Both the position numbers and the translations under genes were made by a program. From contig NZ_JADFFL010000004.1 of the NCBI RefSeq assembly GCF_015222005.1, positions 248,001 to 312,000 on the forward strand: a DNA stretch of 64,000 nucleotides, in the 5' to 3' direction. The notes below the pieces were generated by a model that worked only from the letters and a program-made list of their open reading frames with translations, made no database searches and was not told where the DNA came from. This document shows positions 1 to 64,000 of this stretch, one piece after another. Each line of letters starts with the position of its first letter. Position 1 is the stretch's first letter. Source of the DNA: Mucilaginibacter myungsuensis (GTDB lineage: Bacteria; Bacteroidota; Bacteroidia; Sphingobacteriales; Sphingobacteriaceae).

Positions 1-2169
1 ATGGCTTTCGGGGAAGCCGTAGCTACCAAAACCTTCCAGCTGTTTAAATATGCGTTCGGCATAGTTAAGATCATAGCCACGGGCGGTCATGCCGTTCACT
101 AACTTATCATGCCATTCTTTCACCATCCCTTTGGCTTTAAAAGTAGCCATGCTGCGACGTAGGCCGTCAGCTTCTTCAGGGGTGAATTTGGCAGCCACCA
201 TAGCTATTTCCATCGCCTGTTCCTGAAAGAGCGGTACACCTTTGGTTCTTGTTAATACAGGTCTCAACTCTTCGTTAGGGTAATCTTCGGGGTCGATACC
301 ATCTCTACGTCTTAAATATGGGTGCACCATATCACCCTGTATCGGACCCGGACGAACGATAGCTACCTCGATGACCAGATCATAAAACTTGCGGGGACGC
401 AACCTCGGCAACATGGACATTTGCGCACGGCTCTCGATCTGGAAAACGCCTAATGTATCGGCCTTGCAGATCATATCATAGACCGCTTTAACTTCTGCCG
501 GAACTGTAGCCAACTCATACCGCTTACCATAATGCTGATCGATCAGATCAAATGCACGTCGGATACAACTGAGCATACCCAAAGCCAGCACGTCAACCTT
601 AATGATACCAAGGTCCTCCAGATCGTCCTTGTTCCACTCCAGTTGGGTGCGGCCCTCCATGCGGGCGTTCAGTACTGGGCATAGGTCGGACAGTTTGCAT
701 TGGGTGATCACAAAGCCGCCGGTATGCTGCCCTAACTGACGGGGGAAACCACGTAGCTGCTCGGTCAGTTGTAGCACTTTATGTAGGTCCTTATCATCAG
801 GATTCAAGCCTTGCGCAATGATCCGTTCCCGGTCAAAAGCATCCTCGCTGAAATGCCATATGGCACCGGCCAACCGTTTGATGGTATCTTCGGATAAACC
901 CATCGCCTTACCCACATCTCTGATAGCACCCTTAGAACGTTCCTGCGTCACCGTCGCAACGATACCCGCATGCTCGCGGCCATAAGTCTCGTAGATCCAT
1001 TGAATGATCTCTTCGCGGCGTTCGTGCTCAAAGTCTACGTCCACATCGGGCCATTCATCGCGCGCATCCGACATGAAGCGAGAGAACAGCAAGCGCGACT
1101 CCTCAGGGTTAACCGGGGTGATCCCCAAACAATAACACACCGTACAATTAGCCGCCGAGCCGCGCCCCTGATGCAGGATCTTTAATTCTTTAGCTTTGTT
1201 GACGTACTCGAATATCCGCAGGAAGTAAGGGGCCAGTTTACGCTTTTTAAAAAAGGCCAGTTCAAACTCTATTTGTGTTCTTAACTTATCCGATATCCCT
1301 TTCTTAAATCGTTCATTTGCCCCCTCCCAAGTGTAGGTAGCCAAATGCTCATCAGCCGTACGCCCATCCGGGCTTACCCATTCAGGTTCCAGATATTTTA
1401 GGTCATCCAAGGTGAAATTGCAGGCATTGGCTATCTCCTGCGTACGCTCGATAGCCGCCGGATATTGGCGAAACAAGCGATCTAACTCCTCCACCGGTTT
1501 CATAAATCGTTCTGCATTGGCATGCAAGCGGAAGCCAGCCGTATGGATGGTACATTTTTCGCGTACGCAGGTCTGTACATCCTGTAATTCGCGGCGTTCG
1601 GCGTTGTGATAATGCACATCGTTAGTAGCCACCATCGGCACGCCCAATTGCGCCAGGCGGAAGAAGCGTTTACCATCATCGCCGTTGTAAGTGCGGGTGG
1701 CGGCAACGTAAAGTTCCGTGCCGAATTGGGCATGATACTCGTTCAGGTGCTGCTTAAACTCATCATCGATATCGAACAACGCATTCAACGTATCGGGCGG
1801 GATGGCGATGAATTTTATACCCTCTTTGTGATCGTAAACGTCCTGTTTATATAGTTCGCACTTGCCCTTCTCTGTTCGGAGGTTGCCTTTGCTTAGTAAA
1901 GCACACATGCGCCCCCATGCAGTGATATCGGTAGGGTAAGCCAGCAAACTCGGACCATCCATAAGATCCAGGCGACAGGCAGGTATAAAGCCAATACCTT
2001 TCAGTTTAGCCTCCTTATGCGCCCGGACAACACCCGCTACACTGTTGCGATCGGTGATAGCGATCTTGGTGTAGCCTAGTTTAGCGGCGTGTTCGGCGAG
2101 TTCTTCGGGGTGCGATCCGCCCCGCATGAAAGTAAAGTTGCTGGTCACCTGTAATTCTGCGTATGCCAT
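1..2169 (-). CDS. dnaE2: Error-prone DNA polymerase III alpha subunit DnaE2/ImuC (C-terminus cut by window edge)
   Basis: Second, error-prone replicative-type polymerase of the ImuA-ImuB-DnaE2 mutasome, which extends across lesions after DNA damage. I translated the minus strand from ATG at 2169 to the window edge (723 codons, no stop; the family is about 1,000-1,100 residues). The N-terminus is a PHP domain. The palm carries the catalytic PDVDVDF motif (Asp377 and Asp379) and a third acid at Asp526 in KVDVLALG, so the polymerase looks active. It is last in the leftward imu operon, 179 nt downstream of imuB, and that gap holds a palindromic repeat. Family assignment is firm; DnaE2 rather than DnaE1 rests on the imuB neighbour. 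Confidence 0.95.
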   Translation of the reverse strand, partial: MAYAELQVTSNFTFMRGGSHPEELAEHAAKLGYTKIAITDRNSVAGVVRAHKEAKLKGIGFIPACRLDLMDGPSLLAYPTDITAWGRMCALLSKGNLRTEKGKCELYKQDVYDHKEGIKFIAIPPDTLNALFDIDDEFKQHLNEYHAQFGTELYVAATRTYNGDDGKRFFRLAQLGVPMVATNDVHYHNAERRELQDVQTCVREKCTIHTAGFRLHANAERFMKPVEELDRLFRQYPAAIERTQEIANACNFTLDDLKYLEPEWVSPDGRTADEHLATYTWEGANERFKKGISDKLRTQIEFELAFFKKRKLAPYFLRIFEYVNKAKELKILHQGRGSAANCTVCYCLGITPVNPEESRLLFSRFMSDARDEWPDVDVDFEHERREEIIQWIYETYGREHAGIVATVTQERSKGAIRDVGKAMGLSEDTIKRLAGAIWHFSEDAFDRERIIAQGLNPDDKDLHKVLQLTEQLRGFPRQLGQHTGGFVITQCKLSDLCPVLNARMEGRTQLEWNKDDLEDLGIIKVDVLALGMLSCIRRAFDLIDQHYGKRYELATVPAEVKAVYDMICKADTLGVFQIESRAQMSMLPRLRPRKFYDLVIEVAIVRPGPIQGDMVHPYLRRRDGIDPEDYPNEELRPVLTRTKGVPLFQEQAMEIAMVAAKFTPEEADGLRRSMATFKAKGMVKEWHDKLVNGMTARGYDLNYAERIFKQLEGFGSYGFPESH

Positions 2170-2191
2170 ATCGTGGGTCTTTACTACATTT

Positions 2192-2316
2192 TAAAGTCGC
2201 GCTTACCTTCTTGAGAGGGGTCAGGGATGTGTTCAGTTTGCAAGGTCTGCGATAACACACCCCTATGTAATTTGTGCGCTATGTTAATTCTGAGCGTCCC
2301 CTCTCGGGAGGGGAGA
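2192..2316. repeat. Palindromic intergenic repeat, family E copy 1
   Basis: Fills the imuB-dnaE2 gap. It contains CTTGAGAGGGG near its left end and CCCCTCTCGGGAGGGG near its right end. A related element with the same order of words (TCGCGCTT, TTGAGAGGGG, CAGGG-TGTGTTC) lies at 39252-39382, and a shorter relative at about 22386-22440. No coding sign. Confidence 0.6.
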
Positions 2317-2348
2317 CTTAAGCCTGAATCACCCTCGAGTATCTCCCC

Positions 2349-3854
2349 TCAGGCAAAAACCCCATGTAAATACCAGGCCGACCATTCCTCGTTGTAATGC
2401 CCCGAACGGAACACCCAATAGCGGCGGCCTTCCTCGTCCTCTACCACGTAATAATCGCGGTGCGGCCCACTACCGTCCAGCCACCATTCGCGTTCTATGC
2501 GTTCGGGGCCATCGGCGCGCCTGATATTGTGGCGTTCGTTACGATAGATAAAGAACATGGGCGGATAATCGGGCAGTACCGAGGCTACCTGTATCTCTTG
2601 CGGCTGATCTAGCAATAAAGTTGGCCTTAACTTGCCCATGTCCCAGGTAGTTGTCAGCTTATCCTTCAGATCGGTGCTGGCTTTGATGGATCGCTCGGGC
2701 CAGTAATGCTCTTGCGGAAGATACCTGCAGATGTTTGCCGCGACTATCTTGTTGGCCATTCTGTCCAGCAATCCGGCCAGGTTGCTGTCATCCAAACCAC
2801 CACCCTCCGGCGACCATAGCGCCTCCTGATCCACTTCGGCATCCTCTACCTTGGGGGCTTCCATCACAAATAGCTCTATACCTAAAGCCGGTTCGATACT
2901 CGCGATCTTTAACTCAAATAGCTTGAACAAATGCGCCACGTGGTGCGATGCGGTGTTGGTGCCGATCCCGACCTCGACCACCAACCCATCCACCCGGTAA
3001 CATTTCAGGGTCGCGGTGCGCAAACCTTTGCCTTCGCCTTGCAGGCGTTTGCAAAGTTTTTCTAACAGCGTCCGTATTGCTATCTCTATACCCGTAGCGG
3101 TGCAGATCGGCTCCATCGATGGCAGGCGTTCGGTATAAGGCTCGATGGGATGAAGCAATTGCATCGGTTCATCGACCATTCCCAAAGCCTGATCCATCCT
3201 TAACAGGAAAGCGTCGCCAAAACGCCTGCGCAAAGCCGACCGGCCAATGCCCATAAAGCTTTTGATGGTGTAGAAACCCAACTTTTGTAAACGCTCTAAA
3301 GTCAGCGGATCCAACCTCAATGCTACCGGTGGCAGATCCGTTAGCGCGGCGGCCTGCTCATTTGAGACAATGATCGGCTTTAACCTGCCATATCTTGCCA
3401 CCGCCCAGGCCGTACCGATGGTGTCTGCCATCGCTCCCCGCACATCGTAACCCTTACCTCGTAAACGGGTAACGATCTCTTTCAGATAGCCGCGTTCGCC
3501 GCCCCAAAGGTGGGTGCAGCCCGTTACATCAAGCATCAAGCCGTCGGGCATGTTGATGGCGATCAGCGGCGTATAGCGGATGCACCATTCACCCAAACCG
3601 TTCAGCAATTTGGCATCCTGACCGGGGATATCATCCAGCACCTCCAGATCGGGGACTATCGCCCGGGCATCGGCCACCGCCATACCCACGCTTACGCCTT
3701 GTTGCTCGGCCAGCGCGTTGGCAGCCACAATAAGGTTACGCCCACGGGTAGCTGCCGAGAACACAAAGGGTACATCTTTCAACTCCGGCTTGCGGAGTAT
3801 CTGCCGATCGGTGGTCAGGTGGCGGAACCACAGGGATACAAAGCGTTTGTTCAT
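2349..3854 (-). CDS. imuB: ImuB, Y-family polymerase-like mutasome subunit
   Basis: Adaptor of the DnaE2 mutasome. In characterised systems it binds the sliding clamp and links ImuA and DnaE2. The 501-residue product has Y-family (DinB-like) architecture: palm start FVSLWFRHLTTD, then GRNLIVAANALA, an HhH-like middle (LQKLGFYTIKSFMGIG) and a long C-terminal region. The first palm strand lacks the catalytic Asp of active Y-family enzymes (LWFRHL replaces the D-x-D pattern), as is typical for ImuB, so a structural role is inferred. It lies between imuA (264 nt upstream) and dnaE2 (179 nt downstream) on the same strand. ATG at 3854 is the natural start, directly before MNKRFVSLWF. Confidence 0.95.
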   Translation of the reverse strand: MNKRFVSLWFRHLTTDRQILRKPELKDVPFVFSAATRGRNLIVAANALAEQQGVSVGMAVADARAIVPDLEVLDDIPGQDAKLLNGLGEWCIRYTPLIAINMPDGLMLDVTGCTHLWGGERGYLKEIVTRLRGKGYDVRGAMADTIGTAWAVARYGRLKPIIVSNEQAAALTDLPPVALRLDPLTLERLQKLGFYTIKSFMGIGRSALRRRFGDAFLLRMDQALGMVDEPMQLLHPIEPYTERLPSMEPICTATGIEIAIRTLLEKLCKRLQGEGKGLRTATLKCYRVDGLVVEVGIGTNTASHHVAHLFKLFELKIASIEPALGIELFVMEAPKVEDAEVDQEALWSPEGGGLDDSNLAGLLDRMANKIVAANICRYLPQEHYWPERSIKASTDLKDKLTTTWDMGKLRPTLLLDQPQEIQVASVLPDYPPMFFIYRNERHNIRRADGPERIEREWWLDGSGPHRDYYVVEDEEGRRYWVFRSGHYNEEWSAWYLHGVFA

Positions 3855-3934
3855 GGGGTATCCTTTTTCTTCTTATCGCAAATACATTTTGTCGACCCAA
3901 ACGTCCACATAGCTTTTGATCAAATGCATCCCGC

Positions 3935-4094
3935 CCTCTTTCCGCCGAAGGCGAAGAGAGGGCACTACGACCGCCCAAAGGCGGTACGTCGGGGTGAGTA
4001 AACCGGCGAGCAGAGCGGTAATGCATAGCCGGCGAGTTGACTCACCCTACATCGCTTCGCTCGCCACCCTCTCTTCGCCTTCGGCGGAAAGAGG
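3935..4094. repeat. Palindromic element with 28-bp perfect terminal inverted repeats, inside the imu operon (family G)
   Basis: Arms 3935-3962 and 4067-4094 are exact reverse complements (core TTTCCGCCGAAGGCGAAGAG). Internally GGTGAGT and ACTCACC form a second inverted pair, and CCGGCGAG occurs twice. It occupies most of the imuA-imuB spacer. The size and long inverted repeats suggest a MITE-like or large REP element with no coding capacity. RNA from this stretch would fold into a long hairpin. Confidence 0.75.
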
Positions 4095-4118
4095 GGTTAG
4101 GACATATCATTGCACCTT

Positions 4119-4853
4119 CTATCCCGCTATCCGCGTTTCCATGTAAACCACCTTAGCCATTTGCTCTTCAACCGTAACAAATTTGCCATCCACCCACTCG
4201 ATCTCCCAGCTACCGGGCGTACCATTACGCACCCTCAGCAGTTCGGCCTGCCATCGGGGATGGCCAACACCGGGCATGCCCTGCGGTAATTGGCTTGGCA
4301 CCGATGTCACCTGCCAGCGGGCCACACAGGTTGTGGTGCTCAGCTTCCGCATATCGCTCCGTAATAAAAAGCCTGTTATTTTGCTGTGCTCTACCGCCAG
4401 CTGCAAACGTCGCGATAGCGCAAAACTGATATCCTTTACCTCGGCCACTACAGCTGCCAGGCCTTCACATTTCAGGGCTTCTTCGGTCGCCCAAAGGATG
4501 TCCTTTTCGCGGGGAAGGTCTACAAATACGATCCTGTGCGGCTCGATATTAAAAGCGGTCATCCCATGCGGGAAAAGTTTGCGGCCACTCCCTATCCACA
4601 AACAAGTACCGCCTTTTTGCATCAGGCTGGATAAGATCCCACCTAATAAGCCGCCCGTAGCTGCCGTGCCCTCCAATGTCGGGCAAAGCATCTCGTGCAT
4701 GGCCCCAGTCGGAAAAACACCGTTCGGGAAAGCCGCTTCTAAAGGGCCAAGTCCAATGCCCTTAGCCTCGGATGCTGGGGGAGGCACAAAGCCCTCCCAT
4801 CGCAAAATATTTTGCTGTAGCCGGGCAATGATATCCTTTTTACTATCGGGCAT
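4119..4853 (-). CDS. imuA: ImuA, RecA-like mutasome accessory protein
   Basis: RecA/SulA-related accessory protein that works with ImuB and DnaE2 in damage-induced mutagenesis. The product is 244 residues, the usual size. It shows the family N-terminus (alpha-helix, then GLGPLEAAFPNGVFPTGAMHEML), a degenerate Walker-like region (GGTCLWIGSGRKLFPHGM) and the strand IVFVDLPREKD. The start ATG at 4853 is 11 nt after the stop of the preceding small gene, so both are probably on one transcript. A palindromic element separates it from imuB. Assignment rests on sequence pattern plus the imuA-imuB-dnaE2 order. Confidence 0.92.
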   Translation of the reverse strand: MPDSKKDIIARLQQNILRWEGFVPPPASEAKGIGLGPLEAAFPNGVFPTGAMHEMLCPTLEGTAATGGLLGGILSSLMQKGGTCLWIGSGRKLFPHGMTAFNIEPHRIVFVDLPREKDILWATEEALKCEGLAAVVAEVKDISFALSRRLQLAVEHSKITGFLLRSDMRKLSTTTCVARWQVTSVPSQLPQGMPGVGHPRWQAELLRVRNGTPGSWEIEWVDGKFVTVEEQMAKVVYMETRIAG

Positions 4854-4864
4854 GGCGCTGTCAT

Positions 4865-5245
4865 TTAGTTAATAGCGGGTTTAGGGAACACAGGGACGAA
4901 CAACCCCATATACGCCTGCAACAGCACCACCATGTGCCGCGACACGGCCCTGCCAATACTTTCTATCTCCAACTGGTTCAACGGACTCTGATATTCCGGA
5001 CTCCAGGTATCCGCGTTCAGCGAGAAATGGTTCAGGTGTTGTTCATCACCATGCAAGCGGCTGTTACGGTCGTACCATTTACCTTTTTCCAGTCTCAGTA
5101 TCAATATCACCCACTCACGTCCATTATGATATTCTACAATAAATTGCGGGGTGTGGGGCATATCCCATTGCTCGGGCGGCACTTCATCCACCTGAAAACG
5201 CGTCAACCCGCGATCCAGCTCCACATCTATGTAAAACACCTCCAT
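4865..5245 (-). CDS. Small protein of unknown function, first gene of the imu operon
   Basis: About 126 residues, rich in Trp, His and acidic residues (for example QFIVEYHNGREWVILILRLE), with no signal peptide and no family I recognise. I chose ATG at 5245. A longer reading would use TTG at 5257, but that codon lies inside the -7 promoter box and cannot be in the transcript. With this promoter the mRNA would start only a few bases before the ATG, so translation may be nearly leaderless. It leads the operon, 11 nt before imuA, and shares the operator-like palindrome, which suggests damage-inducible expression. Confidence 0.75.
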   Translation of the reverse strand: MEVFYIDVELDRGLTRFQVDEVPPEQWDMPHTPQFIVEYHNGREWVILILRLEKGKWYDRNSRLHGDEQHLNHFSLNADTWSPEYQSPLNQLEIESIGRAVSRHMVVLLQAYMGLFVPVFPKPAIN

Positions 5246-5254
5246 ATACAAAAA

Positions 5255-5286
5255 CAAATATACTAATAATTTTAGTATTTAGCAAA
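5255..5286 (-). promoter_or_regulatory. Promoter of the imu operon with an operator-like palindrome
   Basis: On the minus strand there is TTTG (5283-5286), a 20-nt spacer, then TATATTTG (5255-5262), a perfect Bacteroidota -33/-7 pair. A perfect 7-5-7 inverted repeat, ATACTAA...TTAGTAT (5260-5278), lies between the two boxes and overlaps the -7. That position is right for a repressor. A LexA-like (S24 peptidase) repressor is the natural candidate because imu cassettes are SOS-regulated elsewhere, but no repressor gene is in the window. Confidence 0.7.
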
Positions 5287-5331
5287 CAGTTTTTGAAAAT
5301 ATTTTTAGCAGGATACATTTTGTGCATGGCA

Positions 5332-5362
5332 TTGACAGCATCTAAAACAAATAATATATTTG
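5332..5362 (+). promoter_or_regulatory. Promoter of the 5.4-kb lipoprotein gene
   Basis: TTG (5332-5334), 20-nt spacer, TATATTTG (5355-5362), matching the Bacteroidota consensus. The start codon is 30 nt further on. It fires divergently from the imu promoter. Confidence 0.6.
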
Positions 5363-5391
5363 GTAAAAAATTGCAACCTTATAACATCTTT

Positions 5392-6153
5392 ATGAAACCT
5401 ATCACCTCATTATCCAATTACGCCTTAGCCATTCTGCTGATGGCATCGGCCATTACAGCCTGCAAAAAAGATAACGCCCAGCAACCCGATACCAACACAG
5501 GCACATCTACCAAAGGCGGTTATGCAAATATTTCTTACTATGCCAGCTCGGTTGGTGGTCCGGCAAAAAAAACTGGGTCCAGCGATCTTAAAATAAATGC
5601 CACCGGCACATCAACCGTGGCTATTGATTGGGCATCGGCAACGGTATATGTAGAGAAACTTACGTTATCGATCCCAAATTCGGTAGATACCACCGTAACG
5701 GTAGAGAAGAACCTGAACATCTTTAGCGCCAGCGCCTTGGCCGGAGTGGTGCAATTGCCTTCGGGATCTTACAAGAATGTAAAGCTGAGATTGTTCTGCC
5801 GTAAATCGCCAAGATCTGAATTAGCGTTCAACTTCCGCGGCACGTTCACCAATACTAAAGGCACTAAAGACAGCATCTTGGTAGCAAGTTCCTTCCCTTT
5901 CGAGGCTGATGTTACCGTAGCCGACATCGTGGTCAACGCGTCCGACAAATACAAAGCCACCTTCAGCTTCGACCTGAATAAGGTACTTGTCGGCATCAGC
6001 AATCAAATGCTGGAAACATCGGCCAAAAGCTATACTAAGGACAACAAAAAAATGTACGCGATCGCCAAGGGCGGATCGGCCGATGAACCATTTTACGATC
6101 AGGTGATCGGTAACTGGCAAAGCGTAGCGAGTGTGGTGGTGAGTAAGGAGTAG
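5392..6153 (+). CDS. Lipoprotein of unknown function (possibly DUF4382-like)
   Basis: About 253 residues. The start at 5392 gives MKPITSLSNYALAILLMASA followed by lipobox ITAC and KKD, a typical Bacteroidota lipoprotein signal. An in-frame upstream start at 5293 would put 33 residues before it and lies upstream of the promoter, so I reject it. After a Gly/Ser/Thr-rich linker comes a beta-rich domain (IDWASATVYVEKLTLSI, SGSYKNVKLRLF) whose pattern recalls DUF4382-type surface lipoproteins; that match is tentative. It is transcribed alone, divergently from the imu operon, and is followed by a large repeat-filled gap. Confidence 0.75.
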   Translation: MKPITSLSNYALAILLMASAITACKKDNAQQPDTNTGTSTKGGYANISYYASSVGGPAKKTGSSDLKINATGTSTVAIDWASATVYVEKLTLSIPNSVDTTVTVEKNLNIFSASALAGVVQLPSGSYKNVKLRLFCRKSPRSELAFNFRGTFTNTKGTKDSILVASSFPFEADVTVADIVVNASDKYKATFSFDLNKVLVGISNQMLETSAKSYTKDNKKMYAIAKGGSADEPFYDQVIGNWQSVASVVVSKE

Positions 6154-6172
6154 CTTGCGCTGTTATAAAAAT

Positions 6173-6281
6173 TTAACCACAAAGGGCGCAAAGAATTTCA
6201 CAAAGGACACAAAGTCTTGCAACATATTAACATGCAAGGCTTTGTGTCCTTTGTGCTTCTTCCTCTGTGTTCTGGTGGTTA
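6173..6281. repeat. Palindromic intergenic repeat (CACAAAGG type, family J)
   Basis: Perfect 16-bp arms CACAAAGGACACAAAG (6199-6214) and CTTTGTGTCCTTTGTG (6240-6255), with TTGCA/TGCAA nested inside and TAACCAC/GTGGTTA at the ends (6174-6180 and 6275-6281). This belongs to the CACAAAGG class common in Bacteroidota spacers. It and the next element explain most of the 484-nt gap from 6154 to 6637. Confidence 0.65.
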
Positions 6282-6420
6282 GATACCCGATCATTAACAG
6301 AACATTTTGAAAACGAACGGTCCGTCTCTCTTCGGGAGCACCGGCCCCGCTATCTGCAATACCCGCACATCCCCCGTATTTGCTCCTATCGGGTTTAGGT
6401 TGAATGGTTTGCAAACCACA

Positions 6421-6514
6421 GTCATGCCGAATTTATTTCGGCACCTCATCATGTAGGTCAGCTAAGCAAACGGCATACTTTGCATGTGGGTTGTTGAAAC
6501 ATGTTCAACATGAC
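6421..6514. repeat. Dispersed repeat, family C copy 1
   Basis: Begins GTCATGCCGAATTTATTTCG and ends GTTCAACATGAC. The same element, in inverted orientation with a few changes, is at 63753-63842. Each copy has its own short palindromes (GCCGAA...TTCGGC and TTGAA...TTCAA). Non-coding. Confidence 0.75.
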
Positions 6515-6586
6515 CTTATTACACAATTGTTACATCATCCTCACGCAAATAAGAAGTGACACCTAACCAACTGATCACCAAAAACC

Positions 6587-6594
6587 TATATTTG
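6587..6594 (+). promoter_or_regulatory. -7 promoter box for the 6.6-kb gene
   Basis: TATATTTG, an exact TAnnTTTG match 43 nt before the start codon at 6638. No clear TTTG is seen at the expected -33 position, so this is a partial match. Confidence 0.45.
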
Positions 6595-6637
6595 TTATCA
6601 GTAAACCCTTGTTGACCATCAAATTAAACATCGAAAA

Positions 6638-7741
6638 ATGAAAAAGATCTATCTTTTTGCAGCGGCTGCCTCGTTGGGTGTGTTGCTGTTTGCCGGCATT
6701 AACCATAAACCGGCCCTGCCTTACGGTTTTACCAATGGCACGCCCGAGATCAAGTCGATCACTTCGTTGACCTTTGGTCCGACGGGGGTATTGTTGTTAG
6801 GCGACTCGCATAATGCCAAAGTGTTTGCCATGGATACCAAGGACAGCAAAAAGGCCGATGCCAAAGCATACGATGTAAAAGGCATCGACACTAAGATAGC
6901 CGAGGCCCTTGGTACCACTAAAGAGAACATCAGCATTACCGATATGGCGATTAACCCCGTATCGAAGAAATTATACATTGCCGTTAAAAGTGCCGACGGT
7001 ACGCCTGTGCTGCTGAGCATGACGCCTGACAACAAGATAGCTCCCGTTTCTTTAAAGAACGTGGATTTCTCGGCCATCGAACTGAACAATGCCCCATCTG
7101 CCGAGGCTAAAGACCGCCGCGGTAATTCATTGCGCATCACGTCTATATCGGACATTGGCTTTGCCGACGGCAAATTGCTGGTGAGTGGCTTGTGTAATAA
7201 GGAGTTCAGCTCGTCGTTCCGTAGCATTGGTTTTCCGTTTACGGGTAAACAAGAGGATGAATCTACTTTAGAGATGTACCATACCGCACATGGCCGCTTT
7301 GAGACCACCTCGCCGGTGCGTACGTTCACTACCACCAGCATCGACGGTAAAAAATATCTGGTGGCTGCCTATACTTGTACCCCGCTTGTATTGTTCCCGA
7401 TGGACGAATTGAAACCCGGCGCACACGTAAAAGGACGCACTATTGCCGAAATGGGCAACCAAAACACCCCTGCCGATATGATCTGGCTCAAGGAAGGCGG
7501 CAAAGAGCAGCTGATAATGGCCAACACCAACCGCCCGGCAACAAAGGTAAGCTTTGATGATATCAAGAATTTTAAGGGTACGCTAACCCAGCGTATAGAT
7601 GGTGCAGGCGGCACTAACTTTATCAAACTGCCTTACGAGAAGGTATTGCAGCTGGACAAACTGGACGATAGCCGCGCCGTAGTGATCCAGAACCGCGACG
7701 GCCAAGTTGACCTGTGGACATCGGATGGTAAGAATATTTAA
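6638..7741 (+). CDS. Exported beta-propeller-like protein of unknown function
   Basis: 367 residues. An N-terminal hydrophobic stretch (KKIYLFAAAASLGVLLFAGI) indicates export or membrane anchoring. The body has repeated strand patterns such as SLTFGPTGVLLLGDSHNAKVFAMD, ITDMAINPVSKKLYIAVKS and SDIGFADGKLLVSGL, which resemble propeller blades of periplasmic sensor or binding proteins. No catalytic motif is recognised. The stop overlaps the start of the next gene by 17 nt, so the two are probably translationally coupled partners. A -7 box lies 43 nt upstream. Confidence 0.8.
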   Translation: MKKIYLFAAAASLGVLLFAGINHKPALPYGFTNGTPEIKSITSLTFGPTGVLLLGDSHNAKVFAMDTKDSKKADAKAYDVKGIDTKIAEALGTTKENISITDMAINPVSKKLYIAVKSADGTPVLLSMTPDNKIAPVSLKNVDFSAIELNNAPSAEAKDRRGNSLRITSISDIGFADGKLLVSGLCNKEFSSSFRSIGFPFTGKQEDESTLEMYHTAHGRFETTSPVRTFTTTSIDGKKYLVAAYTCTPLVLFPMDELKPGAHVKGRTIAEMGNQNTPADMIWLKEGGKEQLIMANTNRPATKVSFDDIKNFKGTLTQRIDGAGGTNFIKLPYEKVLQLDKLDDSRAVVIQNRDGQVDLWTSDGKNI

Positions 7742-8822
7742 ACTGACCCTGTTAAAAAATGCCGGCCTGCACCTTTGGTGCGGACCGGCATTTTTGTTGT
7801 TATGCCTCATCGCATCCTGCAACCCGCCGGAGCGTCATGAGTTGGCATTGCTTTGGGAAAAGGATAAAGCGGTCGCCATTTTAATACCGCCAAGCCTGGT
7901 CGACGTGAAGCAAGCGAGCGTCCACTTAGCGGGGAGCCGCTCCGCTATCTTGGGCGACTTTATAGAGAAGGATAGCTCGATAACCTTCCGCCCGCTGATA
8001 CCATTATCGCCGGGAATGACCTACGAGATATGGTATAAACAACAGCCCATCGCCAAAATTTCCGTACCGGCTACAGGTGGCAACAAGCCTAAATTACTGA
8101 CCATTTACCCCGAGTTGGATACCCTGCCCGAGAACCTGCTAAAATTTTACCTGCATTTTGACCACCCAATGCGTACAGGCGAGGTATTACAACACGTGCA
8201 CTTGTTAGATAACAAGGGCGACACCCTCCAAAGCATTTTCCTGAACTTACAACCCGAACTTTGGGATACCACCGGCACCACCCTCACCCTATGGCTGGAT
8301 CCCGGCCGCATTAAACGCGGACTGGTTTTGAACAAAGAATTAGGCAACCCGCTGAAAACGGCACAACAATATCAATTAGTAGTATCGGCCGATTGGAAAG
8401 ATAGTCGCGGGCTACTGTTAGAGAAAGCTTATAGCAAAAAATTTGTGGCTGGTGTGCATGATGGCGCAAAGCCTGATATGGACCAATGGAAATTGCGCCT
8501 ACCTAAAGTAGGCAGCACCGAACCGCTGGTGATGGACCTGAATGAACCTTTAGATCATTACTTACTGACCGGAGTGTTGAGTATGCAAGATGCTAAGGGT
8601 AATTCGATTAAAGGCACAATCAGTACGGCCAACAAAGACCAACAATGGATCTTTACCCCGCTAAAGAACTGGCAACCGGGCCGATACCAGCTCAAGGCAC
8701 AAGCTAAATTAGAGGACCTTGCCGGCAATAACTTGGATAAGGTTTTTGACAGGGATGTGCGCGAAGATAAGCAGGAACATCAGGAGGTTTTTGTGAGATG
8801 GTTTGAAATAAGAAATTTATAA
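7725..8822 (+). CDS. Lipoprotein with Ig-like domains, unknown function
   Basis: About 365 residues. The signal sequence ends in LLLCLIASC, a canonical lipobox, so the mature protein is probably envelope-anchored. The body is beta-rich with two Big_5-like segments (YLHFDHPMRTGEVLQHVHLLD and PLVMDLNEPLDHYLL), the usual pattern of Ig-like domains with a conserved Asp-His-Pro. Starts at 7707 and 7725 are both in frame; 7725 leaves the shorter overlap with the upstream gene. A strong terminator-type hairpin lies inside the part encoding the signal peptide. Seven nt separate its stop from the SIR2 gene. Confidence 0.78.
   Translation: MVRIFKLTLLKNAGLHLWCGPAFLLLCLIASCNPPERHELALLWEKDKAVAILIPPSLVDVKQASVHLAGSRSAILGDFIEKDSSITFRPLIPLSPGMTYEIWYKQQPIAKISVPATGGNKPKLLTIYPELDTLPENLLKFYLHFDHPMRTGEVLQHVHLLDNKGDTLQSIFLNLQPELWDTTGTTLTLWLDPGRIKRGLVLNKELGNPLKTAQQYQLVVSADWKDSRGLLLEKAYSKKFVAGVHDGAKPDMDQWKLRLPKVGSTEPLVMDLNEPLDHYLLTGVLSMQDAKGNSIKGTISTANKDQQWIFTPLKNWQPGRYQLKAQAKLEDLAGNNLDKVFDRDVREDKQEHQEVFVRWFEIRNL
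7755..7796 (+). terminator. Terminator-type hairpin inside a signal-peptide coding sequence
   Basis: AAAAATGCCGG (7755-7765) pairs exactly with CCGGCATTTTT (7785-7795), and GCACC/GGTGC extends the stem to a 3-nt loop. The stem ends in five T's, 14 nt after the stop of the upstream gene. It has the classic intrinsic-terminator form, yet it encodes residues 11-24 of the next protein. It may end or attenuate the transcript between the two genes. Confidence 0.7.
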
Positions 8823-8829
8823 AGAAGTT

Positions 8830-9978
8830 ATGGATAAAACTGTTTACATTTTAGGCGCTGGTTTTTCGATGGCAGCGGGTGCTCCCTCTCAAGCGGGTAT
8901 TATTAAAGCCATTTATGATTTGAAAACTACTTATGGGAAAAAGTCTCACGACAAGGTTTGCAAATGGATAGATGAATTCGACACATTTTTAAAAGAGTGT
9001 TTATTAGTAAGTGATAGCGAAAAATACTACTACGCACTTGAAGATATTTATACACCCATTGACCGAAGTATAGAGGATAATATATCATTTAAAAATTATA
9101 AACCTACTGATTTGATTAAGCTACGCGATACATTTAATCGGTTAATAATGCTTGCTATCAGAGGAGAAATCGAACGGAATGGAGGTTCGAAAGAAGTTAT
9201 AAGGCAATTTGCTAAACACATCATAAATTTAAGCAAAGGTCGGCTAAGCGACGAAAAAAAAGACGGAGTGTCGGTGATTACCACTAATTGGGATATAATG
9301 TTGGATAACATTACCAATCAAGTAATTAGCGAAGACAAGATACCAGCAGGTCATAAATTCTCAGGAGTACTCGATTACTGTTGCTACATCAGTTCCTTAG
9401 AGGAACACGACCATAAAATTAAGCCTGGATTATATGCTATCGGTAAGGGTAGGTATAATGTTAAAATTTTAAAATTACATGGTTCATTAAACTGGCTACA
9501 ATGCCCCAAATGCCAAAGACTTTATGTTAAATATTATAAAAATTTTAATGGTGGATATGTATTTGACAGAAAGTACTGTAGGCATTGTGCTAAAAACTTT
9601 AAAATGGAAAATCATAAATCAAATCTATTGCTTACCAACATGGTTATGCCAACATTTTTGAAAAACCTTGATAATGTCCAAAATAAACTTATTTGGCAAA
9701 ACGCGGGCGTTGAATTGTCGGAGGCAACCAAAGTAGTTTTTTTAGGCTATTCTTTGCCGCAAGCAGATTTTGAATTCAAGCAATTGCTTTCAAGGATGAT
9801 AAGGCCTGACGCAAAGATAGAAGCCGTGTTAATTGAGAACGACAATCCAAAAAAACATAATGAACATAGTAAATATCAAACTGCAGGATACCGGTTTGAG
9901 AATTTTTTCAGTGGTAGAAATTTTAAAATAAGCTATACGGGAGTGAAAGAATATGTAAACAGCTTAGAAGTAAAATAA
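8830..9978 (+). CDS. SIR2-like domain protein with a zinc ribbon (candidate defence NADase)
   Basis: 382 residues with a SIR2/Rossmann NAD-binding fold: GAGFS at residues 9-13, ITTNWD at 150-155, KLHGSLNW with the likely catalytic His217, and GYSLPQADFEF near the C-terminus. Cys225/228 and Cys250/253 form a zinc-ribbon pair, as in sirtuins. Bacterial SIR2-domain proteins of this kind often hydrolyse NAD+ in anti-phage systems; a deacetylase role is less likely but not excluded. The gene is visibly more AT-rich than both neighbours and fits exactly between them (7 nt upstream, 7 nt downstream), which suggests horizontal insertion. Confidence 0.85.
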   Translation: MDKTVYILGAGFSMAAGAPSQAGIIKAIYDLKTTYGKKSHDKVCKWIDEFDTFLKECLLVSDSEKYYYALEDIYTPIDRSIEDNISFKNYKPTDLIKLRDTFNRLIMLAIRGEIERNGGSKEVIRQFAKHIINLSKGRLSDEKKDGVSVITTNWDIMLDNITNQVISEDKIPAGHKFSGVLDYCCYISSLEEHDHKIKPGLYAIGKGRYNVKILKLHGSLNWLQCPKCQRLYVKYYKNFNGGYVFDRKYCRHCAKNFKMENHKSNLLLTNMVMPTFLKNLDNVQNKLIWQNAGVELSEATKVVFLGYSLPQADFEFKQLLSRMIRPDAKIEAVLIENDNPKKHNEHSKYQTAGYRFENFFSGRNFKISYTGVKEYVNSLEVK

Positions 9979-9985
9979 GCATCCC

Positions 9986-10372
9986 ATGAAAAAACCCATG
10001 CCCTTTGATTTCCTGCTCGACTATCTGCCAAGGTCGGTGATAGTGGTTCCGGCTATCGGGATGTTCTATGTGTACCTGAATGGCAAGATCGTATTCATCT
10101 TCCGCAAGACCAATAAAAACCCGCACCATAACGGCATTTGGATAGCTGCAGACAGAGGCGCGCAAGACAGCTTAAAAGCCGACCTGCCTACCATTACCGA
10201 ATTTGTTTTTGACGAAGGCCACGCCGTAGAGTTAGGTTGGCTGCTCCTGAACGAGTCGGGTGAAGATTTTGAGACCGATGCCATTCGCCTATGCGAAATG
10301 GTCAGCCAGAACGACCCAAGGATCGGACGTGTGACACCTAAGTCGAAAGCTATGTTAAAGCGGTACGAGTAG
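9986..10372 (+). CDS. Small protein of unknown function
   Basis: 128 residues, no signal peptide. It contains VVPAIGMFYVYLNGKIVFIFRK, which weakly recalls the TfoX N-terminal fold, but I cannot assign a family with confidence. Base composition returns to the GC-richer local norm after the AT-rich SIR2 gene. It is 7 nt downstream of that gene and may be read from the same transcript. Followed by an 82-nt gap before the convergent CDF gene. Confidence 0.65.
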   Translation: MKKPMPFDFLLDYLPRSVIVVPAIGMFYVYLNGKIVFIFRKTNKNPHHNGIWIAADRGAQDSLKADLPTITEFVFDEGHAVELGWLLLNESGEDFETDAIRLCEMVSQNDPRIGRVTPKSKAMLKRYE

Positions 10373-10454
10373 CTATTGACTTTATTCTTGTAATTGATCC
10401 AACGCCGATCCACTCCTGTCTCACATCTCAGATATAACATCTCAGATCTAAAGA

Positions 10455-11405
10455 TCATATCCCCATCCTGTTCGCGCCCCTGTTCGGGTGCCGGTCCAAG
10501 GTACCGTCGAGGATATCGGGTTGGATGATGATGTACTTCATCAACGGGTATTTAGCTTTCACATCTACACGGATGCGGTCGATAGCGTCGTTGATCTCGA
10601 GGGTATCCAGATCATGGTCGAATTCGATGATCAGCATCAGGAGCACTTCATCCGGTGATTGATAGGTGGACATGATGTGCAGCACCTTTACTACAGCCTC
10701 ATCCTTCTGCACCAATTCGCAAATAACGTTTTTTGTATTAGGCGATACGCCTTCACCCATCAGCAGGCTCCTGCTTTCGCGGGCGAGGATGGCGGAAACG
10801 GCTACTAATATCAGTCCGACGATAACCGAAGCGATGCCGTCGAGAATCGGCAGATCATAAGTGACGTTCAGATACATAAAAACGCCTACAATGACCAATC
10901 CGGCTACCGCAGCCGCATCCTCAAATAGGACCATGAAGTTGGATGGATCTTTGCTCTTGATCACCGCCTCCCAAAAAGGTGTACTGCCGCGCACTTCTCT
11001 AAAGTGCAATACTGCGATCACCAGCGATGCACCCTCGAACAAAACTGATAGGCCCAGCACCCAGTAACTCATGGTCGGGTCGCCGATGGATTCGGGTTCG
11101 CGGATGTGCATGATGCCCTGGAAGATGGAGATGCCTCCGCCCAAACCAAAGATGAGTATTGATACAATGAACGACCAAAAATACAGCTCCTTACCGTAGC
11201 CGAAGGGGTGCGACGCATCGGGTTCTTTTTTGGCACGATGCAGGCCTAAAAGTAACAGCAACTCGTTCACCGTGTCCACCACCGAGTGGATAGCCTCGGA
11301 TATCATGGAGCCGCTTTTGCCGGCTATACCGGCTATGAATTTGGTTATAGCGATGAGCAGGTTAGCTACCAGTGCCCCGTAAATTGCTGTTTTGGATGAT
11401 GCCAT
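10455..11405 (-). CDS. Cation diffusion facilitator family transporter (ZNT9-like)
   Basis: Inner-membrane metal/proton antiporter, probably for Zn2+ or similar divalent ions. From ATG at 11405 it is about 316 residues: MASSKTAIYGALVANLLIAI starts TM1, then the TM2 metal site SEAIHSVVDTVNE (His and Asp), the loop HPFGYGKELYFWS with TM3, TM5-6 with a further Asp (FEDAAAVAG), and a cytoplasmic C-terminal domain. HPxGxxxExYFW is characteristic of the SLC30A9-type branch. An upstream ATG at 11462 would add a non-hydrophobic leader, so I prefer 11405. Confidence 0.9.
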   Translation of the reverse strand: MASSKTAIYGALVANLLIAITKFIAGIAGKSGSMISEAIHSVVDTVNELLLLLGLHRAKKEPDASHPFGYGKELYFWSFIVSILIFGLGGGISIFQGIMHIREPESIGDPTMSYWVLGLSVLFEGASLVIAVLHFREVRGSTPFWEAVIKSKDPSNFMVLFEDAAAVAGLVIVGVFMYLNVTYDLPILDGIASVIVGLILVAVSAILARESRSLLMGEGVSPNTKNVICELVQKDEAVVKVLHIMSTYQSPDEVLLMLIIEFDHDLDTLEINDAIDRIRVDVKAKYPLMKYIIIQPDILDGTLDRHPNRGANRMGI

Positions 11406-11499
11406 CAGCATGATAACATTGCAGGGTGGGTTTGGTTGCAAAATTTTTCGGCACAGCATCAAACTTTGCCTATCTTAGCCTTAAACCACTATTAACCTG

Positions 11500-12849
11500 A
11501 TGAAGAGACAGTTCGCCCTGCTTTGCCTGCTTATGCTGCTTGGCACCCAAACGCTATTTGCCCAACAAAAACAGATCTTTGCCGAAACACCTGCCCAGCA
11601 AAAACAACGCATGGCTTGGTGGACCGATGCACGCTTTGGCATGTTCGTGCATTGGGGCTTGTATTCGCTGGCGGCAAGGCACGAGTGGGTAAAGAATTAC
11701 GAGAAACTGAACGACCAGCAATATCAAAAATATTTTGACCGCTTTAACCCCGACCAGTTTGACCCGAACGCATGGGCCAAACAAGCCAAGTCGGCGGGTA
11801 TGAAATACATGGTACTCACCACCAAGCACCACGAGGGTTTCTGTTTGTTCGATAGCAAGTACACCGACTACAAGTCGACCAAGACCGCTGCCAAGCGCGA
11901 CCTGGTGCGCGAGTATGTGAACGCTTGTCGTAACAACGGACTAAAGGTCGGCTTTTATTATTCCCTGTTAGATTGGCACCACCCGGATTATACCGTCGAT
12001 AATATTTACCCTACCCGCCCCGCTAATGGCAGCGACTCCGCCTATACCCGAATGAATGTTGGCCGCGACATGGCCAAATACCGCGCCTATCTAAAAAACC
12101 AGATCACCGAACTGCTGACCAATTATGGTAAGATAGACGTGATCTGGATGGACTTCTCGTTCCCAAACAAGAACGGGCACGGTAAAGGCAAGGATGATTG
12201 GGGTTCTATCGAGCTGATCAAACTGGCACGCAAACTGCAGCCGGGCATCATCATTAACAATCGCTTGAATTTAGAAGAATATCGCGACGGCGCCGATTTT
12301 GAAACGCCCGAACAAGTTAAACCTGCCGAACTGGAAAAATACAAAGGCAAACTTTGGGAGACCTGCCAAACCTTTTCCGGATCGTGGGGCTATTACCGCG
12401 ATGAGAATAGCTGGAAGACCCACCGCCAACTGCTGGACCTGCTGATCACATCTGTAGCCAACGGCGGCAACCTGATCCTGAACGTTGGCCCCACCGCCCG
12501 CGGCGAATTTGACTATCGCGCTAACCGCGCTTTGGACAGTTTGGCCTATTGGATGCGTGCCAACAACAAAGCGATCTACGGCTGCACCTACGCCCCCGAT
12601 CAGTATAAAACGGCAGCTGGTGACCGCGTGACTTACGACCCGTTGAAGAAAATATTATATGTGCACCTGTTCAACTACCCTACCGATGGCAAGATCGGCC
12701 TGCCCGGCTACGGCAAAGTAAAGTATGCGCAATTTTTACACGATAGTTCGGAGTTAAAGATGACCACATCAGGCGATGAACTGACACTTGTCCTGCCGAA
12801 GAAGAAACCTATTTATGAGGTGCCTGTGTTGCAATTGTTTTTGGAATAG
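11500..12849 (+). CDS. Alpha-L-fucosidase, glycoside hydrolase family 29
   Basis: Secreted or periplasmic enzyme removing alpha-L-fucose from glycans. 449 residues with signal peptide MKRQFALLCLLMLLGTQTLFA then QQKQ. GH29 hallmarks are DARFGMFVHWGLYS, MKYMVLTTKHHEGFCLFDS, and VIWMDFSF with the probable nucleophile Asp218. LILNVGPTARGEF is the usual end of the catalytic barrel, followed by a small beta domain. No SusC/SusD pair is nearby, so it is not in a visible polysaccharide-utilisation locus. The gene stands alone, divergent from the CDF transporter. Confidence 0.95.
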   Translation: MKRQFALLCLLMLLGTQTLFAQQKQIFAETPAQQKQRMAWWTDARFGMFVHWGLYSLAARHEWVKNYEKLNDQQYQKYFDRFNPDQFDPNAWAKQAKSAGMKYMVLTTKHHEGFCLFDSKYTDYKSTKTAAKRDLVREYVNACRNNGLKVGFYYSLLDWHHPDYTVDNIYPTRPANGSDSAYTRMNVGRDMAKYRAYLKNQITELLTNYGKIDVIWMDFSFPNKNGHGKGKDDWGSIELIKLARKLQPGIIINNRLNLEEYRDGADFETPEQVKPAELEKYKGKLWETCQTFSGSWGYYRDENSWKTHRQLLDLLITSVANGGNLILNVGPTARGEFDYRANRALDSLAYWMRANNKAIYGCTYAPDQYKTAAGDRVTYDPLKKILYVHLFNYPTDGKIGLPGYGKVKYAQFLHDSSELKMTTSGDELTLVLPKKKPIYEVPVLQLFLE

Positions 12850-12911
12850 GTGTTAATCTTCGTAACATTTACATTGTTCGGTCATCAAATAGACCTAACA
12901 ATAAACCTCAT

Positions 12912-13700
12912 ATGGATCACAAAACAAAACTATTATTCGCCTGCCTGATGCTATTATGTCTTGCGGGGGCTGATGTATTTGCGCAGAAACTACCCAATGT
13001 GCAAAAGACAAGCGTTTACGCTCCCGCCGGTATCAAGATCGATGGCAAGACGACCGAGTGGAATAATACATTCCAAGCCAACAATAGCGCTACTGCCATA
13101 AGCTACACTATGGCCAATGACGAAGAGAATTTGTATTTAGCGATCCAGGCTACCGATGGCAGCATCATCAATAAGGTACTGAACGGCGGGATCAGGATAA
13201 AGGTGATAGGAGCCAATAAAGCCGGTCAGCCTGTAAAATTGTCGGCTATGCTGGTGAAACCTATAGGTCATATTAATGTATCCCAAAAACTAAAAGATAA
13301 AGGCGCTGATACCGATTCGTTAATAAATGCGCTTAGCACCCAAGTTAATAATGGCATTAAGGACCTTTACCTTACCGGGGTTAAAGATATCGCAGATACT
13401 ACCTTGTCTGTCTTCAACGAATACGGTGTTAAGCAGGCCATAAAGTTTGATATTAACCGGGCAATGAATGTGGAGATAGCGATACCCTTAAAATATATAA
13501 GCCACCTTATTATTGCGGATAACTTTAAATATAACCTGATGCTACCGGGCATAAATATGGGTGGCATAGTAAAAATGAATGTCAATGGCGTGCAGACCGA
13601 CGTATCCACTTTGATAGGCATGCCGGGGCTGAGTCCTAATTTTCAAAGTATGTTTACTCCAACCGACTTTTCAGGGAATTATAACTTGGCGAAAAAGTAG
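12912..13700 (+). CDS. Secreted CBM9-like protein, paralogue A
   Basis: 262 residues with a signal peptide ending near ADVFAQ. The N-terminal domain (IDGKTTEWNNTF, then YTMANDEENLYLAIQATD) matches the CBM9/DOMON-like pattern found in secreted binding proteins. The second half is unassigned. A close paralogue lies at 37155-37973 on the opposite strand; the two share long near-identical runs (for example KTSVYAPAGIKIDGKTTEW) and end in YTLAKK or YNLAKK. Function unknown; the domain suggests ligand binding at the cell surface or periplasm. Followed by two back-to-back palindromic repeats. Confidence 0.8.
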   Translation: MDHKTKLLFACLMLLCLAGADVFAQKLPNVQKTSVYAPAGIKIDGKTTEWNNTFQANNSATAISYTMANDEENLYLAIQATDGSIINKVLNGGIRIKVIGANKAGQPVKLSAMLVKPIGHINVSQKLKDKGADTDSLINALSTQVNNGIKDLYLTGVKDIADTTLSVFNEYGVKQAIKFDINRAMNVEIAIPLKYISHLIIADNFKYNLMLPGINMGGIVKMNVNGVQTDVSTLIGMPGLSPNFQSMFTPTDFSGNYNLAKK

Positions 13701-13707
13701 CGAACTT

Positions 13708-13815
13708 CTGTAAAGACACGATACCTCGTGTCTCCACAATATATATCCACTATGCAGAGCGGATATGCAGGTCGGACCTTTGAAATGTGAGACACGAGGT
13801 ATCGTGTCTCTACAG
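13708..13815. repeat. Nested palindromic element, family B copy 1
   Basis: Terminal inverted repeats of 27 bp with one mismatch (13708-13734 and 13789-13815). Each arm is itself a palindrome, AGACACGA-TACC-TCGTGTCT. A diverged copy is at 35738-35833. The element lies directly after the CBM9-like gene and 20 nt before a family A element. Confidence 0.75.
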
Positions 13816-13834
13816 AGAATATTTTATCATTATT

Positions 13835-13935
13835 CTGGTCGAAGCTTGTAGCTTCGACCTATGTTGTTAGAAGCTTTCAGCTTCAGCAAGCAGAATGCTT
13901 GCCACATTTTAGGTCGAAGTTAAAACTTCGACCAG
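13835..13935. repeat. Palindromic element, family A copy 1
   Basis: Perfect ends CTGGTCGAAG (13835-13844) and CTTCGACCAG (13926-13935). Each arm folds on itself (GGTCGAAGC...GCTTCGACC). The centre contains AAGCTTTCAGCTTC and AGCAAGCAGAATGCTTGC. Other copies are at 25076-25180, 26470-26538 and, in part, 22472-22520. Confidence 0.75.
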
Positions 13936-13966
13936 TTACGAAGCGAGGGATCTATCTTATTGAAAT

Positions 13967-15316
13967 TTACACTCCCGTATAATTCCCAGGAGTGATCCCC
14001 TTCAATTCAGCCTTAACAGCATCACTCACATCCAGCGTATCCACAAATTCGGCAATGGTAGCACCGGTAACGTGGGTGTTGGTGCGGGTCAGTTCTTTAA
14101 GGGCCTCGTATGGGTTAGGGTAAGCTTCGCGACGCAGGATGGTCTGGATAGCCTCGGCAACTACTGCCCAATTGGCTTCCAGGTGTGCGTCGATAGCGGC
14201 TGGGTTCAGTAATAATTTATTCAGGCCGCGTACGGTCGATTTTATAGCGATCAGCGTGTGCGCTACTGGCACGCCAATGTTGCGCAGAACGGTACTATCG
14301 GTCAGGTCGCGTTGCAGGCGCGAGATCGGGAGCTTGGCAGCTAAGTGCTCAAATAAGGCATTGGCGATACCCAGGTTACCTTCCGAGTTCTCAAAATCTA
14401 TTGGGTTAACCTTATGCGGCATGGCAGATGAACCTACCTCGCCGGCTTTGATCTGCTGCTTAAAGTAGTTCATGCTGATGTAGGTCCACACGTCGCGGTC
14501 CAGATCGATCAGGATATTGTTGATGCGTTTTAGCGCATCGCACTGGGCAGCAAAATTATCGTAATGTTCTATTTGGGTGGTGTATTGCGAGCGGCTTAAA
14601 CCTAATTGCTCATTCACGAATTTATTGCCGAAGGCGGTCCAGTCTATCTGCGGATAAGCTACGTGGTGCGCGTTGAAATTACCGGTCGCGCCGCCAAACT
14701 TGGCCGAAGCAGGTACGGCTTTCAATAAGTCTACTTGCTTTTTCAAACGCTCTACAAACACCAATATCTCTTTACCCAAGCGCGTTGGCGATGCCGGCTG
14801 ACCGTGCGTGTGTGCCAGCATCGGTACTGTGGCCCACTCGTCGGCACGTTTTTGTAACTGACCGATCAGGTTTTCTATCGCCGGGTAGTACACATCCTGT
14901 AAAGCTATTTTAAAGCTATAAGGGATGGCGGTGTTGTTAATATCTTGCGATGTCAGTCCGAAGTGGATGAATTCTTTATGATCAGCCAAGCCAAGCTCGT
15001 CGAACTTTCCTTTGATGAAATACTCTACCGCCTTTACATCGTGGTTAGTGGTCTTCTCGATTAGCTTGATGCTGTCGGCATCCTCGATGCTGAAGTTTTT
15101 ATAGATGTCGCGTAACTTATCGGTCAGCGAGGTATCAAAACCCTGCAATTGCGGCAGCGGGTGGCTATATAAAGCTATAAAGTACTCTATCTCTACAAAC
15201 ACGCGGTACTTGATCAGCGCGAACTCAGAGAAATAAGCGCCCAGTTCGGCAGTGGCATTGTGGTAGCGGCCATCAACAGGAGAAATGGCCATAAGCGGCG
15301 TAAGCGTCGTCGACAT
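13967..15316 (-). CDS. purB: Adenylosuccinate lyase
   Basis: Cleaves SAICAR to AICAR and adenylosuccinate to AMP in purine synthesis; cytoplasmic homotetramer of the fumarase/aspartase superfamily. 449 residues, the normal length. It has the superfamily signature GSSAMPHKVNPIDFENSE with the catalytic Ser, the TSQDINNTAIP segment and HTHGQPASPTRLGKE with the catalytic His. Single gene, convergent with the CBM9-like gene across the A/B repeat block and divergent from the tetR-efflux operon. No regulatory motif recognised. Confidence 0.97.
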   Translation of the reverse strand: MSTTLTPLMAISPVDGRYHNATAELGAYFSEFALIKYRVFVEIEYFIALYSHPLPQLQGFDTSLTDKLRDIYKNFSIEDADSIKLIEKTTNHDVKAVEYFIKGKFDELGLADHKEFIHFGLTSQDINNTAIPYSFKIALQDVYYPAIENLIGQLQKRADEWATVPMLAHTHGQPASPTRLGKEILVFVERLKKQVDLLKAVPASAKFGGATGNFNAHHVAYPQIDWTAFGNKFVNEQLGLSRSQYTTQIEHYDNFAAQCDALKRINNILIDLDRDVWTYISMNYFKQQIKAGEVGSSAMPHKVNPIDFENSEGNLGIANALFEHLAAKLPISRLQRDLTDSTVLRNIGVPVAHTLIAIKSTVRGLNKLLLNPAAIDAHLEANWAVVAEAIQTILRREAYPNPYEALKELTRTNTHVTGATIAEFVDTLDVSDAVKAELKGITPGNYTGV

Positions 15317-15356
15317 AGAGATATAGCTTTATTTTTTCGGCAAAGATAGGGTTTTA

Positions 15357-15537
15357 AGTCCGGAAGTCATGAGTCAGAAGTCTTAAGTCGGAAGCCTATG
15401 AACATTTAAATGGGATCAGTCAATGACCTAAAACTTCTGACTCATGACTTTCGACTTAAGACTCCCGGCTTAAGACTTAACAAAGTCATCCGATCGTCAG
15501 ACTTCTGACTTTCGGCTTCAGACTGAAGACTTAACAA
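15357..15537. repeat. Inverted-repeat spacer of the 'aagtc/gactt' type
   Basis: Repeated words AAGTCATGAGTCAGAAGT and ACTTCTGACTCATGACTT form a long inverted repeat, followed by further CTTAAGAC-like words. A similar stretch occurs at about 41710-41785 downstream of tig. Non-coding; it fills most of the purB-tetR gap. Confidence 0.55.
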
Positions 15538-15546
15538 AATGGAAAC

Positions 15547-15591
15547 TTTGAGATCAAAAAATGTTTCCGTAGTTTTGACTTCGAAAGTCAA
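15547..15591 (+). promoter_or_regulatory. Promoter and probable autoregulatory operator of the tetR-efflux operon
   Basis: TTTG (15547-15550), 19-nt spacer, TAGTTTTG (15570-15577) form a good Bacteroidota promoter. A perfect 7-3-7 palindrome, TTGACTT-CGA-AAGTCAA (15575-15591), overlaps the -7 box, the expected transcription start and the A of the tetR ATG. Its size and place are right for binding by the TetR regulator itself. GGAAAC/GTTTCC half-sites (15541-15546 and 15563-15568) flank the spacer. Confidence 0.7.
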
Positions 15592-16220
15592 TGAGTCAAA
15601 CAGATAGAATTTTAACGGGGAGTTTGGATCTTTTCCTAAAGGCAGGGATCAAAGCGGTGACGATGGATGATATCGCCAAGCACTTGGGCGTATCTAAAAA
15701 GACCATTTACCAATTTTTTGGTGATAAGAATGAGTTAGTGAGCGCATTAATGCGCCGCGAGATGGATAAGGATGTGAAAGAGATGGAAGAGATCATGGCG
15801 GCACCCGTCGACGTGATAGAGCAGTTACTCAAAATGATGACCTGCGCTGAGGAGATCCTATCCCGCGCCAACCCCATCCTGATGCACGATATGCAAAAGT
15901 ATCACCCGGATGCCTGGGGGCTTTTCCAGGAGTTTAAAGCTAATGTAATGATAGGCATGCTGGAGAATTTGCTAAGTAAAGGCAAAGAGCAAGGCTACAT
16001 CCGCCCCGAATTGAATGAAAGGATCATTGCACGTATGCGGGTGAATCAGGTAGAGATGGGCTTTAACGCCGACATTTTTCCGTTCAACGAGTTCAGCCCG
16101 TGGACGGTGCAATATCAATTCATCGAGCATTTTAACTACGGCATCTGTACCATGGAAGGTTACAAGCTTTTAGAAAAATATAAGAACGTAATTAAACAAG
16201 ATCATAAGCTACTGACATAG
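15591..16220 (+). CDS. TetR family transcriptional regulator of the adjacent RND efflux operon
   Basis: 209 residues. The N-terminal helix-turn-helix is clear (TMDDIAKHLGVSKKTIYQFFGDKNELV) and the C-terminal half is an all-helical ligand/dimer domain with several Met and Phe residues. It is the first gene of a tetR-tolC-MFP-RND run on one strand, an arrangement where the regulator normally represses its own operon. The start ATG lies at the edge of a palindromic operator and only about 13 nt after the -7 box, so the mRNA has almost no leader. Confidence 0.92.
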   Translation: MSQTDRILTGSLDLFLKAGIKAVTMDDIAKHLGVSKKTIYQFFGDKNELVSALMRREMDKDVKEMEEIMAAPVDVIEQLLKMMTCAEEILSRANPILMHDMQKYHPDAWGLFQEFKANVMIGMLENLLSKGKEQGYIRPELNERIIARMRVNQVEMGFNADIFPFNEFSPWTVQYQFIEHFNYGICTMEGYKLLEKYKNVIKQDHKLLT

Positions 16221-16290
16221 GGGTGTCATTAGCGGTATGCAACTTTGGAAACATAAAACACATATACATCACAACCCACACACACAATAC

Positions 16291-17661
16291 ATGAGAAAAA
16301 TAGCAGCAATAACACTACTATGCGGGCTTGCAGCGCTGCGGAGCGTGGCGCAAACATCGCCGCCCGCCGCGGGGCCGCAAACCTACAGCTTTACGCTGGC
16401 GGAATGCATTGCCTATGCTTACGAGCACCAGGATTCTATCAAGAATGCTAAGCTGGACGTTGCCAATGCCGACCTAAGGATCAAAGAGGTTAAAGGCCAG
16501 GGCCTGCCACAGATAGATGGCTCTATCACATTTCAGGATTATCTGCGTGCACCTGCTCAGTTGGCACCTGCCGGTCTGTTCTCGGGTAACTACAACCCTA
16601 AGGCGCCTTTAGAGGTATTGCCATTTGGTCCGGTGCAGTACAGCAACACCTTTCAGGCACAGGCATCGCAATTGCTTTTCAACGGTAGCTTTTTTGTAGG
16701 CTTGCAAGCGGTTAAAACTTATAAAGAGTTATCGCAACGCCAGCTTGCCCGCACCAAGATCCAGATCAATGTTGGCGTAAGTAAAGCTTACTATCAAATG
16801 CTGGTGAGTGTAGAGCAGATCAAACTACTGGATGCTAACATCGCCCAATTGAAACAGACCTTTAACGAGACATCGCAACAGAACAAACAAGGCTTTGTAG
16901 AAAAGATAGATGTTGACCGTTTAGAGGTGCAGTACAATAACCTGGTGACCACCCGCCAAAATGTGGAGCGCACTTTAGAGATAACCGACGCGATGCTGAA
17001 ATTCCAAATGGGCATGCCTATTGGCGACAAGTTAACTTTGACCGACAAACTATCGGACGTTAACCTGACCCAAAACCTGGCTGAGACAGCTGCTGATACC
17101 ACATTTTACCGTAACCGTGTAGAGTATGGCTTGTTAGAGACCGCCAAAAACCTGAACGAATTAGAAGTTAAGAACCGCAAAGCCGAGTTTATGCCGACAG
17201 CATTTGCAAACGCTGCCTTTGCTAACGTGTTTCAGGAGAACCAAACTAAGTATCTGTACAGTCACCCGTACCCGTACAGCTTTGTTGGGTTAAATATCAG
17301 CATCCCTATCTTCAGTGGTTTCCAGCGTAGCAGCAGGTTACAACAAGCTAAGATCACGGTAGAAAAATCTAAGAATGATCTGCACAACGCTAAAAACGGG
17401 TTGACCTTGCAAGGTACCGCCGCAAGGGTTACTTATATCAATAGCCTGCAATCTTTAACCAATCAAAAACGCAATCAGGGATTGGCTAACGAGGTGCTTA
17501 GGGTTTCTAAAATAAAATATGGCCAGGGTGTAGGATCAAGCATTGAGGTTACCCAGGCGCAAACCGCTTTAGAGACCGCCAACAACGATTACATACAGTC
17601 ACTTTACGATGCCCTGATCAACAAGGTTAACCTTGACCAGGCTTACGGAAGGATACAATAA
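16291..17661 (+). CDS. TolC family outer-membrane efflux channel
   Basis: Outer-membrane/periplasmic tunnel for the tripartite pump. From ATG at 16291 it has 456 residues with signal peptide KIAAITLLCGLAALRSVAQ. Two OEP-type repeats are visible: SFTLAECIAYAYEHQDSIKNA at the start, the helical segment around GFVEKIDVDRLEVQYNNLVTTRQN, and the second repeat near IKYGQGVGSSIEVTQAQTALETA. An in-frame ATG at 16237 would add a charged, His-rich leader before the signal peptide and is unlikely. 70 nt after tetR and 33 nt before the MFP gene. Confidence 0.93.
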   Translation: MRKIAAITLLCGLAALRSVAQTSPPAAGPQTYSFTLAECIAYAYEHQDSIKNAKLDVANADLRIKEVKGQGLPQIDGSITFQDYLRAPAQLAPAGLFSGNYNPKAPLEVLPFGPVQYSNTFQAQASQLLFNGSFFVGLQAVKTYKELSQRQLARTKIQINVGVSKAYYQMLVSVEQIKLLDANIAQLKQTFNETSQQNKQGFVEKIDVDRLEVQYNNLVTTRQNVERTLEITDAMLKFQMGMPIGDKLTLTDKLSDVNLTQNLAETAADTTFYRNRVEYGLLETAKNLNELEVKNRKAEFMPTAFANAAFANVFQENQTKYLYSHPYPYSFVGLNISIPIFSGFQRSSRLQQAKITVEKSKNDLHNAKNGLTLQGTAARVTYINSLQSLTNQKRNQGLANEVLRVSKIKYGQGVGSSIEVTQAQTALETANNDYIQSLYDALINKVNLDQAYGRIQ

Positions 17662-17694
17662 CATTATCACATCACACAACAACACACACGCGAC

Positions 17695-18795
17695 ATGAAA
17701 AAAATAGCATACATAGCAGTATTAAGTCTTTTAGCGGCTTGCGGCGGAAAGTCTAAAGATCCTAAGACCGAACTGGCCGATCTTAAAAAACAACAAGCTG
17801 AGCTTGCACAAAAAATAGCTAAGATCGAGGCCGAAAATCCATCAGCAGATTCGGCAAAGGTGACCGAAGTAAGGGTTAACGAGATCAAGACCGGTCAATT
17901 CACCAACTATGTACAGATCCAAGGCCGTATAGATGCCCAGGATAACGTTACCGCTTTCCCGCAGGCACAGGGTACTATTACTAATATCTACGTAAAAGCC
18001 GGTCAGCGCGTAAGCAAAGGCCAGATCTTGGCGCAGTTGGATAATGCAGTATTGAAACAGCAGATAGCCCAGGGCGAAGCACAGTTAGATCTGCAACGCA
18101 CGGTTTTCCAACGTCAAAAAAACCTTTGGGACCAAAAGATCGGTACCGAGATCCAGTACTTGCAAGCTAAAACCAATTTAGAGGCCGGTCAAAAACAGTT
18201 GGCAGCCGTAAAGCAACAAGCTGATATGTACACCATCAAATCGCCTATCAATGGTACGGTGGATCAAATGGATCTTAAACTTGGTCAGGCTGCTGCGCCG
18301 GGTCAAACAGGTATCCGCATCGTTAATGCTGATGCGTTGAAAGTTAAGGCCGATGTTCCGGAGTCAAACTCAGGCAGTATTTCACAAGGTGCAAAAGTTA
18401 CCGTAGTAGTGCCGGATGCTAAAGATTCGGTAAACACTACCTTAACATTCGCTGCGAAGGTGATCGACCCTAACTCGCGTAGCTTCGCGGTAGAGGTTAA
18501 ATTGCCTCAGCGCAAAACCTTACGCCCTAACATGACGGCTATCCTAAAGATCGCTAACTATACTAACAACAACGCGATCATCATCCCGGTTAAAGCGGTT
18601 CAACGTTCAGAGAATGGCGACTTTGTGTTCATTAACAACAACGGTGTTGCTAAAAAAGTGAATGTTAAAGTTGGCGCTACTTACGCAGGCCAATCAGAGA
18701 TATTATCGGGCTTAAAAGCGGGTGACTCGCTGGTTACCGATGGCGCTACCGATGTAGAGGATGGCGACAAGATCAAAGTATTAGCCGCTAATTAA
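17695..18795 (+). CDS. RND efflux periplasmic adaptor (membrane fusion protein), lipoprotein
   Basis: Links the RND pump to the TolC channel. 366 residues, with lipobox SLLAAC followed by GGKS, so it is membrane-anchored by lipid. An N-terminal coiled coil (ELADLKKQQAELAQKIAKIE) precedes the usual order: barrel-sandwich lipoyl half (GTITNIYVKAGQRVSKGQIL), helical hairpin, second lipoyl half (YTIKSPINGTVDQMDLKLGQ), beta-barrel and a membrane-proximal end. The extra coiled coil directly after the lipid anchor is a feature of Bacteroidota adaptors. 27 nt before the RND gene. Confidence 0.94.
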   Translation: MKKIAYIAVLSLLAACGGKSKDPKTELADLKKQQAELAQKIAKIEAENPSADSAKVTEVRVNEIKTGQFTNYVQIQGRIDAQDNVTAFPQAQGTITNIYVKAGQRVSKGQILAQLDNAVLKQQIAQGEAQLDLQRTVFQRQKNLWDQKIGTEIQYLQAKTNLEAGQKQLAAVKQQADMYTIKSPINGTVDQMDLKLGQAAAPGQTGIRIVNADALKVKADVPESNSGSISQGAKVTVVVPDAKDSVNTTLTFAAKVIDPNSRSFAVEVKLPQRKTLRPNMTAILKIANYTNNNAIIIPVKAVQRSENGDFVFINNNGVAKKVNVKVGATYAGQSEILSGLKAGDSLVTDGATDVEDGDKIKVLAAN

Positions 18796-18822
18796 TTTTC
18801 CTAAACAATTGATCTTTTAGAT

Positions 18823-21800
18823 ATGAAAGACGTTCACAAAGAATTTGGGCCATCAAGTTGGGCCATCGAAAATAAAACGGCCATATATGTGATCATATTC
18901 CTGATCACCGTATTAGGTATCATCACGTACAATAATCTCCCTAAAGAGAACTTCCCGGATATTGCCCAGTCTAAGGTATTCGTATCGACGACCTTTATTG
19001 GCCAATCGCCGCAGAACGTGGAAAACCTGGTAACGCGCCAAATAGAGAAGAAACTTAAATCGCTTAAAGGTTTAAAGAAAGTTACATCAAACTCGGTACA
19101 GAATGTATCTATCATCACGGCCGAGTTTCAGGCCAACGTGAAGATAAAGGATGCCAAGATAGATGTAAAAGAAGCCGTAGATAAAGCTAAACCGGATCTT
19201 CCGCAAAATGATGATAACCTGAAGGAGTCCGTCATTTCGGATATCAACGTAGCGGATCTGCCCATCCTATACGTCAACCTGTCCGGCGATTACGATCTTA
19301 AACGATTGAAAGAATATGCCGACCTGTTAAAGGACGATATTGAAAGTTTTAAAGAAATATCGAGAGTTGATGAAGTTGGCGCTTTAACGCCCGAGATCCA
19401 GGTGAATGTTGACCTGAACAAAATGGCAGCCGCGCAGGTCAGCTTTGATGATATTTTACAATCATTAAGCAGTGAAAATATCCTGGCTTCGGTAGGTAGT
19501 ATTAAAGCCGATGGCGTACGCCGTAGTATTGATATCAATCAGGATTTTAAAAATGCTGACGAAGTGAGGGCAATGGTAATCCGTAACCCTGCAGGCCGTG
19601 CGGTTTACCTGCGCGACATTGCTGATGTGAAGGACTCGTTTCTGGAGCAAGAAAGCTATGCCCGTTTAAAAACACCGGATAGCAAAGAGTTTAAGAACGT
19701 AATTACCCTGAACGTGAGTAAACGTGCAGGCGAGAATCTGATCGAAGCATCGGACAAGATCAATGCGCTGATCAAACAAAAACAAAAAACGGTTTTCCCT
19801 AAAGGTTTAAATATCACCGTAACCGGCGACCAAAGCGACAAGACCCGTGTAACTCTGAATGACCTGATCAACACCATCGTTATCGGTTTTATTTTGGTAA
19901 CGGTTATTTTGATGTTCTTTATGGGTACTACCAACGCCATCTTTGTGGCCTTGTCGGTACCGCTATCGTGCTTTATCGCCTTCCTTATTATGCCGGCCAT
20001 TGGGTTCACGTTGAACATGATCGTGTTGTTCTCGTTCCTGTTGGCGCTGGGTATTGTGGTGGATGACGCGATCGTAGTTATCGAGAATACCCACCGTATT
20101 TTTGATAACGGTAAAGTGCCAATTAAAGAGGCCGCTAAAATGGCTGCCGGCGAGGTGTTCTTACCGGTACTTTCCGGTACAATGACCACCTTGGCCCCAT
20201 TCGTACCTTTGGCTTTCTGGAACAGTTTGATCGGCCACTTCATGTTCTTCCTGCCTATCACGCTGATCATCACTTTACTGGCATCGTTGGTAGTAGCATA
20301 TATCATGAACCCGGTATTCGCTGTAGATTTCATGAAACCGCACGTTGCAGGCGAGCATGACCGCATGACCTTTGATAAGAAGACCCGTAAAGTGACCATC
20401 ATACTGGCTGTGTTAGCTGCCTTGAGTTATGTGATGTTCTTCACCGGATCTTGGACCATGGGTATGGGTAATTTCCTGGTGTTCTGTATATTTTTGTACC
20501 TGCTTAACCATTTTGTGTTATTACGCACTATTGATAAATTTCAAAATGGCGTGTGGCCTAAATTCCAGGCCTGGTATGCCAAATGGTTGGAGCGTGCTGT
20601 AAAGAGACCAGGTTTGGTATTGGGCGGTACTTTTGTCCTGTTCATTGTCGCTTTGGTAATTAATAGCGTACTGGGCAAAACCCCGGTGTTCTTCCCGTCA
20701 GGCGACCCTAACTTTGCTTATGTGTACGTTGCCTTGCCTATCGGTACCGATCAGGCTACTACTAACGAGGTAACAAAGAACATCGAGAAAAAAGTAGCTG
20801 CCGCTGTAGAGGCTGATAAAGACATCGTATCGTCGGTTATCTCTAACGTGACCAAAGGCGTTACCGACCCTACCGACGAGGACCAGGGCGATTATCAAAA
20901 TAAAGGTAAAGTGACCGTAGCGTTTGTTGAATTTGGTAAACGTGAAGGTAAAGACACCAAAGCGATACTGCAAAAGATCCGTAACGCGGTACAAGGTGTG
21001 CCCGGTGCCAAGATATCTGTAACCCAAGAGAACAGTGGCCCGCCGGTGCAAAAAGATATCGCGATAGAGATCATTGGCGATAACCTGGATACCCTGGTGG
21101 CTACCGGTAACCGTTTAAAAGCTTACCTGGCCAAACAAAACATCCCGGGTATAGAGAACCTGCAAGCCGACGTTGAAAGTGACAAGCCCGAGATCGTATT
21201 TGATATTGACCGCGAACGTGCCAACCGCGAAGGCATTAGCAGCGGGGTGGTGACCCGAAATTTGGTAACGGCAATTTTAGGCTTAAAAGCAGGAGATTTC
21301 CGTAACACTAAAGAAGATGATTACCAGATCAAAGTACGCGCTTTAGAAGAGCAGCGTGGCAATATCGATGAATTGAAGAATTTGAAGATCACTTATCGCG
21401 ATATGGCCAGCGGGGGCGCTATTCGCCAGGTGCCTATTTCTGCCTTCTCTGATGTGCGTTATACCAACACCTACAGCAACATCAAACGCAAGCAACAACG
21501 CCGCGTATTGACCCTGGGTAGTAACGTAATTAAGCCGAACAACCCTAACGATGTGAACGCCGCGATCCTGCGCTCATTGGCCGACTTTAAAAAGTCGGAT
21601 GATGTGATCATCCGTCAGGGTGGTGGTCAGGAAGACCAAATGGAAGCAATGATATTCCTTTTGACTGCTTTAGGGGTTTCATTTGGTTTGATCCTGTTGA
21701 TCTTGATGATCCAATTTAACTCGATAGGTAAAACGCTGATCATTATCTCTGAGATATTCTTCAGTATCATAGGTGTATTTTTAGGCGTGAGCTTATTTGG

Positions 21801-22266
21801 TATGACCATGGCCATTGTGATGACAGGTATCGGTATCATTGCCCTTGCAGGTGTGGTGGTGCGTAACGGTATCCTACTGGTAGAGTTTACCGATATGCTG
21901 GTAGGCCAGGGCATGAACGTGCACGACGCCGTTGTTGAAGCCGGCCATACCCGTATGACCCCGGTATTACTGACCGCGACAGCAGCCATATTAGGTTTGA
22001 TCCCGCTGGCAGTTGGTTTCAATATCGACTTTGTGGGCATGTTCTCGCACTTTGCACCGCACATCCACTTCGGTGGCGATAACGTGGCATTCTGGGGCCC
22101 ATTAGCCTGGACCATGATCTTCGGGCTTGGTTTTGCTACCGTGATCACCCTGATACTGGTGCCATGTATGTACCTGATCTGGGCAAATTTGAAAGAACGT
22201 TTCACCGGTAAAAAGATCGGTGGCGACCTTAAAGCCGGCCAAGTTAAAGTAGAAGGCGGACATTAA
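18823..22266 (+). CDS. RND efflux inner-membrane transporter (AcrB/MexB superfamily)
   Basis: Proton-driven pump of the tripartite efflux complex. 1,147 residues, slightly longer than AcrB (1,049). TM1 lies near KTAIYVIIFLITVLGIIT, followed by the porter segment NFPDIAQSKVFVSTTFIGQSP, the TM2-6 block, the TM4 motif LGIVVDDAIVVIENT with the proton-relay Asp pair, and the second half with the matching TM10 region IIALAGVVVRNGILLVEFTD. The second half lacks the Asp pair, as usual. Substrate cannot be told from sequence; drugs, bile-like or hydrophobic compounds are typical. Confidence 0.95.
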   Translation: MKDVHKEFGPSSWAIENKTAIYVIIFLITVLGIITYNNLPKENFPDIAQSKVFVSTTFIGQSPQNVENLVTRQIEKKLKSLKGLKKVTSNSVQNVSIITAEFQANVKIKDAKIDVKEAVDKAKPDLPQNDDNLKESVISDINVADLPILYVNLSGDYDLKRLKEYADLLKDDIESFKEISRVDEVGALTPEIQVNVDLNKMAAAQVSFDDILQSLSSENILASVGSIKADGVRRSIDINQDFKNADEVRAMVIRNPAGRAVYLRDIADVKDSFLEQESYARLKTPDSKEFKNVITLNVSKRAGENLIEASDKINALIKQKQKTVFPKGLNITVTGDQSDKTRVTLNDLINTIVIGFILVTVILMFFMGTTNAIFVALSVPLSCFIAFLIMPAIGFTLNMIVLFSFLLALGIVVDDAIVVIENTHRIFDNGKVPIKEAAKMAAGEVFLPVLSGTMTTLAPFVPLAFWNSLIGHFMFFLPITLIITLLASLVVAYIMNPVFAVDFMKPHVAGEHDRMTFDKKTRKVTIILAVLAALSYVMFFTGSWTMGMGNFLVFCIFLYLLNHFVLLRTIDKFQNGVWPKFQAWYAKWLERAVKRPGLVLGGTFVLFIVALVINSVLGKTPVFFPSGDPNFAYVYVALPIGTDQATTNEVTKNIEKKVAAAVEADKDIVSSVISNVTKGVTDPTDEDQGDYQNKGKVTVAFVEFGKREGKDTKAILQKIRNAVQGVPGAKISVTQENSGPPVQKDIAIEIIGDNLDTLVATGNRLKAYLAKQNIPGIENLQADVESDKPEIVFDIDRERANREGISSGVVTRNLVTAILGLKAGDFRNTKEDDYQIKVRALEEQRGNIDELKNLKITYRDMASGGAIRQVPISAFSDVRYTNTYSNIKRKQQRRVLTLGSNVIKPNNPNDVNAAILRSLADFKKSDDVIIRQGGGQEDQMEAMIFLLTALGVSFGLILLILMIQFNSIGKTLIIISEIFFSIIGVFLGVSLFGMTMAIVMTGIGIIALAGVVVRNGILLVEFTDMLVGQGMNVHDAVVEAGHTRMTPVLLTATAAILGLIPLAVGFNIDFVGMFSHFAPHIHFGGDNVAFWGPLAWTMIFGLGFATVITLILVPCMYLIWANLKERFTGKKIGGDLKAGQVKVEGGH

Positions 22267-22295
22267 AAATAACCGATCTTCCCAAAGATCAGCAC

Positions 22296-22332
22296 AAGGC
22301 CGTTCGATAGCGATATCGGGCGGCCTTTTTTG
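22296..22332 (+). terminator. Terminator of the efflux operon
   Basis: AAGGCCG (22296-22302) pairs with CGGCCTT (22321-22327), CGATA/TATCG extends the stem, and six T's follow. It begins 29 nt after the RND stop codon. Confidence 0.85.
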
Positions 22333-22471
22333 TTGTGAGCGTGGCGCAGGGTGGTTGGGGCGACGGGGTGAAAGTGAGAGCTTCAGCATCAACATCTTGC
22401 TTCCCCGCTTGAGCGGGGTCAGGGGTGTGTCCTTCGCTTGTAAGATCAGCGAAAGATACCTCATGGTTTAA

Positions 22472-22625
22472 GTTTTCGACTTAGACCTATAATACTGAAA
22501 GCATCCTGCTTGCGGAAGTTATCTTTTGTCATTCTGGAGCACAGCGAAGGATCCGTAACATAGCGGAGCGGAATTGCATATCCAAATTGCAAAGCTTCAG
22601 GATGTTTCGTTCCTCAACATGACAA
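22472..22625. repeat. Two dispersed repeats: partial family A copy, then family D
   Basis: 22472-22520 repeats the family A core words AAAGCATCCTGCTTGCGGAAG. 22526-22625 is bounded by TTGTCAT and ATGACAA and reads like the 'GTCATTCTGGAGC...CTCAACATGACA' class of Bacteroidota spacers. Before them, 22386-22440 holds CCCCGCTTGAGCGGGG with GGGGTGTGTCC, a short relative of family E. No coding sign in 22333-22655. Confidence 0.5.
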
Positions 22626-22655
22626 TAAAAAGAGATCAGAAAACCAAAAGTCTAT

Positions 22656-22733
22656 AAAAAAAGCAAGGCCCCTGATGGGCAGGGACCTTTACTTAAACCA
22701 ATTATAAACCTTATATGTGAGAGACGAATTATT
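22656..22733 (-). ncRNA. Candidate small RNA of about 78 nt (new or unrecognised family)
   Basis: On the minus strand a full promoter (TTTG 22768-22771, 20 nt, TATATTTG 22740-22747) is followed about 80 nt later by an intrinsic terminator. The terminator stem is AAGG/CCTT (22665-22668 and 22686-22689) plus CCCT/AGGG (22670-22673 and 22681-22684), ending in seven U's. Between them is an AU-rich stretch (ACATATAAGGTTTATAATTGG) with no useful reading frame. Nothing downstream on that strand could be its message, since the next gene is the convergent RND pump. Start position is inferred from promoter spacing. I do not recognise the RNA family. Confidence 0.6.
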
Positions 22734-22739
22734 ATGATA

Positions 22740-22771
22740 CAAATATAAGACGTTGTAACACGTTCGACAAA
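22740..22771 (-). promoter_or_regulatory. Promoter of the candidate small RNA
   Basis: TTTG (22768-22771), 20-nt spacer, TATATTTG (22740-22747) read on the minus strand. Both boxes are exact consensus matches. It lies 103 nt downstream of the stop of the next minus-strand gene, so it is an independent start. Confidence 0.7.
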
Positions 22772-22874
22772 CTTTTTATAAGATTTAACATATTTTTAAC
22801 ACAAAGGCAAGTTTTGGCCGATAATGTTGCCAAATGTGAATTTAATGTTGATAAAATTGCAAACCTTAGTGTAT

Positions 22875-23243
22875 TTATGACACTTTAAGTTTAGTAATTG
22901 TAGGCGTTACAAAAGCGATAAGGGCCTCAACCTCATGCTGCAGACCGGCCAAACCGTCGCGATAGTAGGTTTCTAAACTTTTATCTATCGCTTTTAGCTT
23001 ACGGCGCACCGGTTTGTAGCAAAGCAAAATGGCTTTCATGGTACGGCTTTGATGAATGTCCTGCACAGGGGCTTCGGGCACCAGCGGGATCAGTTCTTCT
23101 TCGATCTCCATACGTTTACGGTTAAGTAACGTAAGGGCAAAGGCATTGCTCTCTGTATAAGCAAAGGTAGCAAGGCGTTTAATTTGGTGTAATAGCGTTT
23201 GTAAATGTTCAAGGATGTTCTTGGGGTCGAGAGTGCTTTCCAT
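22875..23243 (-). CDS. Helical protein of unknown function
   Basis: 122 residues, predicted almost wholly alpha-helical: heptad-like Leu spacing in ILEHLQTLLHQIKRLATFA and a second helical stretch, MKAILLCYKPVRRKLKAIDK. No signal peptide, no metal-binding or catalytic motif that I recognise. Single gene between the candidate small RNA and the SGNH esterase, all on the same strand, with 159 nt of AT-rich spacer upstream. Coding quality looks good (steady codon use, clean ATG at 23243). Confidence 0.65.
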   Translation of the reverse strand: MESTLDPKNILEHLQTLLHQIKRLATFAYTESNAFALTLLNRKRMEIEEELIPLVPEAPVQDIHQSRTMKAILLCYKPVRRKLKAIDKSLETYYRDGLAGLQHEVEALIAFVTPTITKLKVS

Positions 23244-23402
23244 TTCTTTTTACAAGGATATTAGTGAACAGGTAAACTATAAGGTTAACGTTTGCATTTG
23301 GCAATGTAGTATGCTTACCAAATGAAATTTACATGAAATTAAGTACTGTCCGTTAATAATCCAAATAGGTTTTAACAATTTATTTACAAATAGGTGATCT
23401 TC

Positions 23403-23957
23403 TTACAATAACGTCCGTAAAACGGGCCATACGTTATTTGCAATGATGCCGTAACCCTCGGCATTTGGGTGAATACCATCCCTGATGTTAAGGTGTCGCA
23501 TACCTGCCACACCATCTAAAAAGAAAGGCACTAATGCCATATGATAGGTGTCCGCCAGTTTTTGATAAATAGCTCTGAACTCGGCCACCAACGTCCCGGG
23601 AATAAAGGCAGGTAATTGCATCCCCATCAAAGCCAGTTTAACTTTTGGGTGTTTGGCAATAACTTTTTTTACGATAGCCTCCAGGTTATTATAGATAGTG
23701 GACGGCGCGGTACGCCTGGTAAGATCATTAATGCCTAATTCTAATACAAAAACATCTACTGGCTGGCTGATCCAGTAGTCCAGCCGGTTCAGCCCGCCGC
23801 CCGATGTATCGCCACTGACACCGGCATTAATGATACGGTACGACAAACCTTCGGCCGAGATCTTTTGACCAATCAACGCCGGGTATGATTCGTTGCCGGC
23901 ATCGGCCAATCCATAGCCGGCGGTGAGGCTGTCGCCAAAAAACAGGATATTTTTCAT
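23403..23957 (-). CDS. Arylesterase/lysophospholipase of the SGNH (GDSL) family, TesA-like
   Basis: Hydrolase of esters or acyl-thioesters. From ATG at 23957 it has 184 residues: block I FFGDSLTAGYGL with the nucleophile Ser near residue 9, block II GVSGDTSGGGLNRL with Gly, block III LELGINDL with Asn, and block V DGIHPN with the catalytic Asp and His. An ATG six codons earlier (23975) would only add polar residues; no signal peptide is seen with either start, unlike E. coli TesA, so the protein is probably cytoplasmic. Confidence 0.92.
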   Translation of the reverse strand: MKNILFFGDSLTAGYGLADAGNESYPALIGQKISAEGLSYRIINAGVSGDTSGGGLNRLDYWISQPVDVFVLELGINDLTRRTAPSTIYNNLEAIVKKVIAKHPKVKLALMGMQLPAFIPGTLVAEFRAIYQKLADTYHMALVPFFLDGVAGMRHLNIRDGIHPNAEGYGIIANNVWPVLRTLL

Positions 23958-24068
23958 TCGTTGGTCAAATATCATTAAGGTGACGTTTCTTTTTATTATG
24001 CTGTTGAAAATAGTATTAACGCACTTTTGTTTGTTGACGATGCCTTAAAACCCTAAATTGATCACGAT

Positions 24069-24563
24069 ATGACAAACACCGACACCGCCGCTTACTGGAT
24101 ACACCATCTCGGCTTACTCCCCCACCCCGAGGGCGGCTTTTATACGGAGACATTTCGTTCAGGCACATCCGTTAATCGCACGGGCGGCACAATGGTCAAA
24201 CAAGCCTGCACCTCCATCCATTATTTACTGGAGGGTGCGGACTACTCCGGCTTCCACCGTATCGGGTCGGACGAGATATGGTATTTTCATAAGGGCGCGC
24301 CGCTGCATATCCACGCCATAGATAAAGATGGCAAGTACATCGTGCACGAATTATCCGACCGACCTTCGGGCAATCTGTCAGTCGTCATCCCCGCGGGTCA
24401 ATGGTTCGCGGCAGAGTTGCCGGGTAAAGAGCATTACGCATTGGTGAGTTGCGCCGTAGCCCCGGGTTTCGACTTTGCCGAGTTCGAGATGGCAGTTACA
24501 GGTCCGCTGAGTGATCAATACCCACAGCATAAGGCTATCATTGGCCGGCTTTGCAGATTATGA
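24069..24563 (+). CDS. Cupin domain protein of the DUF985 (Cupin_5) family
   Basis: 164 residues, a single beta-barrel cupin. The family signature LGLLPHPEGGFYTETFRS opens the protein; SIHYLLEG, GFHRIGSDEIWYFHKGAPLHI and VIPAGQWFAAEL are the barrel motifs. Members of this family resemble sugar-epimerase cupins but no activity is established. Alone on its strand, followed 56 nt later by the DUF1801 gene, possibly in the same transcript. Confidence 0.9.
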   Translation: MTNTDTAAYWIHHLGLLPHPEGGFYTETFRSGTSVNRTGGTMVKQACTSIHYLLEGADYSGFHRIGSDEIWYFHKGAPLHIHAIDKDGKYIVHELSDRPSGNLSVVIPAGQWFAAELPGKEHYALVSCAVAPGFDFAEFEMAVTGPLSDQYPQHKAIIGRLCRL

Positions 24564-24619
24564 CCCATTTGCATTTGCACACCCAACTGTTTAAATTAGT
24601 TCGATAAATCCGTACCGCC

Positions 24620-25060
24620 ATGACCACAGCAACCGACATGAAAACCGTATTGAATGACGCTTCTGTGACCGACTTCCTCGATAGCCGTGCCACCGACCCG
24701 CAAGAGCGCGCCGATTGCGACGCTATCATAGACATCTTGCAAAAAGTGACCGGCCATCCGCCCAAAATGTGGGGCGATGCTATCGTTGGGTTTGACGTGT
24801 ATCACTACAAATACGCCAGCGGTCGCGAGGCGGATATGTGCCTATTAGGTTTTTCGCCACGCAAAGGCAAGTTCAGCCTGTATGTATTAGGCGACTTTGA
24901 AGGCAAAGACGACCTGCTGGCCAAATTAGGCAAACACAAAGTACAAGGCAGCTGCCTGCACGTTAAACGATTGAAAGATATCGATACTGATGTACTGGCC
25001 GAGATAGCCCGCCGCTCTGCCGAGCATACGCGAGGGCTGTATCCTAATTCAGGGTGTTAA
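24620..25060 (+). CDS. DUF1801 domain protein
   Basis: 146 residues. Matches the DUF1801 (YdhG-like) pattern: VTDFLDS at the start, DCDAIIDILQKVTGHPPKMWGDAIVGF, YHYKYASGREADMCLLGFSPRKGKFSLYV and the closing CLHVKRLKDIDTDVLAEIARRS. Function is unknown; frataxin-like alpha/beta fold. No signal peptide. Sits 56 nt after the cupin gene and before a family A repeat. Confidence 0.88.
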   Translation: MTTATDMKTVLNDASVTDFLDSRATDPQERADCDAIIDILQKVTGHPPKMWGDAIVGFDVYHYKYASGREADMCLLGFSPRKGKFSLYVLGDFEGKDDLLAKLGKHKVQGSCLHVKRLKDIDTDVLAEIARRSAEHTRGLYPNSGC

Positions 25061-25075
25061 GGTTATTCGTAAAAA

Positions 25076-25180
25076 CTGGTCGAAGTTTTCAACTTCGACC
25101 TAAAATAGTGCAAGCATCCTGCTTGCGGAAGCTGAAAGCTTTTGACATGTTAGGACGAAGCTATAAGCATCGAGCGGCTT
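25076..25180. repeat. Palindromic element, family A copy 2
   Basis: Left arm CTGGTCGAAGTTTTCAACTT then CGACC, core GCAAGCATCCTGCTTGCGGA and AGCTGAAAGCTTTT. The right arm (TAGGACGAAGC...) is degraded compared with the copy at 13835-13935. It explains most of the 193-nt gap. Confidence 0.7.
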
Positions 25181-25253
25181 GTAAAAGAGAAGTTTGACGG
25201 TTGACCGCCGAGCTTCTTAAATATAGCCATCGAGGAGTAATTGACAAGTGAAT

Positions 25254-26366
25254 TTATTTAACGCTATTGACCAGCGTTTCGATGAATTTTTTTGACGATT
25301 CTTTCATCGGTACAAATTGATTACCTAAAGATGTACTGCAATCCAAAACCAATACTACACCAACATTTTTTGCAATCGATTTTACACCTTTAGTATCTTC
25401 AATGTCGGTTTCATAATCATTCTGATTATATTTATATGATAAAGACAAATCTTTTACAAATAAATTTTGTCCATTACTTGAGGTAATGGAAAGGTTTTCT
25501 AAAGGGATAGTGGCCTTTTCAACAGGTTTACCACCACTGATAATAGTAGATATGGTCCCAGAAATCGGCGTCCCATCATCTCCTATAAATTTAACGGATG
25601 ATGATTTTGCACTTGTTACCTTAAAAACTGGAGATTTCTTGTCTATGTTCGTCATCTGGGCAAAGATGGTGAATGGCGTGGATGCGCCTGTAAATTCCGG
25701 GGTGCTATACGTATTGAATGTGATACGGAAATATTTAGGAGAAGATGCAAATATCTCTACATTATTGGTTACTATCGATATATTCTGCGAAGTTGCAATA
25801 AGTGATTGAGCTATGGATTGAAATATGCTATTGATGTTGGATGAGTTAGCTTGCAAATATTGACCATTCACAGCTAAGTACGAAAGGTCTGCATCTATAA
25901 CAGCGCCATTACCCTTAAAACCTATGGTGTAACTTTTTATTGGTTTGTTAGAAATAGACGTATTTCTTAACAGATCTGCGGTGTATGGTATTACGGCTCC
26001 CTGGCCAACATTAGTGAAAAAATTAGCTGAAACGTTATCCAAACCATCGGTAAAACTAACGATAAAAGCTTGGTCAAGAGTCTGGGTCGAATTTAAGGTT
26101 TTGAGTTGTTCAATAGCTGTCTTAACACCATAACACAATGCTGTTTGGTCTACAGTATTTAACAAGCCGTCTATCGCCGAATAAGTTGCTGTAATGTTAT
26201 TATTCATAGCTTTTGGATAAACGGTGCTGTTAAAACCTACGACGCCTAAGAATAACCCTTCTACTGTCTTGTCCGGAACAGGTTCAGGTGTGGTGTCTTT
26301 TCTACATTTAAGAGAACTCAAAATGATTAAGTTCAACAAGAGGATAATGATAAGTTTTATTTTCAT
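25254..26366 (-). CDS. Envelope protein with a vWA-type MIDAS split between the two ends (apparent circular permutation)
   Basis: 370 residues from ATG at 26366. It has a hydrophobic signal (residues 3-19) ending SSLKC-RKD; Lys just before Cys21 is unusual for a lipobox. The N-terminal part reads like a vWA domain from its second strand on: LGVVGFNSTVYP (40-51), TALCYGVKTAIEQL with the likely MIDAS Thr75, and FIVSFTDGLDN with Asp107. The missing first strand and DxSxS motif, VVLVLDCSTSLGNQ (Asp342, Ser344, Ser346), is at the extreme C-terminus with the following helix. A beta-sandwich-like region lies between. Adhesion or protein binding is inferred. AT-rich compared with neighbours. An in-frame start at 26408 lies upstream of the promoter and is rejected. 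Confidence 0.8.
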   Translation of the reverse strand: MKIKLIIILLLNLIILSSLKCRKDTTPEPVPDKTVEGLFLGVVGFNSTVYPKAMNNNITATYSAIDGLLNTVDQTALCYGVKTAIEQLKTLNSTQTLDQAFIVSFTDGLDNVSANFFTNVGQGAVIPYTADLLRNTSISNKPIKSYTIGFKGNGAVIDADLSYLAVNGQYLQANSSNINSIFQSIAQSLIATSQNISIVTNNVEIFASSPKYFRITFNTYSTPEFTGASTPFTIFAQMTNIDKKSPVFKVTSAKSSSVKFIGDDGTPISGTISTIISGGKPVEKATIPLENLSITSSNGQNLFVKDLSLSYKYNQNDYETDIEDTKGVKSIAKNVGVVLVLDCSTSLGNQFVPMKESSKKFIETLVNSVK

Positions 26367-26381
26367 GTTGGGTTTAGAGAT

Positions 26382-26408
26382 ATGACAAATATAATAAGTA
26401 CTTGTCAT
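26382..26408 (-). promoter_or_regulatory. Promoter box within an inverted repeat upstream of the vWA-like gene
   Basis: TATATTTG on the minus strand (26386-26393) is an exact -7 match, 20 nt before the ATG. It is framed by a perfect inverted repeat, ATGACAA (26382-26388) and TTGTCAT (26402-26408), which suggests a regulator binding across the promoter. No clear -33 box is seen. Confidence 0.5.
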
Positions 26409-26469
26409 TTATTATATTGTAAGACAATAATTATCCTATCCAACTGGTATTATACTAAAACCCCGAACG

Positions 26470-26538
26470 CTGGTCGAAGTTTTAAACTTCGACCAAAAAT
26501 AACGCAAGCATCCTGCTTGCGGAAGCTGAAAGCTTTCA
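26470..26538. repeat. Palindromic element, family A copy 3
   Basis: CTGGTCGAAGTTTTAAACTT then CGACCA, followed by GCAAGCATCCTGCTTGCGGA and AGCTGAAAGCTTTC. Nearly identical to the first two thirds of the copy at 25076. Confidence 0.7.
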
Positions 26539-26590
26539 ACAGATCAGCGTCACTATCTATTTCGCGATTGACATTCGCCTTTCGCATTCC

Positions 26591-27313
26591 TCAATTCCCT
26601 CTCAACTTCCTAAACCCATCATTCTTATAATTCCGTCCGATCGGTATTTCCTTCCCGGCTATTTCTACCGATAACGAGCTATAACTATCCACTTTATCTA
26701 TCGCCACAATAAATGAGCGGTGAATGCGTACGAACAGACCTTCGGGCAGCAGTTCTTCCAGTATGCTGATCTTTTGTTTGGAGGTGATCACACGGCCAGG
26801 CAGAGCTACTTTAATGTAGTCGCCGTCGCTTTCTATCCACAGGATGTCGGCCACATCTACCTTGATCATTTTGCGGTCGGCTTTCAGGTAAATAAAGTCG
26901 TTGGCCGTATTAGTTTGCAGAAGGGTCTCCTGAAAGACCTGTTGTTGCCTGTTGATGCCGAAGTGATGATAAACCTTATCCATCGCTTTCAGAAAGCGGT
27001 CGAACGGGATAGGTTTCACCAAATAATCAATGGCGTTCAGGTCAAATCCTTCTACCGCGTAGTCGTGATAAGCGGTTGTGAAGATCACCTTTGGCGGATC
27101 TTTCAGCGTCCGCACAAGATCGGTCCCTTTCAGTCCGGGCATTTGTACATCCAGAAAAGCCAGATCGACCTTCTTTTGTTGCAGCACGCGGAAGGCTTCG
27201 ATGCCGTCGGGGCATTTGGCTACCACCTCTACATCACCAAAATTTTTCAGGTAAGTATCGATCACCTCAATGGCAAGTGGTTCGTCGTCAACAATAATGG
27301 CCTTTATTTTCAT
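26591..27313 (-). CDS. LytTR-family response regulator
   Basis: 240 residues. Receiver domain (residues 1-120) with acidic pocket Asp9/Asp10, phosphoacceptor Asp55 in FLDVQMPG, Thr in FTTAYHDYA and Lys in YLVKPI. The C-terminal LytTR DNA-binding domain includes DILWIESDGDYIKV and FVRIHRSFIVAI. It is 6 nt after the sensor kinase gene, so the two form a co-transcribed two-component system. Targets are not visible; LytTR regulators often act on adjacent transport or envelope genes. Confidence 0.95.
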   Translation of the reverse strand: MKIKAIIVDDEPLAIEVIDTYLKNFGDVEVVAKCPDGIEAFRVLQQKKVDLAFLDVQMPGLKGTDLVRTLKDPPKVIFTTAYHDYAVEGFDLNAIDYLVKPIPFDRFLKAMDKVYHHFGINRQQQVFQETLLQTNTANDFIYLKADRKMIKVDVADILWIESDGDYIKVALPGRVITSKQKISILEELLPEGLFVRIHRSFIVAIDKVDSYSSLSVEIAGKEIPIGRNYKNDGFRKLRGN

Positions 27314-27319
27314 GGCGGT

Positions 27320-28414
27320 TTACAGGCTGATGTGTTTGTCCAGGTTCACCTCTAAAATAATAGCGAAAAGCACATCCTCCTCATAAATTTTCAGTTGGTG
27401 CGCTTTGGGGTACAATAATTCCAGCCTTTTCTTAACGTTTGGCAAGCCGATGTTACCCTTATGCCTTTCGATATCGCCGGGTAAGATCGTCGGTTTACTG
27501 TTAGATACCTTGAATTTGAGTTTCTGATCGCGGATGCTCAGGTCGATATTGATCCATACGTCCCCAACCTGCTCACTGGTGCCGTGCTTGAAAGCGTTCT
27601 CTACCAAGGGGGCCAGCAATAACGGCGCAATGCGGTGCTCGTCTATCCCGTCTTGTATCTTTACGTTCAGATCCAACCGGCCTTCGTAACGGAGTTTCTC
27701 CAATTCGATATAGTTCTGCATGGCTTCCACATCTCGTTTAAGCGGCACGGTATCTGCCTTGGTCTCGTACAACATATACTTTAATATCTCAGACAGACCG
27801 ATCACTACTGCCGGGGCCTTGTCCGACTTTGACAACGACAGCGCGTAAATATTATTCAGTGTATTGAACAGGAAGTGTGGATGCACCTGTCCTTTCAAAA
27901 AGTTCAACTCGGCTTGCAGGGCGGCTTCGCGGCGTTCGTGCCACATTTTAAAAAACTTGATGGTAAGGGCGGTCCAGATCACCAGGTTAACACCTTTAGC
28001 AGCGTTGGCAAAATACTGCATATTGAACAGTTGATAGGCGAAGCTGCCATGGATCTTGTTCCAGGTAAAGGTAGGGTCTTGCTTTTGATACTCGTTATAC
28101 ACCCTTGGGTCGATAACGGTGATATCCAATATCCGCGTCATCAACGCCGAAGACATGATGCACAACACCATAAACAGCGCAAACCAACCATACTTGCCCT
28201 GTAACAAGTAATGCGGCATCACCCAATACGCCATTACATAAAAATAGCTCATATGGATGGGCAGGTACATCAGGTTATCTACAAACCCCCACCAATAGGT
28301 AGGCTTGGTAGCACCAAAAAAGAAGGTCAGCATCAACGATGCCAGCAGCCAAAACAAGGCATGCTCGCCAATATGTCGCCAAGGCATTTTTTGTGTAAGT
28401 GCGGTCGGTTGCAT
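27320..28414 (-). CDS. LytS-like sensor histidine kinase
   Basis: 364 residues. Four hydrophobic N-terminal segments (for example LFWLLASLMLTFFFG) form a membrane sensor domain without a separate periplasmic domain. Then comes a His_kinase block with phospho-His in HPHFLFNTLNNIYALS and an ATPase region with PLLLAPLVENAFKHG (N box) and NIGLPNVKKRLELLY. It phosphorylates the LytTR regulator encoded 6 nt downstream. A -7 box (TAGTTTTG, 28419-28426) sits just 5 nt before the ATG, so the message may be leaderless. Confidence 0.93.
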   Translation of the reverse strand: MQPTALTQKMPWRHIGEHALFWLLASLMLTFFFGATKPTYWWGFVDNLMYLPIHMSYFYVMAYWVMPHYLLQGKYGWFALFMVLCIMSSALMTRILDITVIDPRVYNEYQKQDPTFTWNKIHGSFAYQLFNMQYFANAAKGVNLVIWTALTIKFFKMWHERREAALQAELNFLKGQVHPHFLFNTLNNIYALSLSKSDKAPAVVIGLSEILKYMLYETKADTVPLKRDVEAMQNYIELEKLRYEGRLDLNVKIQDGIDEHRIAPLLLAPLVENAFKHGTSEQVGDVWINIDLSIRDQKLKFKVSNSKPTILPGDIERHKGNIGLPNVKKRLELLYPKAHQLKIYEEDVLFAIILEVNLDKHISL

Positions 28415-28418
28415 GGTA

Positions 28419-28426
28419 CAAAACTA
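28419..28426 (-). promoter_or_regulatory. -7 promoter box of the two-component operon
   Basis: TAGTTTTG read on the minus strand, an exact TAnnTTTG match, ending 5 nt upstream of the kinase ATG. The -33 region is not clear. If used, transcription would begin at or next to the start codon. Confidence 0.4.
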
Positions 28427-28659
28427 AGCAACAGCGGCTTATATGCCACTTGTCCTAAGCCAATTATCGACAGACAACAGCCTTTGGTCGACGAACGACA
28501 TCAACCTCCCGACAAACACCGGCCTTACAAAGTTTAACGGTATCCGCCCCCGTGTTTTCACCCGTTGCCGATCCAGGCATGCCGTGTAACTATGATGCTT
28601 TTAATGCGACACGGGGCTTTGCAGTTTTGCATCAGCGAACGGGGGTAGAGTTGTAAGGG

Positions 28660-28812
28660 TATGAGGGATCTGGATAAAGCTATGCTGCCCAATTCCCTCC
28701 CTCGGGAGGGGCGGGCAGGAAAAGAGCGGTAGCAGGGAGGGGTTAGCCACGATGCATAACCGACCAAACCCTCCCAGCCATTTCCACACAGCCTCCAAGA
28801 TCCCTCCTCAAG
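28660..28812. repeat. Palindromic intergenic repeat, family F copy 1
   Basis: Contains CCCTCCCTCGGGAGGG and the phrase GGGAGGGGTTAGCCACGATG, which recurs at 38131-38150 in copy 2. The right end (CTTTCTTGAGGAGGGAT on the minus strand) is diverged. Together with the flanking AT-rich leader it fills the 472-nt gap 28415-28886; I see no gene there. Confidence 0.6.
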
Positions 28813-28886
28813 AAAGGATCTTGAAGGCCACTGTCACACCCCATTGCAAAACATAGTCTGTCACAATTAAATAAAACAATATCACC

Positions 28887-29762
28887 ATGAAAACGATCAC
28901 ATCAACCAAACCATCAACCTTAAAAACCATAGGCATAGCCCTGCTGGCCGCGCTGAGCCTGCTGGCATCGTGCCAAAAGAACGGCGGCGTAAAACCCATA
29001 CCGACCGAGACCGCAACGCCTATTATCGATTTTACTTGGGTAGGCAAACAAACGGCCCCGGCAACCATCACCTTTACTAATAGCACACAACGTGCTACCG
29101 CCTACCGCTGGGATCTGGGTAACGGACAGATATCTACCCTGCAAGCGCCAACGCAGGTCACCTACACCCAACCGGGCACCTACGATATTTTGCTGGTGGC
29201 TACCAACGGCGACAAACAGTCGGTACTGAAAAAGACACTGGTGATCGCAGCCAACGATGACCCGGTGGCACACTTCACCTACACTTTTAAGGATCTGCAA
29301 AATTCGGCCCCGGCGGTGGTAAACTTCTTTAACGAGTCGGTTGACGCCACGGCTTACGAATGGAATGTTAATGGCGCGCTTTATTCGGCTACCGTCCCGC
29401 CAAGTATCAGGTTCAATCAGCCCGGCACTTACAAAGTAAAACTTGTGGCGATAAAGAACGGCATCCGCTCGGCACCGTACGAAGAGACGATCACCGTAGT
29501 GGCCGGCGATACGCCGATAGCATCATTCGCATTGGCTTACCACCCCTACCCTTACTCCGTTGGCGAACACATACAGTTTGTAAGCCGATCTATGAATTGC
29601 GACGGATGGGAATGGACCTTCGGTACTAACGGGCAAAAAAGCAGCCAGGAGCATCCGCTGGTAAAGTTCGACGCGGCGGGTATGTACACCATTACCCTGG
29701 TAGCCAAAAAGGGCAACAAAAGGTCGGAACCAAGGAGCATCAACTTAAAGATCGGTCAGTAG
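28887..29762 (+). CDS. Lipoprotein with three PKD repeats
   Basis: 291 residues. Signal peptide ends LSLLASC then QKNG, a good lipobox. Three PKD-type beta-sandwich repeats of about 80 residues follow, each with the Trp-x-(F/L/V)-(G/N) strand and the GTYD/GTYK/GMYT turn: AYRWDLGNG...QPGTYDILLVA, AYEWNVNG...QPGTYKVKLVA, GWEWTFGTN...AAGMYTITLVA. PKD domains are surface spacer or ligand-binding modules. No enzyme domain is attached. First of a same-strand run of three with 70-nt and 18-nt spacings. Confidence 0.9.
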   Translation: MKTITSTKPSTLKTIGIALLAALSLLASCQKNGGVKPIPTETATPIIDFTWVGKQTAPATITFTNSTQRATAYRWDLGNGQISTLQAPTQVTYTQPGTYDILLVATNGDKQSVLKKTLVIAANDDPVAHFTYTFKDLQNSAPAVVNFFNESVDATAYEWNVNGALYSATVPPSIRFNQPGTYKVKLVAIKNGIRSAPYEETITVVAGDTPIASFALAYHPYPYSVGEHIQFVSRSMNCDGWEWTFGTNGQKSSQEHPLVKFDAAGMYTITLVAKKGNKRSEPRSINLKIGQ

Positions 29763-29832
29763 ACACATTGTACAGTAAGATCACAATTAATAAAAATCAA
29801 TACAATTTAAACAACCACAATTCATCATCATC

Positions 29833-30624
29833 ATGAAAACTACATTCAGAACCGCCATTATTGCCCTGATGGGCCTGGCCATAGGCATAACAAGCTGCCG
29901 TAAAGACGCGGCTGTAGAACCCGCCCCGGTAAAGGAGCCGTACACCCCGCGCTTAATGAAAATAGAGATGGGCCGCACTACCATCAACCTCAACTATAAC
30001 GACCATGGCTACCTCAACTTTTTTAAGATGGGCAGCGACAATTACCGCCAGGAGTACTATTTTAATTACGAAGCCAACACCGATAAGCTGACAGTTGGGG
30101 TTTACGGCGACAAAGAGCTGACCTTTAATTACGACGGCGATAAGTTAGGCCAAATAGACTACCGCCAGGCCGGCAATGCAGAAAACCCTGTGCTTAACTA
30201 CACCAAATTCAATTATGCCAACGGCCGCATCAGCGAGATGCTGAACTATTACACCATCGAAGGGCAAATGGCACCATGGGGCAAAAGCGTTTATACCTAT
30301 TACGCCAACGGCGACCTGAAGTCGGACAAGTATTATTACCTATCGGGCGATGGTTACACGCTTGTGGAACGTACCGAATATGAATACGACGATAAAGCGA
30401 ATGCATTAGAAGTACCAGAGCCGTTGTATTACATACTTGGCATGCCAAAGTCGGCCCATAACGTTAAAAAGCTGACCACCTACAATATGAACAACATGCT
30501 GAACGAGACCAAAACCTACTCGCTGAACTACAACGGCGCCAACAGACCGATCAACGGTGTAGAGAGCACTACGTATGTGGACAGCCCGCCGATCAACAAA
30601 AATTACAAATACAGCTACCAGTAA
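29833..30624 (+). CDS. Lipoprotein with YD/RHS-like beta repeats (DUF4595-like)
   Basis: 263 residues with a signal ending IGITSC-RKD. The mature part is full of Tyr, Asp and Asn in short beta-hairpin repeats (YYFNYEANTDKLTVGVYGD, LTFNYDGDKLGQIDYR, FNYANGRISEML, YTYYANGDLKSDKYYY), the layout of DUF4595/YD-repeat-like envelope proteins. Length is about 240 mature residues, usual for DUF4595. Function unknown. It lies between the PKD lipoprotein and phzF, probably in one transcript. Confidence 0.8.
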   Translation: MKTTFRTAIIALMGLAIGITSCRKDAAVEPAPVKEPYTPRLMKIEMGRTTINLNYNDHGYLNFFKMGSDNYRQEYYFNYEANTDKLTVGVYGDKELTFNYDGDKLGQIDYRQAGNAENPVLNYTKFNYANGRISEMLNYYTIEGQMAPWGKSVYTYYANGDLKSDKYYYLSGDGYTLVERTEYEYDDKANALEVPEPLYYILGMPKSAHNVKKLTTYNMNNMLNETKTYSLNYNGANRPINGVESTTYVDSPPINKNYKYSYQ

Positions 30625-30642
30625 ACATCAACCAACATCACT

Positions 30643-31533
30643 ATGACTAACACAATTCATATCAAAATACTGAACGCGTTCAGCAATAACCACAATGGCG
30701 GTAACCCCGCCGCCATTGTGCTGCATGCGGATCATTTGACCAACGAAGAGAAACAGTACATTGCCACACAGACAGGACTATCAGAGACCGCCTTCGTGAG
30801 CGCGTCCGAAAAAGCCGACCGCAAGCTGGAGTTCTTTACCCCTAACCGGCAGATAGCCCATTGCGGCCATGCAACGATAGCCACCTTTGCTTACCTGAAG
30901 CAGGTGGGCCAGATCAAACGTAACCATGCCACTAAAGAGACCATTGATGGTACCCGCTCTATCCTGTACAACAACGGGCAGGTATTTATGGAGCAAATGG
31001 CACCGAGCTTCACAGATCCTTACACTGCCGATGTTAACATCATTTACGCGTCGTTAGGTATCAAACCGTCAGTAGTGATGAGTAACCCGGTGCTCACCTA
31101 CACGGGTAACACCTTCCTGATACTTGAGGTCGATAACGAAAATACCTTGGCCAACCTGCAACCCAACATGGCGCTGATCACGCGAATATCCGAACGTTAT
31201 GGGCTGATCGGCTATTACGTTTTCTGCAGACCGGATGTGGGCGGTATCGACGCTACGGCAAGGATGTTCGCGCCGGCTTACGGCATTAATGAGGAGGCCG
31301 CAACCGGCATGGCGGCCGGTCCACTGGCTTGCTACTTGTTCCGTCAAGGTTTGCAGAAGAGCAGTTACCTGATAGAACAAGGCAGGTTGATGGCCGAGCC
31401 CTCGCCAAGCCTCCTCACCGTAAATATGGTTTTGGATGGCGACCGGATCACCTCGCTCTTTGCCGGAGGCGACGCGGTGCTGACGGGGGAGATGGACATA
31501 TATCTGCCCAATTGCAACCGATCGGTTGCGTAA
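30643..31533 (+). CDS. PhzF family isomerase
   Basis: 296 residues. PhzF/DapF-fold enzyme. The N-terminal family motif NAFSNNHNGGNPAAIVL is followed by GLSETAFV with the catalytic Glu, then FFTPNRQIAHCGHATIATFAYL and the C-terminal domain motif EEAATGMAAGPLACYL. No other phenazine gene is present, so its substrate is open; such stray PhzF-like proteins are common. Start 18 nt after the previous stop; ends at a bidirectional terminator. Confidence 0.92.
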   Translation: MTNTIHIKILNAFSNNHNGGNPAAIVLHADHLTNEEKQYIATQTGLSETAFVSASEKADRKLEFFTPNRQIAHCGHATIATFAYLKQVGQIKRNHATKETIDGTRSILYNNGQVFMEQMAPSFTDPYTADVNIIYASLGIKPSVVMSNPVLTYTGNTFLILEVDNENTLANLQPNMALITRISERYGLIGYYVFCRPDVGGIDATARMFAPAYGINEEAATGMAAGPLACYLFRQGLQKSSYLIEQGRLMAEPSPSLLTVNMVLDGDRITSLFAGGDAVLTGEMDIYLPNCNRSVA

Positions 31534-31548
31534 ATGTAAAAGTTAAAC

Positions 31549-31595
31549 AAAAGCGTGTTTTTTGAGCGAAATATCATCAAAAAACACGCTTTTTT
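31549..31595. terminator. Bidirectional terminator between phzF-like and NlpC/P60 genes
   Basis: A 17-bp perfect stem: AAAAGCGTGTTTTTTGA (31549-31565) against its reverse complement (31577-31593), with T-runs on both strands. It serves the two convergent genes. Confidence 0.9.
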
Positions 31596-32164
31596 CAATC
31601 ATTATTTTGCGCGAATATGCGGAGCGTCTTCACGTATCTACCCTGATAATACGCGTTGAGCGGAGTCTCTACCACACCCTTATTTTTGCCCGATGTGGAG
31701 TGGATGAACTTCAACTCCTCCGTCGGTAAAGACGAGATGATGCCCATGTGGCCGACGGTACGGTCGGTGCTATCCGTCCCGGTAAAAAGGATCAGGTCGC
31801 CCATTTTAGCGTCTTTTAGTTCGATGGGATGCTCTACCGGGGTGAAATCTACCGAGGTGCGCGGGACCATAATATCAAAGTGATTGAATACATAGGTTAC
31901 AAAGCCTGAACAGTCAAAACCCTGTTTAGGATCAATAGATGCATATTTATAAGGGATACCTTGTAATGAGCAGGCAAATTCACGTAGCTCAAGCGGGGTA
32001 GTCTTGCCTGTCTTTATTTCGCTGATGTGCTCAGCCTCGTAAGGTGTCATCACAGCGGTATCAGCTAAGGAGCCGCTCGAAGCAGATCGCCGTTCGGGGC
32101 GTTCGATACAGCCTGTAAGGGATATCAATAAAAGGAAGGCAGCGTACTTTTGGCGGATCAGCAT
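31595..32164 (-). CDS. NlpC/P60 family peptidoglycan endopeptidase, lipoprotein
   Basis: 189 residues, lipobox LLISLTGC followed by IERPERR. The C40 catalytic domain shows FDCSGFVTYVF (Cys nucleophile), TVGHMGIIS (His) and ELKFIHSTSG (third polar residue His). It cleaves gamma-D-Glu-diaminopimelate links in cell-wall peptides. The domain starts at about residue 65 after a short linker; no SH3b domain is present. Single gene ending at the bidirectional terminator. Confidence 0.93.
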   Translation of the reverse strand: MLIRQKYAAFLLLISLTGCIERPERRSASSGSLADTAVMTPYEAEHISEIKTGKTTPLELREFACSLQGIPYKYASIDPKQGFDCSGFVTYVFNHFDIMVPRTSVDFTPVEHPIELKDAKMGDLILFTGTDSTDRTVGHMGIISSLPTEELKFIHSTSGKNKGVVETPLNAYYQGRYVKTLRIFAQNND

Positions 32165-32213
32165 ATGGCAATTTATCTACTGATAATAAACCAATTACGC
32201 CAAACTTGTTTGC

Positions 32214-32250
32214 AAAAAAATAAGGCCACCCGCATAAAACGGATGGCCTT
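32214..32250 (-). terminator. Terminator of the DUF2383 gene
   Basis: On the minus strand AAGGCCATCCG pairs with CGGGTGGCCTT (11 bp with one G-U) followed by ATTTTTTT. It begins 27 nt after the stop codon. Confidence 0.85.
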
Positions 32251-32276
32251 CCCAAATTAAGCGCGGATGTGCTCAA

Positions 32277-32729
32277 TTATGCAGCATCGCGCAAGGCCTT
32301 GATCCTGTCATGGCTGGCGTTGATACCTTGTTGCTGATCCGCCAGTACACTACGTACTTCGCCGGTCAACTCAGGGTCTTCTAAAGCCTCTTTGTATGCT
32401 TTTTTAATAGCATCTTCACCACGTTCGCATTCAGCTAAGATGCTATGGCGATCGCTACCACCAAAAGTGGCCTTAATGTCTATCCATGCACGGTGCAGAG
32501 TACCGGCAATGCTGCTGCCCGTTTCTGTTTCGCCGCTGTTACGACCCACATATTCAGCAAGTTTGGTAATATAATCACGGCTCTCTTCTGCCGACTGGTC
32601 AAATAACACCTTCAGGTCGATGTTAGCATCGTCAAGGTCAGCAGCAGCTTTTTCGAAGCCTTCTGCACGGTCGGTGTTGATCTTAATCAGGTCATTTAAT
32701 ACGTCGATAGTTTTTTCTGTAGTTTCCAT
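32277..32729 (-). CDS. PA2169-family four-helix-bundle protein (DUF2383)
   Basis: 150 residues from ATG at 32729 (METTEKTIDVLNDLIKINTDRAEGFEKAA). All-helical ferritin-like protein; the pattern of Asp/Glu and His in helices (RAEGFEKAA, SAEESRDYITKL, CERGEDAIKKAYKEAL) fits DUF2383/PA2169-like stress proteins. A further upstream start at 32780 gives a non-helical leader and is rejected. Divergent from the YciE-like gene across a 212-nt AT-rich gap; both families are often stress-induced together, which is inference here. Confidence 0.88.
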   Translation of the reverse strand: METTEKTIDVLNDLIKINTDRAEGFEKAAADLDDANIDLKVLFDQSAEESRDYITKLAEYVGRNSGETETGSSIAGTLHRAWIDIKATFGGSDRHSILAECERGEDAIKKAYKEALEDPELTGEVRSVLADQQQGINASHDRIKALRDAA

Positions 32730-32941
32730 AGGTTTTTTAATAGATATACTTGTCATTAACCAATGTCGTGCCACATCCATCCATGTGCTGACTATCAGCT
32801 AAATAACAATACACAACAGTTAGACACTGTATGTTATTTTAAACAATAGATTATATTTTTTCATAAAAAGAAACAATCGCAAACAAATGATCAAATTTTA
32901 TGTAGACGCAAACAAAACGTTCATTGGTCGCTTATTACGGC

Positions 32942-33451
32942 ATGATCGCAGAAATAAAACCATTGGACCAAGGTCAGTTGCTAAACTTTTTCACTGATCA
33001 TCTTAACCGTATACATTGTGCTAAGTCACACATCGTTAAAAGCTTTCCGGCGGTGGCTGATATGGCACATTTCGATGATATTAGACACGCCGTGTTGGAA
33101 ACCAAGGCCGACGTAGATAAGCAGATAGCACGCATGGAGCAGATCTTTAAGCTTTGTAATTGCACACCGTCCGAAGCGCCTTGCCTGGGTATGGTAGCCT
33201 TGTTAAATGAAGCCTTTGTCGCCGTTAAAGAACAAGTCGGAGACCCGCAACTGCGCGATATGGCCATCCTTTTTTATCTGCAAAACATCGAAGGTTTAGA
33301 GGCTACATCCTTCCAGATCCTGAAACTGACCGCCGAGCGCTTGGATAATCCACAGATCAGTCAATTATTGCAGGAGAACTACGACGAATCGCGCGAGGAC
33401 CGTGCCCTATTGGTTTGGTTGACGGAAAAATACCTGTCGGCAACTAAATAA
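32942..33451 (+). CDS. DUF892 (YciE/YciF-like) ferritin-like protein
   Basis: 169 residues starting at ATG 32942 (MIAEIKPLDQGQLLNFFTDHLNRIHCAKSH). The ferritin-like four-helix bundle has the family's Glu/His spacing (LNRIHCAKSHIVKSF, NIEGLEATSFQIL, NYDESREDRALLVWL). Members of DUF892 bind divalent metal and rise under stress; the exact role is not known. Only 15 nt before the Na+/H+ antiporter, so likely cotranscribed. A TTG codon further upstream is in frame but unneeded. Confidence 0.88.
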   Translation: MIAEIKPLDQGQLLNFFTDHLNRIHCAKSHIVKSFPAVADMAHFDDIRHAVLETKADVDKQIARMEQIFKLCNCTPSEAPCLGMVALLNEAFVAVKEQVGDPQLRDMAILFYLQNIEGLEATSFQILKLTAERLDNPQISQLLQENYDESREDRALLVWLTEKYLSATK

Positions 33452-33466
33452 TAATTATTTTCGGGC

Positions 33467-35086
33467 ATGCATCATGCCGTTATCCAATACACCTGCCTTT
33501 TAGCTATTATCCTGTTCAGCGTAATGCTGGCGAAGAAGATCAAAGTTGCCTACCCTATCGTTCTGGTACTTATCGGTTTGCCGCTTGGATTTGTACCTTT
33601 CCTGCAAGGGGTAGAGATAGAACCTGACCTGATCTTTGTGATCTTTCTACCACCTTTACTTTACGAGGCAGCCTGGAATACATCATGGAAAGAGCTTTGG
33701 AAATGGCGCCGGCTTATTGCCAGCTTCGCTTTCCCGGTGGTGATATTGACATCGTGCGTGGTAGCTTTTGTATCAGCGGCATTAATACCCGGCTTTACAC
33801 TGGCTACCGGCTTTTTGTTAGGCGGGATCGTTTCCCCTCCCGATGCGGTATCGGCCAGTAGCATCCTAAAAACCATCAAAGTGCCTAAGCGGATGGTATC
33901 CATTGTAGAGGGCGAAAGTTTGCTGAATGATGCATCCAGCTTAGTGGTTTTCCGTTTCGCACTGGCAGCGGTGCTTACCGGCACGTTCAAATTTAGTGAT
34001 GCCGCCTTTGATTTTGTGCTGGTAATAGCAATGGGTATTGCCGTAGGCGTAGCCGTAGCTATGGTGTTTTACTCCATACACCGCTGGTTGCCAACATCCA
34101 CCGAAATGGATGTGGTACTCACTTTCATATCACCTTATGCCATGTATATGCTGGCAGAGGAGTTCCATTTTTCGGGTGTATTGGCCGTGGTGAGCGGAGG
34201 ATTGTTGCTATCGGCACGCAAGCACCAGTTCCTTTCGCACAGTAGTCGCTTACAGAGCGTTAACGTGTGGCAGTCGGTAGCTTTTGTATTGAATGGTATG
34301 GTGTTTATGCTTATCGGACTGGAGTTACCTGTGGTTATCCGCAATCTTGGCCCGGAAGGTATGCCTGATGCTATAAAATATGCGGCTATCATAACCGGCG
34401 TACTGCTCGTAGCGAGGCTTATTTGCACGTTCGGTGCCACAATAGTTACCAGGATCATGAGCCACATCATCACTGTCGCCGATCCTAACCCGGGCTTTAA
34501 ACCATCTATTTTATTAGGCTGGACAGGCATGCGCGGCGTGGTATCCTTAGCTGCTGCACTTAGTATCCCCGTGGCGCTTGATTCCGGAGCGGGTTTCCCT
34601 AACCGGGATATGATCTTGTTCATCACCTTCGCGGTCATCATTGTTACGCTTGTTTTGCAGGGTCTTACCTTGCCCGCTTTAGTGAGATGGGTGAATATGC
34701 CCGACCCTGACGTAACCATCAGTCACGAGCAACAACGCCAACTCATCCAAAAGAAAATGTCGGCCTTGGTGCTGGATGTGATAGATAAGGATTACGCTTA
34801 TCAGGCCCAACAGAACGGGATGATAGCAGCACTTAAACTACGCTATACTACGGATATGGAACTGCTGAAGGATTGGGAGCAGGATGATAACGATCGCCGC
34901 GAGGCCGAATTCTATCAGGATTATTGCCAAATCATGGTGAACTTGTTCACCAAGCAGCGCGACCTGCTACACCAGATAAACAAAGGGGATGACATTGATG
35001 AAGAGATCATTAAACACCAAATGGACCTGATAGATCTGGAAGAGGAAAAGTTTCGCCAGCAATGTGTGATCGGCGAAAACAAGTGA
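33467..35086 (+). CDS. Na+/H+ antiporter, CPA1 family
   Basis: 539 residues. About 12 transmembrane segments in the first 420 residues, starting IQYTCLLAIILFSVML. The conserved CPA1 sites are present: LLGGIVSPPDAVSAS and EGESLLNDASSLVVF with the Asn-Asp ion-binding pair, and GWTGMRGVVSLAAAL in the late helix. A hydrophilic helical C-terminal tail of about 120 residues (RQLIQKKMSALVLDVIDKD onwards) is cytosolic. It expels Na+ (or K+) for protons and helps pH and salt balance. Downstream of the YciE-like gene by 15 nt. Confidence 0.93.
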   Translation: MHHAVIQYTCLLAIILFSVMLAKKIKVAYPIVLVLIGLPLGFVPFLQGVEIEPDLIFVIFLPPLLYEAAWNTSWKELWKWRRLIASFAFPVVILTSCVVAFVSAALIPGFTLATGFLLGGIVSPPDAVSASSILKTIKVPKRMVSIVEGESLLNDASSLVVFRFALAAVLTGTFKFSDAAFDFVLVIAMGIAVGVAVAMVFYSIHRWLPTSTEMDVVLTFISPYAMYMLAEEFHFSGVLAVVSGGLLLSARKHQFLSHSSRLQSVNVWQSVAFVLNGMVFMLIGLELPVVIRNLGPEGMPDAIKYAAIITGVLLVARLICTFGATIVTRIMSHIITVADPNPGFKPSILLGWTGMRGVVSLAAALSIPVALDSGAGFPNRDMILFITFAVIIVTLVLQGLTLPALVRWVNMPDPDVTISHEQQRQLIQKKMSALVLDVIDKDYAYQAQQNGMIAALKLRYTTDMELLKDWEQDDNDRREAEFYQDYCQIMVNLFTKQRDLLHQINKGDDIDEEIIKHQMDLIDLEEEKFRQQCVIGENK

Positions 35087-35121
35087 CCATAGGGGCTGTT
35101 CAGTAATAAAGTAGACATACT

Positions 35122-35544
35122 ATGACGGATCATGCTACCGGCCTCGACCGCTTTATAAAAGCTCAGGAAAATGAATATGCGATAGCTCTTGCCGAGATAA
35201 AGGCAGGCCGAAAACGCAGCCATTGGATGTGGTACATCTTCCCGCAGATAGCAGGCTTGGGGATGAGTGATATGTCGCGTAGGTATGCAATTCGCGACAT
35301 TGAAGAAGCAGATGCCTATCTGCATCATCCGTTACTTGGCGCACGTATCGTAGAAATATCCAACGCTTTAGTACAACTCGATGAGACCGACCCGCATGCG
35401 ATATTCGGCAGCCCCGATGATATGAAACTACGGTCGAGCATGACCTTATTCGCCGCAGTGGAAGGCGCCGATCCCGTGTTCAACAAAGTATTGGATAAAC
35501 TTTTTAAAGGCACACAAGACCAGGAAACATTGACCAAATTATGA
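35122..35544 (+). CDS. DUF1810 domain protein
   Basis: 140 residues. DUF1810 signature: LDRFIKAQENEYAIALAEIKAGRKRSHWMWYIFPQ, then GLGMSDMSRRYAI, and LGARIVEISNALVQL. Cytosolic helical protein, function unknown. Its stop overlaps the next gene by 4 nt (ATGA), a coupled pair. 35 nt after the antiporter. Confidence 0.92.
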   Translation: MTDHATGLDRFIKAQENEYAIALAEIKAGRKRSHWMWYIFPQIAGLGMSDMSRRYAIRDIEEADAYLHHPLLGARIVEISNALVQLDETDPHAIFGSPDDMKLRSSMTLFAAVEGADPVFNKVLDKLFKGTQDQETLTKL

Positions 35545-35729
35545 GCACCAAACGCACCATCCCCTTTGAGCCGGAAGAAATGCCGTTAACACCGGAACGC
35601 CCCGAAATACAGCCGGTGCCCGATGACCCAAGCATCCCTAACATCCCGGAGGAAGCTCCCGGCAAAATGCCGCAGGAATTGCCGCCTGACCCGATGCCGC
35701 AACCGCAAGTGCCGCCTGAGGTACAATAA
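35541..35729 (+). CDS. Small proline-rich protein, translationally coupled to the DUF1810 gene
   Basis: 62 residues, about one-third proline with many Glu and Gln (for example ERPEIQPVPDDPSIPNIPEE), so disordered. The ATGA overlap with the upstream stop supports real translation. No signal peptide or Cys. Function unknown; possibly a flexible partner or linker peptide. Confidence 0.6.
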   Translation: MSTKRTIPFEPEEMPLTPERPEIQPVPDDPSIPNIPEEAPGKMPQELPPDPMPQPQVPPEVQ

Positions 35730-35737
35730 GACCTTTT

Positions 35738-35833
35738 TTGTAGAGATATGATACCTCGTGTTTGCCACTTATACAAAGCATATATGCAGATCGGACCTTT
35801 GTAGCGATAGACATGAGGTATCGTGTCTTTACG
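35738..35833. repeat. Nested palindromic element, family B copy 2
   Basis: Diverged version of 13708-13815: arms GTAGAGATATGATACCTCGT and GACATGAGGTATCGTGTCTT, with the shared centre GCA-ATCGGACCTTTG (the first copy has GTCGGACCTTTG). Confidence 0.7.
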
Positions 35834-35901
35834 GAATTGTTACGACCTATAATTTCCATCATCCCCAATAAAAGCTTAGCTTTAAGGCACACTCTTTAAA
35901 C

Positions 35902-37071
35902 ATGCACCAATACTATCCTAATTTAACAAAACAGCTTGCTGTTGGCTTGGCAATATTTTGCGCTTCGGCAACCTCCGCACAAACGAATCTAAGCCGCAAA
36001 CAGGCCGATGCTTTGGCCACTACCGAATTGGCAGCGCAAATGGCCATCCAAAAACCGAAAGCCGAAGCCGACCGCGACGCTAAGGAGATCAAATACAAAA
36101 ACTTCACGTTGAAATATACTACCCAGATCTTCGGCGAGAAACCTGCCGGAGGCCGTAGCCTTTGGATATCGCTGCATGGTGGTGGCGGCACTACGCCAAA
36201 GGCTAATGACCAGCAATGGGAAAATCAAAAGAAGTTATATCAGCCTGCCGAGGGTGTTTATTTTGTGCCCCGCAGTCCGCAGAACGTTTGGAACATGTGG
36301 CATGACTACCCGATGGACCAGTTCATTGCCGAGATCATTAAGAACGAGGTGGTGCTTGATGATGTGAATCCCGACAAGGTTTACGTGATGGGCTACTCTG
36401 CCGGTGGCGATGGGACGTTTCAGTTAGGTCCGCGCCTGGCGGATCACTGGGCTGCCGTGGCTATGATGGCCGGTCACCCGGGCGATGCTGAGATACTGAA
36501 TTTAAAGAATGTGCCTTTCACCGCCTTTGTTGGTGGTAAGGACGCAGCCTATAAACGTAACGAGCTGGTAGCCCAGTGGGGCAAGCGGATGGACAGCTTG
36601 TCCGCAACCTACAAAGGCAGTTTTATACACGACACTCACGTTTATCCAGACATGCCGCACTGGATGGGCCGTAAGGACACCATTGCCCTGCCGTGGATGG
36701 CCGCCTACACCCGCGATGCCTTGCCTAAGGACGTGATCTGGGTTCAGGATGATATTTTGCGTGATCAGTTCTATTGGTTAGGGCGCCCGTTGGATGGTGC
36801 CAAACAAGGCCAAATGGCAAGGGTTGCTGTTAAGGGTAATGATATCGACGTTATTGAAAACACCAACAACATACTCTACATCTACCTGAACGACCAGCTA
36901 CTTAACCTGGATAAGAAAGTGACCGTAAGCATCCATGGTAAAAAAGCATTCAGCGCTAAAGTTGCGCGTAATACATCGGTGATCAAAGAGACCGTAGGTA
37001 TGCGTATGGATAAGAGCCTGATCTTTAGCGGTAAGTTAATGATCAAAGATGGTAAGGTGAGCGTGATGTAA
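35902..37071 (+). CDS. Secreted alpha/beta hydrolase (PHB-depolymerase/esterase-like)
   Basis: 389 residues with a signal peptide (QLAVGLAIFCASATSAQT). Esterase_PHB-like fold: SLWISLHGGGGTTPKAND (oxyanion-hole HGGG), the nucleophile elbow VYVMGYSAGGDGTFQLG with Ser in GYSAG, and late HVYPDMPHWMGRKD supplying the probable His. The C-terminal 100 residues form an extra beta domain. Substrate unknown; an ester or acyl-sugar is plausible. Ends before a bidirectional terminator. Confidence 0.88.
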   Translation: MHQYYPNLTKQLAVGLAIFCASATSAQTNLSRKQADALATTELAAQMAIQKPKAEADRDAKEIKYKNFTLKYTTQIFGEKPAGGRSLWISLHGGGGTTPKANDQQWENQKKLYQPAEGVYFVPRSPQNVWNMWHDYPMDQFIAEIIKNEVVLDDVNPDKVYVMGYSAGGDGTFQLGPRLADHWAAVAMMAGHPGDAEILNLKNVPFTAFVGGKDAAYKRNELVAQWGKRMDSLSATYKGSFIHDTHVYPDMPHWMGRKDTIALPWMAAYTRDALPKDVIWVQDDILRDQFYWLGRPLDGAKQGQMARVAVKGNDIDVIENTNNILYIYLNDQLLNLDKKVTVSIHGKKAFSAKVARNTSVIKETVGMRMDKSLIFSGKLMIKDGKVSVM

Positions 37072-37108
37072 GGTGGTATAAATTAACCGATCACCGTTAA
37101 CAGTAAAT

Positions 37109-37148
37109 AAAAAGAGCGACACACATCGAATTGCGTGTCGCTCTTTTT
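37109..37148. terminator. Bidirectional terminator between the esterase and CBM9-like genes
   Basis: AAAAAGAGCGACAC (37109-37122) pairs exactly with GTGTCGCTCTTTTT (37135-37148), a 14-bp stem with a 12-nt loop. The genes on both sides converge here. Confidence 0.9.
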
Positions 37149-37154
37149 ATTTGG

Positions 37155-37973
37155 CTACTTCTTTGCTAAGGTATAGCTCCCCGAGAGGTCTGTGGCATTG
37201 AACAAACTTTGAAAATCGCCACCGCCCGATCCATGCATGACCACCTGTACCCCGGGCATACTCGCTAATGAGGATGCGCTTTGCTTTACGCCGTTAACCG
37301 TCACCTGCATTGCGCCCATATTCATGCCCGGCAACATCAGGTTATACTTAAAAACCCCGCCAATAATGAGGTGATTAATGTATTTTAAGGGAATGGCTAC
37401 CTCGCAATTAAGTGCACGGTTAGCATCTAATTTAACGGCCTGCTTAATATCATATTCGTTATAGACAGAGATGGTGGTATCGGCGATATCTTTTACTCCG
37501 GTAAAATTAATATCCTTAATAGCGCCATTGATCTGCGCGTTAAGGGCTGCTATCAGTGAGTCGGTCTTTGCATCTTTATCCTTCAACTTTTGTGACACGC
37601 TGCCCCTGCCGGTCGGCTGCACCAACATACCCGACAGCACGACCGGCTGATCTGCTTTGTTAGCTCCTATTATCTTTAATTTAAAGCCGCCGCTGAGTAT
37701 TTTGTTAATGGTCGGGCCGTCGGTGACCTGAATAGCCAGGTACAGGTTATCATCGTCATTAGCTATCGTGTAAGCAATAGACGTAGCACCGTTCTTAGCC
37801 TCAAATTTGTCGTTCCACTCGGTGGTCTTACCGTCGATCTTGATCCCGGCAGGCGCATAAACGCTTGTCTTTTGCACATTAGGCAATTTCTGCGCGAACA
37901 GATTGGCCCTGAACAGGCATACCAATAACATCAGGATGGCGAGCAATAGAATCGTTTTGTTTTTCATAGACAT
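37155..37973 (-). CDS. Secreted CBM9-like protein, paralogue B
   Basis: 272 residues with a signal peptide (ILLLAILMLLVCLFRANLFAQ). The first domain IDGKTTEWNDKF...YTIANDDDNLYLAIQVTD is CBM9/DOMON-like. It closely matches the gene at 12912-13700 over its whole length, with an added Gly/Ser-rich stretch near the end (VVMHGSGGGDFQSLF). Start could be ATG 37973 or 37967. Its promoter carries an almost perfect long palindrome. Function unknown. Confidence 0.8.
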   Translation of the reverse strand: MSMKNKTILLLAILMLLVCLFRANLFAQKLPNVQKTSVYAPAGIKIDGKTTEWNDKFEAKNGATSIAYTIANDDDNLYLAIQVTDGPTINKILSGGFKLKIIGANKADQPVVLSGMLVQPTGRGSVSQKLKDKDAKTDSLIAALNAQINGAIKDINFTGVKDIADTTISVYNEYDIKQAVKLDANRALNCEVAIPLKYINHLIIGGVFKYNLMLPGMNMGAMQVTVNGVKQSASSLASMPGVQVVMHGSGGGDFQSLFNATDLSGSYTLAKK

Positions 37974-38007
37974 TGTATTGTGGGGTTTATTTGATAACAG
38001 AAGGATA

Positions 38008-38032
38008 CAAATCTACGAATATTTCGTAGATT
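38008..38032 (-). promoter_or_regulatory. Promoter box covered by a 10-3-10 palindrome, upstream of paralogue B
   Basis: AATCTACGAA (38010-38019), TAT, TTCGTAGATT (38023-38032) is a perfect 23-bp palindrome. It overlaps the minus-strand -7 box TAGATTTG (38008-38015), about 35 nt before the start codon. Placement indicates a repressor or activator site. No obvious -33 box. The paralogue at 12912 has no matching site. Confidence 0.65.
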
Positions 38033-38076
38033 AAGAATTTGTAGCGTGATCATTACAAATGGCTATGAAATACTTT

Positions 38077-38209
38077 TAATTCCCTCCTTGGGGAGGGGTG
38101 CGGTTGATAATGAGCGCAAAGGCAGGGAGGGGTTAGCCACGATGCAAAGCGACGAAACCCCTCCCTGCCACTTCTCATCTCCTCGCGCCCCTCCCCAAGG
38201 AGGGAATTA
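38077..38209. repeat. Palindromic element with 22-bp perfect ends, family F copy 2
   Basis: Ends 38077-38098 and 38188-38209 are exact reverse complements (TAATTCCCTCCTTGGGGAGG core). Contains GGGAGGGGTTAGCCACGATG, shared with 28660-28812. Fills the space between amn and the CBM9-like gene. Apparent reading frames through it are repeat-derived. Confidence 0.8.
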
Positions 38210-38268
38210 TAAAAAACAAAAGCCCCAAAGCTTACGCTCCGAGGCTTCTAAAAATAACTTTTATCTTT

Positions 38269-39129
38269 TTAGAATTTCAGGTGTTTCACCGTCAATCCGT
38301 TATTAATGAGTTGTTTTAAAGACTCGATACCGATACGTAAGTGTGTCTCCACATATTGCTCGGTCACTTTTGAGTCGCTCTCGGCGGTCTTTACACCTTC
38401 GGGGATCATTGGCTGATCTGACACTAACAACAATGCTCCGGTCGGGATCTTGTTAGCAAAACCTGTGGTGAAGATGGTTGCTGTTTCCATGTCAATAGCC
38501 ATGGCGCGCAGCGTCTTCAGATATTTCTTAAATTCCTTATCATGCTCCCAAACGCGGCGGTTGGTGGTGTAGCATGTACCGGTCCAGTAGTCGCGGCCTA
38601 ATTCGCGCATGGTGGTCGATATCGCTTTTTGCAAGGCGAATGATGGTAGTGCCGGCACCTCAGCAGGTAAGTAATCGTTTGATGTACCTTCCCCACGAAT
38701 AGCCGCTATAGGCAAAATGTAATCTCCTACGTTGTTCTTCTTTTTTAAGCCGCCACATTTTCCAAGAAAGATAACTGCCTTGGGTTTGATGGCGGTCAGC
38801 AGGTCCATTACCGTGGCCGCTACCGAACTCCCCATACCAAAGTTGATGATGGTGATGCCGTTGGCTGTAACGCTCTGCATTGGCTTATCCAGACCCATGA
38901 TGGGTGCGTTGTCGTTCCACTCCGAGAACATGCCCAAGTACTTTGAGAAGTTAGTAAGGATAATGTAGCCTCCAAAATCGGCCAGGGTGCGGCCCGTGTA
39001 ACGCGGTAACCAGTTGGCTACAATGCTTTCTTTGGTTTTTAATCCACTACGGATCGGAGTTGATACTTCTTTAGGTTGCGGTGTCTCGTTGGCGATCGCG
39101 TCTTTTTTTACTTCTTTTTCTTCGTTCAT
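38269..39129 (-). CDS. amn: AMP nucleosidase (short Bacteroidota form)
   Basis: Hydrolyses AMP to adenine and ribose 5-phosphate. 286 residues, the shorter form without the regulatory N-terminal domain of E. coli Amn. Nucleoside-phosphorylase fold: TIINFGMGSSVAATVMDLL, AVIFLGKCGGLKKKNNVGDYILP, IRGEGTSNDYLP, the MDMET-like AMAIDMETATIF, and LLLVSDQPMIPEGVK with the catalytic Asp. Start ATG at 39129; the first 30 residues are charged and probably disordered. No neighbour on the same transcript is evident. Confidence 0.9.
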   Translation of the reverse strand: MNEEKEVKKDAIANETPQPKEVSTPIRSGLKTKESIVANWLPRYTGRTLADFGGYIILTNFSKYLGMFSEWNDNAPIMGLDKPMQSVTANGITIINFGMGSSVAATVMDLLTAIKPKAVIFLGKCGGLKKKNNVGDYILPIAAIRGEGTSNDYLPAEVPALPSFALQKAISTTMRELGRDYWTGTCYTTNRRVWEHDKEFKKYLKTLRAMAIDMETATIFTTGFANKIPTGALLLVSDQPMIPEGVKTAESDSKVTEQYVETHLRIGIESLKQLINNGLTVKHLKF

Positions 39130-39251
39130 AATTTTGCTCTCCTGTCCCCTCCTTTAGGGGAATAATTATATATGATATTTGTTAATTCGATCGTTGTTGG
39201 TGGTTGCCTGACCGTCGCGGTCGGGTGTGTGCACCAAGTTGTTGCGCAACC

Positions 39252-39382
39252 CTAAATCGCGCTTCCCCTCTTGAGAGGGGCCAGGGGTGTGTTCGTCGTA
39301 TGCATGGCCTGCGAAAGGACAAACCCCTATGAAAGTCAGTGCGGTTGGTTCGTTCGGTGCGTCCTCTCTCAAGAGAGGAAAC
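39252..39382. repeat. Palindromic intergenic repeat, family E copy 2
   Basis: CCCCTCTTGAGAGGGG near the left and CCTCTCTCAAGAGAGG at the right, with CAGGGGTGTGTTCGTCGT between. Related to 2192-2316. It accounts for the middle of the 362-nt gap 39130-39491; the rest is AT-rich with no gene. Confidence 0.65.
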
Positions 39383-39491
39383 CTTGGTTTATAACATCCG
39401 AACGAAACCTCCGGATACAACAAACCCCGGCGTTTCACCAGGGCTTATTATGCTTGCATAGCAAAAGTACGATTTCATTTTGGAATTCGTG

Positions 39492-40730
39492 TTAAGCTAC
39501 CTTTAATTTCTTGATATCTGATTTCTCGAACTTCTCTAAAGCGTAGTCCAAATTAACCGTAAGACGTTTTACATCCTTCTTGCTCGGGAACTCGAACATG
39601 GCATCTATCATGATCGCCTCGCATATCGAGCGCAAGCCACGGGCACCTAATTTAAACTCCATCGCTTTATCAACAATAAAGTCTAAAACGTCATCCTCAA
39701 AGTCAAGCTTTACACCTTCGTAATCGAACAGTTTTTTATACTGTTTCAATAACGAATTTTTCGGCTCGGTCAAGATGTTGTGTAGCGCTTCGCGATCAAG
39801 CGGATTCAAGTAGGTCAGCACCGGTAAACGACCGATCAGCTCAGGTATCAACCCGAACGATTTAAGATCTTGCGGGGTGATGTATTTGTACAGGTTCTTC
39901 AGATCCACATCACCTTCGTCATTCCTCATTTTGTAACCCACGGTTTGGGTACGTAACCTGCCGGCTATCTTTTTATCTATACCATCAAATGCGCCACCGC
40001 AAATGAACAAGATATTGCTGGTGTTGACGGTGATCATCTTCTGATCGGGATGCTTACGGCCACCCTGAGGCGGTACGTTAACCATCGTTCCTTCTAATAT
40101 TTTCAATAAAGCCTGCTGAACACCCTCGCCAGATACGTCGCGGGTGATAGAAGCATTATCGCTTTTACGGGCTATCTTATCCACCTCGTCAATGTAAACG
40201 ATACCTTTTTCAGCAGCGGTCACATCGTAATCTGCATTTTGTAACAGACGGGTAAGGATGCTTTCAACGTCCTCGCCTACGTAACCGGCCTCGGTGAGTA
40301 CGGTAGCGTCGCAAATACAAAAAGGAACGTTAAGGATCTTAGCAATGGTTTTGGCCAGTAAGGTTTTGCCTGTACCGGTCTCCCCAACCATTACGATGTT
40401 CGATTTTTCAATCTCTACATCGTCCTTCTCCACACGTTGGTTAAGGCGTTTGTAATGATTATACACCGCGACAGAAAGTACTTTTTTGGCATCGTCCTGA
40501 CCGATGATGTATTGATCAAGGTGCGATTTTATCTCCGCCGGTTTCAGTATAGACGGCGCTGCCGGAGAAGATTTTACTTTGCGAACCTTCAACTCTTCAG
40601 CCAAGATCTCGTTAGCCTGGTTAACACATTTATCACAAATGTGCGCATCAAGCCCGGCGATCAGCATCAGGGAATCCTGTTTGCCTGCTCCGCAAAATGA
40701 GCATCTGATCTCCTTGCTGTTTTTAGTCAT
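39492..40730 (-). CDS. clpX: ATP-dependent Clp protease ATP-binding subunit ClpX
   Basis: Hexameric AAA+ unfoldase that feeds substrates to ClpP. 412 residues. N-terminal C4 zinc finger CSFCGAGKQ...HICDKCV, Walker [12 protein letters not shown], Walker [13 protein letters not shown], the pore and ClpP-docking region ([11 protein letters not shown]), and sensor 2 [13 protein letters not shown]. Usual length. It follows clpP on the same strand after 111 nt, and tig lies upstream, the conserved tig-clpP-clpX order. Confidence 0.98.
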
Positions 40731-40841
40731 AGTTGAAGGGGTTTTATAACAAAGTTAAATAATTACATATAAATATACAATTATTAAGGGTTAATGGTTT
40801 TGCCACCACCACCCTTAATAATTATATCATAAACCTCCGTC

Positions 40842-41567
40842 TTATTTCTCGCTGCCGGAGCGTAAGATCTCGTCAACCATACCAAAGGCTTTTGCCTCTT
40901 CGGCTATCATCCAGTGGTCACGGTCTGATGCATCCCAAACTTGTTGGTATGGTGTACCTGAGTGTTTAGAGATGATCTCGTACAATTCTTGTTTCAATTT
41001 AGCGATCTCGCGCGCGGTGATCTCAATGTCAGACGCCTGACCTTGCGCACCGCCCATCGGTTGGTGGATCATTACGCGTGAGTGTGGTAACGCGGCGCGT
41101 TTGCCATCGGTACCGGCACAAAGCAATACCGCTGCCATTGATGCTGCCATACCTGTACAGATGGTAGCCACATCATTACTGATGAATTGCATAGTATCAT
41201 AAATACCTAAACCTGCATAAACCGAACCACCCGGCGAGTTAATGTAGATCTGGATATCACGTTTAGCATCGGCAGATTGTAAGAATAATAGCTGGGCTTG
41301 AATGATATTTGCATTTTGATCGTAGATAGCGTCACCTAAAAAGATGATACGGTCCATCATTAAACGTGAGAATACGTCCATCGCCTGTACATTTAGTTGG
41401 CGCTCCTCTAAGATATAGGGCGTCATCGCCACAGGATGGTTCCTGCTGATGGCCGATGGCATAGCGCTTCTGTCGACACCAGAGATGAACTGATCTACAG
41501 CGATGCTATTAATGCGGTGATGCTTTACCGCGTATTTTCTGAACTCGTCTTTATTAATTTGATCCAT
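40842..41567 (-). CDS. clpP: ATP-dependent Clp protease proteolytic subunit ClpP
   Basis: Tetradecameric serine protease partner of ClpX. 241 residues, longer than the usual 190-210 because of an N-terminal leader of about 35 residues before MTPYILEERQLN. Catalytic Ser in CTGMAASMAAVLLC, His in SRVMIHQPMGGAQGQ, Asp in DRDHWM. Start ATG at 41567. Separated from tig by a terminator-like hairpin, so it may have its own promoter. Confidence 0.97.
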   Translation of the reverse strand: MDQINKDEFRKYAVKHHRINSIAVDQFISGVDRSAMPSAISRNHPVAMTPYILEERQLNVQAMDVFSRLMMDRIIFLGDAIYDQNANIIQAQLLFLQSADAKRDIQIYINSPGGSVYAGLGIYDTMQFISNDVATICTGMAASMAAVLLCAGTDGKRAALPHSRVMIHQPMGGAQGQASDIEITAREIAKLKQELYEIISKHSGTPYQQVWDASDRDHWMIAEEAKAFGMVDEILRSGSEK

Positions 41568-41666
41568 TGGTATTGGTGTTTTGTTGGGTTTCGTCCCGGG
41601 TAAATATAATTGTTAGTTGAATACTTATTAATGCATAAGGTTTGCGCAAAGTAAAATTATTTGGAC

Positions 41667-41696
41667 AAAAAAAAGCAACTCCGTAGGGAATTGCTT
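41667..41696 (-). terminator. Terminator downstream of tig
   Basis: On the minus strand AAGCAATTCC pairs with GGAGTTGCTT (one G-U), loop of 4, followed by eight U's. It lies between tig and clpP; the 41710-41785 stretch before it holds 'aagtc/gactt' repeats like those at 15357. Confidence 0.8.
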
Positions 41697-41782
41697 TTTG
41701 GTGATATTATCTAAGTCCGAAGCCGATAGTCGTAAGTCTAAAGTCTTTTCTTACTTCTTACTTAAGACTTTGAACTTAAGAC

Positions 41783-43129
41783 TTAACTTACTTTCGCGAA
41801 CTCAGTAGCGCTGATCTCTTTGTTATCAACGGTCATCAAACCTTTAAGGTTCTCGATAACCTTAGCGCCTTTAACCTCGTCGAAAATGCGGTTAGCGTTC
41901 TCTTTGTTCTGTAAGAACTGAACGGTGTATTGTGCTAACTGATCATCGGCCAAAGGTTGCGGGCTGTACATGCGGAACTGTGCATCTAAACGTGCTTTAG
42001 CAGCTTCGAACACTTCAGAATACTCCACCTTGATGTCGTTATCTTTCATGATCTTATTGCCTACCAGGGTCCAACGCAAGTTCTTTGCAAAATCGTCGTA
42101 ACCACCTTGCAACTCTTCTTCGGTCAGTTTTCCGTTAGTAACTTTTAACCAACGTTTCAAGAACTCGTCAGGTAACTCGAAGTTCACTTTACCTACTACA
42201 TAATTAAAGATATCGGTCTGTACCTTGCGCTCAGAATCCTGGGTCATCATGGCTTCAACTTCTTCTTTCACTTTGTTGCGGAACTCCTCTTCGGTAGTTA
42301 CTACACCTTCACCAAATAATTTATCAAAGAACTCCTGGTCAAGATCGGCCTCGCCTAAACGGTTAACATTTTTTACCGTTAAGCTAAAGTTCGACTTTAA
42401 CTCTGCAGCGGTCTCTTCGTCTATACCTAAGATTGCGGCGATACGTGCAGCATCATTATTGTATGCTTTTTGCACGTCCAAATTAACTACGTCGTCTTTT
42501 TTAAGACCGACCAGCGACTTTTGGATAGCGGCATCTTGTACCTGATCTAAACGCACAGAACCTGTATGCTCAATACCACCTTCAAAAACAGAACCATCCG
42601 GAGAAAGTTGTTTTAAAACGCCATAAAGCACGTCATCTTCTGCCGATACGTCAGGGTTTGACATTTTGCCATAGCTACGACGCAAGTTTTTGATGCGCGC
42701 GTTCAAAGTTTCGTCATCAACCTTGATATCGTATTTGGTCACTTTATCTTTTGATGTGATATCCAAAGCAAAGTTAGGGGCCAATCCAACCTCGTAGTTG
42801 AATACGAAGTTATCTGTAAAGTCCCAGTTATAATCTTTAGCGCCATCCTCTACCGGTAGTGGTTGACCTAATACTTCTAATTGTTGCTCGTTCAGGTAAT
42901 TGTTCAGGGTATCTGACAGCATGCTGTTGATCTCTTCGACCAAAATGCTTTTACCGTACATACGTTTGATGTGGCCGGTAGGCACCATGCCCTTGCGGAA
43001 GCCCGGGATGTTAGCTTTTTTAGCCTGGTCTTTTATCGCTTTCTCAACACGTGGCGCGTAATCAACGGCATCCAGGTTGATGGTTATCACTGCATTCAGG
43101 TTATCCTTTTTTTCCTGTGAGATATTCAT
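41783..43129 (-). CDS. tig: Trigger factor
   Basis: Ribosome-bound chaperone with peptidyl-prolyl isomerase fold. 448 residues, normal length. The ribosome-binding N-terminus includes IPGFRKGMVPTGHIKRMYG (the usual GFRxGxxP signature). A middle FKBP-like domain has a weakly conserved active site, and the C-terminal helical domain runs from about residue 250 (EEEFRNKVKEEVEAMM). First of tig-clpP-clpX. A long palindrome lies 52 nt upstream. Confidence 0.97.
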   Translation of the reverse strand: MNISQEKKDNLNAVITINLDAVDYAPRVEKAIKDQAKKANIPGFRKGMVPTGHIKRMYGKSILVEEINSMLSDTLNNYLNEQQLEVLGQPLPVEDGAKDYNWDFTDNFVFNYEVGLAPNFALDITSKDKVTKYDIKVDDETLNARIKNLRRSYGKMSNPDVSAEDDVLYGVLKQLSPDGSVFEGGIEHTGSVRLDQVQDAAIQKSLVGLKKDDVVNLDVQKAYNNDAARIAAILGIDEETAAELKSNFSLTVKNVNRLGEADLDQEFFDKLFGEGVVTTEEEFRNKVKEEVEAMMTQDSERKVQTDIFNYVVGKVNFELPDEFLKRWLKVTNGKLTEEELQGGYDDFAKNLRWTLVGNKIMKDNDIKVEYSEVFEAAKARLDAQFRMYSPQPLADDQLAQYTVQFLQNKENANRIFDEVKGAKVIENLKGLMTVDNKEISATEFAKVS

Positions 43130-43180
43130 CTTTTGATACTTATAATTTTAATGGACGGAGGGGCGCTTTAAAGCAAAAAA

Positions 43181-43218
43181 ATACCTTTGCGCCACATAAA
43201 TTCAGGGCGCAAAGGTAT
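43181..43218. terminator. 13-bp palindrome: terminator and possible promoter element upstream of tig
   Basis: ATACCTTTGCGCC (43181-43193) and GGCGCAAAGGTAT (43206-43218) are exact reverse complements. On the minus strand the stem is followed by seven T's, giving a terminator for the 43288-43989 gene. TACCTTTG, which is a -7 box, occurs on both strands because of the symmetry, so the same DNA may also start tig. Confidence 0.6.
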
Positions 43219-43287
43219 AAATTATTTTTAAAAACCGGATGCTAAATTAAGGTGCGGGTAACCCTTGCTTAACTTATTATTAACGGC

Positions 43288-43989
43288 TTATCCCCTGCGG
43301 CGCCCACCACGCTGGTTAGCCCTTGTGTTTGGGGCATCGCCACCGGCGCCCGGGCCAAAACCTTTCATCTCGCTGTTAAAGGTCACGGTAGATGATACAG
43401 TTTTACCGTTTAGTTTGGCCGGAATAAAGGCCAGGATATCGGCCGGAACGTCAACGATCTTTTGTGTCACGATCTTTATCCCGTCTGAACTTTTGATGGT
43501 AGCCACCCACGACTTGATCTCGCCATTCTCGTCTATCACCAACGCGTGGGTCACTTTATTACTCCCGGCGTCTGATACAGCGGTTTCAAAATCGGTGCTT
43601 GCTACCAACATTTTAAAACCATTGTAGCCGCCAAGTTTAATAGCCGGGACTATAGAATCGCCGGGGGCTGCGGCATCTATCACGGTTTGTATAGCTGCCG
43701 GCGGCGCGTTCGACACTACTTTTTTTGCGGTGTAATCGTACTGCTGCTCTAACTGGTCATCATTATAAAAGTTCCAGATACCGGCACGCTGGCCCTGCAC
43801 GTACTTGCCGCTGGCCACCACCTTTTTATCAATAATCAGTTGGTAAAATCCGTGCTTTACCTTCTTATCAGACTTCAGCACCATAAATTGCTCGTTGAAT
43901 TTGCCTATGCTGTTACTTTTTTTGACCGTATCCTGCGCGTAAGCGCCAAAAGCGATCGTAGTTAAGATCAGGAGTAAAAATCTCTTCAT
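43288..43989 (-). CDS. Secreted MORN-repeat-like protein
   Basis: 233 residues, signal peptide MKRFLLLILTTIAFGAYAQ. Residues 45-90 contain MORN-type repeats (HGFYQLIIDKKVVASGKYV, QRAGIWNFYND), a beta-hairpin motif often found in envelope proteins. A beta-rich C-terminal half (KTVSSTVTFNSEMKGF) follows, possibly TonB C-terminus-like, then an Arg/Gly-rich tail (ANQRGGRRRG). Function unknown. Same strand as tig and cytochrome; ends at the palindrome upstream of tig. Confidence 0.7.
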   Translation of the reverse strand: MKRFLLLILTTIAFGAYAQDTVKKSNSIGKFNEQFMVLKSDKKVKHGFYQLIIDKKVVASGKYVQGQRAGIWNFYNDDQLEQQYDYTAKKVVSNAPPAAIQTVIDAAAPGDSIVPAIKLGGYNGFKMLVASTDFETAVSDAGSNKVTHALVIDENGEIKSWVATIKSSDGIKIVTQKIVDVPADILAFIPAKLNGKTVSSTVTFNSEMKGFGPGAGGDAPNTRANQRGGRRRG

Positions 43990-44061
43990 TTTGATAGTTC
44001 GTTAATAGTTCGCTTAAATTTATAGAATATCCTCAAAAAAGCAAACTGTCAACTATCAAAT

Positions 44062-45039
44062 TTATTTACCACTAAACTTAACCACTTGATTTTTCACGGG
44101 CTTTATGGTCTTTAAATAAGCGTAAATGGCTTCCAGATCGGCAGGCCTCATTCCGGCATACATCAGCCATGGCATTACGGTCTGGAACTCGCCAGGCTTT
44201 ACATCGGCAGGCTTGTAAGTACTATCGGCATACATCCTAAAACGGGCAACAAATTGATCCTTGGTCCAACGGCCTATCCCTGTGTCTTTATCGGGCGTAA
44301 TGTTAGCACTCCGGACGGTAGCCCCGCCGGGCAGCCCAAACTCGTAGCCACCGGCAAATTCCATCCCAGGTATATGCGCGCCTTTATCGGCTTTGGTATG
44401 GCAATCCATACAAGCGGCCGCAGCTACCAAATATTCGCCATATTTCAGCGTATCACTTTCGGCAGGACGCTTGCCCAGGTTGGCTTTTTGCGGCATGGTG
44501 TGTATCAGTATATTTAAAGGAAAATCCAATTGCCGTTCGGGATACTCGGCTCTCTTTGGCTCTAACGTGCGGATGTAAGCAATGATATCATAAATATCTT
44601 CGCGATCCATTTTAGCGTACGATGCCCAGGGCATGATCGGAAATATAGCCGAACCATCCTTTTTTACCCCAGTAGTGATGGCCCGAAAAAGTTCGCCATC
44701 GGTCCAGTTCTTTAAATTGAATGGGGTGATATTAGGGATGTAAACCGTACCGGGGAAGCCCATTGCCGGATCAAATTTATCGCCCCCCATACCTAACTTG
44801 TCGGCAGAAATAGGTCCGCCGAATTTAGACATATCGCGGCCGGAATGACAATCCATACAAACGGTTACGTGTGTGGCCAGGTATTTGCCTCGTTTAATGC
44901 GTTCCGGTGTATAACTTATCTTGATGTTTTCGGGTTTGCCAACGTTTGGCAACGCTAATGTGAGATAAGATACCGCCGCAGTAATGACCACGACCAAGGC
45001 GATCACGATAATGGCCAGCCATTTTCTAACTTTTTTCAT
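44062..45039 (-). CDS. Dihaem cytochrome c, membrane-anchored
   Basis: 325 residues. N-terminal TM anchor (WLAIIVIALVVVITAAVSYLTL). Two CxxCH haem sites: VTVCMDCHSGRDMSK (near residue 61) and AAACMDCHTKADKG (near residue 211). Each is followed by a distal Met-containing segment (FPIMPWASYAKM, TVMPWLMYAGM). The layout is that of tandem class-I cytochrome c domains that carry electrons in the periplasm. No oxidase or dehydrogenase genes are adjacent. Start ATG at 45039. Confidence 0.9.
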   Translation of the reverse strand: MKKVRKWLAIIVIALVVVITAAVSYLTLALPNVGKPENIKISYTPERIKRGKYLATHVTVCMDCHSGRDMSKFGGPISADKLGMGGDKFDPAMGFPGTVYIPNITPFNLKNWTDGELFRAITTGVKKDGSAIFPIMPWASYAKMDREDIYDIIAYIRTLEPKRAEYPERQLDFPLNILIHTMPQKANLGKRPAESDTLKYGEYLVAAAACMDCHTKADKGAHIPGMEFAGGYEFGLPGGATVRSANITPDKDTGIGRWTKDQFVARFRMYADSTYKPADVKPGEFQTVMPWLMYAGMRPADLEAIYAYLKTIKPVKNQVVKFSGK

Positions 45040-45277
45040 GTTAATAAGGTGATGTTTTAAATGTGACTATGGTTGATAGATGGTGATTTGAAGACAGATG
45101 TGACAGAGGATCAGATATTTCCGGCGTTTTTTCTGATAGGCATTTAAATATACAAGAAAATAAAATAGGTATCTAATTAGATCTTAATGTTTTAGTAACC
45201 AAATAATGACATTTGGACGATGCCCCGCGCCGAACATTATCCCGACCTTGCTGTTCTACTTTAAATAACATACTATC

Positions 45278-46138
45278 ATGAGCATCCCGTTTAAAAAAAC
45301 CTTCACTATCGGTAAAGATCTTACTGTAAACCGCATGGGATATGGCGCAATGCGCATTACCGGCAAAGGCGTTTGGGGGCCGCCGAAAGATAAGGACGAA
45401 GCTATCCGTGTGTTAAAACGGACCATAGAACTGGGCATTAATTTTATTGATACGGCCGACAGCTACGGCCCTAATGTGTCTGAAGAATTGATAGCCGAAG
45501 CATTACACCCCTACGCTGCCGACCTGGTGATAGGCACTAAAGGTGGCCTGCTCCGCACCGGTCCGGATCAATGGCCTGTCGACGCAAGCCCGGAGCATTT
45601 AAAAGAAGCCTTAGATGGCAGCTTGCAAAGATTGAAAGTGGAACAAATAGACCTGTACCAACTCCACCGCATCGACCCAAATGTGCCGGCTGATAAAACC
45701 TTTAAGTTTTTGCAAAAGGCCCAGCAAGATGGCAAGATCAAACACATCGGCCTGTCCGAAGTATCGGTAGAGCAGATCAAACATGCGCAACAGTTTTTTG
45801 ATGTGGTATCGGTACAAAATATGTACAGTATCGATAACCGTAAATGGGAGTCGGTATTGAAATACACGCAAGAACAGGATATCGCTTTCATCCCATGGTA
45901 TCCGTTAAATGCGGGCAATATTGCGGCGCAAGAGAAATTACAATTGATAGCCCGCAAGCAAAGTTATACTGTACATCAGGTAGCATTAGCTTGGTTACTT
46001 CAACATTCGGATAATATCCTGTTGATCCCAGGCACCTCAAGCGTGAAACACTTAGAAGAAAATTATAAGGCCCTGGACATTCAACTATCAGCAGATGACC
46101 TGGCCGTCATGAATGACTTGCAGCCCATCTCTCAATAA
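45278..46138 (+). CDS. Aldo/keto reductase
   Basis: 286 residues, AKR (alpha/beta)8 barrel using NADPH. MGYGAMRITGKG, NFIDTADSYGPNVSEELIAEAL with the catalytic Asp and Tyr, VIGTKGG with Lys, and DLYQLHRIDP with His complete the tetrad. The NADP-binding end is LLIPGTSSVKHLEENYKAL. Substrate unknown. Single gene ending at a terminator. Confidence 0.95.
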   Translation: MSIPFKKTFTIGKDLTVNRMGYGAMRITGKGVWGPPKDKDEAIRVLKRTIELGINFIDTADSYGPNVSEELIAEALHPYAADLVIGTKGGLLRTGPDQWPVDASPEHLKEALDGSLQRLKVEQIDLYQLHRIDPNVPADKTFKFLQKAQQDGKIKHIGLSEVSVEQIKHAQQFFDVVSVQNMYSIDNRKWESVLKYTQEQDIAFIPWYPLNAGNIAAQEKLQLIARKQSYTVHQVALAWLLQHSDNILLIPGTSSVKHLEENYKALDIQLSADDLAVMNDLQPISQ

Positions 46139-46163
46139 AGGGTAATTACTTTTTGTAACAATT

Positions 46164-46196
46164 ATAGCGGCGCAGCAATGTTGCCGCTATTTTTTT
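46164..46196 (+). terminator. Terminator of the aldo/keto reductase gene
   Basis: ATAGCGGC (46164-46171) pairs with GCCGCTAT (46183-46190) and seven T's follow. 25 nt after the stop codon. Confidence 0.88.
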
Positions 46197-46323
46197 GAAC
46201 TCGAAACCAGGTCAAAAACTATTCAGTAAACTAATTGTTACTCTATATCGTATTAGAATTACCTTAACAGCTATCTGTTTTGATTAACATTGTATCCTAT
46301 AAATAAAAACCAAATACCTGATC

Positions 46324-47079
46324 ATGATGAGAACAAGTTTACTATTTGCATTAATTATAGTCACCTGCTGTACAATTAGTTGTACTAAAGAAGATGAGGT
46401 CATCGCCATTAAAAAGGCTACCAACGTATCTAACGGACAGGCGGCTACCATGATCGCGGCATCCTTAGCCACCAGCTCCTACGGTCTTGCCAGCATAAAG
46501 AACGATATTACATTTTACGCCAAGACCTTGGGCACCACCAGCGGAAAAGGTTGTGGCATAGAGGATGCCTTTGCGTTTGCCCGGCAAGAACCATCAATGG
46601 CGGCCAATAAATACAATTATGCCGTTGGATATAAGAATACTGTAACTTGTCATGATAACCTGCCTGACGGTTTGAGCAGCGTTGTGATCAACAATGGTAG
46701 TTTTGATATGGCGACATTATCTTCCATCCATTCGGCCAATTCGACCATTAGTTTAACGCACCTTAACGACGCTAACACCACCAACTACGATCTTTCGGGC
46801 GTTTATCAAACCAGCGGCACTTTCCAAACTATTGATGCTACACAACTGGCCGGCAGCAGCAATATCAACATCAGCGTAAATAACCTGCTTGTTAAAAGAT
46901 CTGACAGGGCCATTGTGAGCGGCACTGCCAGCGTAACGCTTTCGGGAACGGTAAAGTCGAACAAAAACACGTTCGAATACAGTGGCACCATTGTTTTTGA
47001 AGGCAATACAGCTGTTTTGGACCTGGGCGGATCAAAATACACTTTGGACCTAACCACCGGCGACGCTGTTGCATTATAG
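46324..47079 (+). CDS. Lipoprotein of unknown function, first of a tandem pair
   Basis: 251 residues, signal ending VTCCTISC-TKED (lipobox). Mature chain starts with a helix (NVSNGQAATMIAASLATSSYGLASI) then a beta-rich half with Gly/Ser/Thr-rich strands (SGTASVTLSGTVKSNKNTFE, GSKYTLDLTTGD). The next gene shares this design and several matching segments (TSGTGTLKITGT, ATYIVNLTTGT), so the pair arose by tandem duplication and diverged. No family recognised. Starts at 46324 or 46327. Confidence 0.75.
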   Translation: MMRTSLLFALIIVTCCTISCTKEDEVIAIKKATNVSNGQAATMIAASLATSSYGLASIKNDITFYAKTLGTTSGKGCGIEDAFAFARQEPSMAANKYNYAVGYKNTVTCHDNLPDGLSSVVINNGSFDMATLSSIHSANSTISLTHLNDANTTNYDLSGVYQTSGTFQTIDATQLAGSSNINISVNNLLVKRSDRAIVSGTASVTLSGTVKSNKNTFEYSGTIVFEGNTAVLDLGGSKYTLDLTTGDAVAL

Positions 47080-47148
47080 CTCCACTTCTCGCTGAATAAT
47101 AATTATTTACGTATATTGGCGTTCTAATTAATTCGAACTCAATTGCGT

Positions 47149-47886
47149 ATGAAAAAGCTCAGCCTCATCAGTTTTGCGCTAATCCTGTTTATCAGCGCCT
47201 GTAAAAAAGACAAAGCAGTTATCACTGCCGAATTATCTAACGAAGAAGCGATAGAGATCGCATCATCGGCTCTGGCATCAAGTAACGATGGTTTCGCGTC
47301 GGTAGCTACCGACCTTAGCCTGAATGCCCAGTTGGTTTACGATCTTAAGTTGGCTTGCGGAGCCACCAAAACATTTTCGGCCACGCACAAAAACAATGCT
47401 AATGCCGCGGTGACTTACAATTTCACCTACGGCTACAATTACACCGTAAATTGCAACACTAACAATCTTATCGACAACGTATCAGGATCGGCCACGGCCA
47501 CCGGCTCGTTTGATGGCCCCAAATTATCAGCCACGCATACCGGCAACGCTACCTTCAGGGTGACTGGTTTAGCCCCAACATCGTTGATCTACATTCTTGA
47601 TGCAAACTATACCCGTTCAGGCAAATTCACCTCAAAAACAGGTAATCGTGCCAGCGGCACAACTGCCGTCGACCTGGCCGTATCAAACTACAGCGTTAAC
47701 AAAGTCACCAAAGCCATTACATCAGGCACCGGGACATTAAAGATCACCGGGACTACAGATGCCGGCGCTACATTCACATTTAATGCGGCCATAACGTTCA
47801 CTAATGATGGTAATGCGACCGTAACGATCAACGGCAGCGCTACCTATATTGTTAACTTGACAACAGGAACTGTGACTAAGAAGTAA
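47149..47886 (+). CDS. Lipoprotein of unknown function, second of a tandem pair
   Basis: 245 residues from ATG at 47149 (a TTG two codons upstream is also in frame). Signal peptide ends LILFISAC-KKDK. Same plan as the preceding gene: helix NEEAIEIASSALASSNDGFAS, conserved Cys in LKLACGATKTF and NYTVNCNT, then beta-rich repeats ending INGSATYIVNLTTGTVTKK. 69 nt after the first copy; likely one transcript. Function unknown. Confidence 0.75.
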   Translation: MKKLSLISFALILFISACKKDKAVITAELSNEEAIEIASSALASSNDGFASVATDLSLNAQLVYDLKLACGATKTFSATHKNNANAAVTYNFTYGYNYTVNCNTNNLIDNVSGSATATGSFDGPKLSATHTGNATFRVTGLAPTSLIYILDANYTRSGKFTSKTGNRASGTTAVDLAVSNYSVNKVTKAITSGTGTLKITGTTDAGATFTFNAAITFTNDGNATVTINGSATYIVNLTTGTVTKK

Positions 47887-48019
47887 TTCTTTAAGGTAAA
47901 AGGATAAAGGCAAAAGGTCTTTTATACGAAGGGCGTTGTGATGACAGACCACAGTGCCCTTTGTTTTTTGTTCTCGATGAAAAACCTTGGACCTTTCGCC
48001 CTTATCCTTTCGCCTAATT

Positions 48020-48310
48020 CTAAACCGCCGCCACTTTAAAAGGCTTTACATCTATGCGTTCCCAAACGCCTTGTGTTACGTAAGGGTCGCCTTGTTTCCA
48101 AGCTTCCAGTTCTTCTTCGGTCTCAAATTGCAGGATCATGGTTGAGCCAACCATCCGGCCTTCATCATCGAGCATGGCTCCGCCCAAAATGAAGTTGCCA
48201 CTTTCTTTCAATTTCTTAGCGCCTTCTAAATGATGAGGGCGAACATCGAGGCGGCGTTGCAGCGCATCGGGATCGGTATGATCGTAGGCGGTTATCAGGT
48301 ATTGGTTCAT
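48020..48310 (-). CDS. YciI family protein
   Basis: 96 residues, ferredoxin-like alpha/beta fold of the YciI/YCII family. QYLITAYDHTDPDALQRRLDVRPHHLEGAKKL has the conserved His, and GAMLDDEGRMVGSTMILQF contains the conserved Asp-Glu-Gly. Members act as small dehydrochlorinase-like or accessory enzymes; function unknown here. Divergent from galK. Confidence 0.9.
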   Translation of the reverse strand: MNQYLITAYDHTDPDALQRRLDVRPHHLEGAKKLKESGNFILGGAMLDDEGRMVGSTMILQFETEEELEAWKQGDPYVTQGVWERIDVKPFKVAAV

Positions 48311-48437
48311 ATAGTATGTTAGCGTATTGAATGCGGAACAATGTTAAGTATTATTTCGTTTGGATCTTTCGCGAAAAAAATATGGTCGTTAGTGTATTTT
48401 TTACAATATTTGTTTTTTACACCAAGCATTATAACCA

Positions 48438-49610
48438 ATGACCCAGGAGCTGCTGCAAGCATTTGAGAAACACTACAGCAAACCGGCCGACTACGGCTAT
48501 TTTTCACCCGGCCGTGTTAACCTTATCGGCGAGCATATCGACTACAATGGTGGCCTGGTAATGCCATGCGCGGTCACCTTTGGTACCTACCTGTTGATAT
48601 CGCCTAACGAGGATAATGTTTTTCGCTTTAAAAGCCTCAATTTTGAGGATGAGTATACTATCCCGCTAAAAGATAGCTACGTAAAAGATGGTACCGGCTG
48701 GTTCAACTACCCTATTGGCGTGGTGCATCATTTTGTAAAGGACGGTCATCAATTGGGTGGTCTGGATATGCTTTACTTTGGTAATATCCCTATCGGATCA
48801 GGCTTGTCGTCATCAGCTTCTATAGAGGTGGTGACCGCTTTCGCGTTGAACACTTTATATAATGCCGGGTACACTAAGTTGGAATTAGTAAAGATGTCCA
48901 AATCGGTAGAGAATAACTTTATCGGTTTAGCGAGTGGCATCATGGATCAGTTCGCGGTAGCTTTTGGCGAAGCTAATAAAGCGTTAATGCTGGATTGCGA
49001 AACCTTGAATTACGAAGCAGTAGACAGCAACCTGGGCGAATACGTATTGGCGATCATCAACACCAATAAACCACGCAAACTGGCCGAATCTAAATACAAC
49101 GAACGCGTAAGCGAGTGTGCTACCGCTTTAGCCGCTTTACAAACCGACCTGCAGATCACCAATCTTTGCGAGATCGATGCAGAGACCTTTAATAAACATA
49201 AACACCTGATCACCGACCCGATCGTGTTAAAACGTGCCACCCACGTAGTTGAAGAGAACGACCGTGTGAAATTAGCAGCAAAAGCACTTTCTGAGAACAA
49301 CCTAGATGAATTTGGCCGTTTAATGTATGCATCGCATGACTCACTACGTGACCTTTACGAAGTAAGCGGTGTGGAGTTAGATTCAGTTGTGGAATATGCC
49401 CGCACTAACCCTAATGTTGCAGGTGCCCGTATGACCGGTGCCGGCTTTGGTGGTTGCGCTATCGCTTTGGTTAAAGGTGATGCTTTTGAAGATTTTGCTA
49501 AGGAATGCGCTGCTTGCTATACTGATAAGATCGGTTATGCGCCTGATGTTTACAGCTCGCTGATCGGCAATGGTGTTGGTGTTTTGAATGATATACCCGC
49601 GCATGCGTAA
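48438..49610 (+). CDS. galK: Galactokinase
   Basis: Phosphorylates alpha-D-galactose at C1 (Leloir pathway), GHMP kinase family, cytosolic. 390 residues, normal length. Signature GRVNLIGEHIDYNGG near residue 25, ATP loop GNIPIGSGLSSSASIEV near residue 115, and MTGAGFGGCAIALV near the C-terminus. No galactose genes are adjacent, so it is isolated from the rest of the pathway. The following methyltransferase gene overlaps its end by 8 nt. Confidence 0.96.
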   Translation: MTQELLQAFEKHYSKPADYGYFSPGRVNLIGEHIDYNGGLVMPCAVTFGTYLLISPNEDNVFRFKSLNFEDEYTIPLKDSYVKDGTGWFNYPIGVVHHFVKDGHQLGGLDMLYFGNIPIGSGLSSSASIEVVTAFALNTLYNAGYTKLELVKMSKSVENNFIGLASGIMDQFAVAFGEANKALMLDCETLNYEAVDSNLGEYVLAIINTNKPRKLAESKYNERVSECATALAALQTDLQITNLCEIDAETFNKHKHLITDPIVLKRATHVVEENDRVKLAAKALSENNLDEFGRLMYASHDSLRDLYEVSGVELDSVVEYARTNPNVAGARMTGAGFGGCAIALVKGDAFEDFAKECAACYTDKIGYAPDVYSSLIGNGVGVLNDIPAHA

Positions 49611-50133
49611 ACTAATTTTAGACGAACTTAACCGACTATCCGTCACTGAGTTTAAGGAGGCTCAAAAGCTGCCCGTGGCTGTGGTGATGGATAACGTACG
49701 CAGCATGCATAACGTAGGTTCCATCTTCCGTACCAGCGATGGTTTTGCTGTAGCGCATATTTGCCTGTGCGGGATCACCGGTCAGCCGCCGCACCGCGAG
49801 ATAGAGAAAACCGCCCTTGGTGCAACCCAATCCATGGATTGGACCTACCACGAAACCACCTTACAAGCCGTAGAAGAACTGAGTGCAAATGGCTATCAGA
49901 TCATTGCGATTGAGCAGGCCGAGAACAGCACCATGCTGAATACATTCACACCAAATCCGACGCAGAAATACGCCTTAGTATTTGGCAATGAGGTGAATGG
50001 TGTAAGCGACGACGTAATGGCCGTAGCCGATACCTGTATCGAGATACCGCAATTTGGCACCAAGCATTCTTTTAACATTGTGGTATCGGCAGGCATTGTT
50101 TTATGGGACTTTTACGTAAAATTGGGTCAATAA
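49603..50133 (+). CDS. SpoU (TrmH) family RNA 2'-O-methyltransferase
   Basis: 176 residues from ATG at 49603, SPOUT trefoil-knot fold: VAVVMDNVRSMHNVGSIFRTSDGF (motif 1), YALVFGNEVNGVSDDVMAVAD (motif 2), IEIPQFGTKHSFNIVVSAGIVLWD (motif 3). It methylates tRNA or rRNA ribose; the target cannot be told. Alternative start 49588 extends further into galK; the family N-terminus (RKLILDELNRLSVTEF) fits 49603. 8-nt overlap with galK, 10 nt before the next gene. Confidence 0.93.
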   Translation: MRKLILDELNRLSVTEFKEAQKLPVAVVMDNVRSMHNVGSIFRTSDGFAVAHICLCGITGQPPHREIEKTALGATQSMDWTYHETTLQAVEELSANGYQIIAIEQAENSTMLNTFTPNPTQKYALVFGNEVNGVSDDVMAVADTCIEIPQFGTKHSFNIVVSAGIVLWDFYVKLGQ

Positions 50134-50143
50134 ACAGATCGTA

Positions 50144-50809
50144 ATGAATGCCCTCGCAAAAAAATTGCAAATGAAAGCCGGCAGTCGCTGGCTTTTGTAT
50201 AACGCCCCGGCCAATTATAGCGATATGTTAGATCCGTTACCCGAGGGCGCGTCAACGTCATTTGCCATCGAAGGTGAATTTGACGGCGTTCAGCTTTTTG
50301 TGAAGAACAGCACCGAACTAAGCGAGAATCTTAAGGTGATCGTCCCGGTACTGAAACTGAAAAAAGAGACCATCTTTTGGGTGATCTATCCTAAAAAGTC
50401 ATCTAACATCCCCAGCGACCTGGAAATGATGAGCAGTTGGGGCGAGTTAGGCACTTACGGCCTAACAGGCGTTGCAGCAGCCGGTGTAGACGCGACCTGG
50501 ACCGCACTCCGCTTCCGCCCCATCGAGCTATCCAAAATAGCCGATACCCGCAACGAAGAGATCCAAAAGAACGAGTATTCAGAATATATCGACGTTGTAA
50601 ATAAACAGATCAAACTACCTGAAGAGATAGCTGAAGCACTGGAGAAATTCCCAGCAGCCATGGCTGCGTATCAGTCCCTCTCCTACTCTAACCGTAAAGA
50701 GTATGTGCTTTGGATACTGACCGCCAAGCAGGAGAAGACCCGATTGGATAGATTGACCAAAATGGTGGAAAAGTTGCTGTTGGGCAAGAAAAATCCGGCG
50801 GAGAAATAG
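50144..50809 (+). CDS. YdeI/OmdA family protein (DUF3052-like + OmdA domains)
   Basis: 221 residues. The N-terminal half (KLQMKAGSRWLLYNAPANYSDML, FWVIYPKKSS) resembles DUF3052-type domains. The C-terminal half has the bacteriocin-protection YdeI/OmdA pattern (KLPEEIAEALEKFPAAMAAYQSLSYSNRKEYVLWILTAKQEKTRLDRL). Members are linked to resistance to bacteriocins or phages in some species, but the role is not settled. 10 nt after the methyltransferase; last of a galK-trmH-ydeI set. Confidence 0.85.
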   Translation: MNALAKKLQMKAGSRWLLYNAPANYSDMLDPLPEGASTSFAIEGEFDGVQLFVKNSTELSENLKVIVPVLKLKKETIFWVIYPKKSSNIPSDLEMMSSWGELGTYGLTGVAAAGVDATWTALRFRPIELSKIADTRNEEIQKNEYSEYIDVVNKQIKLPEEIAEALEKFPAAMAAYQSLSYSNRKEYVLWILTAKQEKTRLDRLTKMVEKLLLGKKNPAEK

Positions 50810-50924
50810 TCTTTCTTAGACCTTTCGTGATCATTATGTTCAAGATATTTCTAATTAATATATTTAATTAGAAATTAAAACATATACTTTATGGCGCATG
50901 TTGAATTAACAAAACAAAGCTACC

Positions 50925-51335
50925 ATGGAATTACAGAACGACAACTACACAGACACCCTGACCACTCAGGGCGACGCGACCGAACAGGCAGAAGACCTGG
51001 GCGGTACCACCAACTTATCGTTGGATCAATTGAAAGCAGAAGGTGGCACTGCTAGTTTCTCCGAAGACGAGGACGACCTGAACGAGATCAGAACATCCGA
51101 CGATCTGAACGAACCTGATCCTGATGATGAGGACTTAGATGCTACCGACGCCGATCTGGACGGCGAAGTTTCTGAAGATGACGCATTAGAAGACGATGAG
51201 CTGGACGAAGACGATGAAACGGAAGAAGACACTGACCTGCTTGCCGACGATGATGATGACGATCTGGACGAGGAAGAACTTGATGAGGACGACCTTGACG
51301 ATGATTCCGCAGAAAACCCGGCAAACAACACTTAG
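50925..51335 (+). CDS. Highly acidic, disordered protein
   Basis: 136 residues, more than half Asp and Glu in the second part (runs such as DEDDLDDDSAE). Probably disordered, with a low pI. No signal peptide. The reverse-strand reading frame is a Ser-rich artefact of the repetitive codons. A strong bidirectional terminator follows. Function unknown; acidic proteins of this kind can bind metal ions or nucleic-acid-binding partners. Confidence 0.65.
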   Translation: MELQNDNYTDTLTTQGDATEQAEDLGGTTNLSLDQLKAEGGTASFSEDEDDLNEIRTSDDLNEPDPDDEDLDATDADLDGEVSEDDALEDDELDEDDETEEDTDLLADDDDDDLDEEELDEDDLDDDSAENPANNT

Positions 51336-51358
51336 GATCTATTAAGCAACAATTGCTA

Positions 51359-51394
51359 AAGCCGAGGCGGGGATGACTATCTCCGCCTCGGCTT
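51359..51394. terminator. Terminator between the acidic-protein gene and the TOPRIM gene
   Basis: AAGCCGAGGCGG (51359-51370) pairs with CCGCCTCGGCTT (51383-51394), a 12-bp GC-rich stem continued by GATGACTATC in the loop. The trailing TTGTTTAA is T-rich, so termination is likely for the plus-strand gene. It could also act on the converging minus-strand pair. Confidence 0.8.
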
Positions 51395-51419
51395 GTTTAA
51401 GAGCTTTCCAAAAATGGGG

Positions 51420-51983
51420 TCAACTAACCTTCTTATCAAACTCAGTGATAAATTCGCTGAAGCAGCTGCAGTTTTTGATGACCTCATCGATATTAAGGTG
51501 TTTAAAAATTTCAGGGCAATGCGATTCTTCATATTTCTTATTTGAAGTCAAAGCTTTTAGAGCTTCTTTAGGATCTATAATAAGCATCGGATCTTTTTTA
51601 AACGTATGATTGGTTTTATACAATCTGTTGAACGTATCAATATCAGCAAATATCAAAGCTTCTAATTCCCAAATATTCAAAAGCAGTAACCCTTGCTTAT
51701 TTACCGTTGCATCCAATTCCTTAAACCAATTTTGCTTTGCTGCGAGTTTATCATCTTGGGACTTGAAGCCATCCAGATCACGTATATAAACAACAAATTT
51801 GCATCCACTATCCTCGAACTCGACAGGTAATGCACGTCTTATCTTAGGGCTATCCAGTTGATGACCTCTGATGCCTTTCACCAAAGGATAGAATCGAACT
51901 ATCCCACCATACTTTTTATCTAATAGATTTTTGATGGCCGAAGTATCATTAGGATCTTCGCCGACAAGCCCGACCCTAATCAT
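51420..51983 (-). CDS. DUF4276-like TOPRIM nuclease candidate, partner of the AAA ATPase
   Basis: 187 residues from ATG at 51983, which overlaps the upstream stop (ATGA). TOPRIM-type acidic sites: RVGLVGEDPND with Glu9, FVVYIRDLDGF with the Asp pair, and LNIWELEALIFADI, the ELEALIFAD motif of DUF4276 proteins. AT-rich compared with the flanking genes. An ATPase plus a separate TOPRIM protein has the logic of OLD-type and PARIS-like defence pairs, but the exact class is not identified. A 52007 start would need TTG and is rejected. Confidence 0.8.
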   Translation of the reverse strand: MIRVGLVGEDPNDTSAIKNLLDKKYGGIVRFYPLVKGIRGHQLDSPKIRRALPVEFEDSGCKFVVYIRDLDGFKSQDDKLAAKQNWFKELDATVNKQGLLLLNIWELEALIFADIDTFNRLYKTNHTFKKDPMLIIDPKEALKALTSNKKYEESHCPEIFKHLNIDEVIKNCSCFSEFITEFDKKVS

Positions 51984-53176
51984 TCTTCCAGATCTGACAT
52001 TAACCAATAATCACTGAAGAAACCAACCTCTTTCATGTAACGTTTAGCTTTCGATATCTCAGCATCCGAAAGGTGCCTGATCTGTGTTCCTAACTGACGA
52101 TCGTAATAAGTGATCAGAATATTATTTAATTCGTCAGAACTTAAATGATCTAAAGCTTTCGGAGAGTGGGTAGATATAATGATCTGCTTTTCTTCGGATT
52201 GTTCTTTTAAGAAATCCATCAATAGGTTAAATTGATGGGGGTGGATGCCTAACTCGGGTTCTTCAAGAAGAACTAATCCGTTCGAACTTGTAACTTGTGA
52301 TATGATATAAAACAAACGTCGCGTACCATCAGATAAATAAGACCAAGGAAGCCATGTATCATTAATTTGAAAGTCTATCTTAATATTCTCTAAAATCAAC
52401 GTATTACCATCGTTGTAAATGTTGATATTGGGATTAAACCTTAGATTTGTGATTGGCGAATGACGTTTTAAGTTGTCAATAACCCCAGAATCTATCGTTA
52501 ACCAACTAAGAATATCTTGACTACTGACATTTTCATAACCCCCTTTTAGTTGGGCAAAAAAAATCTGCAAATCAAACATTGACTGATTTACAAAAATAAA
52601 GGAGTATGGATCGCCATCTTCCATTATTCCTTCTTTCAAATCAACTTTAATAGTAGAAGCGGTATTAACGATCTCCAAATTGGTCGGAAGATCGAATTGA
52701 ATGCAAGTTGAATATATCGTCTCATAACCGAGTTGGCTTAAAGTTAATCGGTAATTATACCAAAATGTAACCTCTTGATTTCCAAACTTAAATCTTCCAC
52801 TATTTCTGGGCGCGTTTGTGTCGGAAAATATAGCCCCGTCAATTTTAAACCGCTCAATGTAGCCCCGCGTAGCATCAATATTTTCGCCGTCTAACTCTAA
52901 ACTTGAATGAGTTTGTTTTTTAATTTCCAGTTCAAACAAATGATTGTCTTCGGAAACAAATTTTAAATCTGCTGACGTGTAATTTAATCGATTATCTTTT
53001 TTATAAGATATAGCTTTATGCAACAACTCGATAAGATTCGACTTACCCGAACCATTTTTGCCAATCAGGACATTTAAGCCTTTTTGGAAAACTATTGTCA
53101 AATCGTCAATAGATTTGAATCCTTTTAAATGGGCCTTGTCAAGGTATATTCTAAGTCGCTTTGATTTAGTTGACAT
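51980..53176 (-). CDS. AAA15-type ATPase of a TOPRIM-paired defence candidate
   Basis: 398 residues. Walker A LIGKNGSGKSNLIELL near residue 40 and an Asn/Gln-rich insert in the middle. The ABC-like signature region is LSDGTRRLFYIISQV, Walker B LVLLEEPELGIHPHQ, and H-loop IIISTHSPKALDHL. This is the OLD/RloA-like AAA ATPase architecture without its own nuclease domain; the next gene supplies a TOPRIM. AT-rich. Four-nt overlap with the partner argues for co-translation. Anti-phage role is inferred. Confidence 0.85.
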   Translation of the reverse strand: MSTKSKRLRIYLDKAHLKGFKSIDDLTIVFQKGLNVLIGKNGSGKSNLIELLHKAISYKKDNRLNYTSADLKFVSEDNHLFELEIKKQTHSSLELDGENIDATRGYIERFKIDGAIFSDTNAPRNSGRFKFGNQEVTFWYNYRLTLSQLGYETIYSTCIQFDLPTNLEIVNTASTIKVDLKEGIMEDGDPYSFIFVNQSMFDLQIFFAQLKGGYENVSSQDILSWLTIDSGVIDNLKRHSPITNLRFNPNINIYNDGNTLILENIKIDFQINDTWLPWSYLSDGTRRLFYIISQVTSSNGLVLLEEPELGIHPHQFNLLMDFLKEQSEEKQIIISTHSPKALDHLSSDELNNILITYYDRQLGTQIRHLSDAEISKAKRYMKEVGFFSDYWLMSDLEE

Positions 53177-53382
53177 AATTCAAATAGTTCTGCTACATTG
53201 CAAATGTATCGTTTAAATATACAAAACATCCAACTGAGCGAACATTCCCTCCAAAAACAAAAAATCCCCTCCCGCCGAAGCAGAAGAGGAAAAAACTAAA
53301 CAAAACGATCTTTATATCAAGCTACACTAACGACAGCGTAGCGAATGACCTAATGACAGCGCAACCTAATGACAAGCGAAGT

Positions 53383-54864
53383 TTACGCGTAAACCTGCTC
53401 GAACACGTTCACCGCATCCTTACTTTCCAGGTTGGTGTGGCCCATCAGAAATTCGTCTACCTTGCGGGCACATTCGCGGCCTTCGGAGATAGCCCAAACT
53501 ACCAATGATTGTCCGCGGCGCATATCGCCTGCGGCGAATACTTTGCTTACGTTAGTGCGATATGCCTTTTCGGTAGCTTTAACGTTCTTGCGTTCGTCAA
53601 GCTCAACGCCCAAGCTTTCCAGCATGCCGGTGTATTGCGGGTTTACGAACCCCATGGCAAGGAACACGCGCTGACAAGGTATCTCACGCTCCGAACCTTC
53701 AACCTCGCTAAACTTGATTGGGCGACCTAATACGTCGGTCTCCCAGCTTACGTCGGTAACTTTAAGGGCGCGCAAGTTGCCTTGCTCGTCGCCCAAAAAC
53801 TCTTTGGTGTTAACGCCGAAGTGACGTTCGCAACCTTCCTCGTGTGATGAGGTTACTTTAAGCACCATCGGGTAAGTTGGCCAAGGCATAGCAGCCGTAC
53901 GCGAAGCAGGCGGTTGCACCATCACCTCAAATTGACGAATAGACGCCGCACCCTGACGGTTTGATGTACCTACACAATCAGAACCGGTGTCGCCACCGCC
54001 GATCACTACTACATCTTTACCGGTCGCGATGATCTCTTCCATTTCGAAAGCGATGTTAGCCACACGCTTGTTCTGCTGCTTTAAAAAGTCCATCGCAAAA
54101 TGGATGCCTTTAAACTCGCGGCCCGGGATAGGCAGGTTACGCGGGATGGTTGATCCTCCAGCCATAACAACCGCATCGTGGCTGCGAACCAGCTCATCAG
54201 CGGCGATATCTTTACCCACTTCGGTATTGTATTTAAAGGTGATGCCGTCCTCTTCCATCAGTTTCACACGGCGTTCCACTACCCATTTCTCTAACTTAAA
54301 ATCTGGGATACCGTAGCGTAATAAGCCGCCTGCATGGTCGTCGCGCTCGTAAACGGTAACGCTGTGGCCTGCTTTGTTCAACTGAGCGGCAGCAGCTAAG
54401 CCCGCAGGACCAGACCCTACTACGGCTACCTTTTTGCCGGTCTTTAGGATAGGCGCTGTTGGGCGTACCATACCTTTTTCCCAGGCTATCTCAATGATGT
54501 GTTTTTCTATCTCCTCGATAGCTACCGGTGGCTTATTAATGCCTAACACACATGCCGATTCGCATGGTGCAGGGCATATCCTGCCGGTAAACTCGGGGAA
54601 GTTATTGGTAGATGATAATATCTGGTAAGCCTCGTCCCATTTTTTGCGGTAAACGGCATCATTAAACTCGGGTATCACATTCCCAAGTGGGCAACCGTTA
54701 TGGCAAAATGGGATACCGCAATTCATACAGCGGGCCGATTGCTCATTCAACTTCTCCGCGCTGTATTGGCCTACAAACTCGTTATAATTTTTAACCCTGT
54801 CCGCTACAGGTCTTTTTGACGGCAACTCGCGGTCAAATTCCTGAAATCCTGTTGGTTTTCCCAT
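53383..54864 (-). CDS. gltD: Glutamate synthase small subunit
   Basis: NADPH-dependent reductase subunit of GOGAT. 493 residues. N-terminal 4Fe-4S ligands [17 protein letters not shown] and [16 protein letters not shown]-binding [27 protein letters not shown]-binding [22 protein letters not shown], and the C-terminal [19 protein letters not shown]. Full length. Three nt after gltB, so the pair is co-transcribed. It feeds electrons to GltB to make glutamate from glutamine and 2-oxoglutarate. Confidence 0.98.
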
Positions 54865-54867
54865 CTC

Positions 54868-57800
54868 TTAATTGGTTGCCTGGTATTGTTTCTGTAATAA
54901 AACCTTTTTGTATTCCTGCGGGAATACTTTTACAAATTTGGTCATGGCCACGGTCCATGTGTTCAAGATATCCTGTGCCACGGTACTGCCGGTCAGCTGT
55001 ACGTGTTTGCGCAATAGGGTCATAATCTCTTCTTCGTCCTGTGGTGTCAATTGGTCAAGATCCACCATCTCGCGGTTGCAGTTATCAGCAAAAGTGCCTG
55101 CTGCATCGTAGATCCAGGCTATACCGCCGCTCATACCTGCGCCAAAGTTTCGGCCTGTTTTTCCTAAGATCAACGCGCGTCCACCGGTCATGTACTCGCA
55201 ACCGTGATCGCCAATGCCCTCAACAACTGCGGTAGCGCCCGAGTTACGCACTGCGAAACGCTCGCCGGCCATACCACGGATAAACAAGTTACCCGACGTT
55301 GCACCGTAAAGCGCCACGTTACCGATGATCATGTTATCCTCAGGTGTAAAGGTCGCTTTAGCCGACGGATAGACCGCCAACTGAGCTCCAGATAAGCCTT
55401 TACCAACGTAGTCATTCGCTTCGCCCTCTAATTCAAAAGACAAGCCTTTGGCAGTGAACGCGCCAAAACTTTGACCGGCCGAACCCTGGAATTTATAGTT
55501 GATGGTATTGTCCGGTAATCCGGCTGAACCATATTTTTTAGATATCTCGTTAGATAAAAGCGTGCCGATGGTACGATCAGTATTTTTCACCTCAAATGAC
55601 GCGAATACAGGCGTTTGATCTTCAATAGCCGGACCAGCCGTCTCGAACAGTTTCCAATCGATGATATCGGCCATGCCGTGATCTTGCGACTCGCTGTTGT
55701 ATAACGTTACGCCGCGTTGATTGCTCACCGGGTGCAACATGCCCGACAGGTCGATCTTCTTAGCTTTCCAGCTCTTCAGGTTATCCCTAACTTTCAGGAA
55801 CTGTACGCGGCCCACCATATCGTTAATGGTACGGAAACCAAGGTCGGCCATGATCTCGCGCAGTTCTTCAGCGATGAACTGGAACAAGTTCACGATATGA
55901 TCCGGTTGACCAGAGAATAGTTTACGCAATTCAGGATCCTGAGTAGCCACACCCACAGGGCAGGTATTCAGGTGACATTTACGCATCATGATACAGCCGC
56001 CGGCAACCAGGGCAGCAGTAGCCACACCCCATTCTTCGGCACCCATCAGGGCGGCGATAGCGATATCGCGACCGGTCTTTAACTGACCATCCGTTTGCAG
56101 CACCACACGGCTGCGCAATTTAGCGCGAACCAATGTTTGATGCGCTTCGGCCAAACCAAGCTCCCAAGGTAAGCCCGCGTGTTTGATCGAGCTGATCGGC
56201 GATGCACCAGTACCGCCATCGTAACCCGCAACCAGGATCACGTCGGCATGGGCTTTTGCCACACCGGCTGCGATAGTACCTACACCCGCTTTTGATACCA
56301 ACTTAACGTTGATACGGGCAGCACGGTTAGCGTTCTTTAAGTCGAAGATCAGCTGGGCCAAGTCCTCGATCGAATAAATATCATGGTGCGGCGGCGGCGA
56401 TATCAAACCAACACCCGGTGTAGAGTGACGGGTCTTAGCGATCCAATCATCAACCTTGTGGCCCGGTAATTGGCCACCTTCGCCCGGTTTTGCGCCCTGC
56501 GCCATTTTTATCTGCAACTCATCGGCGTTGGTCAGGTAGTTAGAGGTCACCCCAAAACGGGCCGACGCTACCTGCTTGATGGCCGAACGCATCGAATCGC
56601 CGTTAGGCATCGTCTTGTAACGCATTTCGTCCTCGCCGCCCTCGCCGGTATTACTTTTGCCGCCAACGCGGTTCATGGCAATGGCTAAAGTACTGTGCGC
56701 CTCGTGCGATATCGAACCGAAGGACATCGCGCCGGTAGCGAAACGCCTCATGATCTCGGTCGCCGGTTCTACCTCGTCAATAGAGATAGCCTCGCGGTGA
56801 TGAGCAAAATCCAGCAAGCCACGCAGGGTGTAATGCTTCTCGGTCTGCTCATTAATCGCCTTGGCGTATTGTTTGTAAACGTTGTAATCGTTAGTACGGG
56901 TAGCGTGCTGCAGCAAGTGCACCGTTTGCGGGTTGAATAAGTGAGCCTCGCCACGGCGTTTCCACTGGTAAATACCACCCTCAGGCAGTAATTTAGTTTC
57001 TTCTTTAGAGCTTGATGCAAAGCCAACGTTATGTTTGCTGATCGCCTCGCGGGCTATCTCATCTAAACCTAAGCCGCCGATACGGGTAACCCCGCCCACA
57101 AAATATTTGTCGACAACAGCCTTATTCAGACCTAATATCTCGAACATTTGCGAACCGTGGTACGATTGCAGCGTAGAGATACCCATTTTAGAGAATATCT
57201 TCAGCAAGCCATCGTTTACCGCTTTTACATAGTTCTTCAACAGATATTTGATTTCCAGATCGGTATCTAAGCTGCCGTTGTTTTTAACGGTCTCGATGGT
57301 AGATTGCGCCAAATAAGGGTTGATCGCACTTGCACCAAAGGCCAACAAAGTAGCAAAGTGATGCACTTCCCAAATGTCACCGGCCTCAACAACTAAACCT
57401 ACCGAACCACGGCAGCCTTTTTTGATCAGGTGGTGATGCACAGCAGATACCGCCAATAGCGACGGGATAGGCGCATGCTCCGAGTCGATCGCACGATCCG
57501 ACAGGATCAATACCTCAAAACCATCTTCAACAGCATCCTCAGCGTAGCGACAAAGGCGGCTTAAGGCTTTTTCCATGCGGCCGGGCTGACCATCGGCAGT
57601 GAAATAAGTTTGTAATGTTTTAGCGTGGAAAGAACCGGTATCGATACTACGCAGTTTTTCCAGCTGATGATTTTTAAGGATCGGGTGTTTTAGCATTACG
57701 CAGTGGCAATGCATTTTATCCTCGTCCAGCAGGTTGCCGTTGTTGCCGATAAAGGCATTCAGGCTCATCACCAAACGCTCGCGGATCGGATCGATCGGCG

Positions 57801-59391
57801 GGTTGGTCACCTGCGCAAAGAACTGCTTAAAGTAGCTCGACAAATGCTGAGGTTTATCCGAAAGGATAGCCAAAGGCACGTCGGTACCCATAGATCCGAT
57901 CGGCTCTTTACCGTCGGTAGCCATCGGTTTGATGATGGTATCGATGTCTTCGCGGCTGTAACCAAATACCTGCTGGTACTTAAATACAGCATCTTCGCTC
58001 AGGCTTGCGAAAGCCAAACGTGGCTCGGCAAGGTTGCCTAAAATAATTTTATAATTCTCTAACCAACGGCCATAAGGCTGTTGGCCGGTGATCTTCTGCT
58101 TGATCTCTTCGTCGGCAATAATGCGGCCTTCGGTAGTATCAACCAATAGCATTTTGCCCGGCTGTAAACGGCCTTTTTGAATAATGGTCGACTCGTCGAT
58201 AGCCAATACACCCGCCTCTGATGCCGCGATCACACGGTTATCATTGGTCACCGCGTAACGTAATGGACGTAAGCCGTTACGATCTAACACCGCGCCTACC
58301 AATTTACCATCGGTAAAGCAGATCGCAGCAGGGCCATCCCATGGCTCCATCAGGGTAGCATGATACTCGTAGAACGCCTTTTTGATCGGGTCCATCTGCT
58401 CGTTGCCATCCCAAGCCTCAGGCACCAGCATCATCATTACGTGCGGTAACGAACGGCCCGAGTGTAGCAATATCTCGATGATATTATCCAAACAAGCCGA
58501 ATCCGACTGCGCGCTGTCGATCACCGGCAGCAACATCTCCATCTCTTCGTTTGTGAAGTAGGTAGATGCATAAGACTTTAAGCCCGAGTAGAACCAGTTC
58601 AGGTTACCGGTCAGCGTGTTGATCTCGCCATTGTGGGCGATAAAACGGAATGGCTGGGCCAATTTCCACGATGGGAAAGTATTGGTAGAGAAACGTGAGT
58701 GGATGAGCGCAAAGCCCGATGCTACACGCGGATCAGCAAGATCGGTAAAGTATTGACGCAGCTGGTAAGTGGTCAGCTGACCTTTATAAATAATAGTTTT
58801 GCAAGACAGCGAGGTGAAGTAAAGATCCTCGGCGCCAACTATCGTCTCGTTAACGGTTTTGGTGATGAAACGACGCAACACGTACAGTTTACGCTCAAAA
58901 TCATCAATATTAGTAATAGCATGCGGGCGCAGGATATAAACCTGCTCAGCATCCGGTTCAGCTTCGCGGGCGGTTTCGCCGATCACAGAGCTGTTCACTT
59001 CCATTTTACGGTAACCTAAAATAGGCATGCCCAAACGCTCGGCCGCAGACGCGATCACCGAACGGCAGGCTTTCTTGATCGTACTATCCTTAGGGAAAAA
59101 GACCATACCCACCCCGTACTCGCCCGGCTCAGGGAGGACTATCTCCAGATCAGCACATTCTTCCAGCAAAAATTCGTGAGGGAGTTGCAGCAAAATACCC
59201 GCGCCATCGCCCGAGAGGGGATCACAGCCGCAAGCGCCGCGGTGCTCCATATTCTCCAGAATGGTGAGTGCATCGTTTACTATTTGGTTAGACTTATGTC
59301 CGTTGATGTGTGCAATAAATCCTGTTCCACAGGAGTCGTGTTCAAATTCGGGCCTGTAAAGACCCGTCTGTTCATATTCAGCTCGTTCCAT
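54868..59391 (-). CDS. gltB: Glutamate synthase large subunit
   Basis: 1,507 residues, full length. N-terminal Ntn glutaminase with nucleophile Cys21 after a 20-residue propeptide (HDSCGTGFIAHIN). A central domain and FMN-binding synthase domain follow (QMAQGAKPGEGGQLPGHKV is partly visible as KMAQGAKPGEGGQLPG). 3Fe-4S ligands are in CIMMRKCHLNTCPVGV, and the C-terminal GltB beta-helix repeats have GxxxGxxxG motifs. It moves the amide of glutamine to 2-oxoglutarate with electrons from GltD. The 374-nt gap upstream (59392-59765) is AT-rich with no gene. Confidence 0.98.
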   Translation of the reverse strand: MERAEYEQTGLYRPEFEHDSCGTGFIAHINGHKSNQIVNDALTILENMEHRGACGCDPLSGDGAGILLQLPHEFLLEECADLEIVLPEPGEYGVGMVFFPKDSTIKKACRSVIASAAERLGMPILGYRKMEVNSSVIGETAREAEPDAEQVYILRPHAITNIDDFERKLYVLRRFITKTVNETIVGAEDLYFTSLSCKTIIYKGQLTTYQLRQYFTDLADPRVASGFALIHSRFSTNTFPSWKLAQPFRFIAHNGEINTLTGNLNWFYSGLKSYASTYFTNEEMEMLLPVIDSAQSDSACLDNIIEILLHSGRSLPHVMMMLVPEAWDGNEQMDPIKKAFYEYHATLMEPWDGPAAICFTDGKLVGAVLDRNGLRPLRYAVTNDNRVIAASEAGVLAIDESTIIQKGRLQPGKMLLVDTTEGRIIADEEIKQKITGQQPYGRWLENYKIILGNLAEPRLAFASLSEDAVFKYQQVFGYSREDIDTIIKPMATDGKEPIGSMGTDVPLAILSDKPQHLSSYFKQFFAQVTNPPIDPIRERLVMSLNAFIGNNGNLLDEDKMHCHCVMLKHPILKNHQLEKLRSIDTGSFHAKTLQTYFTADGQPGRMEKALSRLCRYAEDAVEDGFEVLILSDRAIDSEHAPIPSLLAVSAVHHHLIKKGCRGSVGLVVEAGDIWEVHHFATLLAFGASAINPYLAQSTIETVKNNGSLDTDLEIKYLLKNYVKAVNDGLLKIFSKMGISTLQSYHGSQMFEILGLNKAVVDKYFVGGVTRIGGLGLDEIAREAISKHNVGFASSSKEETKLLPEGGIYQWKRRGEAHLFNPQTVHLLQHATRTNDYNVYKQYAKAINEQTEKHYTLRGLLDFAHHREAISIDEVEPATEIMRRFATGAMSFGSISHEAHSTLAIAMNRVGGKSNTGEGGEDEMRYKTMPNGDSMRSAIKQVASARFGVTSNYLTNADELQIKMAQGAKPGEGGQLPGHKVDDWIAKTRHSTPGVGLISPPPHHDIYSIEDLAQLIFDLKNANRAARINVKLVSKAGVGTIAAGVAKAHADVILVAGYDGGTGASPISSIKHAGLPWELGLAEAHQTLVRAKLRSRVVLQTDGQLKTGRDIAIAALMGAEEWGVATAALVAGGCIMMRKCHLNTCPVGVATQDPELRKLFSGQPDHIVNLFQFIAEELREIMADLGFRTINDMVGRVQFLKVRDNLKSWKAKKIDLSGMLHPVSNQRGVTLYNSESQDHGMADIIDWKLFETAGPAIEDQTPVFASFEVKNTDRTIGTLLSNEISKKYGSAGLPDNTINYKFQGSAGQSFGAFTAKGLSFELEGEANDYVGKGLSGAQLAVYPSAKATFTPEDNMIIGNVALYGATSGNLFIRGMAGERFAVRNSGATAVVEGIGDHGCEYMTGGRALILGKTGRNFGAGMSGGIAWIYDAAGTFADNCNREMVDLDQLTPQDEEEIMTLLRKHVQLTGSTVAQDILNTWTVAMTKFVKVFPQEYKKVLLQKQYQATN

Positions 59392-59740
59392 CGGTATCCT
59401 CGTTTACAAGTGGTGTAATTACGAAAATACAAAACCTGACGGACATAATGAAAACATCATAAATTTTTGAGCATTTCTAAAAAAACAATATAAAAACTCG
59501 TCTAAAAATTAACATTATGGTATTATTTTATTAATTTATTTAACATTTTACAAATTTAAACCTCGGGTTATTGTAGATAATACACCATTGAAATACTACC
59601 ATTTCGGTATAGAATACCTGAAAAATTAAGAAGTTGTTAGAAAATTAAATTTTAACCAAACAAAATACCGCGAAAACCGTGTTCCGCGTCCTTATATATA
59701 GGTATGCAAAACATGGCATCGACAACAAACCGATCTTTAC

Positions 59741-59748
59741 TATCTTTG
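59741..59748 (+). promoter_or_regulatory. -7 promoter box of gmhB
   Basis: TATCTTTG, an exact TAnnTTTG match 17 nt before the gmhB ATG. No clear -33 box. The rest of 59392-59740 is AT-rich spacer. Confidence 0.5.
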
Positions 59749-59765
59749 CTGCAAAAAAAGATAGC

Positions 59766-60257
59766 ATGGCTGGTAAACACAAAGCGGTATTTTTAGACAG
59801 GGACGGCGTATTGAATCGCGAAATGGGTGACTACGTTTGCAAGGTCGAAGATTTCCATATCCTGGATAACTTCGACGCCCTAAAACAACTGCAAGACCGG
59901 GGCTACATGCTGTTAGTGGCCACCAACCAGGGCGGCCTAGCCAAAGGCTGGTACAACGAGACCGAGCTGGGCAAAATGCACCAACTATTAAAAGAGACCT
60001 ACGCCGACCACGGCGTAACCATCACCGATTTTTTCTACTGCCCGCACCACCCCAACTTTACCGGCGACTGTGATTGCCGCAAACCAAAACCGGGCCTGCT
60101 ATTACAAGGCATAGCCAAATACGGCATCGAACCATCGTTATCTTATTTCATTGGCGATCGTGAGCGCGATGTTATTGCAGGTGAAGCTGCCGGGGTTAAA
60201 GGTATATTGATAGATAGTGATCAGCCGATAGCGACGGTTTTGGATCAGATAGCGTAA
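59766..60257 (+). CDS. gmhB: D-glycero-D-manno-heptose 1,7-bisphosphate 7-phosphatase
   Basis: HAD phosphatase in ADP-heptose synthesis for lipopolysaccharide core. 163 residues from ATG at 59766. HAD motif I AVFLDRDGVLN with Asp/Asp, LLVATNQGG (motif II), zinc loop CPHHPNFTGDCDC with Cys/His ligands typical of GmhB, KPKPGLL (motif III), and FIGDRERDVIAGEAAGVK (motif IV). An in-frame start at 59679 would place the promoter -7 box inside the gene. HisB-type phosphatase would lack this zinc loop pattern in context. Confidence 0.9.
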   Translation: MAGKHKAVFLDRDGVLNREMGDYVCKVEDFHILDNFDALKQLQDRGYMLLVATNQGGLAKGWYNETELGKMHQLLKETYADHGVTITDFFYCPHHPNFTGDCDCRKPKPGLLLQGIAKYGIEPSLSYFIGDRERDVIAGEAAGVKGILIDSDQPIATVLDQIA

Positions 60258-60258
60258 G

Positions 60259-60368
60259 CCCCCCGGCCCTCTAAAGGGGAGTAGAAATATCAACGGAAAC
60301 GAATGATCAGGAAAAGGAAAGAACAAAGCCCATCAAAAAGTTCCCCCTTTAGGGGGTTAGGGGGCTTG
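60259..60368. repeat. Palindromic element between gmhB and the membrane protein (family H)
   Basis: Left part AAGCCCCCCGGCCCTCTAAA-GGGG and right part CCCCCTTTAGGGGGTTAGGG-GGCTT are imperfect inverted repeats. It runs from the gmhB stop to the next ATG at 60369, so the earlier in-frame ATG at 60303 falls inside the repeat. The same class of GGGGGTTAGGGGGC words recurs in many Bacteroidota spacers. Confidence 0.6.
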
Positions 60369-61844
60369 ATGTTTTTGCTTTTTGGTGCTCTTGCCTTCTA
60401 CATCATCCACCTGTTCTCCAAATACAGCGGCATCGGCATTTCGCCTGACTCGATCATGTATGCGAGTACGGCGCAGAATATCCATGATCATTTTTCGCTG
60501 CTTACTTATAATGGTAAGCCGATCACTTTCTTCCCGGTCTTTTATCCTTTCTTTTTAAATATCTGCATCTTCCTATCGGGAGGTGCAACGCCGGTTGCCA
60601 CCGGACCGGTGATCAATGGTTTGCTTTACATGGCTACCGTGTTCACGACGGGTTATATCGCTAACAAATTCCGCGCGCCGTCTTATATATATACATGTTT
60701 GATCTTGGCGGCTGTGGTGTTAAGCCCGGCTTTGCAGCAGATCTATATGTATCTATGGTCGGAGACCTTATTTATATTAGAGATATTACTTTTCCTGATC
60801 GCCTGGTATAGATACCAGCGGTCGAGAAGCGTGAAGGGATTGGTCATTGCGGGTATAATTGCCGCGATATGTTGCCTAACACGCTATGCTGGGATAACGG
60901 TTATCGCTACAGGTGGTTTGTTATTGATATTAGATAACGCGCTGAGCATTAAGCAGCGCTTAAGCCGCTTGGTGCTTTTTGGAGGCGTGGGTATCTCGCT
61001 ATTAGCCGCCAATCTTTTACTGAACCGATTATCTACAGGGTACAGCACGGGCACACGCCTGCCTGCTAATACGCCTTTTGTGGAGAATATGCACTTTTTT
61101 GGCATGGTGATGTTGGATTGGTTCGGTCTGCCGGGCAAGTTCGAGGCGGCCGGTGTTATTGTGGCAGCCGTAGTGATCATTGCGCTGATCGTGCTATTAT
61201 TAATAGGTATCAGTCGGCGCAGGCTTGGGACCTTAGAGTTTATCACCACCTCTTTTGCATTGGTTTATGGCTTATTTATTTTGACCATTGCAAGTATCTC
61301 CCGCTTTGAGCAAATGAACAGCAGGCTGTTATCACCCATGCTGATACCTTTATTATTAGCGTTTACCTGCTGGGCGCCTGATATGTTAACATGTTTTAGA
61401 TCTTTTAAGAAACGGTTATTGGCGACGCCTTTCGTCTGCTTGATACTTGCCTTAAACTATAGCTACACCCGCACCGATCTTGAGCTTTACGAGGCCTATC
61501 GCGAATATGGCATCCCGGGCTACACGGATGACGATTGGAACAAGTCGGACTTTGTGCAGTATCTGAAAACTCATCGCAATAGCTTTAAACCGGGGTATCC
61601 TATTTATACAGACGCTGATGAGGCGGTGTATATGTTCGCCGGGCGACAGTCTAAGTTGTTGCCGCATGTGTTTTTTGGTAAGGATGTGGCGATGTTCTAT
61701 CAGGAGCAAAAGTTTTATCTGATCGATTTTAAGAGAGTCACTACTAAGGAGTTATTGCCTGTGGAGGATGTTTTGAAGCGGAAGAAAATGGTGAAGGTTT
61801 ATGATGGGATTGATGGGGCGGTGTATCTTTATGAGGGTAAATAA
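60369..61844 (+). CDS. Polytopic membrane protein, possibly a glycosyltransferase of the ArnT/PMT type
   Basis: About 491 residues with 9-11 hydrophobic segments (FLLFGALAFYIIHLFS, LLYMATVFTTGYIAN, FIVAAVVIIALIVLLLIG). A C-terminal soluble part holds KPGYPIYTDADEAVYMFAGRQSKLL. This resembles Leloir-independent lipid-linked glycosyltransferases, though I see no clear catalytic Asp motif. I chose ATG 60369; the longer start at 60303 encodes a repeat-derived leader (SPFRGLGGL). Downstream of gmhB on the same strand. Confidence 0.75.
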   Translation: MFLLFGALAFYIIHLFSKYSGIGISPDSIMYASTAQNIHDHFSLLTYNGKPITFFPVFYPFFLNICIFLSGGATPVATGPVINGLLYMATVFTTGYIANKFRAPSYIYTCLILAAVVLSPALQQIYMYLWSETLFILEILLFLIAWYRYQRSRSVKGLVIAGIIAAICCLTRYAGITVIATGGLLLILDNALSIKQRLSRLVLFGGVGISLLAANLLLNRLSTGYSTGTRLPANTPFVENMHFFGMVMLDWFGLPGKFEAAGVIVAAVVIIALIVLLLIGISRRRLGTLEFITTSFALVYGLFILTIASISRFEQMNSRLLSPMLIPLLLAFTCWAPDMLTCFRSFKKRLLATPFVCLILALNYSYTRTDLELYEAYREYGIPGYTDDDWNKSDFVQYLKTHRNSFKPGYPIYTDADEAVYMFAGRQSKLLPHVFFGKDVAMFYQEQKFYLIDFKRVTTKELLPVEDVLKRKKMVKVYDGIDGAVYLYEGK

Positions 61845-61914
61845 AACTTAAAATGCTTATTGATATTTTTTTCATATTTTTATTTTATTGGTTCAACCAG
61901 CCCTGTCAATAAAT

Positions 61915-63615
61915 ATGAAATCGATTTCTACGTTAACTTTTCAACATACATTAAAAGACATTCACAAAAATACCGACAATCGAAAGTTCTGTTTTGTGCT
62001 AGGGGCTGGTGCAAGCCGAAAGAGTGGTATACCTACTGGCGGAGAGTTATCAAAAAGATGGTTTTCGGAAATCAAAGAACGAATAGATACAACTGAGTTT
62101 AGTTCTTGGCTAAAAGATCAAAAGATTAATAAAAGTGATTTAGCAGCATCTTATGGTAGTATTTATCGCAAACGTTTTGAAAACGATAAAACTTCTGGTT
62201 ATGAATTTTTAGTGCAGGAAATGAAAACTGCCAAGCCAAGTTTTGGGCACATTATACTAGCTCAAATATTAAGTCGAACATCCGGACATTGCGTATTAAC
62301 TACAAACTTTGACAGTTTAGTTGAATCATCCGTTTACCAATTCACAAACAAAACCCCGTTAGTATGTGGACACGAATCACTAAGTGGTTATGCTCGTCCT
62401 TCCAAAACTCACCCGCTAATTGTTAAAATACATCGAGATCTTCTACTTGCACCTAAAAGTGACCCTGACGAGATCAGTGAATTAGACCCAGGATGGAAGG
62501 AACCATTGGATCTCATTTTCAGCACCCACATTCCCATTGTTATTGGGTACGGAGGAAACGATGGTAGCCTAATGAGCTACTTCGAAAAAATGAATAAACC
62601 AAGCAACTTCTTTTGGTGTGGATTAGACGAGTCTAATCTTTCTGAAAGAATCAAAAAGCTTATTGATAAGCATGATGGCCGCTTTGTTAAAGTTGACGGC
62701 TTCGATGAACTAATGCACAAATTACTATTGGTATTCGATGAGATTAAACCTATAAAAGAGGAACTTCAAGATATTACAAATGAGCGCATTGTTATCGCAA
62801 ACAAGCAGTTTGAAGAAATAAATTCAATAATCGGCACAGATAAAGTAAGCACCAAAACTGAAAATAGATTATTAGAAACAACTCGTGAACTTTCAACTTT
62901 GGAATACGATTCCTTAGCTCAAAAGGAGTCCAATCTGGAAAAGAAAAAAGAAATTTATCTAACTGCATTGGCAAAATACCCAACGACAAGTTGGTTGTGG
63001 GGAAAATTTATTCACTTTTTAGAAGTAGAGAAAAGAGAAACAGACAATCTCGATTTTTACTATCAACAAGCATTGCAGCATAACACAGATGAGGCAGATT
63101 TATTTGAGAATTATGCGGTGTATTTAGACAATATTAAAAATGACGATGTCAAGGCTGAAGAATTTTATTTAAAAGCAATCGCATTAGATGAAAAAAATGC
63201 CAATTATTTGGGCAATTATGCGACTTTCTTAAAACATAATAAAAATAACGCTGTGGAGTCAGAAAGATACTTTCTAAAATCTTTTCAATTTGACCCTTAC
63301 GATCCAAATAATAATGGCAATTACGCCCAACTACTTTTGGAAAGAGGCGATTTAGAAAAAGCGCAGACTTATGTTAACACAGCAATAAAATTTGCCACTG
63401 AAAATGCTGTATTAGTTGAACAATGGTTTTATAGATATGCGCATTATTTTGAAAACTATTTAACACAGGCCGAAGCCCAATTAGAAGATCTCTTGAGTAA
63501 AGGTATACGTAGTCTTGGTTGGAATTTTGATGGTAATATAAAACAAGCCAAAGCGCAAAACCATCCTAATGAAGAAAAGTTAATTGATTTTGCGAGAAGA
63601 ATTATTTCGAAGTAA
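61915..63615 (+). CDS. SIR2 domain fused to C-terminal TPR repeats (candidate defence NADase)
   Basis: 566 residues from ATG 61915. SIR2 half: FCFVLGAGASRKSGIPTGG (GAGAS at 30-34), LTTNFDSLVE (Asn131, Asp133), KIHRDLL with His173, and IVIGYGGNDGSLM. The usual KLHGD reads KIHRD here. From about residue 340 on, TPR-like helical pairs follow (EADLFENYAVYLDNIK, NANYLGNYATFLKHNK, DPNNNGNYAQLLLERG). This domain pairing occurs in phage-response NAD-hydrolysing proteins. AT-rich relative to its upstream gene. The TTG at 61888 is less likely. Anti-phage role is inferred. Confidence 0.85.
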   Translation: MKSISTLTFQHTLKDIHKNTDNRKFCFVLGAGASRKSGIPTGGELSKRWFSEIKERIDTTEFSSWLKDQKINKSDLAASYGSIYRKRFENDKTSGYEFLVQEMKTAKPSFGHIILAQILSRTSGHCVLTTNFDSLVESSVYQFTNKTPLVCGHESLSGYARPSKTHPLIVKIHRDLLLAPKSDPDEISELDPGWKEPLDLIFSTHIPIVIGYGGNDGSLMSYFEKMNKPSNFFWCGLDESNLSERIKKLIDKHDGRFVKVDGFDELMHKLLLVFDEIKPIKEELQDITNERIVIANKQFEEINSIIGTDKVSTKTENRLLETTRELSTLEYDSLAQKESNLEKKKEIYLTALAKYPTTSWLWGKFIHFLEVEKRETDNLDFYYQQALQHNTDEADLFENYAVYLDNIKNDDVKAEEFYLKAIALDEKNANYLGNYATFLKHNKNNAVESERYFLKSFQFDPYDPNNNGNYAQLLLERGDLEKAQTYVNTAIKFATENAVLVEQWFYRYAHYFENYLTQAEAQLEDLLSKGIRSLGWNFDGNIKQAKAQNHPNEEKLIDFARRIISK

Positions 63616-63643
63616 CCGATTGCGGTTATTTGACCATTCAATC

Positions 63644-63706
63644 TAAACTCCGATAGGAACGGAAAGCCCCGACCCAAGGAGGGCTTGCAGTGGATAGCGG
63701 GGCTAA
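63644..63706 (+). ncRNA. Flavo-1-like RNA motif (tentative)
   Basis: Contains CGATAGGAACGGAAAGCCC, then GGGCTT, GCAGTGGATAGC and GGGGCTAA. Two nested stems form: CTCCG (63648-63652) with CGGGG (63698-63702, one G-U) and AAGCCC (63664-63669) with GGGCTT (63681-63686). The GATAG...GTGGATAGC flanks resemble the Flavo-1 RNA found in Bacteroidota, from memory only. Orientation follows that match. Placed 28 nt after the SIR2-TPR gene. Confidence 0.4.
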
Positions 63707-63752
63707 CGGCCGCTATGGAATACTGACCGTTAATTTTCAAAAATTCTCACAA

Positions 63753-63842
63753 GTCATGTTGAACTTGTTTCAACACCCCACTTGCATTGTTGCCATTGTT
63801 ACTGACCTACTTGATGGGGTGCCGAAATAAATTCGGCATGAC
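63753..63842. repeat. Dispersed repeat, family C copy 2 (inverted relative to copy 1)
   Basis: Starts GTCATGTTGAACTTGTTTCA and ends GCCGAAATAAATTCGGCATG then AC. Read on the minus strand it matches 6421-6514 end to end with scattered changes. The rest of the 385-nt tail includes 'aatgac' low-complexity words (63860-63918), like those at 53320-53372. Confidence 0.75.
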
Positions 63843-63951
63843 CTGTTTTTAAATATACCAATGACAGCGCAGCGTAATGACCCAATGACGCCGAAGGCTT
63901 AATGACTGCGCAGCAATGTCTACCTATTAGGTATATAATTTTCAAACGTTT

Positions 63952-63981
63952 TTTGTTTTTATAAATATCTGTCTATATTTG
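63952..63981 (+). promoter_or_regulatory. Promoter reading off the right edge
   Basis: TTTG (63952-63955), 18-nt spacer, TATATTTG (63974-63981). The spacer is a little short. What it drives lies outside the window. Confidence 0.45.
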
Positions 63982-64000
63982 CCGCACCTCCTCTGAGAAG

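Follow-up and report, generated by a model that had tools for sequence, protein, structure and literature searches.

Few folds have been studied as intensively as the von Willebrand A (vWA)/integrin-I domains. In a vWA domain, strand 1 opens the linear order and the last helix closes it. A gene in a 64,000-nucleotide stretch of the Mucilaginibacter myungsuensis genome (the window) departs from this order, as strand 1 and helix 1 come last in its product. The locus thereby raises the question of whether it encodes a genuine circular permutant, and, if so, whether the fold closes within one chain or between molecules, or whether it is a rearranged or truncated gene. The relevant features are collected in Table 1. 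The hydrophobic leader ends Lys-Cys21-Arg-Lys-Asp, by reading alone a lipoprotein start. An in-frame ATG at 26408 would extend the protein by 14 residues but lies upstream of the promoter-like site TATATTTG, which fits the Bacteroidota promoter motif TAnnTTTG; by reading, the gene content also resembles that of Bacteroidota. The leader matches the corresponding part of the family profile described below at 0.4 bits, which is not significant. It might have been captured from another lipoprotein, a suggestive indication at most.

Table 1. Features of the vWA lipoprotein gene and its surroundings, in window coordinates.
Feature	Position	Strand	Basis or remark
DUF1801-like gene	24620-25060	plus	neighbor; name by reading
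Left flanking repeat, two small palindromes	25076..25143	plus	63/68 bases identical to right copy
Whole coding sequence	25254..26366	minus	370 aa + stop
Residues 336-370: vWA strand 1, DxSxS loop and helix 1, then stop codon immediately	25257..25361	minus	profile to 166; Pfam VWA 2-31
DCSTS (D342, S344, S346 of MIDAS)	25329..25343	minus	sequence; invariant in 14/14 relatives
Residues 223-335: family's N-terminal beta-rich domain	25362..25700	minus	profile from 31, 52.3-bit segment; alignment to relatives
Residues 220-222: new join of family's old C- and N-terminal ends	25701..25709	minus	gap between matched segments
Residues 40-219: vWA strand 2 to end and family's short C-terminal tail	25710..26249	minus	profile 172-338; 60.8 bits
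D107 of MIDAS (FTDG motif)	26046..26048	minus	invariant in 14/14 relatives
T75 of MIDAS	26142..26144	minus	invariant in 14/14 relatives
Lipobox-type Cys21	26304-26306 (codon)	minus	mature chain starts CRKD; direct sequence reading
Signal peptide, residues 1-20	26307..26366	minus	direct sequence reading
Promoter-like site TATATTTG	26386..26393	minus	19 bases before ATG 26366; sequence
Right flanking repeat, two small palindromes, same orientation as left	26470..26537	plus	63/68 bases identical to left copy
LytTR-type response regulator	26591-27313	minus	neighbor; name by reading

Membership among vWA proteins was indicated by general domain profiles, with which the protein shares its motifs, although the native order gave only weak matches below cutoff. 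Positions 41-106 of the 107-position Pfam VWA_2 profile (PF13519) align with residues 41-108, and positions 2-31 of the 174-position VWA profile (PF00092) with residues 337-365, so that the beginning of the VWA profile sits at the C-terminus of the protein. The MIDAS set is complete (D342, S344 and S346 of the DxSxS motif, together with T75 and D107). Reordering the sequence raised the VWA score from 11.9 bits (E 0.27) to 25.5 bits (E 1.7e-5), past the cutoff of 23.8, and the VWA_2 score from 15.7 to 26.2 bits, just short of the cutoff of 27. The expectation of the first-pass annotation that a rearranged order would score better against vWA profiles was thus confirmed. Searches of solved structures listed a single match, 6pyo, for the native and reordered sequences alike. 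This chain of the calcium-activated chloride-channel family carries vWA motifs, and its E value improved from 0.39 to 0.016 with reordering.

Closer relatives supplied the reference order. The first of these, L002 from a Chitinophagales metagenome-assembled genome, has the normal order and a clean vWA domain (E 4.6e-10); 19 of 298 genomes of its order, its own included, match at E 1e-6 or better, in one place each. When L002 was searched against 395 genomes, 87 matched, and the matches listed, except those of G460 and of the own genome, begin at L002 residue 134 or later, at the vWA domain; such vWA-only matches were excluded as family members. A 341-position family profile, A5, was built without the M. 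myungsuensis protein from 14 normal-order proteins, namely L002 and 13 (L039-L051) of the 18 loci L039-L056, the remaining five (L052-L056) being left out since they match little beyond the vWA domain. Two of the 14, L044 and L002, are cut short by contig ends. In Pfam, the A5 members match mainly general vWA models (VWA_2 in 14/14, VWA in 13/14 and four other models in one or two members each); among them, the NCBIfam scan covered L002 alone. The best solved match of the family profile was Proximal thread matrix protein 1 (4cn8, E 3.8e-25), which has vWA domains like the A5 family but, unlike the protein studied here, carries two of them, each matched in normal order.

The normal-order lipoproteins consist of a signal peptide with a lipid cysteine (present wherever the start of the protein is), an N-terminal beta domain, a complete vWA domain with MIDAS and a short C-terminal tail. 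The M. myungsuensis protein shares all of these parts, being homologous to both the beta domain and the vWA domain, but differs in their order: signal peptide and lipid cysteine are followed by vWA strand 2 to the end, the C-terminal tail, the beta domain, and finally strand 1 and helix 1. The order is unrotated in 14/14 relatives. In two close normal-order relatives (L059 4702-6396 and L060 5530-7227), the vWA lipoprotein gene is directly followed by a gene for a secreted-looking protein of 209-212 residues, a possible two-gene unit. This partner reads like a small outer-membrane barrel, and the two vWA proteins are 67% identical; no such partner gene was found in the four other neighborhoods examined or beside the M. 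myungsuensis gene.

Searching with A5 resolved the protein into two segments. Profile positions 172-338 correspond to residues 40-219 (60.8 bits) and positions 31-166 to residues 223-368 (52.3 bits), against a best domain score of 7.4 bits from 500 shuffles of the protein; the swapped match is therefore not due to chance. Each segment of the profile is present once, in swapped order. Positions 1-30 are the leader. The protein lacks the last three positions and also positions 167-171, which separate vWA helix 1 from strand 2. Because the cut falls in this short stretch between their columns, helix 1 and strand 2 both look whole in the alignment. Pairwise BLASTP gave two main segments, residues 281-369 aligning with L002 87-173 and residues 40-155 with L002 178-280, and only four residues separate the two in L002. 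Since the normal-order relatives have the same beta domain, vWA domain and C-terminal tail, the rotation extends beyond the vWA domain to the whole mature chain. At the new ends, helix 1 runs to LVNSVK and the stop codon, and strand 2 (LFLGVVGFN) starts 17 residues past the lipid cysteine. At the new join, the old C-terminal tail YFRITFNTYS (LRFRIKCQLF in L042) passes through a short linker into the old N-terminal domain, PFTIFAQM (EFVLFAEY in L042).

The protein retains 14 of 17 family-invariant columns, among them those of all five MIDAS residues and that of E323, which precedes strand 1. The three lost are the lipid cysteine, for which the leader supplies Cys21, a tyrosine replaced by M238 and a glycine replaced by A84. 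Identity to the relatives is 21-36% over residues 37-222 and 15-26% over residues 223-370 (beta domain and strand 1). These alignments agree with what the first-pass annotation had proposed, namely a circularly permuted vWA with strand 2 to the end first and strand 1, DxSxS and helix 1 last. Its motif assignments and numbering were also right, with DxSxS lying 24-28 residues from the C-terminus, and the beta-rich domain that it placed between the vWA parts proved to be the family's N-terminal domain. As read from its sequence, the gene is a circular permutation in which a piece normally near the middle of the chain is now last, and none of the relatives examined has such an arrangement. Taken as a whole, the observations are best explained by an exported lipoprotein whose entire chain is naturally circularly permuted relative to its vWA lipoprotein family and closes on itself, a reading that we consider probable.

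How would such a chain fold? AlphaFold2 gave models too low in confidence to be used, with pLDDT 33.8 and pTM 0.24 from the single sequence, and pLDDT 34.8 and pTM 0.21 from three rows (the protein and two unchanged L002 fragments). We infer that one chain takes the usual vWA shape, with the C-terminal strand 1 in the central slot of the sheet. MIDAS domains bind acidic ligands, and D342, S344, S346, T75 and D107 would come together in one metal site for such a ligand. The new join is short, at 3 residues by the profile or, judged by eye, about 12 from one flanking strand-like stretch to the other, and self-closure would be strained were the old ends far apart; the completing segment is at the free C-terminus of the protein. 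Both features would suit an intermolecular completion, in which the C-terminal strand 1 and helix 1 of one molecule insert into the open sheet of its neighbor to give a dimer or a surface chain. We regard this as unlikely, as the link that joins the beta domain to strand 1 is about as long in the normal-order relatives, where all parts are contiguous, and as the N- and C-termini of vWA domains are in close proximity as a rule according to PMC3919171, a paper that itself reports an exception. Self-closure is favored by this closeness of vWA ends and by connections that, the new join excepted, are about as long as those of the relatives. A head-to-tail vWA polymer, with each C-terminal strand 1 completing its neighbor's metal site and every site shared by two molecules, is quite unlikely; if it were true, the permutation would have turned a self-contained binder into an assembling one.

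In a self-closing chain, the preferred reading, the beta domain would sit as one uninterrupted insert between the vWA pieces, and the vWA domain could close only after synthesis of the final residues. Helix-to-strand loops are located on the side of a vWA fold that faces away from the MIDAS, and the lipid tether would therefore hold the domain by its far face. The predicted function is that of a metal-dependent binder, likely lipid-anchored at the cell envelope.

The permuted gene is known from one species, as one gene, and is present in a single copy in its genome. It stands alone between the DUF1801-like gene and the LytTR-type response regulator, bracketed by direct repeats 1394 bases apart. 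Counting both flanking repeats, the genome contains exactly three copies of the 17-base repeat core GCAAGCATCCTGCTTGC. The GC content of the gene is 0.36 and its GC3 0.33, compared with 0.45-0.54 and 0.46-0.65 in 13 other genes measured. No other member was found in 149 same-genus genomes, its own included, by searches with the protein or a two-row profile. The AT-rich composition, the position between near-identical direct repeats and the lack of a relative in the 148 other genomes of the genus suggest that the gene was acquired from outside the genus. With the DUF1801-like gene as anchor (a match in 31 of 61 same-genus genomes, its own included), no empty insertion site was found at 14 other DUF1801-like loci covering about 1.5 kb on each side, 13 of which lack all of the other four neighbor genes tested. 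As no empty site could be shown, the case for acquisition rests on composition and distribution. At one locus (L143, in G327), the DUF1801-like gene adjoins a LytTR/kinase pair (34% and 37% identity) in a relative orientation different from that in the window.

Two main models of circular permutation, duplication with trimming and fission with fusion, are set out in PMC3320104. Most likely the permutation originated by tandem duplication and loss of the outer parts. Loss of the front of the first copy, after the leader, and of the back of the second would yield the permuted order while retaining the first leader. Inspection by eye showed no remnant of a second copy or of the lost halves beside the gene, and the genome holds a single copy; the duplication route is therefore unproven.

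The confinement to one species, the foreign composition and the flanking direct repeats would also fit a functionless rearranged gene, or an assembly error, that keeps an open frame by chance. We consider this improbable. The 370-codon frame retains its leader, its lipobox, all MIDAS residues and 14 of the 17 invariant columns, and the cut falls between two secondary-structure elements, all of which speaks against this reading. So do a genome that is 99.97% complete in 23 contigs, the single copy of the gene, and the 482,757-base length of its contig (C4).

In wider searches, no other permutant appeared in the 399 genomes of the family or the 400 of the order that were sampled, both samples including the genome itself and overlapping with each other and with the genus set. 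One candidate from another genus of the family (L003) was rejected, its match extending no further than the leader and first strand (residues 4-49) inside a lipoprotein that reads as SusD-type; the residues encoded at window positions 26220-26357 are 41% identical over 46 residues to the start of the SusD-like protein. A second (L004/L034, from G460) was rejected as a permutant because it has the normal order. It is a family member interrupted by stop codons and a frameshift and looks like a pseudogene (L034 5164-5841), and among 108 genomes of the order of G460 only this broken normal-order gene was found. Seven genomes of the family of G988 yielded the two known members and two vWA-only matches. 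Scans of viral contigs for relatives gave a short vWA protein (L057) that is not a family member; among 63 viral loci, three contain a frame that A5 matches with an E value of at most 0.01, the strongest scoring 29.9 bits, again with no family member. Searches of plasmid and phage proteins gave no match.

Across 147 sequence sources, 91 open frames match A5. Seven are the M. myungsuensis gene itself, seen through overlapping loci, and it is the only swapped one; the other 84, some of them the same gene twice, have one matched segment each. That there is no permutation, and that the gene is instead the truncated remnant of a longer protein carrying two vWA domains, as the weak Pfam match of each half alone might suggest, is scarcely credible, because the profile segments 31-166 and 172-338 occur a single time each and because none of these 84 frames is a two-vWA homologue of the kind that the first-pass annotation had named as the case against its reading.

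Circular permutation has precedents in other folds. The saposin/swaposin pair represents the same kind of evolutionary event (PMC3320104), as do the cpRAS GTPases, in which the vWA domain is a partner and not the permuted domain (PMC2430557). The permuted domain is a methylase in PMC7824862, the lipocone domain in PMC12419801 and a transglutaminase-like peptidase in PMC8195603. A search of the full text of open-licence papers found no circularly permuted vWA described among the matches listed, which does not establish priority.

Genes of this type are missed by domain annotation, the native order falling below the Pfam vWA cutoffs and the reordered one passing one of them. The M. myungsuensis gene is a natural experiment on whether a vWA domain can receive its central strand 1, with the metal site, at the very end of the chain, and on what moving the lipid tether does to the orientation of the binding face.
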